Assembly: GCF_028693505.1 (NCBI RefSeq)
Contig: NZ_JAQUVF010000003.1
Location: 1 to 64,000, forward strand
Reading direction: 5' to 3'
Length of the DNA stretch: 64,000 nucleotides
DNA from: Oscillibacter sp.
GTDB lineage: Bacteria > Bacillota > Clostridia > Oscillospirales > Oscillospiraceae
Both the position numbers and the translations under genes were made by a program. The notes under the pieces were generated by a model that saw only the letters and a list, made by a program, of their open reading frames with translations, searched no databases and was not told the origin of the DNA. Below are positions 1-64,000 of the stretch, piece by piece; positions within the stretch are counted from its first letter, which is position 1; the number at the start of each line of letters is the position of its first letter.

Positions 1-1
1 G

Positions 2-286
2 GAGCCCAGTGCCCCCGCCGAGCAGCCCAGCACTCCTTCCGAGGAGCCCAGTGCCCCCGCCGAGCAGCCCAGCACTCCCGCTGAGCAGCCCAGCACTCCC
101 GTCGAAGAGCCTAGCACCCCCGCCGAGGAGCCCAGCGTTCCTTCCGAGGAGCCTAGCACCCCCGCCGAGGAGCCCAGCGTTCCTTCCGAAGAGCCCGGCA
201 CTCCCACTGAGGAGCCCGGCACCCCCACCGAAGAGCCTGCAACGCCTTCCGAGGAGCCCAGCGTTCCTGCTGAGGAACCCGCTTCC
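2..286 (+). repeat. 21-bp tandem repeats coding Pro/Glu heptads
   Basis: About thirteen imperfect 21-bp units in frame with the giant surface protein encode heptads of the pattern [EQ]P[SG]xPxE. The array enters from the left edge, so its full length is unknown. Such tracts are extended, protease-resistant spacers and often vary in copy number between strains. Confidence 0.9.
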
Positions 287-3200
287 GGCGGCGCTTCCAC
301 CGGCGTAGAGTATGTCACCCGCACCGAGACCTGGACGGTCATCGTCACCGAAACGCCCCCCATGCTGACCGGCAGCGCGGAGTATGAGGGCACCGTTGTG
401 AACGTGTCCGTGCCCGAGGGCGCTTTTGAGGAGATGCCCAAGCTGGTGATTTTGCCTGTGGTGTCCAAGGAGACGCAGGATAAGAACCTCGTTGAAAAGG
501 CCATTGACGCCGTCGCGGCGCTCTTCACGGATGAGGAAGAGGACGTCGAGGTCGCGGATGTATCGCTGGAGGACGTCTCCGCCCTTCTCACCGAGCAGGC
601 GGAGGACGTGACCGACGAGACCCCCCTGACGGCCTTTAATATCACCTTCTATCAAATGGATGAAAACGGCGACTATGTGCTGGACGAGAACGGCGAGCGC
701 ATTGAGCTGCAGCCCTCCCTGCCCATCGACGTGGAGTTCTCCATGGAAGATTCCGACCTGATGGACGACGCGGAGGACGCGCAGCTGCAGGTCTATCACG
801 TGGACAGCAAGGTCACCGAGGCGACGGCCGTGGATACCGAGCTGGTGGACGATACCACCGCCAAGGTGGAAGCGGATACCTTCTCCATCTACGCCATCAC
901 GGTGCAGAAGCCCGCCGGAACCACTGTGACCATGGGCGTGAACAACACCATGACCCTGACGGGCAAGGTCGGTTACTATCCCAATAACAACCACAGCTGG
1001 TCCATCAGAAGCGGAACGAGCGTAACGCTTTCTGGGAGTTCTGACAATACGGTTGTTGCGACCGCTACGGCTACGGGAACGACCGAAGTCAAGCACACCT
1101 ATTATACGAGTAGATTCGGAACCACCACCGAGATCTTCACCATCAACGTTGCGGAGACAGTCGTTTCCGTTGACACCGGCGCCATCTTGCAAAACGGCAA
1201 TCTGACCGCCAATCTGAAAAACGGCGTGGCGCAGGCAGGTCAGGAAGTCACCTATACGTGGTACAGAAGCGAAAGCGGCAATTCCGACTCCTTCACCGCG
1301 GTGACCCGGCAGAGAGTCACCGGTGACATGTACAACGTGGACACTACCGGTAAAAACCTCAACGCGGCGCTGGATTACGTTGCCGCCGGCATCGACGACG
1401 ACGCGGCTCGCCTCTACTACTATGTGGTGGCCACCGCTGGAGAGAACCAGTATACCTCCGGCGTGTATCAGGCCCCCTACTACATGGCGATCCAGAACGG
1501 CAGCTTTGAAAGCGGCTCCGCCCACTGGAGCACAACGTCCGCAGGGGGCGAAATTGAAATCGGTCAGTACACTCAGGATATAGGCGTCTATGGAACCGAA
1601 GACGATAAGCCCTCCGCAAATGCTGGAGAAAAGTTTGCGGAATTGAATGCCGAGCACGCCGGCTCCCTTTATCAGGATGTGCTGACCCAGCCGGGCAGCG
1701 ACCTCAGCTGGCAGGTGGCCCACCGGGCCAGAAATGCAAAAAGCGCTGGAAACAATAGCAACAACTACATGAAGACGGCAACGGACACCATGTATGTGGT
1801 CATCATGTCCACCGTAGACGCGGAGAAGCTGCTTGCGGGCGTTCCCCAGAATCAACAGCAAGCAGTTGTTACCGCCATGATTACAAGGGTGCTGGGTAAT
1901 GGCACCGACGCGACGGGCCACTATACCTTGGTGACAGGCGACGGTAAGGACCAGACCGTCACGGCCACAGTGCGCAAGGTGACCACCACCAGCGAACTGA
2001 GCGGAAGCTACTGGAACGGCTATACGAGTGAAAATCAGTGGGAAATGTACGACGGTCAATACAAGGTGCCCGCGGGTCAGTACGCTACCCGGTTCTTCTT
2101 CGTGGCAGGCGCGACGCAAAGCTACGACATTACCATCGGCAACCTGATCGATAACGTGTGGTTCTCCCGTCACATGGCGCCCGCCAACCCCGGCAAGGGC
2201 AACCTGACTGTGACCAAGGAAGTGACCGGCGTTGGAATGGACGCCGACATGGACGACTATTCCGTGGCAGTCGGCCTTACCGGTCCGGAAGCGAGAAGCG
2301 CTACCATCACCAACTTCCGCTATAACGAGACCACCATGAAGTGGGTCGGCTCGGTCGACTTCTCCAACCTGACGCTGGGCGCATATACCATCAACGAGAG
2401 CGTCACCGGCGCGCCCGAGCACTACACCGCCAACGGCGGCACCACTTCTGCCAATGCCAATGTGACAGATGGCGGCGAAGCTTCCGCTACTCTCGTCAAC
2501 AATTACGCCATGGGCGGCGGCATGTACACCGTCAGCAAGGTGTGGGCCGAGGAAACCTCCGCGTCCACCCGCCCGGGCAGCATTTCCGTGCAGCTCTATG
2601 ACGAAGATGGTGAGAAGGAGGGCAGCCCCGTCACGCTGAACGCTGCCAACCTGTGGACCTACACCTGGTACGGGCTGGACAACGACGATACCTATTATGC
2701 CCGTGAGACCGCGGTTCCGGACGGCTATCAGGAAAGCTATCATGAATACGAGGCTGTCGGTATCAACGAGTTCCGTAGAATTACCGAGGGCGACAACAAG
2801 AACATCACCGTGAGCTCCACCAGCGCCATCGTGGCAAAGCGCACCGGGCAGTCCCCCACGATCGTCTGGACCGCGGCGCCCCTGTCCCCTGCTGAGCAGG
2901 CCGACTTCGCGACTGCATTTAGCGCTAAGAATCCATCCATGAAGTTCGACGTGGAGAATGCTTCCTTCATCAGCGGGATGCACTGCGATGTGGAAGGCAT
3001 CACCTTCACCGCAGGTCAGGTGATCTTCGCGGCATCCAGCCAGTGGTCGATGGTAGCCAGCGGTTCCTATACCCCGGCGGGAACCGTGATCACCAACACC
3101 TATCACCCCTATGAGACTTATACCTTCACCAAGACCTGGAATGGCAACACTGCGGGTGACCGCAATAGCATCAACGTGACCATTTCCAGCGGCGGCGAGA

Positions 3201-6200
3201 CCTATACCGGCACCGTCACCGCCGCCAAGGCCAGCATCAACGGCGCTGACAGCGCCAACGTCTCCGTCAACGGCAACGTCTGGACGATCACCGCCAGCCT
3301 GCCCAAGGCAGATAGCGGCTACACCATTTCCGAGAGCAAGGTCAACGGCCTGTCCGTCACGAACGGCGTCGCCCAAAACGGCGACAGCGGCGAGTGGGTC
3401 GTGACCGGCGGGAACACCGCCCTGATCAACACCTACTGGGCCTATGCAAATAGCACCACCAGTGACACCGTGACCCTGAACATCCACAAGACCGATAAGG
3501 ACAGCGGCGCGAATCTGAGCGGTGCCAAGTTCCAGGTCTACGAGGGTGCGGTCGCCGACAACGTCAAGGTTGGCTCTCCCGCTGCCACCGACGCAAGCGG
3601 CAATGCGACCATCACCCTGAACGCCAAGGATCTCAAGGACGGCGCCTATACGCTGTACGAAGAGACCACCCCCTCCGCCGCGTATCCCACCCACGAGAGC
3701 AAGACCTTCACCGTGGATGCCAGCGCGAAGTCCACGGAGACGTCCGATAACTACACCATCACCACCAACACCCATTATAGCGCCACCATCTCCGGCCTGA
3801 GCGGCAATGGCGGAAGCTATACGGTGGACGTCACCAACCAGCACGCCAAGGGGACGCTGAGCATCGAGAAGCGCTATTTTATTGACGATGCGACCAAGAT
3901 TCCCGCCACCACCACCGTTTCTTACGGCACCGGCGCGGGCCAGTCCGTGTCCTTCGCCAAGGCTGATTTCACCTACAACGCTGTCGGCGGGTACTATTCC
4001 GCCAGCAAGAGCACTGGCAGCCTGAATACCGGCAGCTATCGCTTCAGCGAAAACCGGCCCGCCGTCACCGGCTACACCGGACAGACGAGGATCGCGGACG
4101 GCAGTCTGACCGGTGCTGAGACCGTCAGCCAGACCGTTACGCTAGGCACCGGGGTGAACACCGTGGTGGTGGAAAACCGCTATGCGCGCACCACCCACAG
4201 CCTGACCGTCACCAAGAACGTCACTTGGGATACGAACAAGAGTCAGGCCCCCGCCACAACCGATACCTTCGCCCTGACCGTGGTCATCGGCAATGGCAGC
4301 ACCGCAACACCCATCACCGGCGGCACCTACAATAATAACGGCGCGCTGAATGCCACCTATACCTTCACGATTAGCGGCAACCGCAACGGCGCAGCGCCCA
4401 CCGAGGGCATCGGCGCGGTGACCATCACCGGCGTGCCCTACGGCGTGGGGTACCGCGTGGTGGAAACCGGCATCACCAGCACCAACCGCTCCGGCTACGC
4501 ATCCACCCTGCCCGTCGAGCAGACCGGCACGATGAGCACGGAGAATGCTTCCAAGACGGTTGTGAACCCCTACTTCAAGTCTCAGCTGGCGGACGAAATC
4601 TCCGTCACCAAGACTTGGAAGGAATGGAACGAAACCAAGCAGGAAGCCGTCGATACCGACATGCGGGCCAACAGCATCACCGTGGGCGTGTATGTGGGCA
4701 ACGAGCTGGTTGCGGGCACCGAAAAGACTCTGACGGCGACCGACAGCTGGACCACCGCCTATACTACCCTCCCCAAGTACGACAATACCGCCGCGCATAA
4801 CGAAATCCAGTACACCGTGAAGGAAACCGCAATCAACGGTCAGGCCTTCAACAGCGACGGCCGCGTCGTGGTCTACGGCACCGCCACCGTTTCCGGCAGT
4901 AACCCCGTAAAGCAGGAAGTGGAAGGCTATTGGACCACCATCGTGGACGGCACTGAGATCACCAACACCTATTATCCCGCTGAGGCTATCAGCGACACGG
5001 ACTTCAAGGTCCTCAAGGTCAGCTCCGCCAACAACGGAACCACCCTTGCGGGCGTGGTGTTCACCCTGCGCAGCAGCGCCATCCCCGGTGGAACCATGGA
5101 AGCCACCACCGATGAAAACGGCATTGCCACCTTCCAAAACCTCATGCCCGGTGACTATACCCTCGTGGAAAAGAGCACCATCTCCGGCTATGAGAAGAAC
5201 GAAACCGAGTGGAGCTTCACCGTGGCAGGCACCAACGGCACCCTCAAGGACGTGAAGGCCCCCAGAGAAGCGGGCGGCAACCTCTTCCAGAACATCTGGG
5301 ACTGGGTGGTCGGGACTGTCACCGGAACCATCAAGAACTATGACGCGACCACTAAGACCGCGACCGTGGAGAATACCCCCATCGTCACTGGCCTTACCAA
5401 GCAGGTCTATACCGAGCAGTATACCGCTACCAACTTTGACGCAAGCGATTATGCCACAGAGTCCAAGTGGAGCGACAGCGCCTCCTGGACGACGCTTCCC
5501 GCCAACACCGACACGGTAACGGCCCTCTTCAAGGTCACCGTCACCGGCACGGCAGGCGCAAGCTACACTGTGGGCGACACCATGACCATCGACGGCAAAA
5601 ACGTCGCCACGCTGGTCTCTGGCAACGCCAGCGGCACGATCAATGCAAACGGCGACGCCGTGGTGCTGTACTACACCGCCACGATCCCCGTGACCACGAC
5701 TTTTGCCACCTATACCAACACCGCGACCCACGACGGTGTCACTGACGCCACCGCCACTGTGGCTGTTGCAAAGAACGATTACGTTTCCGGCAACATCAAC
5801 GTTGCCAAGACGTGGAACCACGGAAGCGGCGACATGGAGAACAGCACCGCCAACAAGGCAGTCTTGGACAATGTGACCTTCCAGGTGCAGCGCAAAACTG
5901 CCGCAAGCGACTGGGAGAATGTGACCCTCACTAGTGCCAATCTGATGGCAGGGCCCTACAACGCAAACGTTGATAACGGGTTGCTGGTCCTCACCACCAC
6001 CGACGGAACCAACGCTCTCGTTACCCTCACCGGCCTCTTGATGGAGGCGCAGAGCGACCTTGCCCCGTACACCTACCGTGTGACGGAGACCAAGATCGCG
6101 GGCACCGCCATCACCGATGGCAAGGCCTTGGGCTATACCAACGACGGCCCTCAGGAAGTCATCTCTGACGAGGTCTACATTGCAAACACCTATAACCCCA

Positions 6201-9200
6201 CGGAAATTGGCGTGGAAGGCGCAACCACCTCCTTCACCGTCAACAAGACCGACGGGATCAGCGCCATCACCAGCGCCCCTGCCCAGTTCACCCTGACAAA
6301 GGGCGACAGCACCGTTTCCCAGTGGACCACTGCAAACGGACAGAAAACCGGCGCCGTGACCGGCAGCACCACCTTCGACGGTTTGACGGCAGGCACGTAC
6401 ACCCTGACGGAGACCACTGCCCCCGCGGGCTATACCAAGAGCAACAGCTCCTGGCAGATCGAGGTCACCCCGTCTCTGACCTACACCCACAACGCTGACG
6501 GCACCGTGACGGTGACCACCAACTATGTCATCGCTGCAAACGCCATCACCGGAAGCGCGGCGAACGACTATCTCATCACCAACACGGTGGACGCGAAGGC
6601 CATCACTGTGTACAACACCCGGGAAACCGGCGCACTCACCATCACCAAGACCCTCAGCGGCGAGACCAGAGCCGATGCGGCGAACCGGACCTTCGGCTTC
6701 ACCGTCACCGCTCCCGCCGAGCTGAACGGCACTTACGGCGATGCCCACTTCACCAGCAGCGCAACCTCCGATCTCATCACCGTTACCGGCGCGGGCAGCG
6801 TCACCCTGAATAACCTGCCCACCAGCGCGGGCTACGCAGACGGCGCTTACACCGTCAGCGAGCTGTATGAGATCACAGAAAGCGGCACCGTGACCGGCGG
6901 CGCGCACATCAACGGCTACGCACTGAGCGTTTACGGCACCGACGGCAAGGCCATTGCAAATGTCGACGGCCTCTACGGGCAGACCGTCACCGTGAACACC
7001 GGCACCTCCAGCATGAGCTTCCGGAACGACTATCAGCTGGACGCGGCACAGAATGAGGCCCGCTTCACCATCGTGAAGAAGTCCTCCGACGTGACCACGG
7101 ACGAAAATAAGGTTCTGGGCGGCGCGATCTTCGAGGTCTACTCCGACGCGGATTGCAAAAATCTGGTCCTGACCACTGCGGCCACAGACGCCATCACCGG
7201 CGTGACCACCGTGGTTCTGGATGACACCATGCTGAGCACCGGCAACACCTTCTATCTCAAGGAGATCACACCCCCCACCGGCTACACGGTGGACGAGACG
7301 ATCTGGAAGATCAACGTGAATCAGAAAAATGCCGACGGCAATGCCGACGTGAAGCTGATTCAGCCCGACAGCGGACTTTTCCATGACCTGTATCGCTGGT
7401 TCGTCGGCCTTGTGAAGGGCGACGACACCGCCGAGCAGAACTGGACGGCGGACACCGGCATCGGTGAAAGCCGCACCTACGGCACCCTCACGGTGTATGA
7501 CGCGCCCATTACGACGCCGGATTACACCACTGAGACTGTTCAGGACGATGTGACCGTTCAGATCCGCAAGACTGATTCCCTGTCCAACGAGACCATCACG
7601 GAATCCAACGCCATCTTCGCCCTGACCAAGCGGGACACGGCTCCCATTACCGCCACCACTGAAAACGGCGTGGCCAGCCATACCTTTACCCACAGCGACG
7701 ACGGCATCTACGCCATCACCGAACAGTCCGCTCCCGACGGTTACGTGCTGCGCACGGACGTTCTGGGCTATGTGAAGGTGGAGACGGTCCATGACCGCGA
7801 CGCGTGGAACGCAGACCACACCGCGCTGATCCAGTACTACAAGACCACCGCCGCCATCTACGGCGCGGAGGATTCCAACTGCGAGGGTTCTCCCATCCAG
7901 CTGACCGAGGGCAAGCTGGTTGTCACCAACCAGCCCCAGACCAGCCTGCAGGTCATCAAGGCCTGGGCGGACGTGAACGGCGAGACCATCGAAGCCCCCG
8001 CAAACGCCTCCGTCACCCTTGCGCTTTACCGCAAGGCGGAGAGCGACACGACCTTTACCGCCACCGGCGAGAGAATCGTCCTCAACGGCGATACCCTTGA
8101 TAACCCGACGCAGGAAGTCTACGCATGGGTTGCCGAGTGGAAGAATCTGGACCCCGATTACACCTACACGGCCAAGGAAGTGGCGGGCTTTACGGACTAC
8201 ACCGCTACCTCGGAGGACGGCTGGATGGTGAAGCATACCGACGACAGCGACGAGAGAATGACGGTGGGCTCCATCACCAACCAGCGGGATTACGGCACGC
8301 TGCAAATCATCAAGCATGTGACGGGCCTGCAGAAGAATGAGGAAAAGACCTTCAACTTCACCGCAACCGACACCCTCGATGCCGGCAAGACCTACCTTTA
8401 TCAGGCCACCGTCACTGGCAATACCACTGCGGACGGCGTCCTTGCAACCGGCGTCACCGTGGACGGCGAGCTACGTCTGCCCACCGGCACCTACACCGTG
8501 ACAGAGGAGAGCGCAGACATCACCAACTACGGTCTCACGACCACAGTCACCTATCCCGAGGCGGGCGCGCACAATGTGAGCGTTGGAACCGGCACCGCCA
8601 CGGTGCATGTCACCAACGCATACGAGTACAATCCCGAACTCAACATGGACGGCATCAGCGTCACCAAGGTGTGGAACGACGGCGGCAACGCCGACGGCAT
8701 CCGGCCCGAGAGCATCACCGTGGAGCTGCGGGACAACGGCGGTAAGCTGATTGGCAGCAAGGAGATCGCGGCAGATGGCGACGCCGGCAGAGCCACCTTC
8801 ACCTTCGACACCTATGTGAACGGCTATGTGGCGCCCTACACCGCAAAGGAAGTCGGCTATACCGACGCAACCGGCTACCACGCATTTGACGCGACGCTCA
8901 CCAATGTTCCCGGCTATACCGGAAGCGGCGAAGCCAACGTCAGCAACGACTATATCATGACCAACACCCATGAGCAGGCTACCGTCCGCATCGATGTGGA
9001 GAAGAGCTGGCCCGATGGACGCGAAAAGGCAGTTACCCTCTACCTGACGGCTGGCGGCGAGCGCTATGCCAGCGTGACGCTGGACGGCGTCGTGGACGAG
9101 GTCGAGACCCAGGCCTGGAAGGCCAGCTTCGGCGAATTCGCCAAGAACAGCGCCGGCAAGCCCGTTGACTACACCGTCAGCGAGGAGAGCCTGGGCGACA

Positions 9201-9553
9201 ACTGGAGCTATCAGGTCAACAAGACCACCGTGGACGGCGTTTACAGCTTCACCGTCATCAACCGTTACAGCAATGACAATCCAGGCCGTGATGACGATGA
9301 CGACGATGATTCCCCTGTCATCATCCCCGACGAGGACGCCCCCACCACCGATATCCCTGATGAGAGCGTCCCCACCACTGACGCCCCCACCACCGACATC
9401 CCCGATGAGGAAGTGCCTCTGGATGAGTTTGCCGATCCCACCAAGACCGGCGACACGCTGATGACGTGGATTCTGGCGGCAGCGGTCTCCGGCGTGGGAC
9501 TGGTGTGGCTGGCCATCTCCGGCAAGAAGCGCAAGGACGACAACGCGAGATAA
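2..9553 (+). CDS. Giant Cna-B/SpaA-domain cell-wall-anchored surface protein (5' end outside window)
   Basis: The frame is open from the window edge, so the start and any signal peptide lie upstream; 3,183 residues are visible. Residues 1 to about 95 are Pro/Glu heptads of the type EEPSTPA. A ZU5-like segment follows (about 120-300), then Ig-like strands, a region opening NGSFESG that may be a carbohydrate-binding jelly roll (about 500-720), and from about 735 to 3,090 a chain of some fifteen Cna-B/SpaA-like domains with recurring ends (ITNTY, VVENRY, VTNQ) and starts (SVTKTW). The C-terminus has seven Asp in a row, a Pro/Thr stalk, DPTKTGD, a hydrophobic helix and a basic tail, which is a sorting signal for sortase attachment. 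The next gene is a class B sortase. Such domains usually carry internal isopeptide bonds. The role, adhesin or stalk, is inferred. Confidence 0.9.
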   Translation, partial: EPSAPAEQPSTPSEEPSAPAEQPSTPAEQPSTPVEEPSTPAEEPSVPSEEPSTPAEEPSVPSEEPGTPTEEPGTPTEEPATPSEEPSVPAEEPASGGASTGVEYVTRTETWTVIVTETPPMLTGSAEYEGTVVNVSVPEGAFEEMPKLVILPVVSKETQDKNLVEKAIDAVAALFTDEEEDVEVADVSLEDVSALLTEQAEDVTDETPLTAFNITFYQMDENGDYVLDENGERIELQPSLPIDVEFSMEDSDLMDDAEDAQLQVYHVDSKVTEATAVDTELVDDTTAKVEADTFSIYAITVQKPAGTTVTMGVNNTMTLTGKVGYYPNNNHSWSIRSGTSVTLSGSSDNTVVATATATGTTEVKHTYYTSRFGTTTEIFTINVAETVVSVDTGAILQNGNLTANLKNGVAQAGQEVTYTWYRSESGNSDSFTAVTRQRVTGDMYNVDTTGKNLNAALDYVAAGIDDDAARLYYYVVATAGENQYTSGVYQAPYYMAIQNGSFESGSAHWSTTSAGGEIEIGQYTQDIGVYGTEDDKPSANAGEKFAELNAEHAGSLYQDVLTQPGSDLSWQVAHRARNAKSAGNNSNNYMKTATDTMYVVIMSTVDAEKLLAGVPQNQQQAVVTAMITRVLGNGTDATGHYTLVTGDGKDQTVTATVRKVTTTSELSGSYWNGYTSENQWEMYDGQYKVPAGQYATRFFFVAGATQSYDITIGNLIDNVWFSRHMAPANPGKGNLTVTKEVTGVGMDADMDDYSVAVGLTGPEARSATITNFRYNETTMKWVGSVDFSNLTLGAYTINESVTGAPEHYTANGGTTSANANVTDGGEASATLVNNYAMGGGMYTVSKVWAEETSASTRPGSISVQLYDEDGEKEGSPVTLNAANLWTYTWYGLDNDDTYYARETAVPDGYQESYHEYEAVGINEFRRITEGDNKNITVSSTSAIVAKRTGQSPTIVWTAAPLSPAEQADFATAFSAKNPSMKFDVENASFISGMHCDVEGITFTAGQVIFAASSQWSMVASGSYTPAGTVITNTYHPYETYTFTKTWNGNTAGDRNSINVTISSGGETYTGTVTAAKASINGADSANVSVNGNVWTITASLPKADSGYTISESKVNGLSVTNGVAQNGDSGEWVVTGGNTALINTYWAYANSTTSDTVTLNIHKTDKDSGANLSGAKFQVYEGAVADNVKVGSPAATDASGNATITLNAKDLKDGAYTLYEETTPSAAYPTHESKTFTVDASAKSTETSDNYTITTNTHYSATISGLSGNGGSYTVDVTNQHAKGTLSIEKRYFIDDATKIPATTTVSYGTGAGQSVSFAKADFTYNAVGGYYSASKSTGSLNTGSYRFSENRPAVTGYTGQTRIADGSLTGAETVSQTVTLGTGVNTVVVENRYARTTHSLTVTKNVTWDTNKSQAPATTDTFALTVVIGNGSTATPITGGTYNNNGALNATYTFTISGNRNGAAPTEGIGAVTITGVPYGVGYRVVETGITSTNRSGYASTLPVEQTGTMSTENASKTVVNPYFKSQLADEISVTKTWKEWNETKQEAVDTDMRANSITVGVYVGNELVAGTEKTLTATDSWTTAYTTLPKYDNTAAHNEIQYTVKETAINGQAFNSDGRVVVYGTATVSGSNPVKQEVEGYWTTIVDGTEITNTYYPAEAISDTDFKVLKVSSANNGTTLAGVVFTLRSSAIPGGTMEATTDENGIATFQNLMPGDYTLVEKSTISGYEKNETEWSFTVAGTNGTLKDVKAPREAGGNLFQNIWDWVVGTVTGTIKNYDATTKTATVENTPIVTGLTKQVYTEQYTATNFDASDYATESKWSDSASWTTLPANTDTVTALFKVTVTGTAGASYTVGDTMTIDGKNVATLVSGNASGTINANGDAVVLYYTATIPVTTTFATYTNTATHDGVTDATATVAVAKNDYVSGNINVAKTWNHGSGDMENSTANKAVLDNVTFQVQRKTAASDWENVTLTSANLMAGPYNANVDNGLLVLTTTDGTNALVTLTGLLMEAQSDLAPYTYRVTETKIAGTAITDGKALGYTNDGPQEVISDEVYIANTYNPTEIGVEGATTSFTVNKTDGISAITSAPAQFTLTKGDSTVSQWTTANGQKTGAVTGSTTFDGLTAGTYTLTETTAPAGYTKSNSSWQIEVTPSLTYTHNADGTVTVTTNYVIAANAITGSAANDYLITNTVDAKAITVYNTRETGALTITKTLSGETRADAANRTFGFTVTAPAELNGTYGDAHFTSSATSDLITVTGAGSVTLNNLPTSAGYADGAYTVSELYEITESGTVTGGAHINGYALSVYGTDGKAIANVDGLYGQTVTVNTGTSSMSFRNDYQLDAAQNEARFTIVKKSSDVTTDENKVLGGAIFEVYSDADCKNLVLTTAATDAITGVTTVVLDDTMLSTGNTFYLKEITPPTGYTVDETIWKINVNQKNADGNADVKLIQPDSGLFHDLYRWFVGLVKGDDTAEQNWTADTGIGESRTYGTLTVYDAPITTPDYTTETVQDDVTVQIRKTDSLSNETITESNAIFALTKRDTAPITATTENGVASHTFTHSDDGIYAITEQSAPDGYVLRTDVLGYVKVETVHDRDAWNADHTALIQYYKTTAAIYGAEDSNCEGSPIQLTEGKLVVTNQPQTSLQVIKAWADVNGETIEAPANASVTLALYRKAESDTTFTATGERIVLNGDTLDNPTQEVYAWVAEWKNLDPDYTYTAKEVAGFTDYTATSEDGWMVKHTDDSDERMTVGSITNQRDYGTLQIIKHVTGLQKNEEKTFNFTATDTLDAGKTYLYQATVTGNTTADGVLATGVTVDGELRLPTGTYTVTEESADITNYGLTTTVTYPEAGAHNVSVGTGTATVHVTNAYEYNPELNMDGISVTKVWNDGGNADGIRPESITVELRDNGGKLIGSKEIAADGDAGRATFTFDTYVNGYVAPYTAKEVGYTDATGYHAFDATLTNVPGYTGSGEANVSNDYIMTNTHEQATVRIDVEKSWPDGREKAVTLYLTAGGERYASVTLDGVVDEVETQAWKASFGEFAKNSAGKPVDYTVSEESLGDNWSYQVNKTTVDGVYSFTVINRYSNDNPGRDDDDDDDSPVIIPDEDAPTTDIPDESVPTTDAPTTDIPDEEVPLDEFADPTKTGDTLMTWILAAAVSGVGLVWLAISGKKRKDDNAR

Positions 9554-9583
9554 GTCCCTGCGGCAAGACCGAAACAGAAAAAA

Positions 9584-9613
9584 CAAGGGCCCGGACAGCT
9601 GTCCGGGCCCTTG
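9584..9613. terminator. Perfect 30-bp palindrome after the surface protein gene
   Basis: A 15-bp perfect inverted repeat (CAAGGGCCCGGACAG and its complement, no spacer) lies 30 nt after the stop codon. It has no clean T-run on the plus strand, but an A-run precedes it. It probably ends or processes the giant transcript. Confidence 0.6.
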
Positions 9614-9639
9614 CTTCCAGCAAAAAAAGACGGTATGAT
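9611..9639 (+). promoter_or_regulatory. Candidate sigma-A promoter for sortase gene
   Basis: TTGCTT (9611-9616), 17-nt spacer, TATGAT (9634-9639). It begins inside the 3' end of the preceding palindrome and would start transcription about 20 nt before the sortase start codon, so the sortase need not depend on read-through from the surface protein gene. Confidence 0.6.
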
Positions 9640-9665
9640 GGAACAAGAAAACGGCGGAAGGAAGA

Positions 9666-10643
9666 ATGACAGTGAATCGAAAGCTGCGCATCATTTTAAT
9701 TGTGATTCTGGCGGCGGTATTTGTCGGCAGCGCCGCCATGCTGCTCTGCCGCGAGCTGGACTATCAAAAGGGGGAGGAGACCTACGCCGAGGCGCAGTCT
9801 CTGGTGGAGCTTCCCGACTTCACCGCTCTGGAGACTCCGGCGGTGGAGAGCGCCCCCGCAGAAGAGGGCGCGGCGGGGGAGCCCTACGTGGACCCTTATG
9901 CCGACGCGCTGCGCAGCATGGACTTCACCGCCTTGCGGGAGGTGAATGGCGACGTGCTGGGCTGGATTTTGATTCCCGGCACGCCCATCTCCTATCCGCT
10001 GGTGCAGGGGACGGACAATTTCTACTACCTGAAGCACACGTGGAAAAAGCAATCCAGCGCCGTGGGGGCCATCTTTCTGGAGAGCCGAAGCAGCGGGGAT
10101 TTGAGCGATTTCAACACCGTTGTCTACGGGCACCGGATGAACAACGGCTCCATGTTTGCCTCCCTGAAAAACTACAAAAAGCAAAGCTACTGGGCATCCC
10201 ACCCCTGCGTCTATCTCACCGACGACACCGGAAGCCATAAGTATGACATCTTCGCCGCCTACGAGGTGTCCACCTCCGGAGAGACCTATCAGATCGGCTT
10301 TTCCGGACAGGAGAGCAAGCAGGCGTTTCTGGATTACTGCGTGGCCCAATCCGTGATTCAAACGGGGATCACCCCCACGGTCAACGACCGCGTGGTGACG
10401 CTGTCCACCTGCACGGGAAACGGACATGCCACCCGCTGGGTGGTGCAGGCGGTGCTGCGGGGCGTGGCGGTGGCTGAATCGCCGGAGGAAGCCCCGGCCC
10501 AAACGCCGGAGGAGGCTCCGGCCCAGACGACAGAGGAGGCCCCGACTCAGATGCCGGAGGAAACCCCGGACCAGACGATGGCGGACACTGCCGCCGACGG
10601 AGAGGAAGGGGAGCCTTCCACGGAGAGTACAGCGGAACCTTAA
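9666..10643 (+). CDS. srtB: Class B sortase with Pro/Glu/Thr-rich C-terminal tail
   Basis: Membrane-anchored cysteine transpeptidase that cuts sorting signals and attaches proteins to peptidoglycan. Residues 7-27 form the N-terminal membrane helix. The catalytic triad is visible: His156 in VYGHRM, Cys249 in TLSTCTGNG, Arg257 in ATRWVV. The spacing and the NFYYLKHTW segment fit class B. The RBS GGAAGG lies just upstream. The catalytic domain ends near residue 266. About 60 further residues form a low-complexity tail of EEAPAQTP-like repeats, which standard sortases lack and which resembles the heptads of the neighbouring surface protein. Its substrate is probably that protein (inferred from adjacency). 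Confidence 0.93.
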   Translation: MTVNRKLRIILIVILAAVFVGSAAMLLCRELDYQKGEETYAEAQSLVELPDFTALETPAVESAPAEEGAAGEPYVDPYADALRSMDFTALREVNGDVLGWILIPGTPISYPLVQGTDNFYYLKHTWKKQSSAVGAIFLESRSSGDLSDFNTVVYGHRMNNGSMFASLKNYKKQSYWASHPCVYLTDDTGSHKYDIFAAYEVSTSGETYQIGFSGQESKQAFLDYCVAQSVIQTGITPTVNDRVVTLSTCTGNGHATRWVVQAVLRGVAVAESPEEAPAQTPEEAPAQTTEEAPTQMPEETPDQTMADTAADGEEGEPSTESTAEP

Positions 10644-10680
10644 AAAAGCTGCGGGGCCGTGGGTCCCGCGGCTTTTTTGC
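10643..10680 (+). terminator. Rho-independent terminator after srtB
   Basis: A GC-rich hairpin (AAGCTGCGGG pairing with TCCCGCGGCTT) followed by TTTTTT directly after the stop codon. Confidence 0.8.
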
Positions 10681-10794
10681 TGCGGGGCGGCTTTGGAATT
10701 TACAGAAGGCGAAAATCATGATAAACTGAAAAATACGCGAAAGCAACGCCCCGCTGAAATTGCGGGCGGTGTTGCCTGAAAAGGGGGAATGACC

Positions 10795-11796
10795 GTGAGC
10801 CGACAGGATGTATTGGAACTGCTGCGGGCGGAGAAGGGGGCCTATTTTTCCGGTGAGGAGCTCAGCCGCCAGCTGGGATTGAGCCGCGCCGCCGTTTGGA
10901 AGGCAGTGGACGCGCTGCGGCGGGAGGGATATGAGATCGAGGCCCGCACGGGGCTGGGATACCGTCTCGCGGGTGCGCCGGACGCGCTGACGGAGGTGGA
11001 GATCCGCAGCTTCATGGGACCGACCCAGACGGTGGGTCTGGAGATCTGCTGCTTTGACGAGATCGATTCCACCAATACCTATGCAAAGCAGATTGCGCTT
11101 TCCGGCGCGGCGGACGGCACGGTGATCGTGGCCAACTGCCAGAGCGCCGGGCGGGGGAGAATGGACCGCAGCTTCTGCTCCCCCCGGGATCAGGGCATCT
11201 ATCTCACGGTGCTGCTGCGGCCCCAGCTGAGCGCGGAGCGTCTTGCGCCGGTGACGGCGATGACGGGGATCGCGGTGTGCAGCGCGGTGGAGCGGGTGTG
11301 CGGCGTCCGTCCGCAGGTGAAGTGGCCCAACGACCCGGTGCTGGGCAACAAGAAGCTCTGCGGCATTTTGACGGAGCTTTCTCTGGAGGCGGAGACGGGA
11401 CGGCTGCAATCTCTGGTGGTGGGCATCGGCCTCAATGTGTGCCAGAGTGCCGGGGATTTCCCCCCGGAGGTGGCGGAAATTGCCACCTCCCTTGCCATGG
11501 CTTTGGGACGGCCGGTCTCCCGGCCCGCGCTGGCGGCGGCGCTCATTGAGGAGCTGGACCGGCTGTACGGCGCGCTGAAAGCAGGCGATTTGCAGCCGTA
11601 TCTTGCATCCTACCGGCGGGATTGCGTGAATCTCGGGAAAACGGTCCAGCTGCTCTCTCCAAGCGGGCGGGAGGTTGCCGCCGCCGTGGGGATCGATGAG
11701 GCGTTCGGCTTGATCGTGGAGGATGCGGAGGGGCGCAGGCGGACCATCCGCTCCGGCGAGGTGTCTGTCAGGGGCTTGTACGGCTATGTGGAATAA
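10795..11796 (+). CDS. birA: Bifunctional biotin--[acetyl-CoA-carboxylase] ligase / biotin repressor
   Basis: Activates biotin with ATP and transfers it to the lysine of biotin carboxyl carrier proteins; with its HTH domain it can also repress biotin genes. An N-terminal winged helix (residues about 1-60, SRAAVWKAVDALRREGYEI) precedes the ligase core with GRGRMDR (biotinyl-AMP loop) and KWPNDPVLG; 333 residues is normal. The GTG at 10795 is preferred over ATG 10789 because the GGGGG ribosome site ends at 10787, 7 nt from the GTG and 1 nt from the ATG. The first transporter gene overlaps its 3' end. An imperfect hairpin (10744-10776) lies just upstream. Confidence 0.93.
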   Translation: MSRQDVLELLRAEKGAYFSGEELSRQLGLSRAAVWKAVDALRREGYEIEARTGLGYRLAGAPDALTEVEIRSFMGPTQTVGLEICCFDEIDSTNTYAKQIALSGAADGTVIVANCQSAGRGRMDRSFCSPRDQGIYLTVLLRPQLSAERLAPVTAMTGIAVCSAVERVCGVRPQVKWPNDPVLGNKKLCGILTELSLEAETGRLQSLVVGIGLNVCQSAGDFPPEVAEIATSLAMALGRPVSRPALAAALIEELDRLYGALKAGDLQPYLASYRRDCVNLGKTVQLLSPSGREVAAAVGIDEAFGLIVEDAEGRRRTIRSGEVSVRGLYGYVE

Positions 11797-12355
11797 GACG
11801 CGATTGCGGGAGCTTTGGACGCTTTTCTGGCTGTTTGCGCGGATCGGCCTGATGACCTTTGGCGGCGGCACGACCATGCTGCCCATCCTTTAGCGGGAGC
11901 TGATGGAAAAGCGGCCGTGGGTGACGGAGGAGGAGCTGGTGGATTACTACGCCATCGGGCAGTGCACGCCCGGCGTCATCGCGGTGAATCTCTCCACCTT
12001 TGTGGGACGCAAGCGGGCGGGGGACTTAGGCGGCGTGACGGCGACTGCGGGATTCATCCTGCCGTCCCTTGTCATCATTGTGCTGCTGGCGGGTCTTATT
12101 ACCCATGTCTCGGACCTTGGCTGGGTACAAAACGCCTTTGCCGGGATTCGGGCCTGTGTGTGCGTGCTGATTTTTAACGCGGTGGTCAAGCTGGTGAAAA
12201 AATCCATTGTGGACCGCTGGACGCTGGGCATCTTTATCGTGGTATTTGCCCTCGGCATTTTTGTGGACGTCTCTCCGGTGTGGTTTGTGCTGGCGGCAGC
12301 TGCCGTGGGCCTTTTGGTGCAGCAGTTCGGGGCGCGGAAGGCGGGCGGAGCATGA
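11786..12355 (+). pseudogene. Chromate transporter (CHR family) subunit 1, interrupted by in-frame TAG
   Basis: The frame starts with ATG 11786 inside the end of birA and runs for 35 codons (ending TMLPIL). It then meets TAG at 11891-11893 and continues in the same frame for 153 codons with full family similarity (REL then WVTEEEL, IGQCTPGVIAVN). Family members usually have Gln at this position, so one CAG-to-TAG change explains the break. A restart at ATG 11903 is possible but has poor ribosome-site spacing. It pairs with the intact second CHR gene in the usual short-chain two-gene arrangement (chromate or other anion transport). A recent null mutation, suppression or a sequencing error cannot be told apart here. 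Confidence 0.85.
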
Positions 12356-12936
12356 TCTACTGGCAGCTGTTTTGGGCATATTTCAAGGTGGGATTATTTT
12401 CCATCGGCGGCGGCATGGCCACCATTCCCTTTCTCTACGACCTTTCGGATAAAAGCGGGTGGTTCACCCATGCCCAGCTGGCGGACATGCTGGCGGTGTC
12501 GGAGTCCACGCCCGGCGCCATGGGTGTGAATATGGCCACCTATGTGGGCTACACCACGGCGGGAATCCCCGGGGCAGTGATCGCCACAGCGGCGCTGGCG
12601 CTGCCCTCCATCATTATCATTTTGCTGATTGCACGGGCGCTGGAGCAGGTTCGGCACAATCGGCTTGTGGAGGCGGCGTTTTACGGACTTCGGCCCGCGT
12701 CCACCGCTCTGATCGCCGCAGCGGGCATCACGGTGGTGACGATTGCCCTGCTGAATGTGGAGCGCTTCCGATCGACCGGATGCCTGCCGGACCTGTTTCG
12801 CTGGAAGGCGTGGGTGCTCTCCGGTGCGGTACTGGTGCTGTCCAACTGGGGGAAGCGGACCAGAACGTGGCACCCCGTGGTATTTATCGCGCTTTCTGCC
12901 GTGGTGGGGGCCGTGTTTCACTTCGCGGGGGTATGA
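12352..12936 (+). CDS. Chromate transporter (CHR family) subunit 2
   Basis: A 194-residue integral membrane protein of the chromate ion transporter family. N-terminal FFSIGGGMATIPFLYDL-like and STPGAMGVNMATYVGY motifs match the CHR half-domain. ATG 12352 overlaps the stop of subunit 1 by 4 nt (ATGA), indicating translational coupling. Short CHR proteins work in pairs, so loss of the upstream partner probably disables the pair. The substrate is only inferred; many gut clostridia carry this pair without known chromate exposure. Confidence 0.9.
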   Translation: MIYWQLFWAYFKVGLFSIGGGMATIPFLYDLSDKSGWFTHAQLADMLAVSESTPGAMGVNMATYVGYTTAGIPGAVIATAALALPSIIIILLIARALEQVRHNRLVEAAFYGLRPASTALIAAAGITVVTIALLNVERFRSTGCLPDLFRWKAWVLSGAVLVLSNWGKRTRTWHPVVFIALSAVVGAVFHFAGV

Positions 12937-13050
12937 GGCAAACCACGCCGAAGAGCTGAGACAGGAAAGGAAAAGAAGGGCACGGAACGCCAAGCAGCAA
13001 AGCGGGCGGAGAGAAAAGCGGAAAATTCACGAAAATTCGACGGACCGGTC

Positions 13051-13079
13051 TTGACTGCCATGGAAAAAGCCGATATTAT
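13051..13079 (+). promoter_or_regulatory. Sigma-A promoter for the zinc-ribbon/Ig-like gene
   Basis: TTGACT (13051-13056), 17-nt spacer, TATTAT (13074-13079), 36 nt before the start codon at 13116. Confidence 0.8.
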
Positions 13080-13115
13080 GTAAATAATGAAAATGGGAGC
13101 AACAGGAGGATTGCC

Positions 13116-14048
13116 ATGGCTATGAAACGCTGCCCCAACTGTGGGGAGAGATACTCCGATACGTATGAGGATTGTCCTTTTTGTGAAGAGGAAGAGGCGC
13201 TTCAGGACGGCGAGGAAATCCGCCGCCCCCGCAGCCACAGCGGCCACCGGGTGGCTGGGCGGCAGCAGATGAATTTTATTACGCCCACGCTGATCGTTTT
13301 GATTATGGTGATGGTGGGGCTGCTGGTATACCTGCTTTGGGGAGACAAGGTCGCCGAAAAATTTGCCGGGCAGAAGCCGGTCACCCCTCCCACCCAGGAG
13401 GTGACGCCGGTGCAGCCGGAGACTCCCGAGGAAGAGACGCCGGACCCCGGCGTGATGCCGGGTGAGTCGGAGGGGACCACCGCCCCCGGCGAGGGCGGCC
13501 AGACCGTTTCCCCGGAGACGGATTACACGGCGGCGTCCAAGCTGCCGGACGGACTGAAGCTGAGCACCACGGATTTCACCTTGAAGAATCTGGGCGAAAG
13601 CCATACCATCACGGTTTCCGGCGGCAGCGGCAGCTACCGCTGGGTCAGTGAGGATGACGGGATCGCCTCGGTGGATAGTAGCGGCAAGGTCACCGCGGTC
13701 TCCGGCGGCACCACCAACGTGCTGGTGAGCGACGGGAGCAAGAAGGGCGTTTGCATCGTGCGCATCACCGCCAGCGGCTCGCTGCCCTCCGCGCCTGCTT
13801 CTTCAAACAGCGACAACGGCTCCGGCGGCGCCCATAAGCTGAACCGGGAGGATATGACCCTTTCAAAGGGCGAGAAATTCCAGCTCAAGCTCACAGGTGT
13901 CACCACGGCCCTGACATGGAGCACCTCCAACTCCGCTGTGGCCACCGTCGCCGGTGACGGAACGGTCACCGCCGTGAGCGGCGGCAGCGCAACGATCACC
14001 GCCTCCTGGGACGGCGCGTCCGTCTCCTGCATCGTTCGCGTGAAGTGA
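13116..14048 (+). CDS. Zinc-ribbon, single-TM protein with two bacterial Ig-like (BIG2) domains
   Basis: 310 residues. The N-terminus carries a double CxxC zinc ribbon (CPNCGERY and CPFCEE, residues 5-24), a transmembrane helix lies at about 53-72 (ITPTLIVLIMVMVGLLVYLL), then a Pro/Glu/Thr linker (about 85-140) and two BIG2-like repeats (about 150-215 and 235-310) with the typical S..VATV..DGTVTAVSGG pattern. It follows that the ribbon sits in the cytoplasm and the Ig domains outside. The RBS AGGAGG is 6 nt upstream. Function unknown; a wall- or glycan-binding sensor or anchor is possible. Confidence 0.85.
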   Translation: MAMKRCPNCGERYSDTYEDCPFCEEEEALQDGEEIRRPRSHSGHRVAGRQQMNFITPTLIVLIMVMVGLLVYLLWGDKVAEKFAGQKPVTPPTQEVTPVQPETPEEETPDPGVMPGESEGTTAPGEGGQTVSPETDYTAASKLPDGLKLSTTDFTLKNLGESHTITVSGGSGSYRWVSEDDGIASVDSSGKVTAVSGGTTNVLVSDGSKKGVCIVRITASGSLPSAPASSNSDNGSGGAHKLNREDMTLSKGEKFQLKLTGVTTALTWSTSNSAVATVAGDGTVTAVSGGSATITASWDGASVSCIVRVK

Positions 14049-14088
14049 GCGCGGACAGGACCGAAAATTTTACAGCAGGCATTCAATC

Positions 14089-14128
14089 AGTGGGAGCCGC
14101 TCCTTTGGAGCGGCTCCCACTTGTCTTT
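14089..14128. terminator. Bidirectional terminator between convergent genes
   Basis: Perfect 15-bp stem (AGTGGGAGCCGCTCC) with a TTT loop, followed by TGTCTTTATTT. It serves the gene ending at 14048 and probably the convergent regulator. Confidence 0.85.
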
Positions 14129-15557
14129 ATTTCGCGGAAAAAGATGCGGAGTCGGGAGGGGGTGTGCTTTCCGTCTCCGCAAAGACGTCGGCCAAAAGCG
14201 CCATGGCCTGGGCCAGCTGCGAGGGGTCCAAAGCGGCGTAATTCACCACCAGCGTGTGGGCGTACTCCGGGTGGGGGAGCGCCGCATAGGAAGAGAGAAA
14301 GCCCAGGCGGACGCCGTGCCCCTCGGCGCGGCGGCGCAGGTCCTCGTCGGAGAGGGTGGTGGATAGCCGCAGCAGGAAATGGAGGCCGGAGCCCTGCTCC
14401 GAGATGGTCACGCGGCGGGCAAAGGGACTGGTGCGGAAGGCGTCCAGCACCGCCCCGCGCCGGGCGCGGTATTCCTTTCGCATCCGGGAGAGGTGCTGCT
14501 CAAAATATCCGCCGCTGAGAAAGCGGGAGAGCACGTGCTGCTCCAGCGCCGGGACCGTGCAGGCATAAAAATCCAGCTCCCGGCGGTATTGCTCCAGCAG
14601 GTGGGGTGGCAGGACCATGAAGCCGATGCGCATGGAGCGGGAGATGGTCTGGGAGAAGGTGTTCATGTAAATCACCCGCCCGCCGGTATCAATGCTTTGC
14701 AGGGTGGGCAGGGGACGGCCTGCAAAGCGGAACTCACTGTCATAGTCGTCCTCGATGATGATGCCATTTCGCTCCTCCGCCCAGCGCAGCAAGGCCTGCC
14801 GCCTTGCGATGGGGGTGACGATGCCGGTGGGATAATGGTGGGCGGGGGAGATGTGGGCGGCGGTGGCCCCGGAAGCATTCAGCGCGGAAAGGCTGATGCC
14901 TTGCCGGTCCATGGGGACGGGGCGGCAGACGGCGCCGCACTTGGCGTAAACCTGCCGAATCTTGGGATAGCCCGGGTCCTCCAGCGCAAAGACCGCCTGC
15001 GCTCCCAGAAGCTGCGCCAGCAACAGGTACAGGTATTCCGCACCGGCGCCGACAACAATCTGCTCCGGAGAGACTGCCATGCCCTTGAAATCCCGCAGGT
15101 CCTGGGCGATGGCCTGCCGTAAAAGCAGCAGCCCCTGATGGGGCATGGGGGCGAAGAACGCGTCCCCCTCCGAGAGGACCTGTCGGGTAAGCCGTGCCCA
15201 GGTGGATACCGGGAACTTGGAGCCGTCCACCTGATTGCGCGTGAGGTCCAGCCTCCACGTCCGCGCCTCCGGCGGGGTGGGGACCGGCGCGGGGCTTGAC
15301 GCCGCCGGGGCCTGCTCCACCCGGGAGACAAAAAACCCCCGCCGGGGCAGGGTATAGAGATACCCCTCCGCCTCCAGCTGCGCATAGGCGTTTTCCACCG
15401 TGATGACGGACAAGCGCAGATGGTCCGCCAGCTGCCGCTTGGAGGGCAGGCGCTGGTTTGCGGTGAGAACGCCCCGCAGAATGTCCTGCCGGATGCAGCG
15501 ATAGAGATATTCGTACAGGGGCAGGCTGCCCCGGTCCTCCACAGCGTAAGTCAGCAC
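14127..15557 (-). CDS. MocR/PdxR-type GntR regulator with aminotransferase-like domain lacking the PLP lysine
   Basis: 476 residues: GntR winged helix (about 10-80, LPSKRQLADHLRLSVITVENAYAQL) fused to a fold-type I aminotransferase domain (about 110-460). In MocR proteins the PLP-binding lysine lies in a T-F-S-K motif; here the sequence reads NTFSQTISRS, with Gln (CAG) in its place. The preceding IIEDDYDSEF, which binds PLP in the family, is intact. The start is GTG at 15557 with an AGGAGG site 8 nt away. It is divergent from an ECF vitamin transporter gene, the arrangement known for PdxR and pyridoxal uptake. B6 control is inferred; if PLP is sensed it cannot be through a normal Schiff base. 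Confidence 0.88.
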   Translation of the reverse strand: MLTYAVEDRGSLPLYEYLYRCIRQDILRGVLTANQRLPSKRQLADHLRLSVITVENAYAQLEAEGYLYTLPRRGFFVSRVEQAPAASSPAPVPTPPEARTWRLDLTRNQVDGSKFPVSTWARLTRQVLSEGDAFFAPMPHQGLLLLRQAIAQDLRDFKGMAVSPEQIVVGAGAEYLYLLLAQLLGAQAVFALEDPGYPKIRQVYAKCGAVCRPVPMDRQGISLSALNASGATAAHISPAHHYPTGIVTPIARRQALLRWAEERNGIIIEDDYDSEFRFAGRPLPTLQSIDTGGRVIYMNTFSQTISRSMRIGFMVLPPHLLEQYRRELDFYACTVPALEQHVLSRFLSGGYFEQHLSRMRKEYRARRGAVLDAFRTSPFARRVTISEQGSGLHFLLRLSTTLSDEDLRRRAEGHGVRLGFLSSYAALPHPEYAHTLVVNYAALDPSQLAQAMALLADVFAETESTPPPDSASFSAK

Positions 15558-15597
15558 GGTGCCGCCCTCCTATCTGACCTTATAAAAAAATAGTTAT

Positions 15598-15610
15598 TTG
15601 AATATTTCAA
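15598..15610. promoter_or_regulatory. Candidate operator in the divergent PdxR-like/ECF intergenic region
   Basis: A 13-bp perfect dyad, TTGAATATTTCAA, lies midway between the two divergent starts, next to a TATGAT -10-like box (15628-15633). It is the best visible binding site for the regulator; binding is inferred. Confidence 0.4.
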
Positions 15611-15668
15611 CAATATCACAAATCCGCTATGATAGCAATACAACAAGAGCGCGGAAGGAGAAAAAGGG

Positions 15669-16214
15669 ATGGAAAAGACAGTGGAGCATCAGCGCGGGGC
15701 AGCGGAACAAAGGACCAGGACACTGGTTTTAACAGGGCTGCTGGCGGCGCTTGGATGCGTGGGGACCATGGTGCTGACGGTGCCGTCTCCCACCGGAGGG
15801 TATATGAATCTCGGGGACGCGGTGGTGCTGCTGGGCGCTTATTTGCTGGGTCCCGTCTGGGGCGCGGTGGCAGGCGGCGTCGGTCCGGCGCTGGCCGACC
15901 TTCTGGCGGGGTATGTCATCTACGCTCCCGCCACGCTGGTCATCAAGGCCCTCATGGGCGTGACGGCGGCGCTTCTTTACCGGAGGCTCCGGGATAAGCC
16001 CGGCGCGCTGGTGATTTGCGGCGTCGCGGCGGAGGTCATCATGGTGGCGGGCTACTGCCTGTATGACGCCATTCTCGCCGGGAATCCGGCGGGGGGGCTT
16101 GCGGGCATCCCCAGCAATCTGGTGCAGGCGGGCTTTGGCATTGCGGCGTCCGCGCTGCTGACGCTGGCGCTGCGGCGCAGCAGCTATGTGCGGCGGGAGT
16201 TTCCCAGCCTGTAA
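15669..16214 (+). CDS. ECF transporter S component (probable vitamin B6 specificity)
   Basis: A 181-residue integral membrane protein with about five or six helices. The N-terminal TRTLVLTGLLAALGCVGTM contains the A-A-L-x(3)-G type element by which S components dock to the shared EcfT subunit, and GYMNLGDAVVLLGAYLLGP is typical of this S-component group. It captures a vitamin outside and works with EcfAA'T encoded elsewhere. Divergence from a PdxR-like regulator suggests pyridoxine/pyridoxal (PdxU-like). The substrate is inferred from context only. RBS GGAAGGAG precedes the start. Confidence 0.8.
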   Translation: MEKTVEHQRGAAEQRTRTLVLTGLLAALGCVGTMVLTVPSPTGGYMNLGDAVVLLGAYLLGPVWGAVAGGVGPALADLLAGYVIYAPATLVIKALMGVTAALLYRRLRDKPGALVICGVAAEVIMVAGYCLYDAILAGNPAGGLAGIPSNLVQAGFGIAASALLTLALRRSSYVRREFPSL

Positions 16215-16230
16215 AGCCGCGTTGCGGATC

Positions 16231-16276
16231 AAAAAAATATCCCGCTGCGAATTTATTTCGCAGCGGGATATTTTTT
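16231..16276. terminator. Bidirectional terminator
   Basis: AAAAAAATATCCCGCTGCGA pairs with its downstream complement around a TTTATT-type loop and ends in a T-run; it sits between the convergent ECF and DUF975 genes. Confidence 0.9.
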
Positions 16277-16317
16277 ATAAGATAAGTTGGTGGTACGCGC
16301 CGCGGGTCAAGGCGTTC

Positions 16318-17127
16318 TTAAAATCCGCCGAGGCCGTCCGGCGGCGTCTGCCCGAAGCCCACTCCGGAGGTGGCTTTGGCGGTTTCAAAGTAGGAAAGCT
16401 CCACGCAGCGGAAGTGGGGCAGGTAGAAAACGGACACCGCCAGCATCCACAGCCCGGCAATCACCGTCCACGCCCAGAGGGGGAGAAACAAAATTTCGGA
16501 GACGTTCAAAACCGGCAGCGGAGCCAGGGGGTCCAGCATGGCAACGTTCACAAGCTGAAAAATTTCCCGGTACAACAGAAATTTCTGAATCAAAAAGGGA
16601 ATCGATGCCAGCAGCCACCAGCCCAGATAACTGAAGTCCAGAAGGAAGAGCTGCCCCTTATACCCCACAGTTTGCCGCTGACTCATGGCCAGCGCACCTA
16701 GAATACCCACGTCCGGATTTTCATAGAGATTGAGGGGTGCAAACCGGAAGCGGTAGGAGGCAATGATGCCGGGAATGATGAACAGTGTCGCCCACAGCCC
16801 GATCAAAAGCCCCATCAGCAGGTTGAGACCGATCAAACGCCCCGCAAAGGAAAAGCCGTCAAACAGCGTCAGATACTCCGCCCGCTCGCCCCGGCGGACC
16901 GCCATGCAGTAGAGAAAAAAACCCGCGGAGAGCACGGTGCTCATCAAGGAAGCAAGAATATAAACAAAGGTGGAAAACACGCCGCTGCTGAGGACGTTGA
17001 TGAGATTCAGCGCCAGCAGCACCAGCAGATAAAGCACCGTCATTGCGCGGGGAGAAATCTGGGCGGTTTTCAAAAGCTCCCGCGCTGCCCGCTTTTGTGA
17101 TTTTCGGTCAATTTGTTGAGGTGTCAT
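16318..17127 (-). CDS. DUF975 family integral membrane protein
   Basis: 269 residues with about six hydrophobic segments. The glycine/isoleucine-rich LLMGLLIGLWATLFIIPGII and the following SYRFRFAPLNLYENPDVG are typical of DUF975 proteins. The N-terminus is basic and cytoplasmic. Members have no established function; they are common in clostridia. It is monocistronic, between its own promoter and a shared terminator. The ATG at 17127 has AAGG 9 nt upstream. Confidence 0.85.
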   Translation of the reverse strand: MTPQQIDRKSQKRAARELLKTAQISPRAMTVLYLLVLLALNLINVLSSGVFSTFVYILASLMSTVLSAGFFLYCMAVRRGERAEYLTLFDGFSFAGRLIGLNLLMGLLIGLWATLFIIPGIIASYRFRFAPLNLYENPDVGILGALAMSQRQTVGYKGQLFLLDFSYLGWWLLASIPFLIQKFLLYREIFQLVNVAMLDPLAPLPVLNVSEILFLPLWAWTVIAGLWMLAVSVFYLPHFRCVELSYFETAKATSGVGFGQTPPDGLGGF

Positions 17128-17187
17128 AGGGGAAAACCTTTCTGATTTCGTGGATTATCGGGGATACCGACAGAATACTGAGATCCA

Positions 17188-17216
17188 GTGTATCATGGTT
17201 TGGCGGAATTGACAAG
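17188..17216 (-). promoter_or_regulatory. Sigma-A promoter for the DUF975 gene
   Basis: On the minus strand TTGTCA, 17-nt spacer, TACACT, with a 60-nt leader to the start at 17127. Confidence 0.65.
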
Positions 17217-17327
17217 TGGACCCGCAGAAACTGGGCGCAAATTCCGGGATATGGGTAAAAATGACCAAAAGTGTTAAAAAAGCGACAGAAAAAGGGTGGA
17301 ATTCCATAAAAACTCATGTTCATAGTC

Positions 17328-17356
17328 TGGACATCTTTAAAAATTTGGTGTAGAAT
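17328..17356 (+). promoter_or_regulatory. Sigma-A promoter for the rnf operon
   Basis: TGGACA (17328-17333), 17-nt spacer, TAGAAT (17351-17356). The resulting leader of about 105 nt contains a 10-bp perfect hairpin (17393-17419, TGCCCCATCC) without a T-run. The remaining bases from 17217 to 17327 show no other feature. Confidence 0.7.
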
Positions 17357-17466
17357 AGCCAACAGTATGTGATAGTATCGCTGGAGTTGCCATGCCCCAT
17401 CCTTCCGCTGGATGGGGCACTGTCAGCCCGCGGCTTGCTATCAGTAGTAAAAATGAGGTGAAGACA

Positions 17467-18840
17467 ATGGCACAAGCTTTCTTTGGCGGCGTTCATCCCA
17501 ATGACATGAAAGCCGCGACCAATGAAAAGGCCATCGAGCAGCTGGCACCGCCGGCAGAGGTGGTCATCCCCATGTCGATGCACTTTGGCGCACCCTGCAC
17601 CCCGCTGGTAAAGGTGGGGGACCATGTAAAGGTGGGCCAGAAAATCGGCGAGTTCCATGGTCTGGGAGCGCCGATCCACGCCAGCGTTTCCGGCAAGGTC
17701 AAGGCAGTGGAGCCCCGCCCCTATTCCATGGGCGGCGACATGATGTCCGTGGTCGTTGAGAACGATTTTCAGGACGAACTGTCTGAAGAGGTCCAGGCCC
17801 CCGCAGATCCCAACGCACTGACGGTGAACGAGATGGTCGAGGCCGTCAAGAACGCCGGCATCGTGGGTATGGGCGGCGCAACGTTCCCCACCCATGTCAA
17901 GATCTCCGGCGGCATCGGCAAGGTGGACACCGTGATCATCAACGGCGCCGAGTGCGAACCCTATATCACCGGCGACCACCGCACCATGCTGGAGCGTCCT
18001 GAGGAGATCATCGGCGGCGCTACATACCTCGCCAAGATGTTCGGCGTGGACAAAGTGGTCATCGGCGTGGAGGACAACAAGCAAAACGGCATTGACGCCA
18101 TGAACAAGGTCATCGCCCAGCAGAAGGCTCCCGTCGTGGTGGAGGCGCTGCACTGCCGGTATCCCCAGGGCGGTGAAAAACAGCTCTGCCAGGCCGTGAC
18201 CGGCAAGCAGGTCCCTCCCGGAGGACTGCCTTCCAACATCGGCTGCGCCGTGTTCAACATCAACACCACCTGCGCCATCTTCCGCGCCATCACCCAGGGG
18301 ATGCCCGTGGTGCGCAAGGTGGTCACCGTCTCCGGTTCCGGCGTTGCTGAGCCCAAGAACATCGAGTGCCCCATCGGCACCCCTGTTTCCTGCCTGCTTG
18401 ACGCCTGCGGCGGCTTGAACGAAAAGACCTTCAAGCTGGTCATGGGCGGACCCATGATGGGCATGGCCCAGTACACTGCGGACGTTCCCGTGGGCAAGGG
18501 CACCGGCGCGATGCTGGCCTTCTGCGAAAACGAGGAGCAGACCGTGGAGAATCCCCAGTGCATCCGCTGCGGCAAGTGCGTTGCCGCGTGCCCCATGCAT
18601 CTGGAGCCCCTGTTTATGTACCAGTATGCCGCCAAGGATATGCTGGACGAACTGAATGCCGCCAATATTATGGACTGCATGGAGTGCGGCGCCTGCGCAT
18701 ACGCCTGCCCCGCCCGGATGCATCTCACCCATATGTTCAAGTATGGCAAGCAGAAGCTCAAGGACAAAATGGCGGCTGATAAGGCTGCGGCCGAGGCCAA
18801 GAAGGCCGCAGAAGAGAAGAAGGAGGCCGTGAACAAATGA
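17467..18840 (+). CDS. rnfC: Rnf complex subunit RnfC (NADH-binding, two [4Fe-4S])
   Basis: Peripheral subunit of the Rnf ferredoxin:NAD+ oxidoreductase, which couples electron flow from reduced ferredoxin to NAD+ with Na+ or H+ export. 457 residues. The NADH/FMN-type glycine-rich segment is IVGMGGATFPTHVK (about 135-150). Two ferredoxin clusters lie near residues 362-410 (CIRCGKCVAACP and CMECGACAYACP). The Lys/Ala-rich tail is charged. Start ATG 17467 follows a GAGGTG site. It opens the rnfCDGEAB operon and overlaps rnfD by 4 nt. Confidence 0.97.
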   Translation: MAQAFFGGVHPNDMKAATNEKAIEQLAPPAEVVIPMSMHFGAPCTPLVKVGDHVKVGQKIGEFHGLGAPIHASVSGKVKAVEPRPYSMGGDMMSVVVENDFQDELSEEVQAPADPNALTVNEMVEAVKNAGIVGMGGATFPTHVKISGGIGKVDTVIINGAECEPYITGDHRTMLERPEEIIGGATYLAKMFGVDKVVIGVEDNKQNGIDAMNKVIAQQKAPVVVEALHCRYPQGGEKQLCQAVTGKQVPPGGLPSNIGCAVFNINTTCAIFRAITQGMPVVRKVVTVSGSGVAEPKNIECPIGTPVSCLLDACGGLNEKTFKLVMGGPMMGMAQYTADVPVGKGTGAMLAFCENEEQTVENPQCIRCGKCVAACPMHLEPLFMYQYAAKDMLDELNAANIMDCMECGACAYACPARMHLTHMFKYGKQKLKDKMAADKAAAEAKKAAEEKKEAVNK

Positions 18841-19856
18841 CGGACTACAAGAATCTGAAGCTGATTGCCACTTCTTCCCCCCACATCCGCGGCGCCGAGA
18901 CCACCCGTTCCATCATGCTGGATGTCATCATCGCCATGGTGCCCGCACTGGTGTGGGCCGTGATCATCTTCGGCGTGAAGGCGCTGACGCTGACGGTCGT
19001 CTCCGCGCTGGGCTGCATGTTCTGGGAGTGGCTGTACCGCACCTTGATGAAAAAGCCCCAATCCATTGACGATTTGAGCGCCGTGGTAACCGGTATGCTG
19101 CTCTCCTTCGTCTGCCCCGCGACCACCCCCTACTGGATGATCCTCATTGGCGACTTCTTCGCCATCATCGTTGTCAAGCAGCTCTTTGGCGGCATCGGCA
19201 AGAACTTCGTGAACCCCGCGCTGGCGGGCCGCGCGTTCCTGCTGGGCAGCTATGCAAGCGTTATGACCACCTGGATCGATCCCGCCGTCAATAAGGCGCC
19301 CCTGTTCGGCTCCACCGCCGACATCGTCACCACCGCCACGCCGCTGCTCTACATGAAGGGCGGCGACATGGAGACGCTGACGGGTACCTATTCCGTGATG
19401 GATATGTTCCTGGGCAAGACCGGCGGCTCTCTGGGTGAGATCTCTGCCGTGCTGCTGATCGTGGGCGGCGCATATCTGATCTTCCGCAAGGTCATCAACT
19501 GGCAGACCCCCGTGAGCTACATTGCCACCGTGGCTGTTTTGAGCTTCCTGTTCCCCAAGGCTGGAACCGGCCTTGAGTGGATGCTTTACAGCATTTTCGG
19601 CGGCGGCTTGATGCTGGGCGCCTTCTTCATGGCCACCGACTATGCAACGTCCCCCGTGACCAAGAAGGGCCAGCTGATCTTCGGTATCGGCTGCGGTCTC
19701 TTCACGGTCCTCATCCGTTACTTTGGTGCCTATAACGAGGGCGTTTGCTATTCCATCATGGTGATGAACCTGTGCGTGGCCCTGATCGACAAGTACACCA
19801 AGCCCACTCGTTTTGGCGTCGTGAAATCCGAGAAGAAGGAGGCGGCTGCGAAATGA
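18837..19856 (+). CDS. rnfD: Rnf complex subunit RnfD (membrane flavoprotein)
   Basis: 339-residue membrane subunit with about ten helices. The motif ATDYATSPVT (about residues 263-272) holds the Thr that carries covalent FMN in this family, and the early helix region with RSIMLDVIIAMVPALVWA is typical of RnfD/NqrB. It overlaps rnfC and rnfG by 4 nt each. It takes part in intramembrane electron transfer and ion translocation. Confidence 0.96.
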   Translation: MTDYKNLKLIATSSPHIRGAETTRSIMLDVIIAMVPALVWAVIIFGVKALTLTVVSALGCMFWEWLYRTLMKKPQSIDDLSAVVTGMLLSFVCPATTPYWMILIGDFFAIIVVKQLFGGIGKNFVNPALAGRAFLLGSYASVMTTWIDPAVNKAPLFGSTADIVTTATPLLYMKGGDMETLTGTYSVMDMFLGKTGGSLGEISAVLLIVGGAYLIFRKVINWQTPVSYIATVAVLSFLFPKAGTGLEWMLYSIFGGGLMLGAFFMATDYATSPVTKKGQLIFGIGCGLFTVLIRYFGAYNEGVCYSIMVMNLCVALIDKYTKPTRFGVVKSEKKEAAAK

Positions 19857-20467
19857 GTAACGAAGTAATGACCAAGGAAAAGGTCGATATGGACCCCAAA
19901 TACATTATCAAGCTGACCGTGACTCTGTTTGTGACCTGCGTGATCGTTGCCGGGGCCCTGGGCCTTGTCAATATGGTGACGAAGGATAAGATTGCCGCGA
20001 TTAACTGGGAAAACACCCAGAACGCCATGAAGGCCGTCGTCGCAGACCCCGACAACACCGAGTTTGAGGCCACGGACGTGACCGACGCCATGTCTGCCGC
20101 AGCCACCGATGCCGGCGCAACGCTGGACTCCGCCTACGCTGTCAAGGCGGGCGGGCAGGATGCCGGCTATGCCATCAAGGTCGTCGCCAGCGGTTCTCAG
20201 GGCAACATCGAGATGATGGTCGGCGTGGACGCCGACGGCGTCGTGACCGGCGTCTCCATCGTCAAGAACGCCGAGACCTCCGGTATCGGCTCCAAGGTCA
20301 TGGAAAACCAGAACGGCGTCCTGGACCAGTTCCAGGGAAAGAGCGCCGCTGACGGAACCCTGGTCGTGGGCAGCAACGTGGATGCCATTTCCGGCGCCAC
20401 CGTGTCCACCAAGGGCGTTACCACCGGCGTCAACGCCGCGCTGGCCGTGGCCGGCGCCATTGGCTGA
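19853..20467 (+). CDS. rnfG: Rnf complex subunit RnfG (FMN-binding)
   Basis: 204 residues. One N-terminal membrane helix (about 16-37) is followed by an extracytoplasmic FMN domain. SGATVSTKGV near residue 180 contains the threonine to which FMN is covalently bound in RnfG/NqrC. The ATG overlaps the rnfD stop (ATGA), so the ATG at 19853 is chosen. Confidence 0.96.
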   Translation: MSNEVMTKEKVDMDPKYIIKLTVTLFVTCVIVAGALGLVNMVTKDKIAAINWENTQNAMKAVVADPDNTEFEATDVTDAMSAAATDAGATLDSAYAVKAGGQDAGYAIKVVASGSQGNIEMMVGVDADGVVTGVSIVKNAETSGIGSKVMENQNGVLDQFQGKSAADGTLVVGSNVDAISGATVSTKGVTTGVNAALAVAGAIG

Positions 20468-20485
20468 GAAGGGAGGAGCTGAACA

Positions 20486-21124
20486 ATGAATTTCAAGAAA
20501 CAGTTTAAAGAAGGCCTGCTGACCCAGAACCCGGTTCTGGTGCAGGTTTTGGGTATGTGCTCCACCATGGCCATTACCACCTCGTTTATGAACGGCTTGG
20601 GCATGGGCGTTTCCGTGCTTTTGATCCTGACCGCGTCCAACGTGGTGATTTCCGCCATCCGCAAGATCGTGCCTGACAAGATCCGTATCGCCATGTTCAT
20701 CGTGGTCATCGCCGGTTTCGTGACCTGCGTGGATCTGCTGTTGCAGGCGTTTTTGCCCTCGGTGGCTTCCTCGCTGGGCGTGTTCATCCCCCTGATCGTG
20801 GTGAACTGCATCATTCTGGGCCGCGCCGAAGCATTTTCCTACAAGAACGGCGTGGGCGCCTCCCTTGTGGACGGCATCTGCCAGGGTATCGGCTACACCG
20901 TGGTGCTGCTGATTATGTGCGTTGTCCGTGAGCTGCTGGGCGCCGGCACCTTCGGCGGGGGCCTCCTCGGCCCGGACGGCAAGGGCATTCAGATTCTGCC
21001 CTCCCAGTTCCCCGCCGGTATGCTGACGCTGCCCGTGGGCGGCTTCCTGGTGCTGGGCTGCCTGATCGCTGCCATGCAGTGGGCGCTGTCCAGACCCAAG
21101 AAGAATAAGGAGGAGAGCAAATAA
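20486..21124 (+). CDS. rnfE: Rnf complex subunit RnfE
   Basis: 212-residue six-helix membrane subunit, homologous to RnfA with inverted topology. The conserved half-site cysteines are in VLGMCSTMAIT and VVNCIILG; with the RnfA cysteines they hold the intramembrane iron-sulfur centre. RBS GGGAGG precedes the start. The stop overlaps the rnfA start by 1 nt (TAATG). Confidence 0.96.
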   Translation: MNFKKQFKEGLLTQNPVLVQVLGMCSTMAITTSFMNGLGMGVSVLLILTASNVVISAIRKIVPDKIRIAMFIVVIAGFVTCVDLLLQAFLPSVASSLGVFIPLIVVNCIILGRAEAFSYKNGVGASLVDGICQGIGYTVVLLIMCVVRELLGAGTFGGGLLGPDGKGIQILPSQFPAGMLTLPVGGFLVLGCLIAAMQWALSRPKKNKEESK

Positions 21125-21714
21125 TGGATCAGATTTACCAACTCCTGGCGATTACGCTGGGCGCCATTCTGGCGAATAACTTTATCTTCTCCCAGTTCCT
21201 GGGCATTTGCCCCTTCTTGGGCGTTTCCAAAAAGGTCGACACCGCCGTGGGCATGGGCATCGCCGTGACCTTCGTCATGGGCCTTGCCTCTGCCATCACC
21301 TGGGCCGTGAACACCTTTATTCTGGTGAAGTTCGACCTGATGTACATGCAGACCGTGACCTTCATTCTGGTCATTGCCGCGCTGGTGCAGTTTATCGAGA
21401 TGTTTCTGCAAAAGTCCATGCCCTCTTTGTACACCGCTCTGGGCGTGTACCTGCCGCTGATCACCACCAACTGCGCCGTGCTGGGCGTTGCCCTGCTGAA
21501 CATCCAGAGCAATTACAACTTTATCTCCTCTGTGGTGTACGGCATCACCGGCGGCCTCGGCTTCCTGCTGGCGATCGTGCTGTTCGCCAGCATCCGGGAG
21601 CGTCTCGTATTTTCCGAGTATCCCAAGGCGTTTGAGGGGTTCCCCATCGCTTTGATCACCGCAGGTCTGATGGCCCTTGCTTTCATGGGCTTCTCCGGCC
21701 TGAAGATCTGGTAA
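21124..21714 (+). CDS. rnfA: Rnf complex subunit RnfA
   Basis: 196-residue six-helix membrane subunit. ANNFIFSQFLGICPFLGVSK and LITTNCAVLGVAL carry the two conserved cysteines matching those of RnfE. The length is standard. It is part of the ion-translocating core. Confidence 0.97.
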   Translation: MDQIYQLLAITLGAILANNFIFSQFLGICPFLGVSKKVDTAVGMGIAVTFVMGLASAITWAVNTFILVKFDLMYMQTVTFILVIAALVQFIEMFLQKSMPSLYTALGVYLPLITTNCAVLGVALLNIQSNYNFISSVVYGITGGLGFLLAIVLFASIRERLVFSEYPKAFEGFPIALITAGLMALAFMGFSGLKIW

Positions 21715-21727
21715 GGAGGAACATACC

Positions 21728-22612
21728 ATGAATATTGCTGTTGCTATTGCTGTGCTGGGTATCCTGGGCGCTGTGTTCGGGCTGGTCCTGGCAATTGCCT
21801 CGAAAGTGTTCGAGGTGAAAAAAGATCCCCGCGAGGAAGAGATTCTCAGCCATCTGGCCGGCGCAAACTGCGGCGGCTGCGGCTTCCCCGGCTGCGGCGG
21901 CTGCGCTGCCGCCATTTTGGCCGGCGACGCGCCTGTCACCGCCTGCGCCCCTGCCGGCGCTGAAAATGCTGCCGCCATCGCCGCGATCATGGGACAGGAA
22001 GCCCCCAGCGGTGAGCGTCAGGTGGCGTTTGTCCGCTGCAACGGCGGCATCAACGCCAAGAAGCGCTTCGACTATGTGGGCGTGAAGGACTGCACGGCTG
22101 CCACCAAGGTTGCCGCCGGTCCTCTGGAGTGCTCTTTTGGCTGCCTGGGCTTCGGCTCTTGCGTCAACGCCTGCCAGTTCGACGCCATGAGCATCGGACC
22201 CAACGGCTCCGCCGTGGTGGACCCCGACAAGTGCACCAACTGCGGCGCCTGCGCCAGCGCCTGCCCCCGGAAGCTGATCTCCTTTGTGCCCGCTTCCAAG
22301 AAGGTCCATGTGGCCTGCGCCAACAAGGACAAGGGCAAGGCCGCCATGAGCGTGTGCGCCAATTCCTGCATCGGCTGCGGCCTTTGCGAGAAGGAGTGCA
22401 AGAAGGACGCCATCCATGTGGAGGGCGGCGTGGCCGTCGTCGACTACGATAAGTGCATCGGCTGCAAGCTCTGCACCAAGGTCTGCCCCCGGGACGCCAT
22501 TCTTCCCATCGCTACCGCGGAGGAGAAGGAAAAGTACAAGGCAATCAAGAAGGCTCAGGCTGAAAAGGCCAAGGCCGCAGCGGACGCCGCCAAGGCTGGC
22601 GCCGCTCAGTAA
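21728..22612 (+). CDS. rnfB: Rnf complex subunit RnfB (ferredoxin-accepting iron-sulfur protein)
   Basis: 294 residues with an N-terminal membrane helix (about 3-25), then a CGGCGFPGCGGC cluster motif (about 49-60) and further ferredoxin-type sets (CSFGCLGFGSCVNAC, CTNCGACASACP, CIGCGLCEKECKK, CIGCKLCTKVCP). RnfB receives electrons from soluble ferredoxin and passes them into the complex. The C-terminus is Lys/Ala-rich. Last gene of the operon, closed by a strong terminator. Confidence 0.97.
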   Translation: MNIAVAIAVLGILGAVFGLVLAIASKVFEVKKDPREEEILSHLAGANCGGCGFPGCGGCAAAILAGDAPVTACAPAGAENAAAIAAIMGQEAPSGERQVAFVRCNGGINAKKRFDYVGVKDCTAATKVAAGPLECSFGCLGFGSCVNACQFDAMSIGPNGSAVVDPDKCTNCGACASACPRKLISFVPASKKVHVACANKDKGKAAMSVCANSCIGCGLCEKECKKDAIHVEGGVAVVDYDKCIGCKLCTKVCPRDAILPIATAEEKEKYKAIKKAQAEKAKAAADAAKAGAAQ

Positions 22613-22620
22613 ATCCACTG

Positions 22621-22660
22621 AAAAAAGTTCCCCAAATCCTGTGATTTGGGGAACTTTTTC
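22621..22660 (+). terminator. Terminator of the rnf operon
   Basis: 17-bp perfect stem (AAAAAGTTCCCCAAATC) with a CTGT loop, ending in TTTTTC. Confidence 0.92.
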
Positions 22661-22662
22661 TA

Positions 22663-22691
22663 TTGCGTTTTGGGGCAAAAAAGCATATGAT
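22663..22691 (+). promoter_or_regulatory. Sigma-A promoter for folT-folC
   Basis: TTGCGT (22663-22668), 17-nt spacer, TATGAT (22686-22691). Predicted transcription starts a few bases before the THF aptamer. Confidence 0.7.
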
Positions 22692-22701
22692 ATCCGCAAA
22701 C

Positions 22702-22920
22702 AGGCAGAGTAGGAACACACGTGTGAAATAGTGCCGGAAAAACGGGGAGTTGTTTTCCGGACGAAAGGGCTGCATCAGGAGGCGGACAAAATCCGTTCGA
22801 CCACCTGACGCGCGCAAAGCCTTGCAGTGTGTGTTCCGCATCCCGCTGCCGCCAGAGACGGCAATGACCCTTCCTCTGTGCGGCGCTCCGGTATCGGACT
22901 GCCAAATCACAGAAGGAAGG
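22702..22920 (+). promoter_or_regulatory. Tetrahydrofolate (THF) riboswitch with RBS-sequestering expression platform
   Basis: Conserved aptamer pieces are present in order: AGAGTAG, P2 arms GAACACAC/GTGTGTTC, P3 arms CCGGAAAA/TTTTCCGG around GGGGAGTTGT, ACGAAAGGG, and GCATCCCGCT, closed by P1 GGCAG/CTGCC (22703-22850). An extra hairpin (about 22775-22808, TCAGGAGG with CCACCTGA) enlarges the P3-P2 side. Downstream, CCCTTCCTCTGTG (22868-22880) can pair with CACAGAAGGAAGG (22908-22920), which contains the folT ribosome site, so control is probably translational. It sits directly before folT and folC, the expected targets. Confidence 0.9.
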
Positions 22921-22927
22921 TATTTTT

Positions 22928-23479
22928 ATGTCCAAATTTCACGTGAGAACCATTTGCCGCATCGGCGTGATGGCGGCGCTGTACGTCCTGCTGAACATGG
23001 TGTCCATCAAGGCCGGGAACCTCCGCATCACCTTTGCGTCCCTCCCGGTGGTGACGGCCGCGTTGTTGTTCGGCCCGCTGGAAGCGGTGCTGGTGGCCCT
23101 CGTGGGAGAGTTTTTGAATCAGCTGCTGGGCGGCTACGGCATCACCGCCACCACCGCGCTGTGGCTGGTGCCACCGGCGCTGCGGGGCCTTGCCGTGGGC
23201 TTTGGGGCGGACGTCTTTTCCCGCCGCGGGACGCAGACGCTGGAAAGCTGCCCTGCGGCCTGCTACGGCGTGTGCGTGGCGGCGGCGCTGCTGACCACGG
23301 TGAGCAACACGCTGGTGATCGCCGTGGACGGTCTGGTTTACGGATACTACACCCCGGCGCTGGTGCTGGGGGATTTTGCCTGGCGGCTGGTCTCCGGCAT
23401 GGTGATCGCCGTGGTGATCGCCACGGTGGCGATGCCGCTAACGGGTCTGCTGCGCCGTCAGGGCTTGGGACGGGCGTGA
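22928..23479 (+). CDS. folT: Folate ECF transporter S component
   Basis: 183-residue membrane protein with six predicted helices. The N-terminal IGVMAALYVLLNMVSIKAGN and RITFASLPVVTAALLFGPLEA match the FolT/QueT-like S-component pattern. The THF riboswitch upstream and folC downstream fix folate as the likely substrate. It needs the shared EcfAA'T module, which is not in this window. The start is set by the GAAGGAAGG site 8 nt upstream. Confidence 0.9.
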   Translation: MSKFHVRTICRIGVMAALYVLLNMVSIKAGNLRITFASLPVVTAALLFGPLEAVLVALVGEFLNQLLGGYGITATTALWLVPPALRGLAVGFGADVFSRRGTQTLESCPAACYGVCVAAALLTTVSNTLVIAVDGLVYGYYTPALVLGDFAWRLVSGMVIAVVIATVAMPLTGLLRRQGLGRA

Positions 23480-23489
23480 GGGGGAAGCG

Positions 23490-24770
23490 ATGACAGGAAC
23501 GGAAGCCATTGCCTATATTCATTCATGCAATTGGCAAAAGCACGCGCCGGGACTGGGGCGCATCCGCGCATTGCTCCACGCGCTGGGGGACCCGCAGGCG
23601 GGGATGAAGTTCGTCCACGTGGCGGGAACCAACGGCAAGGGCAGCACCTGCGCCCTCCTTGCCTCCATGCTGCAGGAGGCGCCCTATCGGGTGGGGCTGA
23701 ACACCTCCCCGTACCTCGTCACCTTTCACGAGCGGATTCAGGTGGACGGTGTGATGATCTCCGACGAGGCGCTGGCCCGTTTGACGGAGCGGGTCCGCCC
23801 CGCCGCCGAGGCCATGGCGGAGCATCCCACGGAATTTGAACTGATCACCGCCATTGCTTTGCTTTATTTTAAGGAATGTGGCTGCGACATTGTCGTACTG
23901 GAGGTGGGGCTTGGCGGCGCTCTGGACGCCTCCAACGTGATCGACGTGCCGGAGGTGGCGGTGCTCACCGCCATGGGCATGGACCACATGGAACTGCTGG
24001 GTCCCACGCTGACGGACATTGCCGAGGCGAAGGCGGGCATCATCAAGCATGGCGGCAAGGTGGTGAGCTACGGCGGCTGCCCGGAGGCGGACGCGGTGTT
24101 TCAAACGGTTTGCCGAGAGCGGGGAGCGGCGCTGCGGGCGGTGGATTTTTCCCGCCTGCGGCAGCGGCGGCTGGACCTCACAGGGTCGGCGTTTGATTTT
24201 GCGCCCTACGAGGGGCTGGAAATCCCGCTGGCGGGGACGTACCAGATGAAAAACGCCTCCACCGCCATCACGGCGATAGAGGTCCTGCGGGAGAAGGGCT
24301 GGATCATTCCGGAGGAGGCCGTTCGCCGGGGGCTGGCCGCCGTCTCCTGGCCGGGGCGGTTTGAGCTTTTGCGCCGGGAGCCGACGGTGCTGCTGGACGG
24401 CGCCCACAACGCCCATGGAATGACCGCTGCCGCGGAGAGCCTGCGGGCCCTTTTTCCGGGACAAAAAATTGTATTTTTGCTGGGCGTTCTGGCGGACAAA
24501 AATGTGGAGCAGATGCTGGAAGTGCTGACGCCCCTTGCACGGCGGGTGTTCACCGTCCGTCCGGACAGCCCCCGGGCGCTGGGGGCGGAGACGCTTTGCC
24601 GCTTGCTGCAAGAGCGGGGAAGCAGCGCCGAGATGTGCGAAACGGTGGCCGAGGGCGTCCGCGCCGCCCTTGGCTGCGCGGGAGCGGAGGGCGTTGTGTG
24701 CGCCCTGGGGTCTCTCTATTTTTCCGGCGACGTGCGCTTTGCCGTCAAACAATTGTGTGAAGAGCCTTGA
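23490..24770 (+). CDS. folC: Folylpolyglutamate synthase / dihydrofolate synthase
   Basis: Mur-ligase family enzyme that adds glutamate to dihydropteroate and to reduced folates, which traps folates in the cell. 426 residues, normal. P-loop HVAGTNGKGSTCALLASML (about 43-60), the SPYL and FEL(I/T) segments, VLEVGLGGALDASNVI (Mg and ATP site) and the C-terminal LLDGAHNAHG are all visible. It starts 10 nt after folT, in the same THF-controlled transcript. Confidence 0.96.
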   Translation: MTGTEAIAYIHSCNWQKHAPGLGRIRALLHALGDPQAGMKFVHVAGTNGKGSTCALLASMLQEAPYRVGLNTSPYLVTFHERIQVDGVMISDEALARLTERVRPAAEAMAEHPTEFELITAIALLYFKECGCDIVVLEVGLGGALDASNVIDVPEVAVLTAMGMDHMELLGPTLTDIAEAKAGIIKHGGKVVSYGGCPEADAVFQTVCRERGAALRAVDFSRLRQRRLDLTGSAFDFAPYEGLEIPLAGTYQMKNASTAITAIEVLREKGWIIPEEAVRRGLAAVSWPGRFELLRREPTVLLDGAHNAHGMTAAAESLRALFPGQKIVFLLGVLADKNVEQMLEVLTPLARRVFTVRPDSPRALGAETLCRLLQERGSSAEMCETVAEGVRAALGCAGAEGVVCALGSLYFSGDVRFAVKQLCEEP

Positions 24771-24791
24771 GATAAAAGTCTCAAGGCTCTT
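24760..24791 (+). terminator. Hairpin overlapping the folC stop codon
   Basis: AGAGCCTTGAG and its exact complement flank ATAAAAGT; the TGA stop lies in the 5' arm. There is no long T-run, so termination strength is uncertain. Confidence 0.55.
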
Positions 24792-24895
24792 CCGCTGTCA
24801 GGGGATTCTAAAAGGTTTTTTTAACAAAATGCGGGACAAAAAGAAAGGTTCAAAAATCCCTCTTGGTTTGTTTACAATTTGTTTATATCCATCCA

Positions 24896-24924
24896 TTGAC
24901 AACGCATCCCCATGGTGGTAAACT
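24896..24924 (+). promoter_or_regulatory. Sigma-A promoter of the hrcA heat-shock operon
   Basis: Consensus TTGACA (24896-24901), 17-nt spacer, TAAACT (24919-24924), with CIRCE starting 5 nt downstream. Confidence 0.92.
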
Positions 24925-24928
24925 CGCT

Positions 24929-24955
24929 TTAGCACTCCGGGAAAGAGAGTGCTAA
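24929..24955 (+). promoter_or_regulatory. CIRCE operator (HrcA binding site)
   Basis: A perfect TTAGCACTC-N9-GAGTGCTAA inverted repeat, placed over the transcription start. HrcA binds it and blocks the operon until heat shock draws GroE away. Confidence 0.98.
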
Positions 24956-24995
24956 CCCCGCTTTACCGGAGAAAAACCGACGCAGAGGTGTGATC

Positions 24996-26042
24996 GTGGA
25001 ACTGACAGATCGAAAACGGCAAATACTGAAGGTGGTTGTGGAGGATTATATCCGCACCGCCGAGCCTGTTGGCTCAAAGGCAATTGCCGAACAGATGGGC
25101 GGGAGCGTCAGCTCCGCAACCATCCGAAACGAATTGTCGGATTTGGTGGACCTTGGCTATTTGGAACAGCCCCACACCTCCGCCGGACGCATTCCATCCC
25201 CCAAGGGCTATCGGCTGTACGTCAACGAGCTGATGGAGCGGCAAAAGCTCTCCATCCTCGAAACGGAGAAGATCAACGAGGCGCTTCACGGAAAAATGGA
25301 GCAGCTGGACCATCTTCTCTCCCAGGCCGGGCGGGCGATCAGCTCCTTTGTGAACTACCCCGCCTACGTGGCCGCCACCGGGCGAAAAAATTTAACGGCC
25401 CGGCGGTTTGATCTGCTGGCGGTGGATGAGCACAGCTGCATCGTCGTGATGATGATGGGCGACAACCGGGTGAAAAGTCAGCTGCTCCGCCTGCAATTGA
25501 AGGTGGATCTGGAGCAGATGCCCACGCTGGTCAATTTGCTCAACAGTCACTTTACCGGCGTACCCACCGCGGAGATGAACAAACGGCTCATGAGCGTGGC
25601 GGAGGAAATCTCCCCCCAGCTCTTTTTGCTGCTCTCCCAGACCATTGCCTACGCCGTGGATGTACTGGAGGAAGCCGGTCAGCGGGAAATCATCACAGCG
25701 GGGGCCAGCCAGCTTTTAAAGCTGCCGGAGTTTCGCAACGCGGATAAGGCCCATGAATTGATGAATTTCCTCTCCGAGAGTAAGGAGAACCTTCCCATGC
25801 CGGACGACGGGCCTATGCAGATTTTGATTGGACCGGAAAATGTTACCGATGCGCTGAAGGATACCAGCGTGGTGGTGGCCAGCTATGATATTGGAGACAA
25901 TATGCGAGGCCTCATCGGCGTGGTGGGTCCCACCCGCATGAATTACGCAACCGTGGCCGCCCGGCTTTCCGGCTTTGCCGAAGGGCTGACGCGGCTGTTC
26001 GAAAAACAAGAATTACCCCCGAAGGAGGAACCAAAGAAATGA
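24996..26042 (+). CDS. hrcA: Heat-inducible transcription repressor HrcA
   Basis: 348 residues. N-terminal winged helix with EPVGSKAIAEQMGGSVSSATIRNEL and the hallmark GYLEQPHTSAGRIPSPKGYR (about 50-70), then a GAF-like dimer domain. It represses its own operon through the CIRCE element 40 nt upstream. GTG 24996 is chosen over GTG 24990 because AGAGG ends at 24988. The stop overlaps the grpE start (ATGA). Confidence 0.97.
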   Translation: MELTDRKRQILKVVVEDYIRTAEPVGSKAIAEQMGGSVSSATIRNELSDLVDLGYLEQPHTSAGRIPSPKGYRLYVNELMERQKLSILETEKINEALHGKMEQLDHLLSQAGRAISSFVNYPAYVAATGRKNLTARRFDLLAVDEHSCIVVMMMGDNRVKSQLLRLQLKVDLEQMPTLVNLLNSHFTGVPTAEMNKRLMSVAEEISPQLFLLLSQTIAYAVDVLEEAGQREIITAGASQLLKLPEFRNADKAHELMNFLSESKENLPMPDDGPMQILIGPENVTDALKDTSVVVASYDIGDNMRGLIGVVGPTRMNYATVAARLSGFAEGLTRLFEKQELPPKEEPKK

Positions 26043-26641
26043 GCGAAGAGCAGAAGCAGCCTCTGGATGAGCAGACGCCGGAGACCCAGACAGGGCCGGA
26101 GGAGGTCCATCAGGATGCGTCCACCGAGGAAAAGGGTGACAAGGGCGGCAAGTCCAAAAAGAAAAAGGAGAAGGGCTTCACCTTCACCCGCGAACAGGTG
26201 GAACAGATGGAGCTGGCAGCCAGCCAGCTGAAGGCCGCCAAGGAGCAGTTTGTGCGTCTGAGCGCGGAGTATGATAACTACCGCAAGCGCACCACCAAGG
26301 AAAAGGAAGGCCTTTATCAGGACGCCAAGGCGGACACGATCAAGGAATTTCTGGCGGTGTACGACAATCTGGAGCGGGCCGCCGCCAGTGAGGGCGGAGA
26401 GGACTCCCCCCACAAAAAGGGGCTGGAGATGATTTTCGGCCAGTATAAGGAGACCCTGAAAAAGCTGGGCGTCACCGAGATCGAGGCCCAGGGCGCACCG
26501 TTTGACCCCGAACGGCACAACGCCGTGATGCACATTGACGACGAAAATTTGGGTGAGAACGTGGTGGCCCAGGTATTTCAGGCCGGTTTCCTGATGGGCG
26601 AGAAAGTGATTCGCCACGCCATTGTACAAGTCGCCAATTAA
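26039..26641 (+). CDS. grpE: Nucleotide exchange factor GrpE
   Basis: 200 residues. The acidic, disordered N-terminus (1-50) is followed by the long coiled coil (about 55-115, LSAEYDNYRKRTTKE) and the beta wing with FDPERHNAVMHIDDE and VIRHAIVQVAN at the end. It releases ADP from DnaK. AAGGAGG lies 11 nt upstream; overlaps hrcA by 4 nt. Confidence 0.97.
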   Translation: MSEEQKQPLDEQTPETQTGPEEVHQDASTEEKGDKGGKSKKKKEKGFTFTREQVEQMELAASQLKAAKEQFVRLSAEYDNYRKRTTKEKEGLYQDAKADTIKEFLAVYDNLERAAASEGGEDSPHKKGLEMIFGQYKETLKKLGVTEIEAQGAPFDPERHNAVMHIDDENLGENVVAQVFQAGFLMGEKVIRHAIVQVAN

Positions 26642-26691
26642 AATTGTTTGAAATAGAATTTTTAGATTCGTCAAAATAGGAGGAACCAATT

Positions 26692-28542
26692 ATGTCTAAA
26701 GTTATCGGTATCGATTTAGGAACCACCAACTCCTGCGTAGCCGTCATGGAAGGCGGCGAAGCGGTCGTCATTGCTAGCGCAGAGGGCAACCGCACCACGC
26801 CGTCCGTGGTGGCTTTCTCCAAGACCGGAGAGCGCATGGTCGGTCAGGTCGCCAAGCGGCAGGCCATCACCAATCCCGACCGCACCATTGCCTCCATCAA
26901 GCGCGAGATGGGCAGCGAACACAAGGTCACCGTTGACGCCAAGACCTATACGCCTCAGGAAATCAGCGCCATGATCCTGCAAAAGCTGAAGGCGGACGCG
27001 GAGGCGTATCTGGGCAGCTCCGTCACCGAGGCTGTTATCACCGTTCCCGCTTACTTCACCGACGCCCAGCGCCAGGCCACCAAGGATGCCGGCAGAATTG
27101 CGGGTCTGGATGTCAAGCGGATCATCAACGAGCCTACCGCCGCGGCGCTGGCCTACGGCGTGGATAAGGAGCAGTCCCAGAAGATCATGGTCTACGATCT
27201 GGGCGGCGGCACCTTCGACGTTTCCGTTCTGGAAATCGACGACGGCGTGATCGAGGTTTTGGCTACCGCGGGCAACAACCGCCTCGGCGGCGACGACTTT
27301 GACGAGTGCGTCATGAAGTATCTCGTGAGCGAATTCAAGCGCACCGACGGCGTGGACCTCTCCGGCGACAAGGTTGCCATGCAGCGGCTGAAGGAAGCTG
27401 CGGAGAAGGCCAAGGTGGAGCTCTCCGGCGTCACCACGTCCAACATCAACCTGCCCTATATCACCGCCGACGCCACCGGCCCCAAGCATCTGGACGTCAC
27501 GCTGACCCGGGCAAAATTCAACGAGCTGACCGCCCATCTGGTGGAGGCCACCATGGGCCCCGTCCGTCAGGCCATGTCCGACGCCGGTTTGCAGCCCAAG
27601 GAACTCACCAAGGTTTTGCTGGTGGGCGGCTCCAGCCGTATTCCCGCCGTGCAGGACGCTGTGAAGAACTTCACCGGCAGCGAGCCCTTCAAGGGCATCA
27701 ACCCCGACGAGTGCGTCGCCATGGGCGCGGCGCTCCAGGCCGGCGTGCTCACCGGCGATGTAAAGGGCCTGTTGCTGCTGGACGTCACGCCGCTGTCTCT
27801 CGGCATTGAGACCATGGGCGGCGTGTTCACCAAGCTGATCGACCGCAACACCACCATCCCCGTGAAGAAGAGCCAGATCTTCTCCACCGCCGCGGACAAT
27901 CAGACCTCCGTGGAGGTCAACGTGCTCCAGGGCGAGCGGGAAATGGCCGCTGCCAACAAGTCTCTTGGCCGCTTCCATCTGGACGGCATCGCCCCGGCCC
28001 GCCGCGGCGTTCCCCAGATCGAGGTCACCTTCGATATTGACGCCAACGGCATTGTGAATGTCTCCGCCAAGGACCTCGGCACTGGCAAGGAGCAACACGT
28101 CACCATCACCTCCTCCTCCAACATGAGCAAGGACGACGTTGAAAAGGCCGTCAGGGACGCCGAGCAGTATGCCGCCCAGGACAAGAAGCTCAAGGAAGAG
28201 GTTGAGGTCCGCAATCAGGCCGACCAGATGGTCTATCAGAGCGAAAAGACCCTCTCTGAAATGGGCGACAAGATCCCCGAGGACGAAAAGACCAAGGTGC
28301 AGGGCGGCATCGACAAGCTGAAGGAGGCCCTCAAGGGCACCGACACCGCCGCCATCAAGGCCGCCACCGAGGAGCTGACCCAGTCCTTCTACGCCGTCAG
28401 CGAGAAGCTCTATCAGCAGGCCAACCCGCAGGACGCCCAGGGCGCCGCCCAGCCGGGTCCCGACGCCGGAGCCGGCGCGCAGCAGGGCCAGTATTACGAC
28501 GCCGACTATAAGGTGGTCGATGAGGATGACAAGAAGCAGTAA
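26692..28542 (+). CDS. dnaK: Molecular chaperone DnaK (Hsp70)
   Basis: 616 residues, standard. [18 protein letters not shown] at the N-terminus, the phosphate loop [17 protein letters not shown] (about 164-180), the conserved interdomain linker [14 protein letters not shown] (about 360-373), the substrate-binding beta sandwich and a helical lid ending in an Ala/Gly/Gln linker and acidic tail. ATP-driven binding of unfolded chains with DnaJ and GrpE. The RBS AGGAGG is 8 nt upstream. Confidence 0.99.
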
Positions 28543-28555
28543 CCTCACATAAAAA

Positions 28556-28590
28556 CGTATCAGGGACAGGAATTGCCTGTCCCTGATACG
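28556..28590 (+). terminator. Hairpin between dnaK and dnaJ
   Basis: 15-bp perfect stem (CGTATCAGGGACAGG) with a 5-nt loop and no T-run. It probably modulates dnaJ expression or stabilises the dnaK 3' end rather than fully ending transcription. Confidence 0.6.
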
Positions 28591-28618
28591 CCGTTTCAGA
28601 AGATGAGGAGTTTTGGAT

Positions 28619-29752
28619 ATGGCAGAGTCTAAACGTGATTATTATGAGGTCCTTGGAACATCCAGAGGGGCTTCGGAAGCCGAGATCAAGAAGGCGTACC
28701 GCAAGCTGGCAAAGGAGAACCATCCGGACCTGAACCCCGGCGACAAAACGGCCGAAGCCCGCTTTAAAGAGGTCAACGAGGCGTATGAGGTCCTTTCCGA
28801 CCCCGATAAAAAGGCGCGGTACGACCAGTACGGACACGCGGGGGTGGACCCCAACTTCGGCGCCGGCGGCGCCGGGTTTGACGGCGGCTTCGATTTCGGC
28901 GATCTGGGCGATATTTTCGGCAGCTTCTTCGGCGGCGGCTTTGGCGGCGGACACCGCCAAAATCCCAACGCGCCCCAGCGGGGCGAGAGCATCCGGCTGT
29001 CCCTTGCAATCAGCTTTGAGGAGGCGGCGTTCGGCTGCGAGAAGGCTGTGACGGTGGACCGCATGGAACCGTGCGACACCTGCCACGGCAACGGCTGCGC
29101 CGCAGGCACCTCGCCGGAGGTGTGTCCCGAGTGCCACGGCACCGGCACGGTGCAGGTGCGGCGGCAGACGCCCATGGGCGTGTTTGCCACCTCCTCCCCC
29201 TGCACTCGCTGCGGCGGCAAGGGCAAGATCATCAACCAGCCGTGCCCGGAGTGCCGGGGCGCGGGCGCGGTGCGCAAACGCAAGACGATTCAGGCCAGCA
29301 TCCCCGCCGGAATCGACAACGGACAGACGATTTCCATCCGGGGGCAGGGTCACGCCGGGAAAAACGGCGGTCCCGCCGGCGATTTGCTGATTACAATTAC
29401 CGTCCGTCCCCACGAGCTGTTCCGCCGGGAGGGGACCAGCGTTTTGTGCGAAGCGCCGATCACCTTTGCCCAGGCGGTGCTGGGCGCGGAGCTGGAGATT
29501 CCCACCATCGACGGAAAGGTGAAGTATGACCTGCCGGAGGGTACCCAGAGCGGCACCACCTTCCGCCTCAAGGGGAAGGGCATTCCCACCATCAACGGGC
29601 GGGGCCGGGGCGACCAGTATGTCACCGTCTTTATTGAGACGCCCCAGAACCTGAACAAGGAGCAGAAGGAAGCGCTGCGCAAATTCGCCGAGAGCGTGGG
29701 GGACAACAACTACGAGGAGCGGAAAAAGTTCTTCAAGAAGTTCAAGAAATGA
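28619..29752 (+). CDS. dnaJ: Co-chaperone DnaJ (Hsp40, type I)
   Basis: 377 residues. J domain (5-70) with HPD in [11 protein letters not shown], Gly/Phe-rich region (about 75-115), four CxxCxGxG-type zinc repeats ([32 protein letters not shown], about 150-220), then the C-terminal substrate domains. It delivers clients to DnaK and stimulates its ATPase. ATG 28619 is preferred over the TTG two codons upstream because GAGGAG ends 8 nt before it. Confidence 0.98.
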
Positions 29753-29761
29753 GGAATGGCA

Positions 29762-30571
29762 ATGTATTTGGCTGATTTCCACACCCATTCCACCATTTCT
29801 CCCGACGCCCGCAATACCATGACGGAAATGGCCCGCGCCGCCGTGGCAGCCGGGCTTGACGAGCTGTGCTTCACCGACCATATGGAGCCGGTGAACTGGG
29901 GCACGCAGGAGCTGCGGACCTCGTACCAATGGCACGAGCTGTCGGCGGAATTTCAAAAGGCGCAATCAGCTGTGGGGGAGCGCATCAAGCTGCGGCTGGG
30001 CGTGGAGCTGGGGGACGCCCCCCGGGACTTTGCCCATGTGGAAAAGCTGATGGCGGAGGCTCCGGAGCTGGACTTTGTGATCGGTTCGGAGCATATGCTC
30101 TCCCAGCGCTATCACTACGATGACCTCTACTTCTTCGATCCCGCCGACGAGGCGGAGGCCCGGGCGGGCATCGCGGATTACCTGCATCAGGTGCAGCTGC
30201 TGGCCGCATGGGGAAACTTCAGCGTGCTGGGGCATTTGACGCTGCCGCTGCGGTATCTGAACGAAAACCACGGCTTTCATCTGACCTTTGACGGATTTGA
30301 GGCGGAAGTGGAGACCATTTTCCGCACCCTCATCCAAAATGGGTGCGGCATTGAGCTGAATACCAACCGGGGCAACGAACCCCTTCCCGGCGAGAAGTGG
30401 CTGCGCATGTACCGCCAGCTGGGCGGAGAGATCATCACACTGGGCAGCGACGCCCACAACACGCAATTTGTTGGGTGCGCCCTCCGGGAGCGGCAGGCAT
30501 TGCTGCGAGCGTGCGGATTCACCCGCTTTTGTACCTTTGAGAAACGCCAGTGCGTCTTTCACGCGCTGTAA
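29762..30571 (+). CDS. PHP-domain histidinol-phosphatase-like phosphoesterase
   Basis: 269 residues of the polymerase and histidinol phosphatase superfamily. Metal ligands are visible: DFHTHSTISPD at the N-terminus, FTDHME, the central GSEHML and LGHLTLP, and C-terminal LGSDAHN. This set is typical of HisJ/HisK phosphatases, which remove phosphate from histidinol phosphate, but no other his gene is near, so the substrate is open. ATG 29762 is chosen over 29756 because the GAGG site overlapping the dnaJ stop ends at 29754. Confidence 0.85.
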   Translation: MYLADFHTHSTISPDARNTMTEMARAAVAAGLDELCFTDHMEPVNWGTQELRTSYQWHELSAEFQKAQSAVGERIKLRLGVELGDAPRDFAHVEKLMAEAPELDFVIGSEHMLSQRYHYDDLYFFDPADEAEARAGIADYLHQVQLLAAWGNFSVLGHLTLPLRYLNENHGFHLTFDGFEAEVETIFRTLIQNGCGIELNTNRGNEPLPGEKWLRMYRQLGGEIITLGSDAHNTQFVGCALRERQALLRACGFTRFCTFEKRQCVFHAL

Positions 30572-30594
30572 AGAAAAAATCAGGAGGCTGCACT

Positions 30595-31035
30595 ATGAAA
30601 ATCGCATTGGGTTCCGACCACGGCGGATACGCACTCAAGCAGGACGTCATGAAGGTTTTGGAAAAGCTGGGCTATGAGTATGAGGACTTTGGCTGCGACT
30701 CCACCGACAGCTGCGACTACCCGGATTTCGGCGCCGCCGCAGCAAGGGCAGTGGCGGATGGAAGGTGCGAGCGGGGCATTGTGATCTGCACCACCGGCAT
30801 CGGCATCTCCATTGCCGCCAACAAGATCCACGGGATTCGCTGCGCCCACTGCGCCGACTGTCTGGAAGCGGAGATGACCCGGCGTCACAACGACGCCAAC
30901 ATGCTGGCCATCGGCGCGGGATTTACCGGAGGAAACATGGCGGAGCGCATGGTGGAGGTCTTTTTGTCCACGGAGTTTGAAGGCGGACGCCATGCCCGCC
31001 GGGTGGATAAAATGATGGCGCTGGAAAAGGATTGA
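30595..31035 (+). CDS. rpiB: Ribose-5-phosphate isomerase B
   Basis: 146 residues of the RpiB/LacAB family. GSDHGGYALK at the N-terminus (Asp and His of the active site), DFGCDS, catalytic Cys in GIVICTTGIGISIAANKI, and the C-terminal RRHNDANMLAIGAG are all present. It interconverts ribose 5-phosphate and ribulose 5-phosphate in the pentose phosphate pathway. AGGAGG lies 8 nt before the start. Confidence 0.96.
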   Translation: MKIALGSDHGGYALKQDVMKVLEKLGYEYEDFGCDSTDSCDYPDFGAAAARAVADGRCERGIVICTTGIGISIAANKIHGIRCAHCADCLEAEMTRRHNDANMLAIGAGFTGGNMAERMVEVFLSTEFEGGRHARRVDKMMALEKD

Positions 31036-31068
31036 TTTCCCGAAAGCGCTGAGAGGAGATGACGGAAA

Positions 31069-32097
31069 ATGGCGGGTTCCAGAGGATACCACAGCTACCA
31101 CGGGCGGACGCCGAAATGGAAAATCGCGCTGGCTGTGCTTCTGGTGCTGGTTATTTTAGCCGCCGTCGGGGTAATAGCCTTGCAGGAACACGTTGTCTAT
31201 GACGAGACGGGAACGCCCCATCTGCGTCTGCCCGTGGAAAAGACCGAGGAAGCGCCGCCACAGGAGGACGATTCGGTGGAGCTGACCATTCAGGCGCCCC
31301 AAGGCCCGGAGACGCTTTGCGCCCTCGCTCTGCCGGAGGGTCCCTTGACGCTGGCAGGTCTGGAAGCGGCGCTGGATACAAAGGCCGCCGACGTCCCATC
31401 TTACAACGCGGCGGTGGTTACGCTCAAGGGGGCGGATGGCACGGTCTACTTTGACTCCGCCGCTGCGGTATCCGGCTGCGTGAGCCTTGCTCCGGACACG
31501 GACGATGCCTTGAAAAAGCTGGCGGAGAGGACCGCGTATACGGCGGCCCGCATCAGCTGCTTCCGTGACCCCAAAGCCGCCAACCACGACGTAAAGGGCA
31601 TGGGACTGGAAAATACCGGCGGCTATATCTTCTACGACGGCAACAACAACCAGTGGCTGGACCCCGCAAAGCCCGCCGCCCGGCAGTACCTGTGCGATCT
31701 GGCGAAGGAAGCCGCGGCGCTGGGGTTTGATGAAGTGGTGCTCACCGACGTCTCCTATCCAACCGAGGGCAAGCTCAATAAAATCGCCTACGGAGAGGGC
31801 GCCAAGCGTGAAAACCTGCTGACATTTCTTGCGGAGATGCGCACGGCGCTGGAACCGTACAGCGTGGCGCTGAGCGTGGAACTGCCGGAAACCGCCTTCG
31901 CCGCCGACGGGGCGGAAGGCGACCTTTCGCTTTCGGCAGTTGCCGCCAAGGTGGACCGCATCTATGCCCAAACCGACGTGGCCCAAGCGGATGCGCTGGC
32001 CGCCCGGGTGGAAGATGCCGGAACGGCGGATTTCGTGGCGGAGCTGCGCGAATACGATGATTCCGTCAAGGGCAATTGCCTGATCCTCCCACAGTAA
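31069..32097 (+). CDS. Membrane-anchored DUF4015-like (putative glycoside hydrolase fold) protein
   Basis: 342 residues. A membrane helix (about 18-41) follows a basic N-terminus, so most of the protein is outside the cell. The mid region (about 165-235) has AARISCFRDPKAAN, QWLDPAKP and LCDLAKEAAALGFDEVVLTD, a run recognisable from DUF4015 TIM-barrel proteins, which are related to glycoside hydrolases. Catalytic residues cannot be confirmed by eye. Last gene before a terminator. Confidence 0.7.
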   Translation: MAGSRGYHSYHGRTPKWKIALAVLLVLVILAAVGVIALQEHVVYDETGTPHLRLPVEKTEEAPPQEDDSVELTIQAPQGPETLCALALPEGPLTLAGLEAALDTKAADVPSYNAAVVTLKGADGTVYFDSAAAVSGCVSLAPDTDDALKKLAERTAYTAARISCFRDPKAANHDVKGMGLENTGGYIFYDGNNNQWLDPAKPAARQYLCDLAKEAAALGFDEVVLTDVSYPTEGKLNKIAYGEGAKRENLLTFLAEMRTALEPYSVALSVELPETAFAADGAEGDLSLSAVAAKVDRIYAQTDVAQADALAARVEDAGTADFVAELREYDDSVKGNCLILPQ

Positions 32098-32108
32098 AAC
32101 AGTAAAAA

Positions 32109-32141
32109 AGGAAGGCCCGCGCTTTTAGCGCGGGCCTTCCT
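32109..32141 (+). terminator. Terminator copy 1 (33 bp, direct repeat)
   Basis: AGGAAGGCCCGCGC, TTTTA loop, and exact complement; preceded by A6. Identical over 33 bp to the hairpin at 32341-32373. Here the hairpin is not followed by a T-run because the 199 bp element begins directly after it. Confidence 0.85.
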
Positions 32142-32340
32142 GAGACTGTCGAAAAAGCCAGCAGGCTTTTTCGACAAAAGGATTCGCGCCGCTCTGCGCC
32201 TCATATGTCCGCTTTCGGCGGACAATTCGACGCTCGCTTTGCACAAAGTGTTTTCGCCCACGTACACGCCGCGGTCGAAAACCGATTTCAATTTTTTGCC
32301 GCCCCGGCGGCAAACTCTGTGAGACTTTTTCAACAAGCTG
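32142..32340. repeat. 199-bp MITE-like intergenic element
   Basis: It lies exactly between two identical 33-bp terminator hairpins. Both ends hold related sequence in opposite orientation (CTGTCGAAAAAG at the left, CTTTTTCAACAAG at the right). The left end is a perfect hairpin TGTCGAAAAAGCC-agca-GGCTTTTTCGACA (32148-32177), and an internal hairpin uses TTTGCCGCC (about 32297-32316). No credible coding sequence. It looks like a non-autonomous mobile or structural repeat; other genome copies would be expected. Confidence 0.55.
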
Positions 32341-32377
32341 AGGAAGGCCCGCGCTTTTAGCGCGGGCCTTCCTTTTT
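32341..32377. terminator. Terminator copy 2 (33 bp, direct repeat), bidirectional
   Basis: Exact copy of the hairpin at 32109-32141, here followed by TTTTTATC. It lies against the 3' end of the convergent MBL gene. Confidence 0.9.
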
Positions 32378-32378
32378 A

Positions 32379-33101
32379 TCAGTCGTCGAAGGAAAATTGC
32401 TGCCCGTTTTGCTTGACGGGGACGGTTTGCGAAGCAAAGGCGGGGCAGGCGGCGAGAAATTTCTCCGTAAAGCCGAACTCCTCCCACTGGTGCATGGGGA
32501 GAAAGCGGTCAATTTTTGCCGATTCCAAAAAGTATCGGGGGCCACGGAAGGCGTCCTCCCCCAGACGGGGGTCCAAGGCCAGCATGGCGAGGTCCAAATG
32601 CCGAGCCTGAAGGGGCTGGGTATACCGCTTGAAGTCCGTTTCCATCGTGCGGTTCCAGGCGATTTCCTCGCCCTCCCAGTGCCACCAGTTCAAATCCCCG
32701 GCGTGAAAAACGCTTCGCCCCTCCGCCGTCACCAAAAAGGCGACGCCCTCGTCGGTAGAGGGCAGGGTCTCCACAAAGACGCCGGGCAGCGCCTCCACCG
32801 TCTCGCCGCCGCCCACCCGGCGGCAGCGCTCCACGGTCTTCTGCGAAATGGCCCACGCGGTTTGATTCCGCGCTGTCAGGCGGATGTCCCGCCCCAGCAG
32901 GAAGGAAACTTCCCGGCGGCCGTCGTCCAGCGCGAAGATGGCGGGATTGAAGTGGTCCGGATGATGATGGCTGGCGCATACCAGCAGCGGTTTCCCCTCC
33001 GGCAGGGGGGGAAGCTCCCCCTTCCACCAGTCAAAAAGCACGGAAAATCCGCTGTACTCCAAAAGAAAACCGCTATGGGCCAGAAATGTGACGCGGATCA
33101 T
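32379..33101 (-). CDS. MBL-fold metallo-hydrolase
   Basis: 240 residues. The metallo-beta-lactamase signature CASHHHPDHFNPAIF (about 42-56) supplies the zinc ligands; later ligands are in FHAGDLNWW (about 131-139) and LPMHQWEEF. It belongs to the broad UlaG/YhfI-like group of MBL hydrolases, whose substrates are varied. It overlaps the upstream ybjQ gene by 4 nt and is probably co-transcribed with the MerR gene. Confidence 0.88.
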   Translation of the reverse strand: MIRVTFLAHSGFLLEYSGFSVLFDWWKGELPPLPEGKPLLVCASHHHPDHFNPAIFALDDGRREVSFLLGRDIRLTARNQTAWAISQKTVERCRRVGGGETVEALPGVFVETLPSTDEGVAFLVTAEGRSVFHAGDLNWWHWEGEEIAWNRTMETDFKRYTQPLQARHLDLAMLALDPRLGEDAFRGPRYFLESAKIDRFLPMHQWEEFGFTEKFLAACPAFASQTVPVKQNGQQFSFDD

Positions 33102-33409
33102 AAAAACCGCACTGCGGTGCCGTAGGCAATCACCTCGGCCGCTCCCTGCATCACGGAAGAGGAGGCGTAGCGCACGCCCAAAACGGCGTCCGCGCCCATG
33201 GCCTCCGCAGCGTCCACCATGCGTTTGGTGGCGATTTGCCGGGCCTCGTTGAGCATTTCCGTGTAGCCCACGATTTCGCCGCCCACCAGCGTTTTCATGC
33301 CGGCCATGAAGTCCCGGCCAAAGTTTTTGCTGTATACCACGGTGCCTTTTGCAATGTCCAGCGCTTCAAAATCCTGCCCGGGAATGGTTTCCAGTGTGAC
33401 GAGTTTCAT
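33098..33409 (-). CDS. YbjQ/DUF74 family heavy-metal-binding-domain protein
   Basis: 103 residues. The pattern KGTVVYSKNFGRDFMAGMKT, GGEIVGYTEMLNEAR and GADAVLGVRYASS is diagnostic of YbjQ, a pentameric small protein annotated as putative heavy-metal binding. AGGAGG precedes the start; ATGA overlap with the next gene. It lies in a MerR-controlled operon, which would fit a metal or drug response. Function unproven. Confidence 0.9.
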   Translation of the reverse strand: MKLVTLETIPGQDFEALDIAKGTVVYSKNFGRDFMAGMKTLVGGEIVGYTEMLNEARQIATKRMVDAAEAMGADAVLGVRYASSSVMQGAAEVIAYGTAVRFL

Positions 33410-33431
33410 ATGAATTCCTCCTTAGAAATAT

Positions 33432-34085
33432 TCAATAATTTTTGGCGTCATCCTCTTCGCCGCGGCCGATCTCCCGAATCCGCAGCGCCAGAGCGATGGC
33501 CACGCCCAACATGACCGCTGCCGGAATGGCCAGCAGCAAAATCAGCAGCGGCAGAGGCGGAGCGCCAACCGGGTCGTGTTCAAAGGCCCAGAGAAACAGC
33601 CAGATGCAGCCCGCCATGAGTACTGCCATGAGAATGGAAATCACCACGGGAGCGATGTAACGCCGCCGCTTCGTATCCTGCTTTTGCCGATCCATAAAGG
33701 TTGTCCCCTCCTGTTCCATCCGCGCCATCCGCGCAAGCAGCGCCTCGGCATCCAGCTGCGCCAGCTTTTCACCGCACCCTGTCAGGTCCCCACAAAGCCG
33801 GGAGGCCGCGTCCAAATTTTCCCGCTCCCGTTCCAGCGTGACCAGATGGCGGCGCATGCCGTCCCCCACGGTGCGGGCGCCGGATTGCATCTGCCGGATC
33901 TCCTCCAGCAGAAAGCCCAGCTTGCGCAGCAGCTTGATCCGCCGCAGCGCGGCGACGTCCTCGTCGCCGTAATCCCGGTAGCCGTTTTCGCTGTTTCGCC
34001 GGGGAGTGAGCAGGCCCTCGGCTTCGTAAAAGCGGATGTTTTTCTTGGTGATTCCCACCAGAGATTCAACTTCGTTGATTTTCAT
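33432..34085 (-). CDS. MerR-family regulator with C-terminal membrane segments
   Basis: 217 residues. N-terminal MerR winged helix (KINEVESLVGITKKNIRFYE then GYRDYGDEDVAALRRIKLLR), a coiled coil (about 75-125), and two hydrophobic helices (about 147-168 and 177-202). MerR proteins twist promoters with long spacers; membrane-tethered versions are a minor clostridial type. ATG 34085 is chosen because GAGGG lies 9 nt upstream. Its promoter carries a dyad in a 19-bp spacer, so it very likely regulates itself and the two downstream genes. Confidence 0.88.
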   Translation of the reverse strand: MKINEVESLVGITKKNIRFYEAEGLLTPRRNSENGYRDYGDEDVAALRRIKLLRKLGFLLEEIRQMQSGARTVGDGMRRHLVTLERERENLDAASRLCGDLTGCGEKLAQLDAEALLARMARMEQEGTTFMDRQKQDTKRRRYIAPVVISILMAVLMAGCIWLFLWAFEHDPVGAPPLPLLILLLAIPAAVMLGVAIALALRIREIGRGEEDDAKNY

Positions 34086-34109
34086 GGGCGGTTCCCTCTT
34101 TCTGACCGT

Positions 34110-34140
34110 ATGGTACACCTTCCAGAAGGAGGAAGGTCAA
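34110..34140 (-). promoter_or_regulatory. MerR-type promoter: 19-bp spacer with central dyad
   Basis: On the minus strand TTGACC, 19-nt spacer, TACCAT. The spacer holds ACCTTCC-N7-GGAAGGT (34117-34137). A lengthened spacer with a dyad is the hallmark of MerR-activated promoters. Confidence 0.88.
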
Positions 34141-34189
34141 GACTTTTTTAAAAAAATCTGCGGGAGGACTGGGAACAGATCGGGGAGTA

Positions 34190-34205
34190 TGGTACAATCA
34201 TACCA
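34190..34205 (+). promoter_or_regulatory. Extended -10 promoter of mutY giving a near-leaderless transcript
   Basis: TGg plus TACAAT (34193-34198) lies 6 nt before the mutY ATG; the -35 is weak (TGGGAA, 17-nt spacer). No ribosome site exists before the ATG. The expected start point is at or next to A of the ATG at 34205. Confidence 0.55.
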
Positions 34206-35308
34206 TGAATGCACAAAAAACGACAACAGAAAATTGCCTTGCACCACTGCCCGCGCCCCTGTTGGCGTGGTTCCGGGCCAACGCCAGAGACCTCCCGTGG
34301 CGGCGGACCCAGGACCCCTATCCCATTTGGGTGTCAGAGATCATGCTCCAGCAGACCCGGGTGGCGGCGGTCCTTGGGTATTATGCCCGGTTTCTCACGG
34401 CGCTGCCCTCGGTGGAAGCTTTGGCGTTTGCCCCGGAACAGCAGCTGATGAAGCTCTGGGAGGGGCTTGGCTATTACAGCCGCGCACGGAATTTGCAAAA
34501 AGCCGCGAAGCTGATCGTCCAGCGCGGCGCCTTTCCCGATACCTACGAGGGCCTTTTGGAGCTGCCGGGGATCGGGGAGTATACCGCCGGGGCCATCGCC
34601 TCCGCCGCCTTCGGGGAGCGTCAGGCCGCCGTGGACGGGAACGTGCTGCGGGTGGTGAGTCGGCTGACCGACTGCCACCGGGATATTCTGGACGCGAAGG
34701 TAAAAAAAGAGGTGCGCAGGCAGATCCTGTCTGTGATGCCGGAGACGGCGGCGGACATCCGCATTTTCAATCAGGCCACCATGGAGCTGGGGGCCACGGT
34801 GTGCGTGCCCAACGGACCGCCGAAATGCGAGCGCTGCCCGGTTTGCGAAAGCTGCCTTGGACGAGCCCGGGGCACGGCGGAAGCTTTGCCGGTGAAGGCG
34901 GCTAAGAAGGCCCGGCGGGTGGAGGAAAAGACAGTGTTTTTGCTGCTGCGCGGCGGCAGGGCGGCGCTGCGCCGCCGGTCCGACAGCGGACTTCTGGCGG
35001 GGCTGTGGGAGTTCCCCAATGTGGAGGGCACGCTGGACGAGGCGGCATCTCCAAGCGCGGTAACGGCCTGGGGCCTGGAGCCCAAGGCGTGGAGAAATCA
35101 ACTGACCGCCAAACATATTTTCACCCATGTGGAGTGGCACATGACGGGCTATACGCTGGAAGTGGCGGGGGACGGCCCCGGGGACTTTTTGTGGGTGGAC
35201 GCCAAGGGTCTTGCCGAGCACGCGGTTCCCTCGGCCTTTGCCCGGTATTATGCGCAGGCCGAGGAGGTGCTTTCTGCATGGGAGAGCTGCTGGCAGCCGG
35301 ATTTGTAG
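34205..35308 (+). CDS. mutY: Adenine DNA glycosylase MutY
   Basis: Removes adenine paired with 8-oxoguanine in base-excision repair. 367 residues. HhH-GPD domain with WVSEIMLQQTRV (catalytic Glu), helix-hairpin-helix LPGIGEYTAGAIAS (about 118-131) and the Asp in AAVDGNVLRV; four cysteines of the [4Fe-4S] cluster follow (CVPNGPPKCERCPVCESC, about 200-217). The C-terminal NUDIX-like 8-oxoG recognition domain runs to the end (SGLLAGLWEFPN). No SD is seen; probably leaderless. Confidence 0.96.
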   Translation: MNAQKTTTENCLAPLPAPLLAWFRANARDLPWRRTQDPYPIWVSEIMLQQTRVAAVLGYYARFLTALPSVEALAFAPEQQLMKLWEGLGYYSRARNLQKAAKLIVQRGAFPDTYEGLLELPGIGEYTAGAIASAAFGERQAAVDGNVLRVVSRLTDCHRDILDAKVKKEVRRQILSVMPETAADIRIFNQATMELGATVCVPNGPPKCERCPVCESCLGRARGTAEALPVKAAKKARRVEEKTVFLLLRGGRAALRRRSDSGLLAGLWEFPNVEGTLDEAASPSAVTAWGLEPKAWRNQLTAKHIFTHVEWHMTGYTLEVAGDGPGDFLWVDAKGLAEHAVPSAFARYYAQAEEVLSAWESCWQPDL

Positions 35309-36009
35309 TGGCGGTGGGCGTCCTGCTTATAAAATCTGTATCCCTTTTGGAACATGGTCGGGAAAGGCGGCGGACGGGCGTCTTGCCGCCGGAGGTAACA
35401 AAGGGGCGGGCAGAACCGCTCCCAATCTCCCAACAGCCGGACCTCCCCCGGCCCTTTGGGTATAAGACGGGGTGGGCGGCGGTCCGCTGCGGCGACGCGG
35501 CGCGGGTGCTCAAGGCGCTAAGCCCGGCATCCGTCCGGCCCGCCAACTGGGAAACCGGGCTTGCGGCGGCGGAGTGTGGGGCGGGCGTGTTTGTCTCCCC
35601 AGTGCTAAGCGGCTTCGTGCTGGTGATCGGCTGGGGCGGAGGGCTTTCCACGGGCGCGTGGGAATGCGCCCCGCTGCCCTACGAGAACTTGGACGGCGGG
35701 GACTTCACGGAGGTCCAGCTCTTTGCCAGCCACCGGGTATCGGATTTCTACCGCTGGGAAAAGTATGTTTGCGGCGCGGCGGTCCGGCGATACTGCTTTG
35801 CTGGCGGCCGGGCCTTGTGGAGCGCGGAGCCGCTGACGATGGAGGAGCGGGCGCTGGGCTTTGACCATCTCCCGTGGAACGATCAGGCGGCAGGGCAGCG
35901 CCTTCCCACGGAGGAGGACGTTTTGAACATTGCCGCGGCCTGGGGCGTGGACCCGCGATTTGAAAACAAGAAGTATCCGCCCTCCACCGGCTGGCTTTGC
36001 ACGGTGTAG
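35278..36009 (+). CDS. Unknown membrane-anchored protein
   Basis: 243 residues. It starts inside the mutY 3' end with GAGGAGG 10 nt upstream. One N-terminal hydrophobic helix (2-21) is followed by a soluble domain with conserved-looking aromatic features (GFVLVIGWGGG, FASHRVSDFYRWEKYVCG, RYCFAGGRALW, LPTEEDVLNIAAAWGVDP). The ending resembles uncharacterised proteins with a DP..V..IA.AW..DP tail. I do not recognise a named family. It stops with TAG, which shows that UAG is a normal stop in this genome. Confidence 0.75.
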   Translation: MGELLAAGFVVAVGVLLIKSVSLLEHGRERRRTGVLPPEVTKGRAEPLPISQQPDLPRPFGYKTGWAAVRCGDAARVLKALSPASVRPANWETGLAAAECGAGVFVSPVLSGFVLVIGWGGGLSTGAWECAPLPYENLDGGDFTEVQLFASHRVSDFYRWEKYVCGAAVRRYCFAGGRALWSAEPLTMEERALGFDHLPWNDQAAGQRLPTEEDVLNIAAAWGVDPRFENKKYPPSTGWLCTV

Positions 36010-36038
36010 GGGGGAATTGGATTGGAAAGGAAACAGAC

Positions 36039-36323
36039 ATGGGATGGCTGATTGGCCTGCCGCTGGGTATTTTTCGGATGCTGGCAGGATTTTTGATGTT
36101 GGCGCTGCGTCTGGCAGTGCCGGTGGCAGTGGTGCTGCTGGTGATCTTTGTGCTGCGGCGGATGAAAAAGGGACCCGGCGGGACCGATGCCACCGGGGCG
36201 GAGCCGCCGAAGGAGCCGGAGTTTCACGGGCCGGTGTATACCGTGGAGTATGAGGAAGTGAAGGAAGCGCCCCGTCCTAAGACGGAGAAGGGTCCGGAGG
36301 ACGAGGAGCGGGATCGAACATGA
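36039..36323 (+). CDS. Small single-span membrane protein
   Basis: 94 residues. An N-terminal hydrophobic stretch (about 2-39, possibly one long or two short helices) precedes a charged, Pro/Glu-rich cytoplasmic tail. RBS GAAAGG 8 nt upstream. It overlaps the next small gene by 4 nt. No family recognised. Confidence 0.65.
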   Translation: MGWLIGLPLGIFRMLAGFLMLALRLAVPVAVVLLVIFVLRRMKKGPGGTDATGAEPPKEPEFHGPVYTVEYEEVKEAPRPKTEKGPEDEERDRT

Positions 36324-36499
36324 AATGGATCAATCTGACGCTTGCGGTGCTGTTGCTGGTGCTGGCACGAAAGCTCCTCTGGTGCGTTCGATGGCTGTGG
36401 CGCTATTATCACGGGCGGGAGGTCCCCCCACCCATCGGCTGGCTGCCGGGGCGGTCCGGGGAGGGCTTTGCCGCCCACATACAAAGAACGGAGGAGTGA
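36320..36499 (+). CDS. 59-residue small membrane protein
   Basis: The ATG overlaps the stop of the previous gene (ATGA) and its 3' end supplies the GGAGG site of the next, so it fits tightly in the operon. One hydrophobic helix (about 4-26) is followed by the aromatic/basic WLWRYYHGREVPPPIGWLPG segment. No family recognised. Confidence 0.6.
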   Translation: MKWINLTLAVLLLVLARKLLWCVRWLWRYYHGREVPPPIGWLPGRSGEGFAAHIQRTEE

Positions 36500-36501
36500 C
36501 C

Positions 36502-36936
36502 ATGCCGTTTTGGAAAAAGAGCGAGGACCCGTGGGACGCAAGGCCGGAGCGGCCCAAGGCGGCGCCCTCCGGGGAGGAGGAAGCCCCGCTGACGATCCTC
36601 CGGGAGCTGAAGGAGCGCGTGAAATCCGCCATGAAACCGCCGCAGGTCCCCGAGCCGGCGGCAGAGACTTGTCCGTGGTGCAAGCAGCCCATGGAGCAGG
36701 GATATCTGCACGGGGGCGGATGGATCTACTGGCAAAAGGAACGGCCCAAGGCCGCCAGTCTCACGGGACACGCTGCTGATGCGCTGGTTGTCAACGATGA
36801 GGGCGGGCTTGTGAGTAGCTATAAAACGGTATGGCACTGCCCGGCGTGTCAAAAGCTGGTGATGGACGCCCCCGTTTCGCCCCCCGCTCCGGGGAGCTTT
36901 TTAGAGGATGGGCTTACAGAGAAAACCGAAGAATAA
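36502..36936 (+). CDS. Zinc-ribbon protein of DUF6487 type
   Basis: 144 residues. A charged N-terminal half precedes a C-terminal ribbon with CPWCKQPMEQGYL (about 56-68) and CPACQKLVMD (about 113-122), separated by GGGWIYWQKE; this layout matches the short DUF6487 zinc-binding domain common in clostridia. Role unknown. GGAGG lies 6 nt upstream. Confidence 0.75.
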   Translation: MPFWKKSEDPWDARPERPKAAPSGEEEAPLTILRELKERVKSAMKPPQVPEPAAETCPWCKQPMEQGYLHGGGWIYWQKERPKAASLTGHAADALVVNDEGGLVSSYKTVWHCPACQKLVMDAPVSPPAPGSFLEDGLTEKTEE

Positions 36937-36953
36937 GGGAGAAATCAAGATCG

Positions 36954-37535
36954 ATGGGACAGCTTTACTTTAAATACGGGGCCATGGGCTCCAGCAAGAC
37001 CGCCAACGCGCTGATGGCGCGGTTCAACTATGAAGAGCGGGGCCAGCAGGCGCTTTTGGTGAAACCCCGCATAGACACCCGGGACGGAGACCACATGGTC
37101 TCCTCCCGCATCGGCCTGACCCATTCCTGCATCTACTTTGACGAGCTGCGGGCGCTGAACGTGATGGAGCTGCAGCAAAATGCCTGCATCATCGTGGATG
37201 AGGCCCAGTTTTTGACCCGGGACGAGGTCATGTACCTTGTCTACCTTGTGGACGAGCTGGATATTCCTGTCATGTGTTACGGCCTGCGGGCGGATTTCAA
37301 GGGCGAGCTGTTCCCCGGCAGCGAAGCGCTGCTGGTGATGGCGGACAAGCTGGAAGAGGTCAAGACCGTCTGCTGGTGCGGAAAGAAGGCCACCTTCAAC
37401 GCCCGGTTTGACGATGACGGAAAGGTCCTCAAGGAGGGCGCGCAGGTGGTGCTGGGAGCGGGCGACCGGTACATCGGCCTGTGCCGCAAACATTGGATGA
37501 CCGGGGACCTTGGCCCGGATTTCAACAGGGGATGA
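36954..37535 (+). CDS. tdk: Thymidine kinase
   Basis: 193 residues, type II TK. P-loop FKYGAMGSSKTANALM (about 6-21), DEAQFL (about 82-87, catalytic Glu), lasso region and the zinc ligands CWCGK with C-terminal CRKH. It phosphorylates thymidine with ATP for salvage. It overlaps the next gene by 4 nt (ATGA). Confidence 0.96.
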   Translation: MGQLYFKYGAMGSSKTANALMARFNYEERGQQALLVKPRIDTRDGDHMVSSRIGLTHSCIYFDELRALNVMELQQNACIIVDEAQFLTRDEVMYLVYLVDELDIPVMCYGLRADFKGELFPGSEALLVMADKLEEVKTVCWCGKKATFNARFDDDGKVLKEGAQVVLGAGDRYIGLCRKHWMTGDLGPDFNRG

Positions 37536-38404
37536 TCTGTTCGCTGTGCCCCAGAAACTGTGGGGCTGAACGGACGGAGGACCGCGCCGGGGGCTTTTGC
37601 GCCCAGCCGCTTCGCCCTGTGGCGGCGAAGGCCATGCTCCACCTGTGGGAGGAGCCGTGCCTTGTGGGGGAGCATGGCGCGGGCACGGTGTTTTTTTCCG
37701 GCTGCAACCTGCGCTGCTGCTTTTGCCAAAACCGCCCCATCTCCCAGGGGGGCATTGGAAAACCCCTGACAGTGGAGCGCCTGCGGGAAATTTTTCGGGA
37801 GCTGATCGTCCAGGGCGCGGCCTGCATCGATCTCGTAACGCCCACCCAGTTTACGCCCGCCATTCTTGAGGCGCTGGGCGAGGAGACTTGGCCGGTTCCG
37901 GTAGTCTGGAACTGTGGCGGGTATGAAAAGGTGGAGACGCTGCGATTGCTTGCGGGGAAGGTGCAGGTGTACCTGCCGGATCTAAAGTACGCGCTGGCGG
38001 GCCCGGCGGAGCGGTACTCCGGGGCGGCGGACTACGTTCACTTTGCAAAAGCCGCCATTTTGGAGATGTTTCGCCAGACGGGGCCGTATTGCATGGAGAA
38101 CGGAAGCCTGCGCCGGGGCGTGCTCATTCGGCATTTGCTGCTGCCCGGGGAGATGGAAAATACCCGCCGGGTGATCGACTGGGTGGCGGAGACCTTCCGC
38201 CCCGGGGACGTGCTGTTTTCCCTGATGAGTCAGTACACTCCCCAAAGCGGCGCCGCCGGAACGCTTGCGCGCCACGTGACCAAGGCGGAGTATCGCTCGG
38301 CGCTGCAATACATGGGCAACTGCGGCGTTGTGGACGGATATATGCAGGAGCGGACGTCGGCAAGGGAGGAGTTTACGCCCTCCTTTGACCTGACGGGCGT
38401 ATGA
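37532..38404 (+). CDS. Radical SAM protein, PflA-related (COG1313-like)
   Basis: 290 residues. The N-terminus has a cysteine set (MICSLCPRNCGAER, then GGFC) before the radical SAM motif FFSGCNLRCCFCQN (about 64-77), which binds [4Fe-4S] and S-adenosylmethionine. LIRHLLLPGEMENTRRVIDW and SQYTPQ are typical of the PflA-like COG1313 group. It would activate an unknown glycyl-radical or other target. ATG 37532 overlaps the tdk stop, so the longer in-frame start is rejected. Confidence 0.88.
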   Translation: MICSLCPRNCGAERTEDRAGGFCAQPLRPVAAKAMLHLWEEPCLVGEHGAGTVFFSGCNLRCCFCQNRPISQGGIGKPLTVERLREIFRELIVQGAACIDLVTPTQFTPAILEALGEETWPVPVVWNCGGYEKVETLRLLAGKVQVYLPDLKYALAGPAERYSGAADYVHFAKAAILEMFRQTGPYCMENGSLRRGVLIRHLLLPGEMENTRRVIDWVAETFRPGDVLFSLMSQYTPQSGAAGTLARHVTKAEYRSALQYMGNCGVVDGYMQERTSAREEFTPSFDLTGV

Positions 38405-38449
38405 AGCGGGGGCGCGGGTTCAAAGAAACGAAAAAGCGCGAAAAGGGCC

Positions 38450-38478
38450 TTGCAAAGCGGAAACGGTCTGCTTATAAT
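38450..38478 (+). promoter_or_regulatory. Sigma-A promoter for the MATE exporter
   Basis: TTGCAA (38450-38455), 17-nt spacer, TATAAT (38473-38478). Confidence 0.85.
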
Positions 38479-38479
38479 G

Positions 38480-38513
38480 ATAGGGCTGTCCAGAGGGACA
38501 GCCCTATTTTTGT
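38480..38513 (+). terminator. Terminator hairpin directly downstream of the MATE promoter
   Basis: ATAGGGCTGTCC, loop AGAG, complement, then TTTTTG. It lies between the promoter and the MATE start codon. It may end the radical SAM operon, or act as a 5' hairpin or attenuator on the MATE mRNA, whose start would fall inside its left arm. Confidence 0.75.
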
Positions 38514-38530
38514 GTGCAGAGGGAAGTATC

Positions 38531-39910
38531 ATGAAGCTGGAAAACAATTTGGGAACGGACCCGGTCCGCTCTCTGGTGTGGCGCATCGCCATGCCAAGTA
38601 TGCTGGCGCAGTTTGTGAGTGTGCTGTACAGCATTGTGGATCGCATCTATATCAGTAATCTTCCTGTCATCGGGGATATCGCGCTGGCCGGCGTGGGCGT
38701 GTGCGGACCGGTGGTCACCATGATCGGCGCGTTCTCCTCGCTGATCGGCGTTGGTGGCGCGCCCCTGATGAGCATTCGCATGGGCGCTGGAAAGCTGGAG
38801 GAGGCCCGCCGCATTCTTGCCAACAGCTTTTTTCTGCTTTGCGTGTGCGCTGTGATATTGCCCGCGGCGGCCTTTCCGCTGCGCCGCCCCATGCTGCTGG
38901 CCTTTGGCGCAAGCGATGCCACCTACCCCTATACCGCGACCTATTTTACCGTGTATCTCTGCGGCACGGCGTTTAACCTTTTGTCGCTGGGGCTGAATCA
39001 GTTCATCATCTGCCAGGGCTTTGCGAAAAAGGGAATGATGGCGGTGATGCTGGGGGCGGTTTTGAACATCGTGCTGGACCCCATCTTGATGTTTGCCTGC
39101 GGCATGGGCGTGCTGGGGGCGGCGCTGGCCACCGTCCTTTCCCAGTTTGCCAGCTGCGTGTATGTGCTGCGGTTCCTGTTTGGCAGGCAGGCCCCCATCC
39201 CCGTGACCTTTGGCGGCTACCACTGGCGGCTGATGGCCCGGATTTTGACGATGGGCATGACGCCCTTCCTCATCATCGCGGCGGACAATGTGATGATCAT
39301 TGCCATGAATGCCGTGGCGCAGCGTTACGGCGGCGCGGCGCTGGGCGACCGGCTGGTGAGCTGCGCCACCATTGCCCAGAGCTTCATGCTGGTGGTCACC
39401 ATGCCGCTGGGGGGGATTTCCTGCGGGACCCAGAGCATTCTGGCCTTTAATTACGGCGCCCGCCGGCGGGAGCGGATCTTGCAGGCGCAAAAGCTTATTT
39501 TGCTGCTGTGCGTGGGCTACACGGCGCTGCTGTTCCTGCTGGCAAGAGTGGCGGGACCGCTGTTTGTCCGCCTGTTTACCACGGACGCCGCCCTTGCCTC
39601 GGAGGCGGTCTCCGCCATCAAAATCTTTACGCTCTCCATTGTGCCGCTGGGGATTCAATATACGCTGGTGGACGGCTTTACCGGCATGGGACTTGCCCGG
39701 CTTTCCCTGCCGCTGTCCGCATTTCGGAAGGCGGTGTACTTTGTCGCACTGTTCTGGCTGCCGGCGGCGTTTGGTGTGCGGGCGGTCTTTTATGCGGAGC
39801 CGATCTCCGATATTCTCGGCCCGCTGATGAGCATTTTGGTGTACACGCTGCGCATCCGAAAAATATTGGATTTTCCGGCGGCGGAAGAAACGCCGTGCAT
39901 CCACGCGTGA
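38531..39910 (+). CDS. MATE family efflux transporter
   Basis: 459 residues with twelve predicted membrane helices in two similar halves. GVGGAPLMSIRMGAGKLEEA (loop after helix 2) and MPLGGISCGTQSILAFNYGA (second half) are the MATE repeats. Exports organic cations or drugs in exchange for Na+ or H+. GAGGGA lies 7 nt before the ATG at 38531. A strong terminator follows. Confidence 0.93.
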   Translation: MKLENNLGTDPVRSLVWRIAMPSMLAQFVSVLYSIVDRIYISNLPVIGDIALAGVGVCGPVVTMIGAFSSLIGVGGAPLMSIRMGAGKLEEARRILANSFFLLCVCAVILPAAAFPLRRPMLLAFGASDATYPYTATYFTVYLCGTAFNLLSLGLNQFIICQGFAKKGMMAVMLGAVLNIVLDPILMFACGMGVLGAALATVLSQFASCVYVLRFLFGRQAPIPVTFGGYHWRLMARILTMGMTPFLIIAADNVMIIAMNAVAQRYGGAALGDRLVSCATIAQSFMLVVTMPLGGISCGTQSILAFNYGARRRERILQAQKLILLLCVGYTALLFLLARVAGPLFVRLFTTDAALASEAVSAIKIFTLSIVPLGIQYTLVDGFTGMGLARLSLPLSAFRKAVYFVALFWLPAAFGVRAVFYAEPISDILGPLMSILVYTLRIRKILDFPAAEETPCIHA

Positions 39911-39913
39911 GAA

Positions 39914-39957
39914 AACCCCCACGCAGGCGAACGCCTGCGTGGGGGTTACTTTTTTAT
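39914..39957. terminator. Bidirectional terminator
   Basis: AACCCCCACGCAGGCG and its complement around AA, then ACTTTTTTATTT; it separates the convergent MATE and CmpB-like genes. Confidence 0.92.
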
Positions 39958-40997
39958 TTCCGGTCGGCGGTGTCGCTCAGACTGCGCAGGGCGTCCAGAG
40001 CCTCTTCAAAGCCCTTGGCCATGGCAGAGGGATTGGCGCGCAGCAGCCGCAGGGAGCGGCGGTAGGCGCCGTTGGAACGGCTGCGAATCGCGCTGCGGCG
40101 ATCCCGGACACGCTCCAAAGCCTCGCAAAGGTCCGCGCGGCGCTCCGCAAGACGGTCTTCGGTGAGATCCGCGGCGCTCTCCAGACGGTCCTTCGCCCGC
40201 TCCAGCGCTTCGGAAATGGCGTCCAAAATCTCCAGCTTGGCGTTGGCGCGGTTTTGCAGGCGGAATTCCTCCACTGCCATGCGCCGGTTCTTGCGGGCGG
40301 TGCGCAGCGCCTGCTCCTCCCGCAGTCCGCTTTCCACCCGCTGCTTCAAAAGCGCGGCGTCCAGCTCTGTTTTGGCGCGGAAGCGGCGCAAATCCTCCTC
40401 CGCAAAGGCGGAGACCACCTCGGCCCGCTTTGCAAGACGCCGCAGGTCCTCGTTCTCCTCCGTGAGCTTGGTGAGCACCTCCCGCAGGTCCATGGCGGCC
40501 TGGAAGGAGCGCACCGCGTCCACAGTGAAGGCGGCGGTGGCCAGCAGGGCCGTCGGGTCCACCAGAAAGGAGGGAAAGCGCAGCAGCAGCCGGGCGATGG
40601 GCGGATGGATGCAGCGCACCAGCAGGATGGAGAAAAATCCCCATGCGATGGAACTGGAGAGACAGATGTGCCCGTTCAGGTTGAACCGGTGCTTGGAGTA
40701 ATCCCAGTAGCGGACCTGAAAGAGCTTTTCCATGGCCGCGCCGGTGACGTATTCCAAGGCGGTGGCGGCAAGCATCCCGAACAGCCACACGAGAGGGAGC
40801 TTATTTTCCACCGGGAGTGTGGCGAAGAGGATGAGGATGGCGCCGGAGCCGTAGATGGGCAGCAGCGGGCCGTTCAAAAATCCCCGGTTGACCCACCGGC
40901 GCTGGCAAAGGGAGACGTAGCAGGACTCCCATACCCAGCCGCAAAGGCAGTAAAAGAAAAACAGCAGGACCCATTGGCCCGTGGTATAAACATGCAT
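39954..40997 (-). CDS. Putative ABC-transporter-type membrane protein (CmpB family) with long coiled-coil tail
   Basis: 347 residues. The first half (1-175) has about five helices and matches the CmpB-like putative permease family (FLNGPLLPIYGSGAILILF, ALEYVTGAAMEKLF, WDYSKHRFNLNGHICL). Residues about 180-340 are charged and helical, a probable cytoplasmic coiled coil. It is not a standard ABC permease and has no ATPase neighbour. ATG 40997 with GGGGG 8 nt upstream is preferred over a longer in-frame opening inside hemW. Function unknown. Confidence 0.8.
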   Translation of the reverse strand: MHVYTTGQWVLLFFFYCLCGWVWESCYVSLCQRRWVNRGFLNGPLLPIYGSGAILILFATLPVENKLPLVWLFGMLAATALEYVTGAAMEKLFQVRYWDYSKHRFNLNGHICLSSSIAWGFFSILLVRCIHPPIARLLLRFPSFLVDPTALLATAAFTVDAVRSFQAAMDLREVLTKLTEENEDLRRLAKRAEVVSAFAEEDLRRFRAKTELDAALLKQRVESGLREEQALRTARKNRRMAVEEFRLQNRANAKLEILDAISEALERAKDRLESAADLTEDRLAERRADLCEALERVRDRRSAIRSRSNGAYRRSLRLLRANPSAMAKGFEEALDALRSLSDTADRK

Positions 40998-41008
40998 GAA
41001 AACGCCCC

Positions 41009-42220
41009 CTAATCCAGCTGTACGCGGAAATCTCCCCGGGCCGTGGCCTCGGCCCGGCGGCGCTTTTCCTCCGCTAAGGCGTCCAGCATCCCGCCGATGA
41101 TCTGGTTGGAGACCAGAAAGCCATTGGGTGTGAGATGCCAGCGCTCCTCCTCGCACACGGCATAGCCCGCATGAAGGCATTCCGTGAGAAAGGGGAGAAA
41201 GCATTGGAACCGGCGGCGAAAGCGCTCTTCAAAGTCCTTGGGGTCCAGTCCCCGGGCGGTCCGCAGCCCCAGCATGACCCACTCCGTATCCCGGTCCACG
41301 GGGGGGATCTGCTCACTTTCGGACAGCATGGGCGCATGCTCCCGCACACCCCGGATATAGCCCTCCAGATCCCGCTCATAGGCGTAGCGCACGCCGCCGA
41401 AATCCGAGTGGGCTCCGGGGCCGAAGCCCGCGTACTCCGCCAGCGTCCAGTATTTCAGGTTGTGGCGGGATTCACGGCCGGGCCTTGCAAAATTGGAAAT
41501 TTCGTACTGGGCATAGCCGTTTTGCCGCAGAAATTCCACGGTGTAGAGATACATGTCCGCTTGCGCCTCGTCCCCCGGCAGCGCCGATTCCGCCTGCCGG
41601 GCAAAGAGCGGCGTCCCCTCCTCCACCTTCAGCCCGTAACAGGAGAGGTGCTCCGGAGATGCCGCCACGGCGGCGGCAAGATTCAGCTGCCACTGCGCGG
41701 GCGTTTGGTGGGGCAGGCCGTAGATCAGGTCCAGCGAGAGGTTTTCAAATTTGGCCTTCCGGGCGGCTTCCACCGCCGCCGTGACCTGCGCCATGGTGTG
41801 CACCCGGCCAATCTCCTTTAGCTCCCGGTCGCAGGCGGACTGCATGCCGAGGGACAACCGGTTGAATCCCGCCCGGCGGAGCGCGCGCAGTGCCTTCCAG
41901 TCCCCGGCGGAGTCCGGATTGGCCTCCAGCGTGATCTCCGCGCCTTTGGACATGTGATAGCTCTTCAGCACGACCTTTAGAATTTTCACCAGCCGTTTTT
42001 CACCAAAATAGCTGGGGGTGCCGCCGCCGAAGTAGACGGTGTCCACCAGATGTCCGCTGGCAAAGGGGGCGACCTCCAAAAGATGGGCGCACAGCGCGTC
42101 CACATAGTCGTCCATGCGGTGGTCCTGCCCGGAGAGAGAGTAAAAATCGCAGTAGGCGCATTTTTGCTTGCAGAAGGGAATGTGAATATACAGCCCCAAG
42201 GGCCGCAGGGTGGTTTTCAT
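41009..42220 (-). CDS. hemW: HemW-like radical SAM heme chaperone
   Basis: 403 residues. LYIHIPFCKQKCAYCDFYS carries the CxxxCxxC of radical SAM enzymes, then TVYFGGGTPS, RLSLGMQSACDREL and LIYGLPHQT, typical of HemW/HemN-like coproporphyrinogen dehydrogenase homologues. HemW binds and transfers heme; the extra catalytic features of HemN cannot be claimed. ATG 42220 follows GGAGG by 7 nt. Followed 11 nt later by the CmpB-like gene. Confidence 0.93.
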   Translation of the reverse strand: MKTTLRPLGLYIHIPFCKQKCAYCDFYSLSGQDHRMDDYVDALCAHLLEVAPFASGHLVDTVYFGGGTPSYFGEKRLVKILKVVLKSYHMSKGAEITLEANPDSAGDWKALRALRRAGFNRLSLGMQSACDRELKEIGRVHTMAQVTAAVEAARKAKFENLSLDLIYGLPHQTPAQWQLNLAAAVAASPEHLSCYGLKVEEGTPLFARQAESALPGDEAQADMYLYTVEFLRQNGYAQYEISNFARPGRESRHNLKYWTLAEYAGFGPGAHSDFGGVRYAYERDLEGYIRGVREHAPMLSESEQIPPVDRDTEWVMLGLRTARGLDPKDFEERFRRRFQCFLPFLTECLHAGYAVCEEERWHLTPNGFLVSNQIIGGMLDALAEEKRRRAEATARGDFRVQLD

Positions 42221-42341
42221 AGGGCTTCCTCCAGTGTGATATCTTTTACAGTCTACCTCTTTCCACCCCGGTTTGCAACAGCACATATTTTTTGCCAACG
42301 CGGGTAACACTAGGAGAAACGTTCTGGAAAGAGGGATTTCT

Positions 42342-42779
42342 ATGGATATGACGCCGAAAGAATATCAGCAATATGTGCAGCAAAAGGCAAAAAAATCGCC
42401 CATGGTCAAAGATGTGGCGCTGGCCTTTGTCATCGGCGGACTGATCTGCGTGCTGGGACAGCTGATCCAAAACGGCTGGGCCGCATCGGGGCTGAGTCAG
42501 GAGGACGCCGGGACCGCCACCTCCTGCTCGCTGGTGCTGCTCTCCGCCCTGCTGACGGGGTTCAACCTGTACAATAAGATCGCCCGCTTCGGCGGCGCCG
42601 GGACGCTGGTGCCCATCACCGGCTTTGCAAACGCTGTGGTCTCACCCGCCATCGACTTTAAAAGCGAGGGCTTTGTCACCGGCATGGCCGCCAAAATGTT
42701 TACCGTGGCGGGGCCTGTGATCGTGTTCGGCACGCTGGCCTCGGTGATCTACGGCATTATTTTGATGCTGATGAAATAA
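42342..42779 (+). CDS. spoVAC: Stage V sporulation protein AC
   Basis: 145 residues. Starts with a short basic region (EYQQYVQQKAKKSP), then four hydrophobic segments with AFVIGGLICVLGQLIQ and GFANAVVSPAIDFKSEGFVTG, characteristic of SpoVAC. SpoVAC is the mechanosensitive membrane channel part of the system that moves Ca-dipicolinate into and out of spores. SpoVAD and SpoVAE do not follow here, which is unusual. No convincing sigma-G site was seen. AGAGGG is 6 nt upstream. Confidence 0.95.
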   Translation: MDMTPKEYQQYVQQKAKKSPMVKDVALAFVIGGLICVLGQLIQNGWAASGLSQEDAGTATSCSLVLLSALLTGFNLYNKIARFGGAGTLVPITGFANAVVSPAIDFKSEGFVTGMAAKMFTVAGPVIVFGTLASVIYGIILMLMK

Positions 42780-42810
42780 AAAGAACGCCGGGTCTCCCGG
42801 CGTTCTTTTT
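42778..42810. terminator. Bidirectional terminator
   Basis: AAAAAGAACGCCGGG, TCT loop, and exact complement ending in TTTTT, between convergent spoVAC and the antiporter gene. Confidence 0.93.
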
Positions 42811-44005
42811 ATTCCTTTTGCAGAAACCGCCGGCAGGTGGCGTCCATTCCCAGCGCGCCCAGCGGGGCGGTGAGGAGGATCGCCGTCACCGCCACCGACA
42901 AAACAAGCTTCCCGCAGGGCAGTCCCAGCGAAAGCGGCACGGACCCGATGGCGGCCTGCACGGTGGCCTTGGGAAGGTAGGCGATCATGCAGAAAAGCCG
43001 CTCCTTTCCGTCGAGAGGCGTGCGCAGCAGGCACAGCGCAACGCCCGCGGACCGCACGAGGAGCGCCAGTGCGATCATTGCCAGCACCCCCGGGCCGGCC
43101 GAGAGCGTGTAGCGGATATCCACCGCTGCGCCCACCAGCACGAAGAGGATCACTTCCGCCGCAAGCCACAGCTTGCCGAACTTTTCCGAAAGACGCCGGG
43201 AAACGGCGGGGGCGGTGACGCTTTGCAGCGCGCAGGCCATGGCGATGACGGCCAGCAGGCCCGACAGGGGGACAAGGCCCTCTAACGCCTCCTCCAACGC
43301 CGGAAGCAGCAGGGCAATGCTCAGCACAATGATGACCTTGACGCTGCCTCGGATGGTGTGGGAGCGGGCGTGGCAAAGCTCAAAAAACCGGCCCAGCGCC
43401 GCGCCTGCCAGCGCCCCTGCGGCAATGCCCAGCAAAATAGAGACCGGGACGCCCGCCAAAGCGCCCAGCCCCGGTTCTCCGCCCTGGGCCATGCCGGTGA
43501 AGGTGGTGAAGAGGACGATGACGAACACGTCGTCCAAAGAGGCGCCCGCAAGCAGCATCTGGGGAATGCGCTTTTCGGTGCCCCGGTGCTCCTCCATCAG
43601 CTGCACCATGCGGGGTACCACCACCGCCGGGGAGACTGCCGCCAGCACCGCACCCATGACGGCGGCCTCCACCCGGGAGAGTCCCAGAAGGAGGGGGGCA
43701 AGGAGGACGTAGGCCAGAATCTCAAAGCTGGCGGGCAGAAAGCTCAAAAGCAGGGCGGGCCGCCCCACGGCCTTCAGATCCCGGAGGTCCAGAGAAAGCC
43801 CTGCCTTGATGAGGATGATGACCAGCGCCATCTTCCGCAGGTCGGGAGAAATGGAGAGAATGGAGGGGTCCAGCAGGTCCAAAACAAACGGACCCAGCAA
43901 AATGCCCGTAAGCAGCATCCCGATGATGCGGGGCAGACCCACTCTGCGGCACAAAGCCGCCATGGTAAGCCCCACCAGAAAAATAAGCGCCAGAGACGTC
44001 AGCAT
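42809..44005 (-). CDS. Cation:proton antiporter (CPA2/NhaP-like) under a fluoride riboswitch
   Basis: 398 residues with about twelve helices. GLPRIIGMLLTGILLGPFVL, the discontinuous-helix region ASLDDVFVIVLFTTF (conserved Asp pair), and AEVILFVLVGAAVDI fit Na+/H+ exchanger-type CPA proteins, without the C-terminal nucleotide-binding domain of Kef proteins. ATG 44005 is chosen since AGGAGG lies 7 nt upstream. The leader is a fluoride riboswitch, so a role in fluoride tolerance is inferred: direct export, or repair of pH and ion balance during fluoride stress. Confidence 0.88.
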   Translation of the reverse strand: MLTSLALIFLVGLTMAALCRRVGLPRIIGMLLTGILLGPFVLDLLDPSILSISPDLRKMALVIILIKAGLSLDLRDLKAVGRPALLLSFLPASFEILAYVLLAPLLLGLSRVEAAVMGAVLAAVSPAVVVPRMVQLMEEHRGTEKRIPQMLLAGASLDDVFVIVLFTTFTGMAQGGEPGLGALAGVPVSILLGIAAGALAGAALGRFFELCHARSHTIRGSVKVIIVLSIALLLPALEEALEGLVPLSGLLAVIAMACALQSVTAPAVSRRLSEKFGKLWLAAEVILFVLVGAAVDIRYTLSAGPGVLAMIALALLVRSAGVALCLLRTPLDGKERLFCMIAYLPKATVQAAIGSVPLSLGLPCGKLVLSVAVTAILLTAPLGALGMDATCRRFLQKE

Positions 44006-44023
44006 CAAAAAACCTCCTTAAAA

Positions 44024-44117
44024 CGCAAAAAAGCCGAGGGCTTCTGCGCGCACAGCATCACAGAAGTCATCAGCTTAAAAAAGCGGTTTCGGTCGCCCGT
44101 GGGAGAACTTCATTCCC
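44024..44117 (-). promoter_or_regulatory. Fluoride riboswitch (crcB motif) with terminator platform
   Basis: Read on the minus strand: GGGAATGAAGTTCTCCC (P2 with the pseudoknot loop), a mini hairpin CGG-GCGA-CCG, then AAACCGC, P3 GCTT-TTTT-AAGC, and TGATGACTTCTGTG. These match the conserved order of the fluoride aptamer; ACTTC can pair with GAAGT as the pseudoknot. The 3' strand CTTCTG can instead pair with CAGAAG downstream, next to AAGCC-CTC-GGCTTTTTT (terminator). The aptamer begins right at the predicted transcription start. The GCGA-capped hairpin is an insertion relative to the shortest known aptamers. Confidence 0.85.
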
Positions 44118-44124
44118 GTTTCCT

Positions 44125-44153
44125 AGAATACCATGCCGAAATCCGGGGGTCAA
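44125..44153 (-). promoter_or_regulatory. Sigma-A promoter for the fluoride riboswitch and antiporter
   Basis: Minus strand TTGACC (44153-44148), 17-nt spacer, TATTCT (44130-44125). The predicted start near 44118 coincides with the aptamer 5' end. Confidence 0.88.
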
Positions 44154-44175
44154 GGGGGGCTTTCCGGCGGCCTGA

Positions 44176-44243
44176 CGGGGCATTCCTGTTTTTTGCCCCG
44201 CCAAATTGCCGCAGGCAGCCGGTTTTGTGCGGGGCAGTCATTT
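44176..44243. other. Nested, mutually exclusive inverted repeats in the antiporter/topoisomerase intergenic region
   Basis: CGGGGCA (44176-44182) can pair with TGCCCCG (44194-44200), which can instead pair, as TGCCCCGC, with GCGGGGCA (44229-44236) followed by GTCATTTTTTT. No plus-strand promoter was seen upstream. Further right are two TGTGGAAAA direct repeats (44272-44280, 44284-44292) and an 8-bp dyad GAGAAAAT-N12-ATTTTCTC (44344-44371), possible protein sites. The rest of 44154-44426 shows nothing clear. Confidence 0.4.
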
Positions 44244-44426
44244 TTTTGCAGTTGAGAAGTTTACATAACGGTGTGGAAAAAGCTGTGGAAAATGTGCAAA
44301 ACCCAGAAATATGAACGGTTTATGAAGGTGACAACCGGGTTATGAGAAAATTTACGCAAGAACATTTTCTCGAAAAACGCGCCTTTGGAGTGGGAAAAGG
44401 CGGGAAAGAGCCCTCCGGCGGAACAC

Positions 44427-44455
44427 TTGAACCGATGGGCGGGGTGTGATACAAT
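44427..44455 (+). promoter_or_regulatory. Sigma-A promoter for the topoisomerase operon
   Basis: TTGAAC (44427-44432), 17-nt spacer, TACAAT (44450-44455), 45 nt before the ATG at 44501. Confidence 0.85.
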
Positions 44456-44500
44456 ACCTCATATTGAAATGACGGCAGTTTCTGCCTTTTCGGAGGAACT

Positions 44501-46495
44501 ATGGCAACAAAGAAGCAAGCTTATGGCAATGAGAGCATCTCATCCCTGAAGGGAGCGGACCGGGTCCGCAAGCGGCCCGGCGTAATTTTCGGGTCTGACG
44601 GACTGGACGGGTGCGAGCACGCGGTGTTCGAGATTTTGTCCAACTCCATCGACGAGGCCCGGGAAGGGCACGGACAAAGCATCACCGTCAAGCGCTACGC
44701 GGACCATTCCGTGGAGGTGGAGGACGGGGGCCGCGGGTGCCCTGTGGACTGGAACGAGAAGGAGCAGCGCTACAACTGGGAGCTGGTGTACTGCGAGCTG
44801 TACGCCGGCGGCAAGTACGACAACGCCACGGGGGAGAGCTACGAGTACTCCCTCGGTCTCAACGGTTTGGGCGCCTGCTCCACCCAGTACGCCGCCCGGT
44901 ATATGGACGTGACGGTGTGGCGGGACGGCTTTGAATATACGCTGCATTTTGAGCGCGGCGAGCTGGTGGGCGAGCTGGGAAAGACGCCGCTGCCCAAAAA
45001 TCAGGCCAAAAAGACCGGCACCCGCACCCACTGGCTGCCGGATTTGGATGTGTTCACCGACATTGCCATCCCGGCGGAATATTTTGCCGACGTGATGAAG
45101 CGGCAGGCGGTGGTGAACGCGGGCATCACCTTCCGCCTGCGCAATGAGACGGAGCCGGGCAAATTCGAGGAGTCGGAATTCTTTTATGAAAACGGCATCG
45201 CGGACTATGTTGCGGAGCTGGCGGGGGAGGAAAGTCTCACCACGCCGGTTTTCTGGCAGGCGGAGAAAAAGGGCCGGGACCGGGCGGACAAGCCGGAATA
45301 CAAGGTCAAGCTCAGCGTGTCCTTCTGCTTTTCCAACAAGGTGAATGTGATCGAGCACTACCACAACTCCAGTTGGCTGGAGCACGGCGGCAGCCCGGAA
45401 AAGGCCACGAAAACGGCCTTCGTCTCCGGGATCGACAGCTATCTGCGCCAGCAGAACAAATACCAAAAGAGCGAGAGCAAAATCACGTGGGCGGACGTGG
45501 AGGACTGCATTGTGCTGGTCTCCAACAACTTCTCCACCCAGACCTCCTATGAAAACCAGACGAAAAAGTCCATCACCAACAAATTCGTGCAGGAGGCCAT
45601 GAACGAGTTTTTGCGCTCGAATCTGGAGATTTACTTCATTGAAAACCACTTTGACGCGGAGAAGATTGCCGAGCAGGTCCTCATCAACAAGCGCTCCCGG
45701 GAGAGCGCGGAGAAGGCCCGGCTGAACATCAAAAACAAGCTATCCGCCAACATCAGCATTGCGGACCGGGTCCAGAAATTTGTGGACTGCCGGTCCAAGG
45801 ACCCGGGAAGGCGCGAGATCTACATCGTGGAGGGCGACTCCGCTCTGGGCAGCGTCAAGCTGAGCCGGGACGCGGAGTATCAGGGCATCATGCCCATCCG
45901 CGGCAAGATTTTGAACTGCCTGAAGGCGGACTACGCCCGCATTTTCAAAAGTGACATCATCATGGACCTCATCCGCGTGCTGGGCTGCGGCGTGGAGGTC
46001 CAGAACAAGCACGTGAAGAACATGGCCGCCTTCGACCTTGCCAACTTCCGGTGGAGCAAGGTGGTCATCTGCACCGATGGCGACGTGGACGGCTTCCAGA
46101 TCCGGACGCTGATCCTCACCATGCTCTACCGCCTCACCCCCACCCTCATCCGGGACGGCTATGTGTATATCGCGGAGACGCCGCTCTTTGAAATCACCTG
46201 CGGTGAGAAAACGTGGTTTGCCTACTCCGACAAGGAAAAGAACAACATCCTCAAGGAGCTGGAGGGGAAGAAGGTCAAGATCGACCGGTCCAAGGGCCTT
46301 GGCGAGAACGACCCGGACATGATGTGGCTCACCACCATGAATCCGGCCACCCGGCGGCTCATCCGGGTCATGCCGGAGGATGTGGCCCGGACGGCGGACG
46401 CCTTTGACCTGCTGCTGGGAGACAATTTGCAGGGCCGCAAGGACCACATTGCCGAAAACGGCTATAAATATCTTGAAATGGCGGATATTTCATAA
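44501..46495 (+). CDS. Divergent type IIA DNA topoisomerase, B (ATPase/TOPRIM) subunit
   Basis: 664 residues. GHKL ATPase with EILSNSIDEA (about 42-51), EDGGRGCPVD and SLGLNGLGACSTQYA in place of the usual GGLHGVGAS; TOPRIM with YIVEGDSALGS (about 440-450), MPIRGKILN and ICTDGDVDGFQIRTL where GyrB/ParE have DADVDGAHI. The order of domains is that of GyrB/ParE, but the motifs differ clearly, so this is probably a third, clostridial paralogue rather than the housekeeping gyrase. Its partner A subunit lies two genes on. GGAGG precedes the ATG. Confidence 0.88.
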   Translation: MATKKQAYGNESISSLKGADRVRKRPGVIFGSDGLDGCEHAVFEILSNSIDEAREGHGQSITVKRYADHSVEVEDGGRGCPVDWNEKEQRYNWELVYCELYAGGKYDNATGESYEYSLGLNGLGACSTQYAARYMDVTVWRDGFEYTLHFERGELVGELGKTPLPKNQAKKTGTRTHWLPDLDVFTDIAIPAEYFADVMKRQAVVNAGITFRLRNETEPGKFEESEFFYENGIADYVAELAGEESLTTPVFWQAEKKGRDRADKPEYKVKLSVSFCFSNKVNVIEHYHNSSWLEHGGSPEKATKTAFVSGIDSYLRQQNKYQKSESKITWADVEDCIVLVSNNFSTQTSYENQTKKSITNKFVQEAMNEFLRSNLEIYFIENHFDAEKIAEQVLINKRSRESAEKARLNIKNKLSANISIADRVQKFVDCRSKDPGRREIYIVEGDSALGSVKLSRDAEYQGIMPIRGKILNCLKADYARIFKSDIIMDLIRVLGCGVEVQNKHVKNMAAFDLANFRWSKVVICTDGDVDGFQIRTLILTMLYRLTPTLIRDGYVYIAETPLFEITCGEKTWFAYSDKEKNNILKELEGKKVKIDRSKGLGENDPDMMWLTTMNPATRRLIRVMPEDVARTADAFDLLLGDNLQGRKDHIAENGYKYLEMADIS

Positions 46496-46577
46496 AAGCA
46501 GAGAATGGGACGTCCCCCGGCGAACTTGTGCCATACGGTCCTGGGACCGAATTGTGTGAAGAAAGAAGGAGACTATG

Positions 46578-48395
46578 ATGAAGCGAATCCTTGCTCTGGC
46601 ACTGACTTTTGTTTTGGCGATTTCCCTGGCACTTCCCGCCGTCGCGGCGGAGGAGCTGAACCCGCCGCTGTGGCAGGAGTTTGGCTGCGCGTCCCGGGAG
46701 GAATGCATCACCGATTGGTTTGGCGGGGACGAGAGCGCCTATCAGTCCGTGATCGATTCCCGGCTGGAACGGGAGCGGTGGGAGACCACCATGGCCGACG
46801 AGATCGCTGCCTTCGACGCCGACGCGTATTGGGATTCCGGCGCGTGCTGGATGTCCACGTACTATGCGTCCAAGGAGGAGTTCATGGAGGAGTGGCTGCT
46901 GGAGACCGAGGAGGACTTCCGCGCCTGTATGCTGGAGGACTGGCTGGACGAGCAGTGGTGGGCCTATGAAAAAGCCACGGAGGTGGAGCGCACCCGGGCG
47001 AAGCTGGGCGGCGTGGAAGGCCAGATCGGCGTGATGCTGGACGGCAAGTACATCCAATTCCCCGACGCCGTGCCGGAGATGAAAGACGGCCGGACCATGG
47101 TGCCCTGCCGGCCGCTGCTGGAGGCGCTGGGCTTTACGGTTGGCGGAGGGGACGGTCAGGTGACCGGCACGTGCTCCGGCCAGATTCTGCGTTTCCGGGT
47201 GGGCGAGCGCACGGCGCAGCTTGCCACGGCGGATGGCAGTAAGGTCTCTACCATCGATCTGGGCGCGCCCAGCTATTACAAAAACGGCCGCACGTACATC
47301 CCCGTCCGCGCCGTCGCCGAGGCGCTGGGCTGCGACGTTTTCTGGGACAGCGACTATGAAACGGCGGTGCTGCTGCAGCGCTCTGCCGTGGAGGAACAGT
47401 TGAACGAAAACTTTACGGTGCTCAATCAGATGCTTTCCTCCATGATCCGGGACGCGGATAAAAATTACAAGACCGCGGTGCGCATGGACGCGGATCTCAC
47501 CATGCTGGATTCCATCAACGGCGATAAGACCTATCATATGAACGCCGATGTGGAAATCCTGCAAAGCGGGAATGTGCTGAACCTGACCGCAAACATGAAC
47601 CTTGCCGCCCTGCTGGACGTGGAAGATTTGGCAGATGAGTTGTCCCCGACGGAGCTGCTGGCGCTGCGCACGACGCTGCGGAACACAAAGGTGCAGGTCA
47701 TTTACGATGGCGACGAAGGGGTGCTCTATGCCAAGCTGCCGGCGCTGTCTCTGCTGACATACGGCGCGTATCCCAGCAACAGCTGGCTTTCCATGGACGT
47801 GGGCACGGCAGAGGAGCTGGGCGGCATGACCAGCGGCGCTTCTGTGGGCGCGCTGCTGTATGAGAGCGAGCTCCGCTGGGCGGACATGGGCAGTTATTTT
47901 GGCACAAGCCCCGTTTTCCTGTATGGGGAGATGCTGGGGAGCGCAGAGCAGGCGGCGGCGTATCTTGGGGACAGCTGCTTTGCCCAAAACGGCGGATACA
48001 GCGTGCTGCGCTACGGACAAGAGGAGTATGAGGCCGCGCTGGAGGCCCAGTATGGCGAGGGCGCTGCGGACTGGGCCAGCGATTTTGAGCAGCTGGATGT
48101 GGAATTGAAGGTGGCCCGCTCCGGCGAGGCGACCTACCGGGTGCTCATGCAGACCAAGAACAGCTACTATGGCGACGAGGTGTTTTTGGTGGATGCCTCC
48201 GGCAGCGTCTCGGCGACCAAGGTGGACATGAAGCTGCTCTTCAAGCTGAAAAATGAGCTGAATCTCACACTGCGCTACACGGCGGACACCGCCGTCACCA
48301 CCCAGGCCCCCGTCACCGCGCCGGCGGCTGGCGAGACCGTCATCGACCCCTATGAGGACCTGTACGGGGAGTGGGACCCGGCCCCGGCTGCCTGA
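46578..48395 (+). CDS. Secreted protein with copper-amine-oxidase-N-like stalk domain
   Basis: 605 residues. A signal peptide (KRILALALTFVLAISLALPAVA, about 1-22) with Ala-x-Ala cleavage; an acidic, Trp-rich region (about 25-145); a copper-amine-oxidase N-like domain (about 150-270) with MVPCRPLLEALGF and TYIPVRAVAEALGCDVFW, a module seen in many clostridial envelope proteins and not an oxidase; then an uncharacterised beta-rich region to the end. ATG 46578 fits AAGGAG better than ATG 46575. It lies between the two topoisomerase genes, which is odd for an exported protein. Function unknown. Confidence 0.85.
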   Translation: MKRILALALTFVLAISLALPAVAAEELNPPLWQEFGCASREECITDWFGGDESAYQSVIDSRLERERWETTMADEIAAFDADAYWDSGACWMSTYYASKEEFMEEWLLETEEDFRACMLEDWLDEQWWAYEKATEVERTRAKLGGVEGQIGVMLDGKYIQFPDAVPEMKDGRTMVPCRPLLEALGFTVGGGDGQVTGTCSGQILRFRVGERTAQLATADGSKVSTIDLGAPSYYKNGRTYIPVRAVAEALGCDVFWDSDYETAVLLQRSAVEEQLNENFTVLNQMLSSMIRDADKNYKTAVRMDADLTMLDSINGDKTYHMNADVEILQSGNVLNLTANMNLAALLDVEDLADELSPTELLALRTTLRNTKVQVIYDGDEGVLYAKLPALSLLTYGAYPSNSWLSMDVGTAEELGGMTSGASVGALLYESELRWADMGSYFGTSPVFLYGEMLGSAEQAAAYLGDSCFAQNGGYSVLRYGQEEYEAALEAQYGEGAADWASDFEQLDVELKVARSGEATYRVLMQTKNSYYGDEVFLVDASGSVSATKVDMKLLFKLKNELNLTLRYTADTAVTTQAPVTAPAAGETVIDPYEDLYGEWDPAPAA

Positions 48396-48446
48396 CGCGC
48401 CGGCGGGCCTTCCCCGCAAAATCAACGAACAAAAGGAACCGAACGT

Positions 48447-50690
48447 ATGCCGAAGAAAAAGCAGCCTGAAACGGGCAAAGAGAAAGTGAACAATCCCAAC
48501 GTGATGGGACTTCACGCGGCGGTGGTGGAGCAGTCCATCACCGACACGCTGGAAGTAAACTATATGCCCTACGCGATGTCCGTCATCGTCTCCCGGGCCA
48601 TCCCGGAGATCGACGGGTTCAAGCCCTCCCACCGCAAGCTCCTCTACACCATGTATAAAATGGGGCTTTTGACGGGCGCGCGGACGAAATCCGCCAACAT
48701 CGTGGGCCAGACCATGCGCTTAAACCCCCACGGAGACGCCGCTATTTACGACACCATGGTGCGGCTCTCCCGGGGCTACGGCGCACTGCTGACGCCCTTT
48801 GTGGATTCCAAGGGCAACTTCGGCAAGGCGTATTCCCGGGATATGGCATGGGCCGCGCCCCGGTACACCGAGGCAAAGCTCACCGCCATGTGCGGCGAGC
48901 TGTTCCGGGACATCGACAGCGACACGGTGGACTTTACGGACAACTACGACAACACCACCAAGGAACCGGTGCTGCTGCCCACCACCTTCCCCAACATTCT
49001 GGTCTCCGCCAACAGCGGCATTGCCGTGGGCATGGCGTCCCAGTTTTGCGGCTTCAACCTCAAAGAGGTCTGCGACACCACCACGGCCTATTTGAAAAAC
49101 CCCGGCTGTGATTTAAGCGAAACGCTGCTGGGTCCGGACTTTCCCACCGGGGGAGAGCTGCTGTGCGACGAGGGCGCTCTGCGGGAGATCTATGAAACCG
49201 GGCGGGGCAGCGTCCGGGTGCGGGCGAAGTACCGCTATGTCAAGGAAGAGAACCTGATCGAAATTTACGAGGTCCCTTACTCCACCACGGTGGAGGCCAT
49301 TTTGGACAAGGTGGCGGAGCTCATCAAGGCGGGCAAGGCCAAGGAAATTGCGGACATGCGGGACGAGACGGACCTCTCCGGCTTGAAGCTGACCATCGAC
49401 CTCAAGCGGGGTACGGACCCGGACAAGCTGATGGCGAGACTGTTCCGCCAGACCACGCTGGAGGATTCGTTTTCCTGCAACTTCAACGTGCTGATCGCGG
49501 GCATGCCCAAGGTTTTGGGCGTGCGGCAGATTTTGGAGGAGTGGACCGCGTGGCGGACGGAGTCCGTCCGCCGCCGGGTCTACTTTGTCCTTTCCCGGCG
49601 TAAGGAAAAGCTGCACCTTTTAAAGGGCCTCCAGCGCATCCTGCTGGACATCGACAAGGCCATCCGGGTCATTCGGGAGACGGAGGAGGAGTCCGAGGTC
49701 ATCCCCAACCTGATGATCGGCTTTGGCATCGATCAGGTCCAGGCGGAGTATGTGGCGGAGATCAAGCTGCGCAACATCAACAAGGAGTATATCCTCAAGC
49801 GGGTCAACGAGACCGAAGCCCTTCAAACGGAGATCGACAATCTGGAGGACATCCTCTCCGACGCCAAGCGGGTCCGGAAAATCATCGTGGACGAGCTGAG
49901 CGAGGTGGCGAAAAAGTACGGCGAACCCCGTCGCACCACCCTGCGGTACAGCCACGAGATTGAGACCTTTGACGAGGACGAGGCGGCGGAGGAGTACCCC
50001 GTGTGCGTATTCCTCTCCCGGGAGGGGTACTTTAAAAAGATCACGCCCCTGAGTCTGCGGATGAGCGGCGAGCAGAAATTCAAGGAGGGCGACAGTCTGC
50101 GCCAGTGCTTTGAAACCACCAGCAACGCCGAGATCATGTTCTTTACGGACCGGTGTCAGGTGTACAAGACCCGGCTTGGGGAGTTTGAGGACGCCAAGGC
50201 AAGCCTTTTGGGAGACTATCTGCCCGTCAAGCTGGGCATGGACGCGGGGGAAGCGGTGATTTATGCCGTTTTGCCCGGGACCTATACCGGCGGCATGCTG
50301 TTCTTCTTTGAAAACGGCAAGGTGGCCCGGGTGGCGCTGTCCGCCTATCAGACCACCTCCAACCGCCGCAAGCTCACCGGCGCGTACTCCGACAAATCAC
50401 CCCTTTGCTGCATCCGCCGGGTGGATGAGGACAGCGAGCTGGCGGTCTACTCCACGGAGCCCCGGTGCCTGATCTTCCACACCGCGCTGCTGACGCCCAA
50501 AACCACCCGCACCACCCAGGGCGTGGCGGTGATGACTTTGAAACCCAAATACCGGCTGGACACTGCGGCGGCGCCGGAGGAGACTTCCATCTCCAACCAG
50601 AGCCGTTACCGCGTCCGGGTGCTCCCCGCGGCGGGGGCCCTGCTGCGGCAGGAGGACTCTGAGGAGCAGCAGCTTGGGCTGCTGGATTAA
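48447..50690 (+). CDS. Divergent type IIA DNA topoisomerase, A (breakage-reunion) subunit
   Basis: 747 residues. MPYAMSVIVSRAIPEIDGFKPSHRKLLY is the usual GyrA/ParC start of the winged-helix domain (positions about 40-67). The catalytic Tyr is Tyr140 in APRYTEAKL. The quinolone-determining segment reads NPHGDAAIYD, with Ala98 where GyrA/ParC have Ser. A long coiled coil follows (about 390-520), then a beta-propeller-like C-terminus without an obvious GyrA box. It makes the double-strand break for the B subunit upstream. Strand passage is expected; whether it supercoils, relaxes or decatenates is unknown. Confidence 0.9.
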   Translation: MPKKKQPETGKEKVNNPNVMGLHAAVVEQSITDTLEVNYMPYAMSVIVSRAIPEIDGFKPSHRKLLYTMYKMGLLTGARTKSANIVGQTMRLNPHGDAAIYDTMVRLSRGYGALLTPFVDSKGNFGKAYSRDMAWAAPRYTEAKLTAMCGELFRDIDSDTVDFTDNYDNTTKEPVLLPTTFPNILVSANSGIAVGMASQFCGFNLKEVCDTTTAYLKNPGCDLSETLLGPDFPTGGELLCDEGALREIYETGRGSVRVRAKYRYVKEENLIEIYEVPYSTTVEAILDKVAELIKAGKAKEIADMRDETDLSGLKLTIDLKRGTDPDKLMARLFRQTTLEDSFSCNFNVLIAGMPKVLGVRQILEEWTAWRTESVRRRVYFVLSRRKEKLHLLKGLQRILLDIDKAIRVIRETEEESEVIPNLMIGFGIDQVQAEYVAEIKLRNINKEYILKRVNETEALQTEIDNLEDILSDAKRVRKIIVDELSEVAKKYGEPRRTTLRYSHEIETFDEDEAAEEYPVCVFLSREGYFKKITPLSLRMSGEQKFKEGDSLRQCFETTSNAEIMFFTDRCQVYKTRLGEFEDAKASLLGDYLPVKLGMDAGEAVIYAVLPGTYTGGMLFFFENGKVARVALSAYQTTSNRRKLTGAYSDKSPLCCIRRVDEDSELAVYSTEPRCLIFHTALLTPKTTRTTQGVAVMTLKPKYRLDTAAAPEETSISNQSRYRVRVLPAAGALLRQEDSEEQQLGLLD

Positions 50691-50707
50691 AAAGCGGCTA
50701 TGAAAGA

Positions 50708-51571
50708 ATGGCTATGAAAGAACGCTTGAAAAACTATGGGGTCATCACGCTGGGGTCGCTGCTCTTCGCGCTGGGCTTCGACTGGCTGTTTGCGCCCAAT
50801 CAGGTGGCCATGGGCGGGGTCACGGGCCTTGCGCAGGTCGTCAACGCGCTTTGGCCGCTTCTGCCGGTGGGCACGCTGACGCTTGTGATGAACATTCCGC
50901 TGTTTCTGGCAGGCTGGAAGCTCATCGGGTTCCATCTGCTGGCGTCCTCCCTTTTTTCCATGGCGGTCAGCTCTCTTGCCATCGATGCCATCGCGGCGCT
51001 CCATACCTTTGCGCCGGTGGACCCGATGCTGGCAAGTCTTTGCGGCGGCGCGATGCTGGGCGTGGGCCTTGGCCTGGTTTTCTCTCGGGGAGCTACCACC
51101 GGCGGTACGGATATCGTGGCCCGGCTGCTGAAACTGAAGTTTCCGTGGCTGCCCATGGGCAAGCTGATGCTCCTTCCGGACGGGGTGGTGCTGCTGCTGG
51201 CGGCGCTGGCCTTTGGCAATGTGGCGGCGGCTTTGTACGGGGGCGTGGCGCTGTTTGTCACCTCCCGGGTGATGGACACCGTCCTTTACGGGCTGGACAC
51301 CTCCAAGGTGGCCTATATCATCTCCGACAGCTGGCGGACCATTGCGGACGTGCTCTTGAGGGAACAGGGCCGGGGCGTCACGATTCTGCGGGGAGAGGGC
51401 GCTTATACCAACCGGGAAAAACAGGTTTTGATGGTGGCGTTCCGGCAAAAGGATATTGTGCAGATCAAACACACGGTGCGGGATATTGATTCCGGGGCAT
51501 TTCTGATTGTTTGCGACGCCCATGAGGTACTGGGCGAAGGATTTGGGGATTATCAGAAGGAGGAAATTTAA
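50708..51571 (+). CDS. YitT family membrane protein
   Basis: 287 residues: five or six helices (DUF161) with FAPNQVAMGGVTGLAQV and FSRGATTGGTDIVARLL, then a cytoplasmic DUF2179 domain (about 205-287). Members are widespread in Firmicutes with no settled function. The ribosome site is weak; the start at 50708 is chosen by fit to the family. Probable read-through from the topoisomerase A gene 17 nt upstream. A paralogue lies at 59892. Confidence 0.88.
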   Translation: MAMKERLKNYGVITLGSLLFALGFDWLFAPNQVAMGGVTGLAQVVNALWPLLPVGTLTLVMNIPLFLAGWKLIGFHLLASSLFSMAVSSLAIDAIAALHTFAPVDPMLASLCGGAMLGVGLGLVFSRGATTGGTDIVARLLKLKFPWLPMGKLMLLPDGVVLLLAALAFGNVAAALYGGVALFVTSRVMDTVLYGLDTSKVAYIISDSWRTIADVLLREQGRGVTILRGEGAYTNREKQVLMVAFRQKDIVQIKHTVRDIDSGAFLIVCDAHEVLGEGFGDYQKEEI

Positions 51572-51572
51572 C

Positions 51573-52163
51573 ATGGCACTGGAAACGGCAAGAAAAAATC
51601 TGGAGGCGCTGGGCTATCAGGTCCAAACCTTTTCCACCGGAGCCGAGGCGGCGGCCTATCTGGACGCGGCCATTGACGGGAAAACGGTGGGTGTGGGTGG
51701 CAGCGTGACCGTGCAGGAGCTGAAGCTTTACGAGAAGCTCTCTGCCCACAATACGGTTTTCTGGCACTGGGCCAATGGAGCCGCCGAGCGGGAGAAGGCA
51801 ATGAGAGCCGAGGTGTATTTGACGTCCGTCAACGGCCTCGCGGAAACCGGGGAGATCATCAATATCGACGGCGCGGGCAACCGGGTAGCGTCCACGCTGT
51901 ACGGCCACCGCAAGGTCTACTTTGTCATCGGCAGCAACAAGCTGGCCCCCACCTATGACGAGGCGCTGTGGCGGGCGAGAAATATTGCAGCCCCCAAAAA
52001 CGCCCAGCGGCTCCAGTGCAAAACGCCCTGCGCCGTGAAGGGGGACCGCTGCTACGACTGCAAGAGCCCGGAGCGCATCTGCCGGGGACTCACGGTTTTG
52101 TGGCGGCCCATGATGGGCGTGGAGATGGAAGTCGTTTTGGTGGACGAGGCCCTTGGCTACTGA
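51573..52163 (+). CDS. LUD-domain protein (LutC/YkgG-like)
   Basis: 196 residues. GKTVGVGGSVTVQELKLYEKL, TSVNGLAETGEIINIDGAGNRV and YFVIGSNKLAP fit the lactate utilisation LUD domain. The C-terminal region has four or five cysteines (CKTPCAVKGDRCYDC) that could hold an iron-sulfur cluster, as in the stand-alone clostridial type. There is no LutA/LutB nearby, so a lactate role is not supported by context. AGGAGG lies 9 nt upstream. Confidence 0.88.
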   Translation: MALETARKNLEALGYQVQTFSTGAEAAAYLDAAIDGKTVGVGGSVTVQELKLYEKLSAHNTVFWHWANGAAEREKAMRAEVYLTSVNGLAETGEIINIDGAGNRVASTLYGHRKVYFVIGSNKLAPTYDEALWRARNIAAPKNAQRLQCKTPCAVKGDRCYDCKSPERICRGLTVLWRPMMGVEMEVVLVDEALGY

Positions 52164-52184
52164 TTCCGGAAAGGAGGCGCGCCC

Positions 52185-52922
52185 ATGAAGCTGCGCTGGA
52201 TCGCCCTGTGTGCCGCAGTGTGTCTGCTGACAGGCTGCGCCCCTCTGCTGGAGCGGACATACAGCACTGCCGAGCCGCACAGCAGCAAGTTCTGGGAGAG
52301 CGAGGCCGCCGGAACGCTCCGGGCGGAAAACCATCAGGATATTGTCAACGACCTGCTGCTTTTGATCGGCCAGCATACGGATGCCGCCACCCTGCGTCTT
52401 TATAATTTTAAGGACGATATGACGGTAGCGGAGACGCTGGAAAAGGCCACCACGGAAATTAAGCAGGAAACGCCCATGGGCGCTTACGCCGTGGAGTACA
52501 TCACCTCCTCCAGTCAGGCCCAGCGGGGGTATTACGAGATCGCCGTGCAAATCAGCTACCGCAGAACGGCGGAGCAGATTCAGGCGGTGGTGAACGCCAC
52601 CAGTCCGGAGGCGCTGTACAGTCTGCTGGAAACGGCGCTGGACGACGGGCGGAGCGAGCTTGCCGTGCGGATCGGCTATTGGGGCAAGGACGGGCAAAGT
52701 CAGGTGGAGGATGCGGTCAGCCGCCTGCGGGAGGACCGGGGGTTGACGGAAACGCCCCCGTGGCTCGTCAGCGAGTATCCCTCCACCGGCTCTGTGGGGC
52801 TGATCGAATTTTTGCTGGAAACACCCGAAACGCCGGAGGACGCACCGGTGGAAGGAACGCTGGAAATCCCCACGCAGAACGTGGAACTGGCGCTGCTTCC
52901 CAGACCGGCCGGAGAAAATTGA
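52185..52922 (+). CDS. Predicted lipoprotein, function unknown
   Basis: 245 residues. A signal peptide with lipobox LLTGC (lipidation at about Cys18) is followed by a mixed alpha/beta domain of about 215 residues without recognised motifs and a Pro/Glu-rich end. AAGGAGG is 8 nt before the ATG. Follows the LUD gene by 21 nt. Confidence 0.75.
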   Translation: MKLRWIALCAAVCLLTGCAPLLERTYSTAEPHSSKFWESEAAGTLRAENHQDIVNDLLLLIGQHTDAATLRLYNFKDDMTVAETLEKATTEIKQETPMGAYAVEYITSSSQAQRGYYEIAVQISYRRTAEQIQAVVNATSPEALYSLLETALDDGRSELAVRIGYWGKDGQSQVEDAVSRLREDRGLTETPPWLVSEYPSTGSVGLIEFLLETPETPEDAPVEGTLEIPTQNVELALLPRPAGEN

Positions 52923-52941
52923 GAAAAAAAGAAGAAAAATC

Positions 52942-52970
52942 TTGACAAGGAGCATAAGCTTTGGTAGAAT
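52942..52970 (+). promoter_or_regulatory. tRNA-Gly promoter
   Basis: TTGACA (52942-52947), 17-nt spacer, TAGAAT (52965-52970), 12 nt before the mature tRNA. Confidence 0.9.
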
Positions 52971-52982
52971 ACTCCTTGTTCC

Positions 52983-53058
52983 GCGGGCGTAGCTCATCTG
53001 GTAGAGCGCCACCTTGCCAAGGTGGAGGTAGCGAGTTCGAGCCTCGTCGCCCGCTCCA
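52983..53058 (+). tRNA. tRNA-Gly (GCC)
   Basis: Full cloverleaf: acceptor GCGGGCG/CGCCCGC, anticodon arm CCACC-TTGCCAA-GGTGG with anticodon GCC, T-arm GTTCGAG, and encoded CCA. Confidence 0.97.
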
Positions 53059-53099
53059 AAAAGAAAAGACATCCTTCGGGATGTCTTTTCTTTTTGGAG
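53054..53099 (+). terminator. Terminator of tRNA-Gly, sharing the tRNA 3' end
   Basis: A perfect 21-bp stem with TTCG loop whose left arm begins with the last bases of the tRNA (CTCCA) and whose right arm contains TTTTCTTTTT. Processing must compete with this fold. Confidence 0.9.
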
Positions 53100-53196
53100 C
53101 GGGGTGGTTCGCGATTTGAGGGAAAACTTCCCGGCGGTGGGGCGGGTAAAAACGCGGCGCTTTGAACCAAGTGAAAAAGTTTGTGCAAAATAGTAG

Positions 53197-53225
53197 TTGA
53201 CATTTTCCTGCCCAATGCGTATAAT
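53197..53225 (+). promoter_or_regulatory. Sigma-A promoter of the T-box operon
   Basis: Consensus TTGACA (53197-53202), 17-nt spacer, consensus TATAAT (53220-53225). Confidence 0.95.
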
Positions 53226-53231
53226 GCAAAG

Positions 53232-53508
53232 CAATCAAATACGAAACCTATGAGCAAGAGGAGTATCCGGCGGAGGTCACCTTTCAGAGAGCTGCGGGTG
53301 GTGGGATCGCGGCAGAGAACTTTCCGGTGAATGGACTTGCGAGGGCAGAGCGAACGGCCACAGGCTCAGTAGCGGCTGACGGGAACCGCACCCGTTACCA
53401 TGGCGGCGCGTATGAAGTACGCGGAGCGAGCGGGCGCAATGCGTCAACTTGGGTGGTACCGCAGGATGGAAGTCTTGTCCCAGTTATGGGACAGGGCTTT
53501 TTTATTTT
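53232..53508 (+). promoter_or_regulatory. T-box riboswitch, tryptophan specifier
   Basis: The T-box core TGGGTGGTACCGC (53450-53462) is canonical. Stem I has AGTA (53262-53265) opposite GAA plus specifier TGG (53332-53334), the normal S-turn arrangement, with the AGAGAG and GGTGGTG motifs near its tip. TGG calls for uncharged tRNA-Trp. The terminator (about 53470-53507) is AGTCTTGTCCC with its complement and TTTTTT. Uncharged tRNA-Trp would favour read-through into the ABC importer genes. Confidence 0.95.
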
Positions 53509-53528
53509 TATCTGAGGAGGACGGAAAC

Positions 53529-53597
53529 ATGAAACAGGATACCAGACGATGGCGCGGCGCCAAGCAGCAGAACCTGAGCCGTCATCCACACTTTTAA
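53529..53597 (+). CDS. 22-residue small ORF with a Trp codon, between T-box and importer
   Basis: ATG at 53529 has a strong AGGAGG (53515-53520) 8 nt upstream; the frame encodes a basic peptide (RRWRGAKQQNLSRHPHF at its end) with a single Trp at codon 8 and stops at TAA 30 nt before the lipoprotein gene. It lies after the T-box terminator and so is itself Trp-regulated. It could be a leader peptide adding translation-based control, or a real small protein. No family recognised. Confidence 0.5.
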   Translation: MKQDTRRWRGAKQQNLSRHPHF

Positions 53598-53626
53598 AAT
53601 ACTGAATTTGAATGGAGAAATTAACC

Positions 53627-54643
53627 ATGAAAAACTTTCATAAATTTTTATCTGCCGCGCTGGCTTTGACGCTGGCCCTCTCCCTGAGTGCCTGCGGCGG
53701 CAAAGCCGAACCGTCTGTGGACCCCAACCCTGCGCCCGGCGAGGAAGATAGCGCCAAGTATCTCATCGGCATCTCCCAGTTCGGGGAGCACGCCTCACTG
53801 GACAACTGCCGGGAAGGCTTTTTGCAGGGACTTGAGCAGGCGGGTCTCGTGGAGGGCGAGGATTTCACGTTGGACTATCAAAACGCCGGCTTTGACCCCG
53901 CCGTTGCAACACAGATCGGGCAGGGCTTTTCTGCGGAGAATGCGGATTTGATGGTGGGAATCGCCACGCCTTCCGCAGTGGCTTGCTATGCCGCCGCCGA
54001 GGATAAAGACATCCCCGTGATCTTCACCGCCATCACCGACCCCGTGGAGGCAAAACTGGACACCGGAAACGTGACCGGCACCTCCGACAAGCTCCCGGTG
54101 GAGGCCCAGCTGGACATGATCCGCCAGATGCAGCCCAACGCCAAGACCATCGGCATCATCTACACCACCAGCGAAGCAAACTCCGTTTCCGCCATCGCGG
54201 AGTATCAGGAGAAGGCGTCGGACTACGGCTTCACCGTGGATGTGGTGGGTGTTACCGCCCAGTCCGAGGTGACACAGGCTGTCGACACGCTGATCGCCCA
54301 CGGCGTGGACTGCTTTTCTAATCTCACCGACAACACCGTGGTGGGTGTGCTGGCTGCGATTCTGGAAAAGACCAATGAAGTGGGGATCCCCGTCTATGGC
54401 TCCGAGGTGGAGCAGGTGAAGCTGGGCTGCGTGGCTGCCGCCGGCATCGACTACGTGCAGCTGGGCATCAAGACAGGACTCATGGCCGCCAAGGTCCTGC
54501 GGGGCGAGGCCGCCTGCGAGGATTTGCAGTACGAGACCATCACCGATTACAACACGTACGTGAACTCCGAGGCGCTGGACGCCATGGGCATCACGCTCCC
54601 ACAGGCGGTGGCTGACAAGGCTGTGGAGGCCGCGCAGGCCTGA
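53627..54643 (+). CDS. trpX: TrpX-like ABC transporter substrate-binding lipoprotein
   Basis: 338 residues. Signal peptide with lipobox LSAC (lipidation near Cys22), then a periplasmic-binding fold of the COG2984 type: IGISQFGEHASLDNCREGF, MVGIATPSAVACYAA, PVIFTAITDPVEAKL and GIIYTTSEANSVS. COG2984 proteins with COG4120 permease and COG1101 ATPase form TrpXYZ-type importers, known to lie behind Trp T-boxes. ATG 53627 fits the GGAG site better than ATG 53612. A paralogue lies at the window end. Confidence 0.9.
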   Translation: MKNFHKFLSAALALTLALSLSACGGKAEPSVDPNPAPGEEDSAKYLIGISQFGEHASLDNCREGFLQGLEQAGLVEGEDFTLDYQNAGFDPAVATQIGQGFSAENADLMVGIATPSAVACYAAAEDKDIPVIFTAITDPVEAKLDTGNVTGTSDKLPVEAQLDMIRQMQPNAKTIGIIYTTSEANSVSAIAEYQEKASDYGFTVDVVGVTAQSEVTQAVDTLIAHGVDCFSNLTDNTVVGVLAAILEKTNEVGIPVYGSEVEQVKLGCVAAAGIDYVQLGIKTGLMAAKVLRGEAACEDLQYETITDYNTYVNSEALDAMGITLPQAVADKAVEAAQA

Positions 54644-54671
54644 GAACGATACCCTACTATAACAAGGAAAA

Positions 54672-54703
54672 AGCGCGCTCCCCACGGCCTCAGTTGTGGG
54701 GAG
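54672..54703 (+). terminator. Hairpin between importer lipoprotein and permease genes
   Basis: GCGCTCCCCAC and exact complement around a 10-nt loop, with no T-run. It probably lets the lipoprotein mRNA part outlive the rest, a common pattern for binding-protein genes. Confidence 0.6.
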
Positions 54704-54752
54704 CGCAGGCCCGCCTTCGCGGCGGCGCTTACTTTCTGAGAGGAGTGGTTTT

Positions 54753-55691
54753 ATGATCGACCTGCTGCTCAGCACGCTGACGCAGGGACTGATTTATGCG
54801 TTGATTTCCTTTGGCGTCTACATCACCTATTCCATTTTGGATTTCCCTGATCTGGGTGTGGACGGCACCTTTCCCCTTGGCGCGGCGGTCACCGCCGTGC
54901 TGCTGGTTCGGGGCGTGGACCCGTGGATGACGCTGGTGATCGCCCTGGCGGTGGGCGCACTGGCGGGATTGTTCACCGGAATCATCAACGTGTGCCTGAA
55001 GGTGCGCAATCTCCTGGCGGGTATCATCACCATGACCGCGCTGTTTTCCGTCAATCTCCAGATCGCCGGGTCGAACCTGACGGTGGAGCGAAGCGTGGAT
55101 ACCATTTTCACTGCCCCGCTCACCATGGCGCTTTTCGGCAAGCTGGGACTGATGGAGCGCAAGCTGATCGTCTCGCTGGTGCTGGTGATCGTGGTCAAGC
55201 TGCTGATGGACGGGTACTTTCGCACCAAGTCCGGCCTGCTGCTGCGGGCGGTGGGCGATAACGCGGGACTCGTCACAACGCTTGGCAAGAACCGGGGCGT
55301 GGTGAAAATTCTGGGGCTTGTGATCTCCAACGCGCTGGTGGCGCTGGCGGGCTGCGTCGTCTGCCATGAACAGCGCAGCTTTTCCGCCACCATGGGCACC
55401 GGCCAGCTGGTTTACGGTCTGGCGGCGGTCATCATCGGCGTCTCTCTAGCAAATTTCTACGCCGGCTCTGCCCCGGCCCGGGCGCTGCGGGGCGTCCGCG
55501 GCGCGCGCTTTTTCGCCTCCCCCACCGGCACCACTGCCGTCGTCCTCGGCAGCATTCTCTACAAGCTCTGCATTCAGGTGGCGCTGAGTGTGGGCCTTCC
55601 CGCCAATATGATGAAACTCGTCACCGCCATCTTGTTTTTGCTGGTGCTGGTGCTGTCGGGAAGGAAAGGAGAGGCGATCATCCATGCTTGA
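54753..55691 (+). CDS. trpY: TrpY-like ABC transporter permease
   Basis: 312 residues, about eight helices, COG4120 permease. ISFGVYITYSILDFPDLGVDGTFPLGAAV at the start is typical of the family (the D-L-x-V-D-G-x-F box). An Arg/Ala-rich insert (about 236-258) before the last helices is missing in the paralogue at 62269. GAGAGGAG is 9 nt upstream; overlaps the ATPase gene by 8 nt. Confidence 0.92.
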   Translation: MIDLLLSTLTQGLIYALISFGVYITYSILDFPDLGVDGTFPLGAAVTAVLLVRGVDPWMTLVIALAVGALAGLFTGIINVCLKVRNLLAGIITMTALFSVNLQIAGSNLTVERSVDTIFTAPLTMALFGKLGLMERKLIVSLVLVIVVKLLMDGYFRTKSGLLLRAVGDNAGLVTTLGKNRGVVKILGLVISNALVALAGCVVCHEQRSFSATMGTGQLVYGLAAVIIGVSLANFYAGSAPARALRGVRGARFFASPTGTTAVVLGSILYKLCIQVALSVGLPANMMKLVTAILFLLVLVLSGRKGEAIIHA

Positions 55692-56457
55692 GGTACGAAA
55701 TATCACAAAGGTCTACAACCCCGGCAGCGTGACGGAGCAGCGCCTGTTTGAGAATTTCTCCCTGACGGTGGACGACGGGCAGTTTGTGGCCATCGTTGGC
55801 AGCAACGGCAGCGGAAAGACCTCCCTGCTCAACATCATCTGCGGCTCCATTCCCGTTGACGGAGGCGATGTGCTGGTAGGCGGCAAGAATATCACCCGGA
55901 TGAAGGACTACAAGCGCTATGCCACCATGGGTCGGGTCTATCAGGACCCCGGGGCGGGGACCTGCCCCAACCTGACCATGCTGGAAAACCTGTCTCTGGC
56001 AGATCACAAGGGCCAGCCCTTCGGCCTTGGGCGGGGCGTCAATCGCAAACGCCGGGACTTTTACCGCCAGCAGCTCCAGTCCCTGGGACTGGGGCTGGAG
56101 GATAAGCTGGATGTGCGCATGGGCGCTCTTTCCGGCGGCCAGCGGCAGGCCGTGGCGCTGCTGATGGCCACCATGACGCCGCTGCAATTCCTGATCCTGG
56201 ATGAGCACACGGCGGCGCTGGACCCCAAGACTGCGGAGGTCATCATGCGCCTGACCGATCAGGTGGTGCGGGAGAAGCACCTCACCGCCATGATGGTGAC
56301 CCACAATCTGCGCTACGCCGTGGAGTACGGCGACCGCATTTTGATGATGAACCGGGGACAGGTGGTGCTGGACCGGGCCGGTGCGGAAAAAGCCGCCACG
56401 TCCACGGAGGATATTCTGAGCATGTTCAACCGCATCTCCATGGAGTGCGGCAGCTAA
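55684..56457 (+). CDS. trpZ: TrpZ-like ABC transporter ATP-binding protein
   Basis: 257 residues, COG1101 ATPase. Walker A GSNGSGKTSLLN (about 39-50), Q-loop region RVYQDPGAGTCPNLTM, signature LSGGQRQAV, Walker B FLILDEHTAALDPKT and switch His in MVTHNLRYAVEYG. Powers Trp (inferred) import with the two preceding products. Confidence 0.94.
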   Translation: MLEVRNITKVYNPGSVTEQRLFENFSLTVDDGQFVAIVGSNGSGKTSLLNIICGSIPVDGGDVLVGGKNITRMKDYKRYATMGRVYQDPGAGTCPNLTMLENLSLADHKGQPFGLGRGVNRKRRDFYRQQLQSLGLGLEDKLDVRMGALSGGQRQAVALLMATMTPLQFLILDEHTAALDPKTAEVIMRLTDQVVREKHLTAMMVTHNLRYAVEYGDRILMMNRGQVVLDRAGAEKAATSTEDILSMFNRISMECGS

Positions 56458-56476
56458 GGCACCTGTTAAGGGAGGA

Positions 56477-56519
56477 AAGGACCGTCCCCGCGGAGAGCGG
56501 GGACGATCCTTTTTTCTTG
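56477..56519 (+). terminator. Terminator of the T-box importer operon
   Basis: GGACCGTCCCCGC and its near-complement around GGAGA, followed by TTTTTTCTT. Confidence 0.88.
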
Positions 56520-56734
56520 CCGCGGCCCGGAATGCGGTCCTTGGGGCGCGGCGTCGGCGGCCTGCGGCATTTCAGGCGCTCACGGCAGCGGCCCTTTTTA
56601 TTTACTACCATGCTGATTTATGATATGATAATAAAAAGGCCAGATTTTCAGAAAGTGCTCAAAATAAAAAGACAATGAAGAGAATAAAATGACGGTTGTC
56701 AACAAATTATCAACAGCTTGCAAGATTTTAAAAA
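56520..56734. other. Intergenic stretch without a recognised feature
   Basis: The first half is GC-rich, the second (from about 56600) AT-rich. A TTATCAACA (56707-56715) is one base from a DnaA box, but isolated. No ORF, RNA motif or promoter pair is convincing. Confidence 0.5.
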
Positions 56735-56772
56735 AGAAAAACCTCAGAGCCGTTGCGGCTCTAAGGTTTTTA
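56735..56772 (-). terminator. Terminator of tRNA-Val
   Basis: On the minus strand AAAACCTTAGAGCCG-CAA-CGGCTCTGAGGTTTTT, ending in a T-run. Confidence 0.88.
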
Positions 56773-56849
56773 TGGTGGACGATACAGGACTCGAACCTGT
56801 GACCCCCTGCACGTCAAGCAGGTGCTCTAGCCAGCTGAGCTAATCGTCC
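56773..56849 (-). tRNA. tRNA-Val (GAC)
   Basis: Acceptor GGACGAT/ATCGTCC, D-arm TTAGCTCAGCTGGCTAGAG, anticodon loop TTGACGT with anticodon GAC, T-arm GGTTCGAGTCC, encoded CCA. Confidence 0.97.
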
Positions 56850-56959
56850 GAAGCGGAACGTATATAGAATACACGAACTTTCCCCATTTGTCAACATCTT
56901 TTTTCTGATTTACCACGCTTTTCAAATCAAAAAACAACAGGAACAGGAGAACTCCTTTT

Positions 56960-57694
56960 ATGAGACAGGTTGCATTGATTACCGGCGCTTCCCGGGGGAT
57001 CGGGCGTGCCATTGCCGAAGAACTGGCGGCGGAGGGCTGGGCCGTCTGCATCAATTATCTGGAGCGCCGGGAAGCTGCCGAGGAGGTGGCCTGCCACATC
57101 CGCGCAGGCGGGGGGGAGGCCATGGCGGTGTGCGCCGACGTGGCGGACCGCGCAGCGGTGGAGGCCATGGTGCGGGCTGTGGAGGAGGACTGGGGGGGCG
57201 TTGCCCTTCTGGTGAACAATGCGGGCATTTCCCGTCAGGGCCTTTTTCAGGACCTCAGCGACGCGGATTGGGACAGGACGCTGGCGGTAAATCTCACCGG
57301 CGCCAAAAATACCATTCAGGCTGTGCTGCCCCGGATGCTGCATGAAAAACGGGGCTGCATCGTCAATATTTCCTCCATCTGGGGTCTGCGGGGCGCCAGC
57401 TGCGAGGTGGCCTACGCCTGTTCCAAGGCGGCGGTGGTGGGACTGACCCGTTCACTGGCCCTGGAGCTGGCCCCCTCCGGCATTCGGGTAAACGCGGTGG
57501 CGCCGGGCTGCATTGAAACGGACATGGTCCGGATGCTGGGGGAGGAGACCCGATCCTTGCTGGTGGAGCAGACCCCGCTGGGGCGGCTGGGTACGCCCCG
57601 GGATATCGCGCAGGCGGTGGCCTTTTTGGCCTCCCAAAAGGCGTCCTTCCTCACGGGGCAGGTGCTTACCGCCGACGGAGGCTTTATTGTCTGA
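56960..57694 (+). CDS. FabG-like short-chain dehydrogenase/reductase
   Basis: 244 residues. NAD(P)-binding TGASRGIGRAIAEELA (about 8-23), NNAG at about 86-89, Ser in NISSIWG, catalytic Tyr-x-x-x-Lys in VAYACSKAAV, and C-terminal GIRVNAVAPGCIETDM. This matches 3-oxoacyl-ACP reductase FabG, but no other fatty-acid gene is nearby, so it may be a related SDR. GGAG precedes the ATG. Confidence 0.88.
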   Translation: MRQVALITGASRGIGRAIAEELAAEGWAVCINYLERREAAEEVACHIRAGGGEAMAVCADVADRAAVEAMVRAVEEDWGGVALLVNNAGISRQGLFQDLSDADWDRTLAVNLTGAKNTIQAVLPRMLHEKRGCIVNISSIWGLRGASCEVAYACSKAAVVGLTRSLALELAPSGIRVNAVAPGCIETDMVRMLGEETRSLLVEQTPLGRLGTPRDIAQAVAFLASQKASFLTGQVLTADGGFIV

Positions 57695-57697
57695 GAG

Positions 57698-57730
57698 AAA
57701 AAACGAGCCGCAGCTGCGGCTCGTTTTTTT
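57698..57730. terminator. Bidirectional terminator
   Basis: AAAAAACGAGCCGCAG and its immediate complement ending TTTTTTT, between the reductase and the convergent repressor gene. Confidence 0.93.
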
Positions 57731-58484
57731 ATGCTTTTCCCGGCAGTGGCGGGGCGTGGACGATGACCCTTCCAAAGCAGACCAGCATGCGGCCGCTGGA
57801 GGGGGTGAACATCACATCCGCGTCCGCCCGGGCCCGATTCAGGGAAAACAGATACACAATGCCCGCCGGGTCCTTGTAATATTGTTTGCACAAGATGTCT
57901 CCATCCACGCAGAAAATGCCCACGTCGCCCGCTTTGAGCGGGTCCCGGTTCACATAGGCCACGGAGCCGTCTGCAATGAAGGGGGCCATGGAATCGCCCT
58001 GAATGCGGACGGCAAACTCCGCCGCCTGAGGCACCTCGTCTGTAACGGGTGTATAGTCAAAGTCCTCCCCAAACACCGGCGCGGCGTATCCCGCGGCTGC
58101 GGGGCTCCGGTACAGCGGAATGACCCGAGGCTCCTGCGCCGGTTCTCTGGCGGTCTCCAAATCGTCCCGATAGGCGCACAGCGCGTCCACCACGGAGCAT
58201 ACCGTCTCCCGTCCCTTGGGGGAAAGGCCCCGGTAATGGTCGATCAGCTGCCGCTCGGTATGCGAGAGCACCTGCCTTGCCCGATGAAAGCTGTCCTGAA
58301 ACAGCACGTTGGGGTCCGTGTCCAGACAGTCGAACAGGCGGAGCATAACCTCTTCCTTGGGAAAGCTGATATTCTTTTCATAGTTGCTGACCGCGGAAGG
58401 TGACACGCCCAGCAATGCCGCAAGCTCTGCCCGGGACAAGCCGATCTCTTCCCGGCGAAGCTGCATGCGCTCTCCAAATTTCAT
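57729..58484 (-). CDS. XRE/S24 (LexA- or CI-like) transcriptional regulator
   Basis: 251 residues. HTH_3 domain (about 1-60, IGLSRAELAALLGVSPSAVSNYEKNISFPK), a helical linker, then an S24 peptidase-type domain (about 130-250) with the nucleophile Ser in RIQGDSMAPFIADGS and a Lys in ILCKQYYKD, as in self-cleaving CI/LexA-type repressors. ATG 58484 has GGAGG 8 nt upstream. Four palindromic sites and two divergent promoters lie just upstream, so autoregulation is likely. It is not within a recognisable prophage. Confidence 0.9.
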   Translation of the reverse strand: MKFGERMQLRREEIGLSRAELAALLGVSPSAVSNYEKNISFPKEEVMLRLFDCLDTDPNVLFQDSFHRARQVLSHTERQLIDHYRGLSPKGRETVCSVVDALCAYRDDLETAREPAQEPRVIPLYRSPAAAGYAAPVFGEDFDYTPVTDEVPQAAEFAVRIQGDSMAPFIADGSVAYVNRDPLKAGDVGIFCVDGDILCKQYYKDPAGIVYLFSLNRARADADVMFTPSSGRMLVCFGRVIVHAPPLPGKA

Positions 58485-58513
58485 AGCCGTCACCTCCTCA
58501 ATCTTCTTTCCTT

Positions 58514-58542
58514 ATCCTACCCGATTTCAGCACACCTGTCAA
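58514..58542 (-). promoter_or_regulatory. Sigma-A promoter of the XRE/S24 regulator
   Basis: Minus strand TTGACA, 17-nt spacer, TAGGAT. Operator O1 begins 10 nt upstream of the -35 box. Confidence 0.85.
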
Positions 58543-58552
58543 TTTATTTTTC

Positions 58553-58656
58553 ACAAGTTTCTTGTAAAAATAATCTTGACATCACAAGAAACTTGTGTTA
58601 ATGTATCTGTATTCACAAGAAACTTGTAAATAACGGCTGAATTTACAAGAACTTGT
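58553..58656. promoter_or_regulatory. Four ACAAG-N2/3-CTTGT operators
   Basis: Palindromes at 58553-58565 (ACAAGTTTCTTGT), 58584-58596 and 58615-58627 (both ACAAGAAACTTGT) and 58645-58656 (ACAAGAACTTGT, one base shorter). Centres are 31, 31 and about 30 bp apart, i.e. close to three helical turns, so bound dimers would face the same side. They are almost certainly sites of the adjacent XRE/S24 protein. Confidence 0.85.
58576..58604 (+). promoter_or_regulatory. Plus-strand promoter with operator O2 inside its spacer
   Basis: TTGACA (58576-58581), 17-nt spacer containing the whole ACAAGAAACTTGT site, TAATGT (58599-58604). Repression by blocking RNA polymerase is expected. No annotated gene lies downstream before the terminator at 58708-58742. 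Confidence 0.75.
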
Positions 58657-58707
58657 CGAACCGGGCAAAAAGCCGTCGCAAAGTCTGCAAGCAGCGTACA
58701 GCAAATA

Positions 58708-58742
58708 AAAAAATCCCGAATGCTTGCGCATTCAGGATTTTT
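58708..58742. terminator. Bidirectional terminator of tRNA-Tyr/Thr
   Basis: AAATCCCGAATGC-TTGC-GCATTCAGGATTTTT with A/T runs on both sides; it would also end the plus-strand transcript from 58611. Confidence 0.88.
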
Positions 58743-58826
58743 GGTGGGAGAGGGTGGATTCGAACCACCGAAGCCGAAGGCAACAGATTTACAGTCTGCC
58801 CCATTTGACCGCTCTGGAACTCTCCC
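58742..58826 (-). tRNA. tRNA-Tyr (GTA)
   Basis: Class II tRNA with a long variable arm; acceptor GGGAGAG/CTCTCCC, anticodon loop CTGTAAA with anticodon GTA, T-arm GGTTCGAATCC, encoded CCA. Confidence 0.97.
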
Positions 58827-58835
58827 ATATTCGTT

Positions 58836-58911
58836 TGGAGCTGGTGGACGGATTCGAACCCCCGACCTGCTGATTACAAATCAGCTGCTCTACCAGCTGA
58901 GCTACACCAGC
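58836..58911 (-). tRNA. tRNA-Thr (TGT)
   Basis: Acceptor GCTGGTG/CACCAGC on the plus strand, anticodon loop TTTGTAA with anticodon TGT, T-arm GGTTCGAATCC, encoded CCA. Co-transcribed with tRNA-Tyr. Confidence 0.97.
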
Positions 58912-58930
58912 AGTTCCAACAGCAGGATTT

Positions 58931-58959
58931 ATCTTATCAGATGAATCGCGTTTTGTCAA
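58931..58959 (-). promoter_or_regulatory. Promoter of tRNA-Thr/tRNA-Tyr
   Basis: Minus strand TTGACA, 17-nt spacer, TAAGAT, 19 nt before the mature tRNA-Thr. Confidence 0.9.
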
Positions 58960-58972
58960 CATCTTTTTCGCA

Positions 58973-58998
58973 TTTTGTTTGATTGTTTTGTTTGATTG
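58973..58998 (+). repeat. Tandem 13-bp repeat
   Basis: TTTTGTTTGATTG occurs twice head to tail just before the zinc-ribbon gene. It could be a regulator site or slippage product. Confidence 0.85.
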
Positions 58999-59013
58999 AA
59001 AGGAGAAAGCCTG

Positions 59014-59202
59014 ATGCATAGAGTCCATTGCCGCCCGGGGCGGCATACGTTGCTGTGCACATTGTGCGCTCGGGAGATCACGGAGGGAGAGGAATATTGG
59101 GCCTGCAACGGCAGCCGTGTGTGCGCGGACTGTCTTGCGGAATTTGCCCGGCAGGAGCTGTGCGCCTGCCACGAAACACGGGGAAGGGAGACTTTGCAAT
59201 GA
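59014..59202 (+). CDS. Small cysteine-rich (zinc-ribbon-like) protein
   Basis: 62 residues with CTLCAREI, CNG, CADCLAEF and CACH, enough for one treble-clef or ribbon zinc site. AGGAG is 8 nt before the ATG at 59014. It opens a cassette of three genes joined by ATGA overlaps. Resembles small zinc proteins of clostridial mobile elements; no named family. Confidence 0.7.
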   Translation: MHRVHCRPGRHTLLCTLCAREITEGEEYWACNGSRVCADCLAEFARQELCACHETRGRETLQ

Positions 59203-59408
59203 CGTTGATCGAATTGTCGTTTCTGTATGCGGACAGCGCCGCGATCATCTACAATCGCATGCAGGAGTTGCGCCGGCAGGCGCAGCAGGACCTGGAGCAT
59301 GCCCGCGCGCTTGAGCGCCGCATCGAGGAGCTGCTGCCGCTGTGGCGGGACATGCGGGACATGACGCGCCGCACGGCGCACTATTACGACAGGAGGCGCC
59401 ACGGATGA
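59199..59408 (+). CDS. Small coiled-coil protein
   Basis: 69 residues, almost all helical, with RMQELRRQAQQDLEHARALE and a basic end. The ATG overlaps the stop of the zinc-ribbon gene, and its own stop overlaps the next start, so it is a true member of the cassette. No family recognised. Confidence 0.7.
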   Translation: MTLIELSFLYADSAAIIYNRMQELRRQAQQDLEHARALERRIEELLPLWRDMRDMTRRTAHYYDRRRHG

Positions 59409-59701
59409 GAAACCGGGATTTTGACGCCCGCAGCAGCGAATGGCTGGGAGACATGGTTGTTTGGCTGCAGGAAAATGCCAACGACAACTCGGAGCTCCTG
59501 ACCCGCCTTTTTCAAAATCTTCGCCGGGCCAGGCAGCAGGATCTGACGGCTCGTCAGCGGCAAGTGTTGGCCCTTTACTACGATCAGGGGATGACCATGC
59601 CGCAAATTGCCGGGCAGCTGGGGGTAAACTGCTCCACGGTGTCCCGCACCATCCGCCGGGCCAAGCGGCGCTTGTACCGCTCTTTGCGGTATAGTCTGTA
59701 A
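59405..59701 (+). CDS. Sigma-70 region 4-like helix-turn-helix protein
   Basis: 98 residues. The C-terminal half reads LTARQRQVLALYYDQGMTMP then IAGQLGVNCSTVSRTIRRAK, a sigma region 4 / ECF-like HTH, without region 2. Such proteins occur in clostridial integrative elements and phages as late-gene or transfer regulators. Here no other element genes are adjacent. Overlaps the coiled-coil gene by 4 nt. Confidence 0.8.
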   Translation: MRNRDFDARSSEWLGDMVVWLQENANDNSELLTRLFQNLRRARQQDLTARQRQVLALYYDQGMTMPQIAGQLGVNCSTVSRTIRRAKRRLYRSLRYSL

Positions 59702-59703
59702 AG

Positions 59704-59800
59704 GCAGCGCCGCACAAAAACCGCCTGACGGCTTTGCCTATGTGCTACTTGCATAGTTTTCGCCATTCGCGCACAATCTTTATGCGGTGTCACCTCATTA
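59704..59800. repeat. Possible short inverted-repeat element
   Basis: GCGCCGCACAAAAA at the left and the complement of ACACCGCATAAAGA at the right match at 10 of 14 positions, with an internal CTATG/CATAG hairpin. It resembles small non-coding repeats in clostridial genomes; other genome copies would be needed to support it. Confidence 0.3.
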
Positions 59801-59810
59801 CATTTCCCTC

Positions 59811-59839
59811 TTGTGGTTTTCCATTTGAACCCGTATAAT
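59811..59839 (+). promoter_or_regulatory. Sigma-A promoter for the second YitT gene
   Basis: TTGTGG (59811-59816), 17-nt spacer, TATAAT (59834-59839). Confidence 0.75.
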
Positions 59840-59891
59840 TGCTGTGGAAGGACCGCGTCAGGTCCGAAGGAATGACCGGGAGGATTCAATC

Positions 59892-60776
59892 ATGCTATAT
59901 AACACTCTGCATAACCGATGGTTGCGTTTGATCGCCGCTGTGGTGGGAGAATTGATCGCGGCCGTTGCGCTGAATCTGTTCATTGTCCCCCTGCATCTTT
60001 ATACCGGCGGCGCGATGGGCGTGTGCCAGCTGATCCGCACACTGCTGCAAACGTATCTGGGCGTGAATTTCGGACCCTATGATATCGCCGGTGTTTTGTA
60101 CTTTTTGGTGAACATTCCTATTTTGCTGTTTGCGTACAAGATTCTTGGAAAGGCGCTGGTGGTCAAAACACTGATCTGCACGCTTTCCTATTCACTTTTT
60201 TACAGCATCATCCCCGTTCCCACCGTGCCGATCATCGACGACTATCTCACCGCCTGTCTGCTGGGCGGAATCCTCACCGGCGTTGGCAGCGGCATTGTGC
60301 TCACCTGCGGGTGCAGCAGCGGCGGACTGGACATCATCGGCCTTTGCCTGAGCAAGCGGGGAAGCAATTTTACCGTGGGCAGATTTTCCATTACCTTTAA
60401 TGTGTTCCTGTATGCCGCCTGTCTGCTCCTCTTCTCGCCGGAGGCGGCCATTTACTCTGTGATCTATGTGTTCTTCACCTCCATGGTGGTGGATCGGCTG
60501 CATCAGCAAAACGTGGCTGTGCAGGCCTTCATCTTTACCCGGGAGGATGAGAGCGCGCTGGGACACTTTATTATCGACAAGCTTGGCCGCAGCGTCACCT
60601 ACTGGACGGGCGTGGGCGCCTATACCGGGGAGAATGTGCATGTGCTTTGCGTGTGCCTTTCCAAATTTGAGATCGAGGAGCTGCTCCATGCCGTGCAGAC
60701 CATCGATCCCCATGCCTTTGTGACGGTGCAGGAGGGGACCCGCATCTTCGGAAATTTCCCCAAAAAGCTGGATTGA
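59892..60776 (+). CDS. YitT family membrane protein (second copy)
   Basis: 294 residues: DUF161 membrane part (FIVPLHLYTGGAMGVCQLIR; LTCGCSSGGLDIIGLCLSKR) and a DUF2179 tail (about 215-290). GGGAGG is 8 nt before the ATG at 59892. It differs clearly from the copy at 50708. Followed by an Asp/Glu racemase-family gene whose frame begins 17 nt after its stop. Confidence 0.88.
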   Translation: MLYNTLHNRWLRLIAAVVGELIAAVALNLFIVPLHLYTGGAMGVCQLIRTLLQTYLGVNFGPYDIAGVLYFLVNIPILLFAYKILGKALVVKTLICTLSYSLFYSIIPVPTVPIIDDYLTACLLGGILTGVGSGIVLTCGCSSGGLDIIGLCLSKRGSNFTVGRFSITFNVFLYAACLLLFSPEAAIYSVIYVFFTSMVVDRLHQQNVAVQAFIFTREDESALGHFIIDKLGRSVTYWTGVGAYTGENVHVLCVCLSKFEIEELLHAVQTIDPHAFVTVQEGTRIFGNFPKKLD

Positions 60777-60793
60777 TGGGGGAGGCGCACAGA

Positions 60794-61441
60794 ATGGAAT
60801 CCATTGCGGTTTTAACGGGGACGCCTGTGGACGCCCGCATGGGCGTGGAGTGTTTGGCGTCGGCAGGGCTTTCGGGCCTTGCCTATCCGCTATCGGACGA
60901 TCCCCGGCGGCAAACGGCATTTCAAATTTCCTCCCAGACGGAAAAGAACGCCGTGGTGCGGGGCGTTCTGGAAAATGCCAGGGCTCGGGGCTGCCGCAGC
61001 GCCTTTGTATATTGTAACTCCCTCTCCTCCGCGGTGGACTTTCCGCCTCTGGCGGCGGAGACGGAGATGCACATTGTGACCCCGCTGGACGTCTATCGGA
61101 AGCTGGCGCCCCAATACCGGCGTCTGGGTATCCTTGCCGCCAACGCCCAGGGGCTTTCCGGCATTGAGCGCACGCTGTTTGTTGCAAACCCGGCGCTGGA
61201 AATGCTGGGCGCCTGCGCCCTGCCGGTGGTTTTATCCATTGAGGCGGGGGAGGAGCCTTCGTCGCTGGTGCTGCGCCATCAGCTGCCGCAGCTTGCGGAG
61301 TGGTTTCGGCTTTGTGGGATGGAGGCCCTGATTCTGGGCTGCACCCATTTCCCCTATCTGAAGGCTGCGCTGGCCCAGCGGACAAGCCTGCCGCTGATCG
61401 ATCCGGCGGAGGAGATGATCCGGCTTTTGCTGAACGCATAA
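60794..61441 (+). CDS. Aspartate/glutamate racemase-family protein
   Basis: 215 residues. The two active-site cysteines of the family are in FVYCNSLSSAV (about 74-84) and LILGCTHFPYL (about 180-190), each followed by the usual N-S / T-H pair, as in MurI and Asp/Glu racemases. It is shorter than MurI (about 260), so the substrate may differ. ATG 60794 is preferred since GGAGG lies 8 nt upstream. Confidence 0.85.
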   Translation: MESIAVLTGTPVDARMGVECLASAGLSGLAYPLSDDPRRQTAFQISSQTEKNAVVRGVLENARARGCRSAFVYCNSLSSAVDFPPLAAETEMHIVTPLDVYRKLAPQYRRLGILAANAQGLSGIERTLFVANPALEMLGACALPVVLSIEAGEEPSSLVLRHQLPQLAEWFRLCGMEALILGCTHFPYLKAALAQRTSLPLIDPAEEMIRLLLNA

Positions 61442-61443
61442 TA

Positions 61444-61482
61444 ACGCCCCCTGATGCAAAGCATCAGGGGGCGTCTTGTTTT
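61444..61482. terminator. Terminator between convergent genes
   Basis: ACGCCCCCTGATGC, AAA loop, exact complement, then CTTGTTTTT. Confidence 0.92.
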
Positions 61483-62276
61483 TAGGAAAGCAGCAGTTTG
61501 TCGTCGGCTTCGTCGCTTCCGCTGACTTTGCCGAACAGCTCCAGCAGCTGGGGAACCGTCAGCTTTTTCTTCTCCTCGCCGGACACATCGATCACGATCC
61601 GCCCGTCGTACAGCATAATGAGCCGGTTGCCGTGGGCAATGGCGTCCTTCATGTTGTGGGTGACCATCATGGTGGTGAGGTGATTTTCCGCCACAATGCG
61701 GTCAGACAGCTCCAAAACCTTTGCCGCGGTCTTGGGGTCCAGCGCGGCGGTGTGCTCATCCAGCAGCAGCAGCTTGGGCTTTTTCAGGGAGGCCATCAGC
61801 AGCGTCAGCGCCTGCCGCTGCCCGCCGGAAAGCAGGCCCACCTTGCTGGTGAGGCGGCTCTCGAGGCCCAAATCCAGATTTTGCAGCATCTGCTGATATT
61901 GCTCCTTCTCCGCCTTGGTGATGCCCCAGCCAAGCCCTCGAGACTGACCCCGGCGAGCGGCCAGCGCCAGATTTTCCACGATCTGCATGGTGGGCGCGGT
62001 GCCCATCATGGGGTCTTGAAACACGCGGCCGATGAAGGCCGCCCGCCTGTATTCCGGCAGACGGGTCACATCCGTTCCGCCAATGGAGATGGTGCCCGCG
62101 TCCACGGTCCACACCCCCGCCACGGCGTTGAGCATGGTGGATTTTCCTGCGCCGTTTCCGCCGATCACCGTGCAGAAATCACCCTCGTTCAGCGTCAGAT
62201 TCACGCCGCGCAGAGCCTGCTTTTCATTCACCGTGCCGGCGTTGAAGGTTTTAAAGATTTCTTTGATCTCAAGCAT
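61482..62276 (-). CDS. TrpZ-like ABC transporter ATP-binding protein (second system)
   Basis: 264 residues, COG1101 ATPase. Walker A GGNGAGKSTMLNAV, RVFQDPMMGTAPTM, signature LSGGQRQAL, Walker B LLLLDEHTAALDPKT and MVTHNMKDAIAHG. The order of motifs is the same as in the T-box system at 55684. ATG 62276 has GGAGG 8 nt upstream and overlaps the permease stop by 8 nt. Confidence 0.93.
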   Translation of the reverse strand: MLEIKEIFKTFNAGTVNEKQALRGVNLTLNEGDFCTVIGGNGAGKSTMLNAVAGVWTVDAGTISIGGTDVTRLPEYRRAAFIGRVFQDPMMGTAPTMQIVENLALAARRGQSRGLGWGITKAEKEQYQQMLQNLDLGLESRLTSKVGLLSGGQRQALTLLMASLKKPKLLLLDEHTAALDPKTAAKVLELSDRIVAENHLTTMMVTHNMKDAIAHGNRLIMLYDGRIVIDVSGEEKKKLTVPQLLELFGKVSGSDEADDKLLLS

Positions 62277-63240
62277 TGCGCGCACCTCCTGCCGTGGCTT
62301 CCGTATGGGCGGGTTTTACCTTGACATGGACATATTTTCCTCTCCAGTAGGGCACGGCCAAAAACAGGCCCACCACGGTGGCGGAGAGCAGCTTGAGGTA
62401 GTTGGAGTTCAGGCCCATGGACAAGACGGCCTGAATGACGATGTAGTACAAAATGGCGCCCACGGAGACAGCCAGTAGGCAAAGACCGAAGTTGCGGAAG
62501 AACTTGCCGAAAATGACCTCGCCGATGATGACGGCGGCAAGGCCGATGACGATGGCGCCGCGGCCCATGTTGATGTCGGCATAGCTCTGGTACTGGGCCA
62601 GCAGCGCGCCGGAGAGCGCCACCAGACCGTTGGAGATCATCAGCCCCAGGACCTTCGTGAAATCGGTGTTGATGCCCTGTGCCCGCGCCATGTTGGCGTT
62701 GGAGCCGGTGGCCCGCAAGGAACAGCCCAGCTCCGTGCCGAAAAACCAGTACAGCAGCAAAATGATGACGGCCGTGAAAAGGCCCACCACAAAGATGGGA
62801 TGCTGCCAGAAGGGCCGGTTCCCCTTAGCCACGTCCTGCACAAAGCGCAGCGAGACCAGCAGGCGGTCAAGAGATTCCTTGCTGGTGACGTTGATGGACA
62901 CGTTGGCCTTCATGCTCATGATGGCGAGGTTGACGGACCAGAGACCCAGCTGGGTGAGGATTCCGGCGAGGATGGCGGGAATGCCGCAGAAGGTGTGCAG
63001 CAAGCCGGTGACCATGCCCGCCAGCATCCCCAGCGCCACGGCGGCCAGCATGGCAAGCCAGATGTTGACGCCGCTTGAAAAGAGAACCACAAAAATGGCG
63101 CCGCCGGTACAGAAGGAACCGTCCACGGTCAGATCGGCGATGTCCAGCAGCTTGTAGGTGATGTACACGCCGATGGCCATGACGCCCCAGACCAGTCCCT
63201 GAGAAATGGCACCGGGAAGTGCGTTGATGAAATCCAGCAT
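62269..63240 (-). CDS. TrpY-like ABC transporter permease (second system)
   Basis: 323 residues, about nine helices, COG4120. MAIGVYITYKLLDIADLTVD and GSFCTGGAIFVVLF give the D-L-T-V-D-G-S-F box. A loop insert with NVTSKESLDRLLVSLRF (about 118-134) is absent in the T-box paralogue. The start at ATG 63240 is chosen because the longer TTG start (63279) lies only 1-2 nt after a TATACT -10-like box (63281-63286, minus strand). Confidence 0.9.
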   Translation of the reverse strand: MLDFINALPGAISQGLVWGVMAIGVYITYKLLDIADLTVDGSFCTGGAIFVVLFSSGVNIWLAMLAAVALGMLAGMVTGLLHTFCGIPAILAGILTQLGLWSVNLAIMSMKANVSINVTSKESLDRLLVSLRFVQDVAKGNRPFWQHPIFVVGLFTAVIILLLYWFFGTELGCSLRATGSNANMARAQGINTDFTKVLGLMISNGLVALSGALLAQYQSYADINMGRGAIVIGLAAVIIGEVIFGKFFRNFGLCLLAVSVGAILYYIVIQAVLSMGLNSNYLKLLSATVVGLFLAVPYWRGKYVHVKVKPAHTEATAGGARNA

Positions 63241-63291
63241 AATCAAAGTTTCCCCCTCAAAAAAGGTTATAGACTTCAATAGTATAGCAAA

Positions 63292-63325
63292 AAGCGACGG
63301 AAAAGGAAAGCCTTTTTCCGTCGTC
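63292..63325 (-). terminator. Hairpin between importer lipoprotein and permease genes (second system)
   Basis: CGACGGAAA and exact complement with a mostly A/T interior; runs of T follow on both strands. It mirrors the hairpin at 54672 in the first system. Confidence 0.65.
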
Positions 63326-63353
63326 TTTTGTTTTTTTATGGAGAAAGGGGCAA

Positions 63354-64000
63354 TTAGCCGATGGCTTCGTACCCGTCGGGCGGGGTGATGCCCAGCTCCG
63401 TGCAGATGTCCCCGTTGTACTTCTTCACAAACTGGGGAGCGTACTCGATGGGCATTTCGGAGACATCAGCCTCACCGGTGAGGATCTTGGCGGCCATCTC
63501 GCCGGTGGCGACGCCCAGATCGTAATAGCTGATGGAGAGCGTGGCCACGCCGCAGCCCTTGGCAATGCCTTCCTCGCCGCAGAACACGGGGATGCCGTTG
63601 GGACGGCAGATGTTATCCACAACGCCGGTGTTGGAGGCCACGGTATTGTCGGTGGGGACATAGATGATCTCGCTGTTGTTGACGGCATTTTGCGTCACAG
63701 AGGCGATATCATTGGAGTCGGAGAAGGGATACTGGGCGCAGGTGTAGCCCAGCTTTTCAAGCTCCGACTGCACGGTATCCACCTGATACTGGCTGTTGGC
63801 CTCGGCGGAGCAGTAGAGAAGGCCCACGGTCTTGGCGTCCGGGAACCACTCCTTGATCATGGCCGCCTGCTGGTCCAGCGGGGCAAGGTCCGAGGTGCCG
63901 GAGACGTTGGTGCCCACCGTGCCAGTGAAGTCCTTGATGCCCAGCGCCACGCCGTATTCCGTGACGGAGGTGCCCAGAATGGGGATGTCGGCGGTGGCGG
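63354..64000 (-). CDS. TrpX-like ABC transporter substrate-binding protein (second system, 5' part outside window)
   Basis: About 215 C-terminal residues are visible; the frame stays open to the window end. VGLLYCSAEANSQYQVD, IYVPTDNTVASNTGVVD and VATLSISYYDLGVATGEMAA match the COG2984 pattern of the T-box system. Lipobox and promoter lie beyond the window, so any T-box cannot be checked here. Confidence 0.9.
   Translation of the reverse strand, partial: ATADIPILGTSVTEYGVALGIKDFTGTVGTNVSGTSDLAPLDQQAAMIKEWFPDAKTVGLLYCSAEANSQYQVDTVQSELEKLGYTCAQYPFSDSNDIASVTQNAVNNSEIIYVPTDNTVASNTGVVDNICRPNGIPVFCGEEGIAKGCGVATLSISYYDLGVATGEMAAKILTGEADVSEMPIEYAPQFVKKYNGDICTELGITPPDGYEAIG

Follow-up and report, generated by a model that had tools for sequence, protein, structure and literature searches.

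A fluoride riboswitch and an NHA2-like cation/proton antiporter gene in Oscillibacter: leader architecture, distribution and possible role in fluoride resistance

A lone antiporter gene and its riboswitch leader

The window analyzed here, a 64,000-nucleotide stretch of DNA from Oscillibacter sp., encodes on its minus strand an NHA2-like cation/proton antiporter of 398 amino acids belonging to PF00999 (42809 to 44005, ATG start). The start codon is most likely the ATG at 44005, since related proteins begin MLTSL; a TTG at 44008 was rejected as a product of mechanical open reading frame listing. Inspection of the sequence placed a Shine-Dalgarno element, AAGGAGG, at 44013 to 44019 (minus strand). 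The antiporter gene stands alone, as a preliminary description of the locus had stated: the downstream neighbor is a convergent SpoVAC/SpoVAEB gene (PF03862), and the upstream neighbor is a divergent gyrB/parE-type gene (44501-46495), beyond which lies a topoisomerase A-type gene. A hairpin flanked by T runs 3' of the antiporter gene (42781 to 42806, minus strand), also found by inspection, is probably a terminator shared with the convergent SpoVAC-type gene. Matches to the Rfam families sau-5971 and AaHKsRNA41 that end at 42809 cover this post-gene hairpin and were discarded, with scores far under their thresholds.

Upstream of the gene, a scan recovered a sigma-70-type promoter on the minus strand (TTGACC - 17 bp - TATTCT, 44125 to 44153; 9/12 consensus matches), in agreement with the 17-bp-spaced promoter that had been described at the 5' end of the aptamer. 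Scanning found two promoter-like sites in the region, compared with an average of 0.3 in shuffled sequences. Among 97 related aptamers, 64 have a TTGNNN-16..18-TANNNT arrangement at most 60 nt upstream, whereas base shuffles gave 5.3 on average and 14 at maximum. The covariance match to the aptamer shares the final two bases of the -10 hexamer, and transcription likely starts about seven bases downstream of the -10 element, just before P1.

A crcB-motif aptamer had been proposed for this leader. We found that the RF01734 covariance model matches positions 44126-44054 (minus strand) over its full length (model 1-64/64), with a score of 47.0 bits (gathering threshold 34) and E-values of 3.7e-11 in 3.5 kb and 6.7e-10 for the whole window. 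This is the one RF01734 match in the 2.06-Mb genome. The structure line of the covariance alignment and base complementarity define a first hairpin (P1; 44101 to 44117, minus strand), in which GGGA at 44117-44114 pairs with UCCC at 44104-44101. Inside the loop of this hairpin lies the 5' pseudoknot strand GAAGU (44111-44107), which is complementary to the 3' pseudoknot strand ACUUC (44063 to 44067, minus strand). The ACUUC strand is nearly invariant in 75 parsed relatives and therefore offers little covariation evidence. In the P3 hairpin (44073 to 44084, minus strand), the covariance alignment pairs GCUU at 44084-44081 with AAGC at 44076-44073. At the level of sequence and predicted pairing, 44126-44054 is confirmed as a fluoride riboswitch aptamer, and this copy would be expected to bind fluoride and to switch.

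Relative to the covariance model, the aptamer contains an inserted hairpin, CGG-GCGA-CCG (44090 to 44099, minus strand), which had been singled out previously. The hairpin is indeed present, but it is not peculiar to this locus, as relatives carry a stem of variable length and variable sequence at the same place. We surveyed 98 aptamers upstream of antiporter orthologs (96 distinct sequences), from which 73 inserts were parsed, 57 of them distinct. In 56 of the 73 inserts, three or more base pairs form a stem, compared with 19 on average and 26 at maximum over 200 shuffles, and mean folding energy was -4.1 kcal/mol for the inserts versus -0.8 kcal/mol in shuffles. There are 33 distinct insert stems, many showing concerted changes in both strands; the stem is just 2 bp long in 16 inserts and missing from one. 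The inserted hairpin was rejected as something special, since a variable stem above shuffle expectation occurs group-wide. It reads as an ordinary variable stem of the riboswitch lineage that lies before the antiporter.

A terminator overlapping the aptamer

The aptamer leads into a predicted intrinsic terminator (44027 to 44074, minus strand; -20.4 kcal/mol), in which GCUGA..CUUCUGUG at 44074-44059 pairs with CGCAGAAG..UCGGC at 44048-44033, followed by six U at 44032-44027. When the downstream part was shuffled, the average energy was -11.4 kcal/mol (z -3.5). The 5' arm of the terminator is common to the 3' part of the aptamer and includes the 3' strands of P3 and the pseudoknot; aptamer and terminator are thus mutually exclusive. 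The same overlap was found in relatives. In the terminator survey, 88 of the 98 related aptamers could be parsed, and in the survey of pseudoknots and insert stems, 75 of the 98; L135, with a truncated aptamer, and L144, which is weak and whose contig was also entered as G064, were left out of the aptamer surveys. In all 88 relatives parsed for the terminator, z was under -2, with a median of -6.0. The terminator stem incorporates the 3' strand of P3 in 86 of these and four or all five of the pseudoknot bases in 56.

The leader resembles RF01734 in its full-length match, pseudoknot strands, P3, and a terminator that overlaps the aptamer 3' strand. What sets it apart is an additional stem, located after the first hairpin and before ACCGC, and the extension of its terminator through P3. 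The available text of PMC13273304 (2026), which covers 1901 fluoride riboswitches, describes terminators through P3 in several functional variants, unlike the two model RNAs, which exchange the pseudoknot strand; a 98-nt Clostridiales riboswitch is given there as the largest fluoride response observed. The predicted layout of the leader is that of a canonical ON-switch. When fluoride is absent, the aptamer 3' strand, with its P3 and pseudoknot strands, would be drawn into the long terminator, ending transcription ahead of the gene. Binding of Mg-fluoride would lock the pseudoknot and block the terminator, and the antiporter would be made. Folding with the aptamer strand occupied still allowed an alternative hairpin of -11.7 kcal/mol before the antiporter gene, so the modeled ON state of the window copy may be partial.

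A short hairpin overlapping the end of the terminator prompted a further reading, a degenerate or reversed (OFF) riboswitch, in which the CUUCUGUG/CGCAGAAG pairing would act as an antiterminator and AGAAGCC/GGCUUUU as the terminator of the fluoride-bound state. The short hairpin can form while the aptamer strand is occupied, it scored as terminator-like (although such sites are not commoner than in shuffles), and an 'Off' class is reported among the fluoride riboswitches tested in PMC13273304. However, the long terminator is the more stable of the two, the parsed relatives share its layout, and the short hairpin consumes the U run. Reversed logic was ruled out as a candidate by the energies and the relatives, and we regard a degenerate or reversed switch at this locus as highly improbable.

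An NHA2-like antiporter protein

The PF00999 profile matched residues 10-383 of the protein with 150.4 bits against a gathering score of 26.2, which bears out its earlier assignment as a CPA-type antiporter. Matches to NCBIfam models for K+/H+ and CPA2 antiporters were all far under cut-off. The nearest PDB sequence was NHA2/SLC9B2 (7b4l, E 2.7e-36), and the Na+/H+ antiporter NapA (5bz2) matched with an E-value of 1.1e-9. An AlphaFold2 model computed with 29 sequences (mean pLDDT 82.7) likewise had 7b4l as its top fold match, with a TM score of 0.90 on the query and 31% identity.

Sequence alignment equates E95, D158, D159, R318, K346 and T348 of the window protein with Glu214, Asp277, Asp278, Arg431, Lys459 and Thr461 of NHA2. 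According to PMC8850199, as far as its available text goes, Asp277 and Asp278 make up the cation site of NHA2, Glu214 and Arg431 form an NHA2-specific salt bridge, and Lys459 and Thr461 lie at the TM12 break; all six residues are important for Na+/Li+ exchange by NHA2. We aligned the window protein with those of 77 of the 80 named loci described below, leaving out L134, L176 and L178, which have stop codons in the matched range. E95, D158, R318, K346 and T348 are present in all 78 proteins, and D159 is present in 77 of them. The conservation of these NHA2-type residues makes cation/proton exchange the likelier chemistry for the protein.

The likeness to NHA2/SLC9B2 (7b4l, 7p1k; CPA2 clade) thus extends over the best sequence and fold match in the PDB and six key residues. 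The window protein differs from NHA2 in being bacterial, in having Tyr343 in place of Trp456, a replacement shared by 78/78 proteins, and in lacking the N-terminal helix TM -1, for which the alignment of residue 21 with NHA2 residue 139 leaves no room. Since TM -1 and Trp456 are both missing, we describe the protein as NHA2-like and not as SLC9B itself.

The pairing in relatives and its possible role in fluoride resistance

We followed the riboswitch-antiporter pairing through three samples, a family sample (300 genomes), a class sample (391 genomes) and a set of named genomes (best 80 loci), which overlap in entries such as L130/G209, L139/G269 and L144/G064. A riboswitch match was present in 48 of the 300 family genomes, at 54 sites, 51 of which were examined; the three weakest (G034, G147 and G267) were left out. 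An antiporter ortholog comes next after 30 of these 51 sites. Family orthologs number 33 copies in 32 genomes (50-77% identity, and a 70% fragment in G206 that is counted among the 33) and lie above a clear gap, with the next homologs at 34% identity or less. A riboswitch is found upstream of 30 of the 33 copies; it is absent at the G013 ortholog, and in this sample none is listed for the second G044 copy or the G206 fragment.

The class sample had riboswitch matches in 86 of 391 genomes. Antiporter, CrcB and CLC genes were searched in 76 riboswitch genomes with 94 sites, after leaving out eight genomes whose riboswitch was below the cut-off but keeping G311 (33.4 bits, just under); G000 and G066 stand outside the 76, having been examined beforehand. 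The gene after the riboswitch is an antiporter at 50 of the 94 sites, CrcB at 14, a CLC at seven and unassigned at the remaining 23, an assignment in which 20 CLC places were entered computationally and the rest were checked by eye against the leftover sites. A riboswitch lies upstream of 50 of the 52 class antiporter copies (35-76% identity, including the contig-end fragments G414:C126, G546 and G596), at a distance of 34-161 bases and in one case of 341. The 49 class genomes with an antiporter span 24 families and 38 genera.

Titles in the named-genome set, whose best 80 loci have 55-73% identity, include Faecalibacterium, Ruminococcus, Lachnospiraceae, Christensenellaceae, Erysipelotrichaceae, Negativicoccus, Terrisporobacter and Treponema. 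A riboswitch is present upstream in 70 of 79 of these best 80 loci (69 over threshold, one at 29 bits), L113 being outside the 79 because its locus begins too near the gene. At L120, 731 bases separate the antiporter from its upstream riboswitch. The nine of the 79 loci in which no upstream riboswitch was found include three of Treponema type. L121 keeps the terminator and has lost the 5' half of the aptamer; its contig may be chimeric.

Antiporters had been called a minor target of this riboswitch. That description is not supported here, as no other gene is targeted more often than this antiporter in the class sample, and a 2024 review that cites Baker 2012 (PMC11139923, available text) places Na+/H+ antiporters as the next commonest riboswitch-associated genes after the exporters. 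The associations of Baker 2012, as conveyed by the review, are of the same kind as the pairing described here, and the association is already known in kind. Whereas the available text of the review does not name the antiporter family, our survey traces one NHA2-like clade across the class together with its avoidance of CrcB; it brings to light a single clade that is the commonest riboswitch target of the class sample and avoids the Fluc exporter. CD0656-7 of C. difficile (PMC11477304, available text) likewise combines a fluoride riboswitch with an antiporter gene, but in that case the antiporter, annotated as NhaP-type, shares one switch and an apparent operon with a CLC. A search of the open-licence literature, by title and the start of the abstract, found no published fluoride test of a riboswitch-controlled cation/proton antiporter.

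The window genome had no match to CrcB (PF02537), for which the same profile was positive in 10 of 14 control genomes, and it has one CLC, which reads GTNDI/GREGA/GEVVP and has no riboswitch match nearby. In the available text of PMC11139923, the CLC-F signatures are GNNLI or GMGLI, GREGT or GREGV, and GEVTP. The window-genome CLC was rejected as a CLC-F because it deviates at all three, while its clade shares the glutamate of GEVTP. The signatures themselves are somewhat loose, since riboswitch-linked CLCs of the family deviate from them (GMGLV, GMGMV, GEATP); the four such CLCs combine GNNLI, GMGLV or GMGMV with GREGT/V and GE[VA]TP. With no CrcB found and a sole CLC that has neither a riboswitch nor the CLC-F signatures, the antiporter is probably the main fluoride-response gene, as had been suggested as a possibility.

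CrcB is also rare in the relatives that carry the antiporter. It was over the cut-off in 34 of the 300 family genomes, comprising none of the 32 antiporter genomes and 34 of the 268 others (Fisher p 0.034). It was over the cut-off in 75 of the 391 class genomes, with one among 51 antiporter genomes versus 74 among 340 others (Fisher p 2e-4), a comparison that ignores kinship and takes genomes with no riboswitch match as antiporter-free without a search. A Fisher test restricted to riboswitch genomes (p 1.7e-8) was set aside because a genome with one riboswitch allows one target. CLCs were present in 26 of the 32 family antiporter genomes, of which 25 have GTN or GTE with GREGA and GE[IV]VP and one has the canonical GSGIP/GREGP; in these 32 genomes, no CLC has all three CLC-F signatures. 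In the class sample, 31 of 49 antiporter genomes have a CLC. Signatures were read there by regular expression, and eleven CLCs, mostly unread or unclear by that means, were re-read from an alignment. GSGIP was found in 15 genomes, GREGA/GEIVP in eight and other kinds in three (G361, G414 and G669). A CLC with the CLC-F signatures was seen in one of the 49 class antiporter genomes, compared with none of the 32 in the family.

HF enters cells, dissociates and is held inside as F-, with trapping proportional to the pH difference. Because trapping scales with this difference, a cell that takes up H+ in electroneutral exchange for Na+ would accumulate less fluoride. We propose that an ON fluoride riboswitch controls an NHA2-like (CPA2) antiporter that protects mainly by dissipating the fluoride-trapping pH gradient, a reading whose chances we judge to be about even. 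The antiporter would exchange H+ for Na+, or perhaps for Li+ or K+, in a nearly or entirely electroneutral manner; we infer both its ion specificity and its direction. With H+ moving in and Na+ moving out, the pH difference would become smaller and less fluoride would accumulate, with no fluoride exporter needed. The aptamer, the terminator overlap, the gene family, the residue conservation and the genomic association are computed observations; dissipation is the protective mechanism we infer. In the available text of PMC8850199, Na+/Li+ exchange by NHA2 is electroneutral and works physiologically as H+-driven Na+ efflux. A yeast study cited in PMC11139923 names, by its title, intracellular acidification as a fluoride adaptation.

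An exporter helper should accompany an exporter and a substitute should not, so the rarity of CrcB with the antiporter suggests that the antiporter substitutes for an exporter. It may be the main fluoride defense of its carriers, which mostly have no known exporter. CrcB is absent as well from 266 of the 340 class genomes without an antiporter; therefore, exporter absence alone is no sign of substitution. Observations that count against substitution are the CLC-antiporter pair of C. difficile (PMC11477304, available text), the G598 locus, five genomes with partly CLC-F-like CLCs, and the CLCs of 25 of the 32 family antiporter genomes.

The same observations bear on the view that the antiporter is a helper in pH homeostasis, expelling HF-borne protons by means of the inward Na+ gradient and so sustaining metabolism or another exporter. 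This interpretation, in which antiporters counteract acidification, is the one given in the available text of PMC11139923, and the C. difficile pair fits it. In G598, a GSGIP CLC is accompanied by a second, CLC-F-type CLC (GNNII/GREGT/GEVTP) that is divergent from the riboswitch-antiporter unit, and CLCs with partial CLC-F signatures occur in G608 (GNNLI/GREAA/GEAIP), G497 and G616 (GND/GREGA/GEVIP), G509 (GREGA/GEVIP) and G645 (GMALL/GREGV/GEVVP). The GTN or GTE type of CLC carried by 25 of the 32 family antiporter genomes may also fit a helper role. However, a higher cytoplasmic pH would lead to more fluoride trapping, and exporters of either kind, CrcB or a CLC with the CLC-F signatures, are rare beside the antiporter. 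We consider the helper role rather unlikely.

Another reading is that the antiporter itself exports fluoride by F-/H+ or F-/cation exchange, which would make it a third riboswitch-controlled exporter class beside Fluc and CLC-F. It shares its riboswitch with the exporters, it is targeted more often than any other gene in the class sample, and it avoids CrcB. Moreover, 18 of the 49 class and six of the 32 family antiporter genomes (24/81 entries) have neither a CrcB nor a CLC match. There is a precedent in 'chloride' transporters that later proved to be fluoride exporters (PMC7266159, available text), and H+-Cl- cotransport was proposed for Drosophila Nha1 by one study, according to the available text of PMC9174904. 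Conversely, the protein retains the residues that form the cation site in NHA2, NHA2 is reported without activity on K+ or Cl- in the available text of PMC8850199, and the authors of PMC9174904 report, in its available text, no Cl--favoring residues in human NHA1. In addition, H+-coupled F- symport would merely duplicate HF diffusion. We judge direct export to be unlikely.

Whether by dissipation of the pH gradient, as we propose, or by fluoride transport, the antiporter would be a third, hitherto unrecognized kind of primary fluoride-resistance transporter, one that replaces Fluc and CLC-F in many Clostridia; we advance this broader claim tentatively, as a possibility that falls somewhat short of an even chance. 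The Oscillibacter locus exemplifies an arrangement that is widespread, and it is this arrangement as a whole that allows the role of the antiporter to be tested. The question it poses is whether the antiporter alone is a fluoride-resistance determinant and, if so, whether it acts by moving fluoride or by moving the pH gradient.

Leader of the window antiporter

In the leader of the NHA2-like antiporter that follows the fluoride riboswitch in the window, folding showed that an alternative hairpin (CGCG..AGAAGCC/GGCUUUU..UGCG; 44050-44024, minus strand; -11.7 kcal/mol) is possible once the aptamer strand is occupied. This hairpin consumes the U run and may tune read-through of the window copy. 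The same window also carries a tetrahydrofolate riboswitch (RF01831) at 22703-22850 on the plus strand, with a score of 77.9 bits.

Broken and possibly decayed riboswitch-antiporter loci

In one family-sample genome (G076:C55:26413-27602), a riboswitch scoring above threshold is followed by an antiporter gene broken into two parts that do not share a reading frame. Upstream of position 2501 in L121, an antiporter locus from the scan of named genomes, the aptamer lacks its 5' half but retains its 3' strand, and the terminator is likewise preserved; either a deletion or a chimeric contig could account for this. At L120, from the same scan, 731 bases (1770-2500) separate riboswitch and antiporter, a gap with no obvious long gene that is perhaps an insertion. 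Finally, at L043 (G009:C41) the riboswitch and terminator are followed by ATG-TTA-CAT-TAG, with no antiporter match behind them; this locus is perhaps a decayed copy.

CLC proteins and other riboswitch-linked genes

A CLC clade with the motifs GTN or GTE, GREGA and GE[IV]VP (L002, L083-L106) was present in 25 of the 32 family antiporter genomes; it keeps the third-motif glutamate of the known fluoride exporter CLC-F, and the remaining CLC-F signatures are absent. Partial CLC-F signatures were found in CLCs of four class-sample antiporter genomes (L244, L259, L260 and L262, in G497, G608, G616 and G645), which combine GND or GNNLI with GREGA or GREAA and GE[VA]IP, or carry GMALL/GREGV/GEVVP, and whose genes lie away from the riboswitch. 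Within one genus (G233, G272 and G183; L003, L005, L045, L047 and L048), fluoride riboswitches precede genes for a MutS-like protein (PF00488) and a 230-aa NifU-like protein whose PF01592 match falls slightly under the cut-off (one copy of each scanned).

Antiporters of Treponema-type genomes

Antiporters with 63-67% identity were present in three Treponema-type genomes (L143, L152 and L154), two of them labelled horse faeces, at loci without a detectable riboswitch. This absence suggests that the gene was acquired by transfer and the switch left behind.
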